Shown here one piece after another: positions 1 through 8,717 of a DNA stretch of 8,717 bases. The DNA is from a bacterium (lineage in GTDB: Bacteria; Blakebacterota; Blakebacteria; Blakebacterales; Blakebacteraceae). Below the pieces are notes generated by a model, which was not told the DNA's origin, made no database searches, and saw nothing but the letters and a program-made list of their open reading frames with translations. The position numbers and the translations under genes were made by a program. The stretch's first letter is position 1. Every line of letters begins with the position of its first letter. The stretch spans positions 1-8,717 of the forward strand of contig JALGWK010000312.1 of NCBI GenBank assembly GCA_025774205.1, given 5' to 3'.

Positions 1-485
1 GGTTCCCCCGGGCTTCCGAGAGCCACCATGACGATGGTCTCGTACTCCTCCGGGATCCCGAACAGCTCGATCGCCCTCGATCGGGAGAATCCGGCCATCG
101 GATGTCCCTGCAAACCGATGGCGGCGGCCTGGATCAGCAGGTTCTCGACGGCCATCCCGGTATCGTGCCAGGCGTGCCGGTTCTCCCGCCCGCTCCGGCT
201 GAAACTGGTCCCGGCGACAACGAGCACCAGCATGGCGGCGTGGCGCGCCCAGGCGGCGTTGTCTTCAACGAGGCACGAAAGGAATCGGTCGAACGCCTCC
301 GGCGATTCCCTGGTGGCATGGAGGAAGCGCCAGGGCTGCTCGTTCATCGAGGATGGGGCCCAGCGGGCCGCCTCGAAGAGCGCTCGAACCTCTTCCCCGG
401 TAATCGGCCGGTCGGTGAAATGAACCGGGCTCCAGCGTTCTCTGATCACTTCATGGATCGGACTCATATCGCTCTGTTCCGTCAA
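1..485 (-). CDS. Nitroreductase family protein (FMN-dependent), N-terminal part, cut by window edge
   Basis: The minus strand reads as a nitroreductase-fold flavoprotein, which uses FMN and NAD(P)H to reduce nitro compounds, quinones or similar acceptors in the cytoplasm. The family signature is visible at residues 40-53 (ARWAPSSMNEQPWRF), preceded by RERWSPVHFTDRPI at about 15-28, the usual N-terminal Arg-Ser region that contacts the FMN phosphate. A later stretch, AVENLLIQAAAIGLQGHPMAGF, is the typical central helix, followed by a beta strand near VMVALGSPGEP at the edge. About 161 codons are present; full-length members are around 180-220, so only the C-terminus is missing. I chose TTG at 485 because GGAGGG lies about 9 bases upstream on the minus strand; an in-frame ATG at 467 is the alternative but has no clear ribosome site. 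It is divergent from the menC-like gene. The substrate cannot be told from sequence. Confidence 0.88.
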   Translation of the reverse strand, partial: MTEQSDMSPIHEVIRERWSPVHFTDRPITGEEVRALFEAARWAPSSMNEQPWRFLHATRESPEAFDRFLSCLVEDNAAWARHAAMLVLVVAGTSFSRSGRENRHAWHDTGMAVENLLIQAAAIGLQGHPMAGFSRSRAIELFGIPEEYETIVMVALGSPGE

Positions 486-627
486 GATTCTCTTCCCTCC
501 CTGAAAGCAATCCTTTGATGCACTACCGTAAAGCATTCCTCCAAAGTCCTGATCTTCTCTCCTCCTGAGTGCGTCCCTTCCGCGGGATATTACCCGCCGG
601 AGGGTCCGGTGGGTGATCGGAGGCGTC

Positions 628-657
628 TGGACGTGAAGGTCTTCGGCATCGTACTAT
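628..657 (+). promoter_or_regulatory. Possible sigma70-type promoter for the menC-like gene
   Basis: TACTAT at 652-657 matches the -10 consensus at five of six positions, and TGGACG at 628-633 resembles a -35 box at four of six, with an 18-base spacer. It would start transcription near 664, about 43 bases before the chosen start codon. The -10 lies inside the first copy of the direct repeat, so a repeat-binding protein could block it. This is a by-eye match in a GC-rich genome whose consensus is unknown. Confidence 0.25.
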
Positions 658-677
658 CCCGACCGTACCATCCCGAC
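651..677 (+). repeat. Direct repeat with 14-base period upstream of menC-like gene
   Basis: GTACTATCCCGAC (651-663) and GTACCATCCCGAC (665-677) differ at one of 13 bases and are separated by a single C. The 14-base period is longer than one helical turn. Its position, 30 bases before the start codon, would suit an operator, but no matching regulator is visible in the window. Confidence 0.5.
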
Positions 678-697
678 AGCAACCGCGACAATGCCCT

Positions 698-701
698 GGA
701 G
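698..701 (+). promoter_or_regulatory. Ribosome binding site that decides the menC-like start
   Basis: GGAG lies 5 bases before GTG 707. It is too close to GTG 701, which it overlaps, to serve that codon. This supports the shorter 374-residue reading. Confidence 0.5.
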
Positions 702-706
702 TGGAT

Positions 707-1831
707 GTGATCACCGAACGGATCATCATGCGGGAGATCGCGCTCAGGCTGAAGGAGCCGTTCCGGATCTCCTCCGGCACGACCTTCGAGCGCCGGATCC
801 TTCTGCTGGAACTCCTCGATGAGGAGGGGACCGTCGCCTGGGCGGAATGTGTGGCGGGAGAGCATCCCAATTACTCGTATGAAACCATCGATACGGCGTG
901 GCTCATGATCCGTGATCACGTCGCTCCCCGTGTGCTGGGCCGGGAACTGGGGCATCCGACCGAGGCCGGACCTCTCCTTGAGCGTGATTTCCGGGGCCAC
1001 CCGATGGCGAAGGCGGCCGTCGAAATGGGGATCTGGGACCTGCACGCCCGCCGGGAGGGGATCTCTCTCTCCCGCCTGATCGGCGGCGTCAGGACGGCGG
1101 TCGAGACTGGTATCTCGATCGGTATCCACGACTCGCCCGGGGCCCTGGTCGGAGAGGTCGCGGATCGGCTGGCAGAGGGGTACCGGAAGATCAAGGTCAA
1201 GATCATGCCGGGAGCCGATCTCGACTTCCTGAGAGCGGTCAGAGAGGAATTCGGACCGGATCTGCCGCTGATGACGGATGCCAACAGCGCGTATCGAGCC
1301 TCTGATTCAGAGCGGTTGATGGCCTTCGACGATCTCGGTCTCATGATGATCGAACAACCATTTGCCCACGATGATCTGCTGGAGCACGCCCGCCTGCAGG
1401 CGCGCCTCACCACGCCGATATGCCTCGATGAATCGATCACCGGACCCGATCGTGCCCGTGATATGCTGAAACTGGGCAGCGGTCGGGTGGTGAACATCAA
1501 ACCGGGCCGGGTGGGAGGATTCCGGGCCTCGCTCGCAATTCATGATATCTGCCGGGAAGCCGGTATACCGGTCTGGTGCGGCGGTATGCTGGAGAGCGGG
1601 ATCGGTAGGGGATATAATGTGGCGCTTGCATCGCTGGCAGGCTTCACCCTGCCCGGTGACCTCTCACCCAGCGCCCGGTACTGGGAGCGGGATATCGTCC
1701 TGCCCGAGTGGCGGATGTCCGGGGACGGGATGGTCACTCTGCCGCTCGACCGACCGGGTATCGGAGTTGAGGTGGATACCGACCGGATCTCCTCCCTGAC
1801 CTCCAGGTCCGAGATTCTCTCCGCGGGATAA
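707..1831 (+). CDS. menC: Enolase-superfamily o-succinylbenzoate synthase / N-succinylamino acid racemase (MenC type 2)
   Basis: The protein belongs to the muconate-lactonizing-enzyme branch of the enolase superfamily, in the OSBS/NSAR group. OSBS dehydrates SHCHC to o-succinylbenzoate in menaquinone synthesis; many relatives also, or instead, racemize N-succinyl amino acids. Counting from GTG 707, the capping domain covers residues 1-125 and the barrel about 135-350. Catalytic residues are all present: the KVK pair K163/K165, metal ligands D191 (TDANSAY), E216 (IEQPF) and D241 (CLDES), and K265 (NIKPGR). GGMLESGIGR at 292-301 is characteristic of this group. The length of 374 residues is normal. 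GTG 707 is preferred over GTG 701 and ATG 728 because GGAG sits 5 bases upstream (698-701) and the N-terminus then aligns with relatives. No other men gene is nearby, so the physiological reaction is open. Confidence 0.88.
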   Translation: MITERIIMREIALRLKEPFRISSGTTFERRILLLELLDEEGTVAWAECVAGEHPNYSYETIDTAWLMIRDHVAPRVLGRELGHPTEAGPLLERDFRGHPMAKAAVEMGIWDLHARREGISLSRLIGGVRTAVETGISIGIHDSPGALVGEVADRLAEGYRKIKVKIMPGADLDFLRAVREEFGPDLPLMTDANSAYRASDSERLMAFDDLGLMMIEQPFAHDDLLEHARLQARLTTPICLDESITGPDRARDMLKLGSGRVVNIKPGRVGGFRASLAIHDICREAGIPVWCGGMLESGIGRGYNVALASLAGFTLPGDLSPSARYWERDIVLPEWRMSGDGMVTLPLDRPGIGVEVDTDRISSLTSRSEILSAG

Positions 1832-1835
1832 ACCA

Positions 1836-1857
1836 TTTCCCGCTCCCTCCCGGGAAA
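1836..1857 (+). terminator. Hairpin just after the menC-like gene, possible transcript end
   Basis: TTTCCCG (1836-1842) and CGGGAAA (1851-1857) form a perfect 7-bp stem around an 8-base loop, starting five bases after the stop codon. No T-run follows, so it is not a canonical intrinsic terminator; it may be a 3' stabilising hairpin or act with Rho. Confidence 0.3.
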
Positions 1858-1886
1858 CCGGATTCGACCTGACGCGTATGTTCCTT

Positions 1887-1923
1887 CAGAGGTGGTATCC
1901 GGTCCCCGGACATCACACCTCTG
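1887..1923. repeat. Long imperfect inverted repeat upstream of the beta-barrel gene
   Basis: CAGAGGTG (1887-1894) and CACCTCTG (1916-1923) are perfectly complementary arms of 8 bases. Inside them TCCGG (1898-1902) and CCGGA (1906-1910) form a second 5-bp stem with a 3-base loop. The outer arm ends four bases before TATACT (1927-1932), a plausible -10 element with no convincing -35. It could be an operator or a hairpin in the RNA from the upstream gene; no T-run follows. Confidence 0.5.
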
Positions 1924-1980
1924 CTCTATACTGTCGGATGAGATGGAGTCACCCTGAGATTACGAAATGAGGGCAGCATC

Positions 1981-2757
1981 ATGAGAACTCCCTGTATCGC
2001 CAGCCGTTCGACAATGGTCGCCGCGATCATCTGCCTGCTCCTGGCCGCCCCCGGGACAGCCGCGCAGCAAGGTCGGCCGCCTTCTGCGGAGTACTCTCAG
2101 GGCCTGCAGTTCACCAACCTCGGGAACATGCCGATCGCCGGTCTGCTGGAGCGGGGAGCCTTCGAAATCGACCTGCGCATGTATCCGGATGGCGGACTGT
2201 TCTCCTTCGTTACAATAGGTCTCTTCCAGTCGATGAACGTCGGCCTCAGTTACGGAGCCGACAACGTGGTCGGCAGGGGCAAAGTCGATTGGAATCCCAA
2301 TGTGGAGGCGGCGGTCAAGCTTCGCATCATCTCGGAGACGGTCAATCTGCCGGCCGTGGCCGTCGGCTACGCCACTCAGGGGTACGGGCCATGGCTCGGG
2401 GAGGATGATCAGCAGCGATACATGGTGAAATCACCCGGCCTCTACGCGGTGGCCAGCAAGAACTGGCGCTTTCTCTTCGAGCTGGGGACACATTTCGGGA
2501 TCAACAAGAGCCTCGAAAAGGATGACGACAGTGATCTGAATTTCTTCGGCGGGATCGATGTCTCCCTCAGTCCCGAACTCTATCTTCTTATCGAGTACGA
2601 CACGGCCCTCAACGACAATGATGACGAGGCTCTCGGCTACGGGAACGGCTACCTCAATTTCGGCGTGAAGTGGGCCGCCACTCCCCGGCTGCGCCTGGAA
2701 CTCATCTTCACCAACCTGCTCGAGGAGATCCGTATCGTCTATACCGACTGGTTCTGA
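1981..2757 (+). CDS. Secreted outer-membrane beta-barrel-like protein of unknown function
   Basis: A signal peptide is clear: a short charged start, then VAAIICLLLAAPGTAA with probable cleavage after A28, before QQ. The mature protein of about 230 residues is built of alternating hydrophobic and polar residues rich in Gly, Tyr and Phe (FSFVTIGLFQSMNVGLSYG, LRLELIFTNL), as in transmembrane beta strands, and ends in a C-terminal Phe (YTDWF), the usual BAM-recognition signal of outer-membrane proteins. The fragments GLLERGAFEIDLRMYPDGG and GYATQGYG recall, from memory, YjbH-like barrel proteins of uncultured Gram-negatives; I could not verify that. The start is well supported by GAGGG (1969-1973), 7 bases upstream of ATG. 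An acidic turn (EKDDDSD, about residues 180-186) probably forms a loop. It has its own flanking gaps, so it may be transcribed alone. Confidence 0.75.
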   Translation: MRTPCIASRSTMVAAIICLLLAAPGTAAQQGRPPSAEYSQGLQFTNLGNMPIAGLLERGAFEIDLRMYPDGGLFSFVTIGLFQSMNVGLSYGADNVVGRGKVDWNPNVEAAVKLRIISETVNLPAVAVGYATQGYGPWLGEDDQQRYMVKSPGLYAVASKNWRFLFELGTHFGINKSLEKDDDSDLNFFGGIDVSLSPELYLLIEYDTALNDNDDEALGYGNGYLNFGVKWAATPRLRLELIFTNLLEEIRIVYTDWF

Positions 2758-2792
2758 GAGCCAGCCCGCGTCAGTCCTCCATGGCCGCTGTC

Positions 2793-2831
2793 GCCGGTCG
2801 GGGAGTTGTGTACACGTAGCGCCCGACCGGT
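2793..2831. repeat. Strong inverted repeat enclosing a nested palindrome, after the beta-barrel gene
   Basis: CCGGTCGGG (2794-2802) pairs perfectly with CCCGACCGG (2822-2830), extended by a G-T wobble at 2793/2831. The 19-base loop contains an 8-base perfect palindrome, GTGTACAC (2808-2815). Only TT follows the right arm, so the case for an intrinsic terminator is weak. It lies 36 bases after the upstream stop and 51 before the next start, and could be a terminator, operator or both. Confidence 0.5.
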
Positions 2832-2840
2832 TAACCTGAG

Positions 2841-2854
2841 GCGTGAATCCACGC
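2841..2854. repeat. Small hairpin in the leader of the YchF-like gene
   Basis: GCGTG (2841-2845) and CACGC (2850-2854) form a 5-bp stem with an AATC loop, 27 bases before the start codon and clear of the ribosome site at 2871-2875. It is short enough to occur by chance. Confidence 0.25.
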
Positions 2855-2881
2855 TGTCGCCCCAATCCTCGGGAGTGATCG

Positions 2882-3961
2882 ATGCGACTGGCCATGGTGG
2901 GTCCGCCTCTATCCGGAAAGACCACGCTCTTCGGCGTGCTGACCGGACTCGATACCTCCGGGGGCAGCAGCAGTGAGGGCGGCGTGCATCTCGGTGTCTT
3001 CCGGGTTCCCGATCCGCGACTCGATCGTCTGGCCGCGGCCATCCCCCATCCGAAGGTCACCCCGGTTTCGATCGAGGTGGCGGATATCCCCGGATTCTCC
3101 CGGAACGATTCGAGGGGTTTCGACGAGAAAGTCCTCGGCCCTGCCCGGATCGCGGACGCGTTGCTGGTGGTGATCCGCGCCTTCGAGGACCCCACCGTGC
3201 CTCACCCGGCCGGGATCGTGGACCCGGTAGCCGATCTCGAAGCGTGCTGGACCGACCTGGTGATCGCCGATCTCGTCAGTTCCGAGAAACGCCTGGTGAA
3301 GCTGCGTGAACTGATCGGCAAGGCCGGCGCCGATCACGATGAAACGGTTGAAGCCGGGGCGCTCGCCCGGGTGGTCGAAGTTCTCGAACAGGGTCAGGGA
3401 GTCGGAGAGGTGGACCTGTCACCTGAAGAGGAGCGGCTGCTGCGTGGTTTCGGTTTCCTGACGGCGAAACCGCTCGTGGTGGTCATGAACATCAGTGATG
3501 AGCAGGCCTCCTCCGACCCCGATGCCCGCTGGAGCGGATGGAGTGCTGCCCGGGAGGCGGGCCTGGTATCGGTCCCCGGTGATCTGCTTGCGGAACTCGA
3601 CCGGCTGTCAGATGATGAATCAACTCTGTTCGCTGAGGAGTACGGAATCGACCCGGGCCAGGCCCTGATGATCATCGAGACAGCCTGGCAGACGCTCGAT
3701 GTGGTAACCTTCTACACCGCCACGGGGGGAGAGGAACTGAGGGCGTGGACCCTGAGAACGGGTGAGACGGCCCTTGAAGCGGCCGGGGCGATCCATTCCG
3801 ACCTCGCTCGCGGTTTCATCAGGGCGGAAGTCATCGGAGTGGAGGCACTTATCGGAGCGGGATCGTGGGCTGAAGCCCGCAAAGCCGGACTGGTACGACA
3901 GGAGGGAAAGACGTACCGTGTAAAGGATGGTGACGTCATGAACATCAGATTCGCGATCTGA
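2882..3961 (+). CDS. Divergent YchF/Obg-like family GTPase or ATPase (DUF933 domain)
   Basis: The protein has the YchF/OLA1 layout and length (359 residues). The P-loop is GPPLSGKT (7-14), G3 is DIPG (68-71), and NISD (203-206) sits where YchF has its NxxE motif, which lets it bind ATP. FEDPTVPHPAGIVDPVADLE (101-120) and LVIADL are strongly YchF-like. The C-terminal TGS-like/DUF933 domain spans about 272-357, with TFYTATGGEELRAWTLRTG, AAGAIHSDLARGFIRAEVI and YRVKDGDVMNIRF. YchF proteins bind ribosomes and nucleotides and affect stress responses. Unlike canonical YchF, the NVGKS P-loop and the NYPF-type switch I are missing, and G3 is followed by SRNDSRG instead of the usual Gly-rich switch II. 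It is therefore probably a paralogue. GGGAG (2871-2875) lies 6 bases before ATG. It opens the operon-like run. Confidence 0.87.
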   Translation: MRLAMVGPPLSGKTTLFGVLTGLDTSGGSSSEGGVHLGVFRVPDPRLDRLAAAIPHPKVTPVSIEVADIPGFSRNDSRGFDEKVLGPARIADALLVVIRAFEDPTVPHPAGIVDPVADLEACWTDLVIADLVSSEKRLVKLRELIGKAGADHDETVEAGALARVVEVLEQGQGVGEVDLSPEEERLLRGFGFLTAKPLVVVMNISDEQASSDPDARWSGWSAAREAGLVSVPGDLLAELDRLSDDESTLFAEEYGIDPGQALMIIETAWQTLDVVTFYTATGGEELRAWTLRTGETALEAAGAIHSDLARGFIRAEVIGVEALIGAGSWAEARKAGLVRQEGKTYRVKDGDVMNIRFAI

Positions 3962-3993
3962 AACGGAGAGCGCGCAACGGCGTGGAAACTGGC

Positions 3994-4413
3994 ATGAATG
4001 ATATCTACCGAGTGATCGACAACCTGGCGGTGAAACGCGGCCGGTATTCACCGGAGGCGTATTATTTCACCCTGGACGCGCTGAACCGGACCGTTGCCGG
4101 GCTTTCCGTCAGGCGTCATCTCTCCGGTCCCGAACTCCTGGCAGGCATTGTCCGGGTGGCCTCAGAGCGGTTCGGTCCCGACACCCGGCACATCTTCGAC
4201 AGCTGGGGGGTCTCGGTGACCGGGGATTTCGGCAATATCATCTTCGATCTGGTCGATATCGGTCTTCTGAGCAAGACCGATGATGACAGGCCTGAGGATT
4301 TCGCGGATGTGTTCGATCTCGACGAGGCCATCTCGGAGGAGCGCTGGCGACAGCGGTGGCGTATCCCCGGTACCGCCCGTCTCGTCGGACCGATGGAGGA
4401 TCTGCTCTCATGA
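3994..4413 (+). CDS. Minf_1886 family protein, function unknown
   Basis: The 139-residue protein matches my recollection of the Minf_1886 family, a small cytoplasmic family of unknown function found in many poorly cultured phyla. Recognisable blocks are RYSPEAYYFTLDALNRTV (17-34), RRHLSGPELLAGI (40-52), RFGPDTRHIFDSWGVSVTGDFGNI (59-82, written here in part) and FDLVDIGLLSKTDDDRPEDF (84-103). The core is predicted to be mostly helical, with an acidic then basic tail (DEAISEERWRQRWRIP). I chose ATG 3994, where the family's N-terminus normally begins; an in-frame GTG at 3982 would add four residues and has no better ribosome site. The gene starts 32 bases after the YchF-like stop, and its TGA overlaps the next ATG (ATGA at 4410-4413), indicating co-translation with hldA. 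Function is not known and I infer none beyond the genetic link. Confidence 0.82.
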   Translation: MNDIYRVIDNLAVKRGRYSPEAYYFTLDALNRTVAGLSVRRHLSGPELLAGIVRVASERFGPDTRHIFDSWGVSVTGDFGNIIFDLVDIGLLSKTDDDRPEDFADVFDLDEAISEERWRQRWRIPGTARLVGPMEDLLS

Positions 4414-5408
4414 CCCGCCTGACGGGAGATCGGATCCGTGAACTGCTCAAGAGTGTGAGCGACCGCGCAGTCCTCATCATCGGGGACGTGATGCTCGACA
4501 AGTACGTCTGGGGGCATGTGCGACGGATGTCCCCGGAGGCGCCGGTACCGGTGGTGGAGGTGGAACGGGAAGCGTTTCACCTGGGAGGCGCGGCCAACGT
4601 GGCCAGCAATGTCCTCTCCCTGGGCGCGGAACCGCTCCTGGTCGGGTTGAGGGGAGCGGACGATCCGGCCGGCAGTGAATTGACGGGTTTAATGGATTCG
4701 AAAGGCCTTCGAACCACCGGCCTGCTGATCGATCCCGACCGCCAGACGACAGTCAAAACGAGGATCATCGCCCACCAGCAGCATGTGGTGCGCGCCGACC
4801 GCGAAGACCGGACAGCGGCCGAAGGAGAGGTCGCGACACGTCTCTGCGATTTCGTCGAAGGGGCACTGGAGACGGTGGACGCGGTGATCCTTCAGGATTA
4901 CAACAAGGGGGTCCTCTCCAGCGAAGTCCTTGAACGTCTGCTGCCTCTCCTGCACGAGTCGGGACTTCCGGTTGCGGTCGACCCAAAATTCGAACGCTTT
5001 TTCGATTTTCGGGGTGTCACCCTCTTCAAACCGAATGTGAGTGAAGTCGAGATGGCGCTCAGCACGAACCTGGTGGATGAAGAGAGTGTCATCCAGGCCG
5101 CGCGGATCATCCAGAAGAGACTCGAAGCGGCCAATGTGCTTATCACCAGGGGATCCCGGGGGATGACCCTTCTGGAGGAAGACGGCACCACCACCCAGGT
5201 AGGGGCCCGGGCGCGTCAGGTGTACGATGTCTCCGGAGCCGGCGATACGGTCATCGCCACCATCACCGCGATGCTTGCGGCGGGGGCGGATATACTGGAG
5301 GCCGCTACCGTGGCCGGATACGCGGCCGGAGTCGTGGTGGGTGAGGTGGGCGCGGTCCCCATCCGGGCCGAGGCGCTTATGGCCGCGGTGGATGAAGACA
5401 ATGAATGA
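4410..5408 (+). CDS. hldA: D-glycero-beta-D-manno-heptose-7-phosphate kinase (HldA / RfaE1 domain)
   Basis: This ribokinase/PfkB-family kinase phosphorylates D-glycero-D-manno-heptose 7-phosphate at C1 with ATP, an early cytoplasmic step toward ADP-L-glycero-D-manno-heptose for the LPS inner core. In the 332-residue product the family signature is GDVMLDKYVWGHVRRMSPEA (25-44), substrate-site glycines are in HLGGAANVASNV (57-68), and the C-terminal kinase motif DVSGAGDT (273-280) holds the catalytic base D279 and the anion-hole glycines. It corresponds to the N-terminal half of the bifunctional E. coli HldE. The start at 4410 is supported by GGAGG (4395-4399) 10 bases upstream and by the ATGA overlap with the preceding stop; the frame is open further upstream, to ATG 4356, but that stretch has no family similarity. 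Its end overlaps hldC by 8 bases. Confidence 0.95.
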   Translation: MTRLTGDRIRELLKSVSDRAVLIIGDVMLDKYVWGHVRRMSPEAPVPVVEVEREAFHLGGAANVASNVLSLGAEPLLVGLRGADDPAGSELTGLMDSKGLRTTGLLIDPDRQTTVKTRIIAHQQHVVRADREDRTAAEGEVATRLCDFVEGALETVDAVILQDYNKGVLSSEVLERLLPLLHESGLPVAVDPKFERFFDFRGVTLFKPNVSEVEMALSTNLVDEESVIQAARIIQKRLEAANVLITRGSRGMTLLEEDGTTTQVGARARQVYDVSGAGDTVIATITAMLAAGADILEAATVAGYAAGVVVGEVGAVPIRAEALMAAVDEDNE

Positions 5409-5850
5409 GGTGTGCGTGGAATGGCGGCAGTCGGGCCTGAAGGTGGTATTCACGAACGGAGTTTTCGATCTCCTCCATCGGGGGCACGTCGAGTACCTCG
5501 CGGAAGCCCGGTCACTTGGGGACCGTCTGGTTGTAGGTGTCAATGACGACCAATCAACCCGCGCTCTCGGCAAGGGACCCGACCGGCCGCTCAATCCGGT
5601 CGACGACCGTCTCGTCGTTCTGGCCGGACTTGAAGCGGTCGATCTACTGGTGCCCTTCCACGAGGAGACGCCGTTGGAACTGATCACGCTCCTGCGGCCG
5701 CAGGTACTGGTCAAGGGTGGAGACTATACTGAAGAAGAAGTAGTGGGAGCGGCGGAAGTTCGCGCCGATGGCGGTGAAGTGGTGCTGGTCCGGCTGCGGA
5801 AGGGACACTCGACCTCCAACCTCCTCGAGCGCGTCCGGGAGAGCTCATGA
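5401..5850 (+). CDS. hldC: D-glycero-beta-D-manno-heptose-1-phosphate adenylyltransferase (HldC / RfaE2 domain)
   Basis: A 149-residue nucleotidyltransferase that joins AMP from ATP to heptose 1-phosphate, giving ADP-D-glycero-beta-D-manno-heptose and pyrophosphate. The cytidylyltransferase-like fold is shown by TNGVFDLLHRGH (18-29), with the HxGH motif H26-R-G-H29. KGGDYTEEEVVGAAEV (105-120) and the late GHSTSNLLERV (135-145), which matches the STS-type nucleotide-binding motif, are also typical of RfaE2. It equals the C-terminal half of HldE, here a separate protein. ATG 5401 overlaps the hldA stop (ATGAATGA) and has GGTGG (5387-5391) 9 bases upstream; ATG 5392, three codons earlier, is possible. 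Its own TGA overlaps the next start (ATGA, 5847-5850). The partner enzymes GmhA, GmhB and HldD are not in the window. Confidence 0.95.
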   Translation: MNEVCVEWRQSGLKVVFTNGVFDLLHRGHVEYLAEARSLGDRLVVGVNDDQSTRALGKGPDRPLNPVDDRLVVLAGLEAVDLLVPFHEETPLELITLLRPQVLVKGGDYTEEEVVGAAEVRADGGEVVLVRLRKGHSTSNLLERVRESS

Positions 5851-7085
5851 GCGGAAGTGCCGGGGAATCTCTGTTTGCGGTCAAGGCTCAGAGGCTGCTG
5901 CGGGAGGGCGAGGTGGAGGGGGCCCTGCGACTGGGACGGGAGGGAGTGGCGATCCATCCCGATTACGCCACAGGTCGCCTGATCCTCGGACTCACATGCC
6001 TTGCGGCCGGTGAGCTGGAGGAGGCGCGCTCCGAGTTGGAAGCAGCACGGGAACTGGATGGTCCCGCGCCGGCGCTTCTGCAGGCGCTGACACTATGCTA
6101 CGATGGACTCGGCCAGACAGACCTGGCGACGGAGTGCCGGATGCTCGGTGAGGGATTCGGCCAGGATCCGTTGATTGATGAATACGAGGGAGGGCCGGAG
6201 ATGGTTGAAGAGAGAGACGACAGCCTGGACCCGGGGGATGAGGAAGTCGAAACAGACGAAGGACCCCGCGCGATGTTCGAGATCGGAGATGAAGCGGGAT
6301 CCCCTGAAGATGCTCTGAAGGAACTCGAGGCGCTTCTTTCCGGCGCCGGTTCCTCGCTCGAAGGTGAGGCGATCGGGGAGGAGGCATCCGATGGGGATGA
6401 CCTGTCCACGATCGAGGTGCCGGCCGACATCGGCGGTGCTGCTCTTGATGAGGATGAGCTGCTGACGGTCGAGGTGCCGGCCGACGCCGGTGGTGCTGCT
6501 CCTGATGAGGCTCCGTCGGAGGAGGAAGACAAATCTGAGCTATGGGCCCAGATCCTGGAACAGGCGGATGTGGTCGAAGAGGTAGACAGCCCGGAACCTG
6601 TAGCCAGAGCGTTCGATCTGGACGCGGGCCTGGATACCGGGACACCGATGGTCGAGGAGGTAGACAGCCCGGAACCTGTAGCCAGAGCACTCGATCTGGA
6701 TGCGGGTCTGGATACCGGGACGCCGATGGTCGAGGAGGTAGACAGCCCGGAACCTGTAGCCAGAGTGCTCGATCTGGACGCGGGTCTGGATACCGGGACA
6801 CCGATGGTCGAGGAGGTCGGCGCGCTTGATCTGGACGCGGGCCTGGATACCGGGACACCGAAGGTCGAGGAGGTCGGCGCGCTTGATCTGGACGCGGGCC
6901 TGGATACCGGGACACCGAAACGCGGGCCTGGATACCGGGACACCGAAGGTCGAGGAGGTCGAAGCGATCGATCTCGATACTCCCCTCGATCTGGAGGGTT
7001 TGGTAGCGTTCGACACCAATGTAGATCCGATCGAAGGGCTGGAGGTGTCCACTCCCGGCGGCGAAGTCGATATCGGCATCGTTGA
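5847..7085 (+). CDS. Acidic TPR-repeat protein, as sequenced truncated by a frameshift (N-terminal part)
   Basis: The 412-codon frame encodes a soluble protein with no signal peptide or membrane segment. Residues about 8-106 form roughly three TPR-like helical hairpins (AVKAQRLLREGEVEGALRLG; TGRLILGLTCLAAGELEEAR; ALTLCYDGLGQTDLATE), usually protein-binding. From about 110 it becomes very acidic and low in complexity, with two 19-residue repeats (184-221), then three 26-residue and two 19-residue repeats (243-358). After K358 the frame changes because of a 28-bp duplication, and the last 54 residues (17 of them Arg) are out-of-frame translation, not real protein. GGGAG (5837-5841) stands 5 bases before the ATG, which overlaps the hldC stop. 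The undamaged product would be 642 residues, ending at 7803. I do not recognise a named family; the TPR plus acidic-repeat layout suggests a scaffold or assembly factor, which is inference. Confidence 0.8.
   Translation: MSGSAGESLFAVKAQRLLREGEVEGALRLGREGVAIHPDYATGRLILGLTCLAAGELEEARSELEAARELDGPAPALLQALTLCYDGLGQTDLATECRMLGEGFGQDPLIDEYEGGPEMVEERDDSLDPGDEEVETDEGPRAMFEIGDEAGSPEDALKELEALLSGAGSSLEGEAIGEEASDGDDLSTIEVPADIGGAALDEDELLTVEVPADAGGAAPDEAPSEEEDKSELWAQILEQADVVEEVDSPEPVARAFDLDAGLDTGTPMVEEVDSPEPVARALDLDAGLDTGTPMVEEVDSPEPVARVLDLDAGLDTGTPMVEEVGALDLDAGLDTGTPKVEEVGALDLDAGLDTGTPKRGPGYRDTEGRGGRSDRSRYSPRSGGFGSVRHQCRSDRRAGGVHSRRRSRYRHR
6396..6509 (+). repeat. Two tandem 57-bp coding repeats (first repeat block of the TPR gene)
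   Basis: Units 6396-6452 and 6453-6509 encode DDLSTIEVPADIGGAALDE and DELLTVEVPADAGGAAPDE, 19 residues each. They are clearly related but more diverged than the second block. The 19-residue length equals that of the short units at 6807-6920, although the sequences differ. Confidence 0.75.
6573..6920 (+). repeat. Minisatellite: three 78-bp and two 57-bp tandem coding repeats
   Basis: Long units at 6573-6650, 6651-6728 and 6729-6806 encode 26 residues each, of the pattern VEEVDSPEPVARALDLDAG followed by LDTGTPM. Short units at 6807-6863 and 6864-6920 encode VEEVGALDLDAGLDTGTPK, lacking the DSPEPVAR part. Neighbouring long copies differ at about 4-6 of 78 bases; the two short copies at one base. 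Both unit lengths are multiples of three, so they keep the frame. The near-identity indicates recent expansion or ongoing homogenisation. Confidence 0.92.
6892..6947 (+). repeat. Exact 28-bp tandem duplication that breaks the TPR gene frame
   Basis: Bases 6892-6919 and 6920-6947 are identical (each begins ACGCGGGCCTGG and ends GACACCGAA). Each copy is half of a 57-bp repeat unit. One extra 28-bp copy shifts the frame by one; deleting either copy joins GTPK to VEEVEAIDLD with no other change. Confidence 0.93.
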
Positions 7086-7803
7086 GGGAACGGATAACGC
7101 GAGCCTTGAAGCCGGCCTGGAAGACATCGATATCGGTAGTGAGGATATTCTGATCCCGGGCCCGGTTGAACTCACCGACGAAGCGCTCGACACGGTTTCC
7201 GAAGGGCTCGAACTCGACGATCCACTCGCGGTGACGCCGACCGGTAATGAAGATGTGGCGGGGGTGACCGACGATGAGGTGTCGAACGAAATACTCGATC
7301 TGACAGATGCGGAAGCTGATGATCTCGAAGTCGATGATGTCCTGAAATCCCTGGAGGCTGAACTCGAAACCGGATCGTTATCCGATGATGGGGCCGGATC
7401 GCTCCAGAAAGACGATCCCATCCCCATGGATGAGGCGTCGGTGAATATCGGTCTGGATGATGAGGACGTTCCGCTCGATTTGGACCAGGTGCTGGACGAC
7501 CTCGGCGAAAGTGAGGATATCAAGCCAGTGGCTGATGAGAAACAGGGATCCGGTGAAAAGACTGACGATGAGCCGAAGGTAGACTGGGTCGTAGGCGTGG
7601 CGGGTCTGTCGACCCAGATCGAGAATAACGATGACGCGATCCGGGTCGCGATAGAAGCTGAGATCCTGGTCGGCAAGGGGAAGTACAAGGAGGCAGTAAG
7701 ACTCTTTGAAGCCCTCCAGCTCTGGGAACCGGACCGGGAATCGTATCGGATCAAACTGGAAGATCTGCGGCGCCTGGCGAAGCAGTCCGAATTGTCGGAT
7801 TAA
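6922..7803 (+). pseudogene. Continuation of the acidic TPR protein in the +1-shifted frame (C-terminal part)
   Basis: From 6922 the repeat protein continues in the next frame (AGLDTGTPKVEEVEAIDLD), joining exactly where the second 28-bp copy begins. About 290 further residues follow. Most are acidic and rich in Asp, Glu, Leu and Val (LDLTDAEADDLEVDDVLKSL, DVPLDLDQVLDDLGES). The last 75 or so are a more ordered domain: DWVVGVAGLSTQIENNDDAI, then EAEILVGKGKYKEAVRLFEALQLWEPDRESYRIKLEDLRRLAKQ, a TPR-like helix pair at the C-terminus. This conserved-looking domain, with normal codon use up to the TAA, suggests the gene was recently intact. No good separate start is visible: ATG 6826 precedes the junction and would read the repeats out of frame. 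It is labelled broken only because of the sequenced duplication. Confidence 0.7.
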
Positions 7804-7860
7804 CCTTCCACTGCCTTGGATAACCGTCTGCCTTCCGCCGTCACCCTGCCAGATGGAGAG

Positions 7861-8717
7861 GTGTATCCGGATCGCCGGGAAGCTCTCTGGGCGAGCCCGG
7901 AACTGAGGGACCTCGACGCTTTCCTCGTCACGGCTCCCATCCATCATCGCTATCTGTGCGGCTTCTCCGGCTCAAGCGCTCACCTGATTCTGGCCCGGGA
8001 GTGGACCCGGTTTCTGACCGACGGGCGCTATACGGAACAGAGCGCCCATGAAGTCCGGGAAGCGGAGATCGAGATCGTTGAGGGACCGCTTCGGCATGCA
8101 CTTGGTGATCACCTGGAGAACTGGTGGAAGGTCGGCTTCGAAGGCGGACGACTGACGGTCGCCGAGTTGCAGTTGCTGGAGGAGGAATGCCCGGGGATCA
8201 CCTGGGTCCCGGTGAACGACTGCCTGGAACGTCTGCGGTCGGTGAAGGATGAACATGAGATCGCGTCACTGCGCGGGGCGGCGGATCTGGCCTGTGACGT
8301 GCTTCACCACGTCGCGGCGGGGATCACGTCGGACAGCAGGGAACGGGAGATCGCCGGCGACCTGGAGGGATGGCTCAGGCGGCGCGGCAGCGAAGGGAGC
8401 GCTTTCGAACCGATTGTGGTCTCGGGGCCCAACAGTTCCAGACCGCACGGCAAGTCCACCGATCGGATTATCGGGGAAGGGGAGTGTCTGACGATCGACT
8501 TCGGGGCGATCCTCAACGGGTATCACAGTGACCTGACCCGCACCTTCGTGACGGGGGTGCCTGCGGAGGAGTTTGCCACCTGGCGGGAAGTGCTCGACGA
8601 AGCGATGGAAGCGGCGCTGGCCGCCATGGAGCCGGGCGTACCGTGCCAGGAACTCGATCGCGAAGCCCGGGCTGTTATCGACGCGGCCGGCTTCGGTGAG
8701 TATTTTGTGCACAACCT
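7861..8717 (+). CDS. M24-family Xaa-Pro aminopeptidase/dipeptidase-like protein, 3' end cut by window
   Basis: A cytoplasmic metallopeptidase of the aminopeptidase P / prolidase family, which removes N-terminal residues before proline or splits Xaa-Pro dipeptides. The creatinase-like N-terminal domain spans about 1-125 (LDAFLVTAPIHHRYLCGFSGSSA at 18-40), the linker is RSVKDEHEIASLRGAADLA (126-144), and the pita-bread catalytic domain follows. Metal ligands D213 (TIDFGA) and D224 (YHSDLTRTF) are present; the window ends at YFVHN (281-285), the start of the HxxGHG motif, so the remaining His and Glu ligands lie outside. About 285 codons are seen of a usual 350-400. GTG 7861 fits the family's N-terminus, but GGAG is only 2 bases away; TTG 7816, with the frame open back to 7804, is a real alternative. 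It follows the TPR gene closely and may share its transcript. Confidence 0.88.
   Translation, partial: MYPDRREALWASPELRDLDAFLVTAPIHHRYLCGFSGSSAHLILAREWTRFLTDGRYTEQSAHEVREAEIEIVEGPLRHALGDHLENWWKVGFEGGRLTVAELQLLEEECPGITWVPVNDCLERLRSVKDEHEIASLRGAADLACDVLHHVAAGITSDSREREIAGDLEGWLRRRGSEGSAFEPIVVSGPNSSRPHGKSTDRIIGEGECLTIDFGAILNGYHSDLTRTFVTGVPAEEFATWREVLDEAMEAALAAMEPGVPCQELDREARAVIDAAGFGEYFVHN

Follow-up and report, generated by a model that had tools for sequence, protein, structure and literature searches.

In phase-variable coding repeats, the contingency loci known for example from Neisseria, a coding frame contains a repeat with a length other than a multiple of three. The locus examined here resembles such loci in that a non-triplet repeat, a sequence of 28 bp that is present twice, is located inside the coding frame of a gene for a TPR-containing protein. 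It differs from them in several respects: instead of a short unit in many copies there are only two copies of the 28-mer, the other units of the tract being 57 and 78 bp long; one state only is seen; the gene of a same-genus genome does not carry the unit; and housekeeping genes elsewhere in the assembly show the same signature. Chen et al. 2020 (PMC7111523) count among the local errors in assembled metagenomes both duplicate sequence that scaffolding leaves at overlapping ends and local repeats with a wrong number of units. Where they are not curated, such errors enter public databases as incorrect protein-coding genes. Duplicated overlap sequence, miscounted local repeats and wrong genes resulting from them all have their likeness at the present locus, whereas the overlapping ends are separated by Ns in PMC7111523 and the copies here abut without Ns. 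Our data indicate that the 28-bp doubling is very probably a local assembly error, either in a join or in a repeat count, because many exact doublings occur in unrelated genes of the same draft, including that of a core metabolic enzyme, and because the TPR gene is whole in the nearest relative.

The window, i.e. the whole stretch of 8,717 nucleotides that was analysed, contains two abutting 28-mers that are identical at 28 of 28 positions (ACGCGGGCCTGGATACCGGGACACCGAA; Table 1). The match between them extends by 0 bases on either side, and the doubling thus ends abruptly. Tandem Repeats Finder scored it at 100%, and the random expectation for a 28-bp doubling is about 6e-13 per window. It is situated at the 3' end of a coding repeat tract that encodes the acidic motif DLDAGLDTGTP.VEEV and contains exact repeats of 57, 43 and 42 bp; a third exact copy of the 28-mer is found at 6835, inside a 57-bp unit. 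Apart from 28 bp, the tract has periods of 57 and 78 bp, each divisible by three. The upstream frame hits a stop codon (7083-7085) shortly past the doubling, and the conserved C-terminal part sits in the downstream frame. A preliminary description of this DNA had claimed that two identical adjacent 28-bp copies frameshift the TPR gene and that every other repeat unit is a multiple of three, and the positions, the identity, the out-of-frame stop, the downstream frame and the periods all agree with it. A point that it missed is that 57 = 28 + 29. Reading the letters as a further 57-bp unit minus 29 bp is as good as reading them as an extra 28-bp copy, both readings have the common junction 6919/6920, and the frame break therefore need not be due to an extra 28-bp copy. 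Comparison of the bases flanking the copies revealed no microhomology at this junction, so there is no sign that it originated by strand slippage or by recombination between short repeats.

Table 1. Features of the TPR gene in the window and further non-triplet doublings in other contigs of the draft
Feature	Sequence	Position	Strand	Remarks
TPR gene, N-terminal part as assembled	window	5847..7085	+	412 codons, out-of-frame end; Pfam TPR_14, TPR_19
Coding repeat tract	window	6571..6947	+	78-bp then 57-bp units; in frame save at the junction
First 28-bp copy	window	6892..6919	+	part of genuine 57-bp coding repeat unit 6863-6919
Second identical 28-bp copy	window	6920..6947	+	most likely unmerged contig overlap or miscounted repeat unit
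TPR gene, C-terminal part	window	6928..7803	+	frame shifted by one; 50% identity to in-frame C-terminal part of G001
Non-triplet doubling	L076	3874-4015		70 bp
Non-triplet doubling	L090	2886-2983		49 bp
Non-triplet doubling	L104	4179-4236		29 bp
Non-triplet doubling	L105	689-769		40 bp
Non-triplet doubling	L126	756-823		32 bp

In the window itself, a frame test based on composition gave no guidance, the right flank having its highest score on the minus strand, and protein homology was therefore used there. With a profile derived from relatives, the first part of the gene aligned to profile positions 1-317 and, in a different frame, the second part to 251-546; in the set of genomes searched with this profile, the phylum is represented by four genomes. 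A same-genus genome (G001) carries the TPR gene as one frame of 562 codons without the 28-bp doubling, in the same neighbourhood of heptose-7-phosphate kinase, heptose-1-phosphate adenylyltransferase, TPR gene and Xaa-Pro-type peptidase. The G001 protein is 61% identical in the N-terminal part and 50% identical in the C-terminal part, and a 57-bp (19-residue) doublet is present at the matching place. These results confirm the earlier view that the gene is otherwise a single frame. The underlying gene is a real, ordinary TPR gene with in-frame 57- and 78-bp repeats that encode an acidic linker. In a same-family genome (G002), the gene is distributed over two contigs: C162 ends and C59 starts within the tract, and the residues ADTVEQAD are common to both ends. 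The tract, with its internal repeats of up to 57 bp, is thus a known break point of a draft assembly. A wider search of contigs for relatives returned only two, seemingly G001 and G002. The acidic linker (6571-6919 in the window; contig 310 in G001) has a period of 19 residues (57 bp) in both species, while the repeats themselves differ; repeat number and sequence of the linker seem to turn over with the frame retained. In the window, the heptose kinase and the adenylyltransferase (rfaE domains I and II; 4410-5850) are two adjacent genes and not a fused hldE.

The intact frame of G001 also bears on the idea that ribosomes are programmed to shift frame over the doubling and so yield one protein. 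The two frames do overlap between the doubling and the stop codon that ends at 7085. However, the break is not conserved, since the G001 gene requires no frameshift and hence offers no conserved signal, and we know of no frameshift signal that consists of an exact 28-bp doubling. The preliminary description was right to doubt this mechanism, whose probability we regard as practically negligible.

Contig 109, which the window covers in full, belongs to a fragmented draft of 3.09 Mb in 527 contigs that is 86% complete. To survey this draft for similar doublings, 100 other contigs were sampled; 28 of them were excluded because they read as N, leaving 72 contigs with 486,098 bases. In this sample, 13 sequences of 21-70 bp are exactly duplicated in tandem as two copies, a density of roughly 2.7 per 100 kb, and their junctions show 0-4 bp of additional match. 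Seven have periods that are not a multiple of three (28, 22, 70, 49, 29, 40 and 32 bp) and are located in unrelated genes; 7 of 13 is about the two thirds expected were coding frames irrelevant. The period modulo 3 equals the shift of the best coding frame exactly at five of the seven non-triplet sites; the remaining two do not pass this frame test, and not every doubling lies cleanly within a gene. As a control, a finished replicon of similar G+C content was used (Sinorhizobium meliloti pSymB, a single replicon of an unrelated cultured species), and no doubling of at least 20 bp was found in 500,000 bases (binomial p of about 1e-4 for the draft compared with this control). The draft of G001 showed four doublings in 358,919 bases, none of them with a period that is a multiple of three. 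Real duplications may be among the 13, most of all among those whose period is a multiple of three.

Two of the seven non-triplet doublings split identifiable genes. On contig 10 (L045), an exact doubling of 22 bp (375-418) cuts the gene for pyruvate phosphate dikinase into two frames, the upstream piece matching positions 479-609 of TIGR01828 and the downstream piece, in the other frame, positions 605-864. The enzyme is whole in both relatives, as single frames of 926 codons in G001 (95-96% identity) and 907 codons in G002 (78-82% identity), and a search of the present genome for a second good copy found none. A switch or a null mutation in this enzyme is implausible, and the doubling in it belongs to the same class as the 28-bp doubling in the TPR gene. 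On contig 7 (L042), an exact doubling with a period of 28 bp (1484-1540) splits a gene for a TonB-type receptor on the minus strand with a shift of frame.

Of the three options that the preliminary description had left for the TPR gene, an assembly error is strongly supported by the like doublings across the draft together with the intact gene of G001, and the other two, the reversible switch of its title and a fresh null mutation, are not supported: unrelated genes of the assembly, some of them housekeeping genes, carry many doublings that are equally exact and often not a multiple of three in length. It is extremely unlikely that gain and loss of a 28-bp copy turns the gene on and off. Two exact copies could in principle recombine to one, and 28 is not divisible by three, but the remaining units of the tract all preserve the frame, the single same-genus genome compared has no 28-bp unit, and unrelated genes bear the same signature. 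A real and fresh null mutation in the sampled population, whether 28 bp were duplicated or a 57-bp unit lost 29 bp, would have disabled the gene. Genuine copy changes are common in repeat tracts such as the one in which the doubling sits, and the good preservation of both halves of the gene would fit a very recent event. On the other hand, the junction lacks microhomology, and the mutation would be one among many similar events within this one genome, including the one in pyruvate phosphate dikinase; we consider it very unlikely. We give even less credence to the thought that the acidic linker of this Latescibacterota-type TPR protein might undergo repeat-number change at a high rate, with an occasional error of 28 or 29 bp silencing the gene in part of the population.

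The error probably arose in the following way. In the living cell, the gene very probably encodes, in one uninterrupted frame, a TPR-containing protein whose linker consists of acidic repeats. Short reads would not suffice to place the units of 57 and 78 bp, and the assembly would have halted within the repeats. Two pieces with the same 28 bp at their ends were then presumably joined with the overlap left unmerged; equivalently, one 57-bp unit was miscounted, with 29 bp lost. Either course would leave two exact copies and shift the frame by +1. We infer that the genome is a short-read draft, as well as the particular assembler step that made the join; the junction itself, at which the copies are joined directly without Ns, does not pinpoint this step. 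Three short internal runs of N in the sampled contigs suggest that the draft was scaffolded. These runs are not flanked by an overlap of at least 10 bp, so that they did not reveal the direct intermediate expected of an unmerged overlap.

The doubling is thus most probably not a real feature of the genome and reveals no new biology. It does call for caution, as this draft is rich in exact two-copy doublings of about 20-70 bp, and these often break the frame. Split genes, apparent pseudogenes and 'switches' that are inferred from it call for checking at the level of the reads. Elsewhere in the window, a YchF-like GTPase (2882-3961) scores 221 bits against a family cut-off of 279 and is thus a divergent member of its family.
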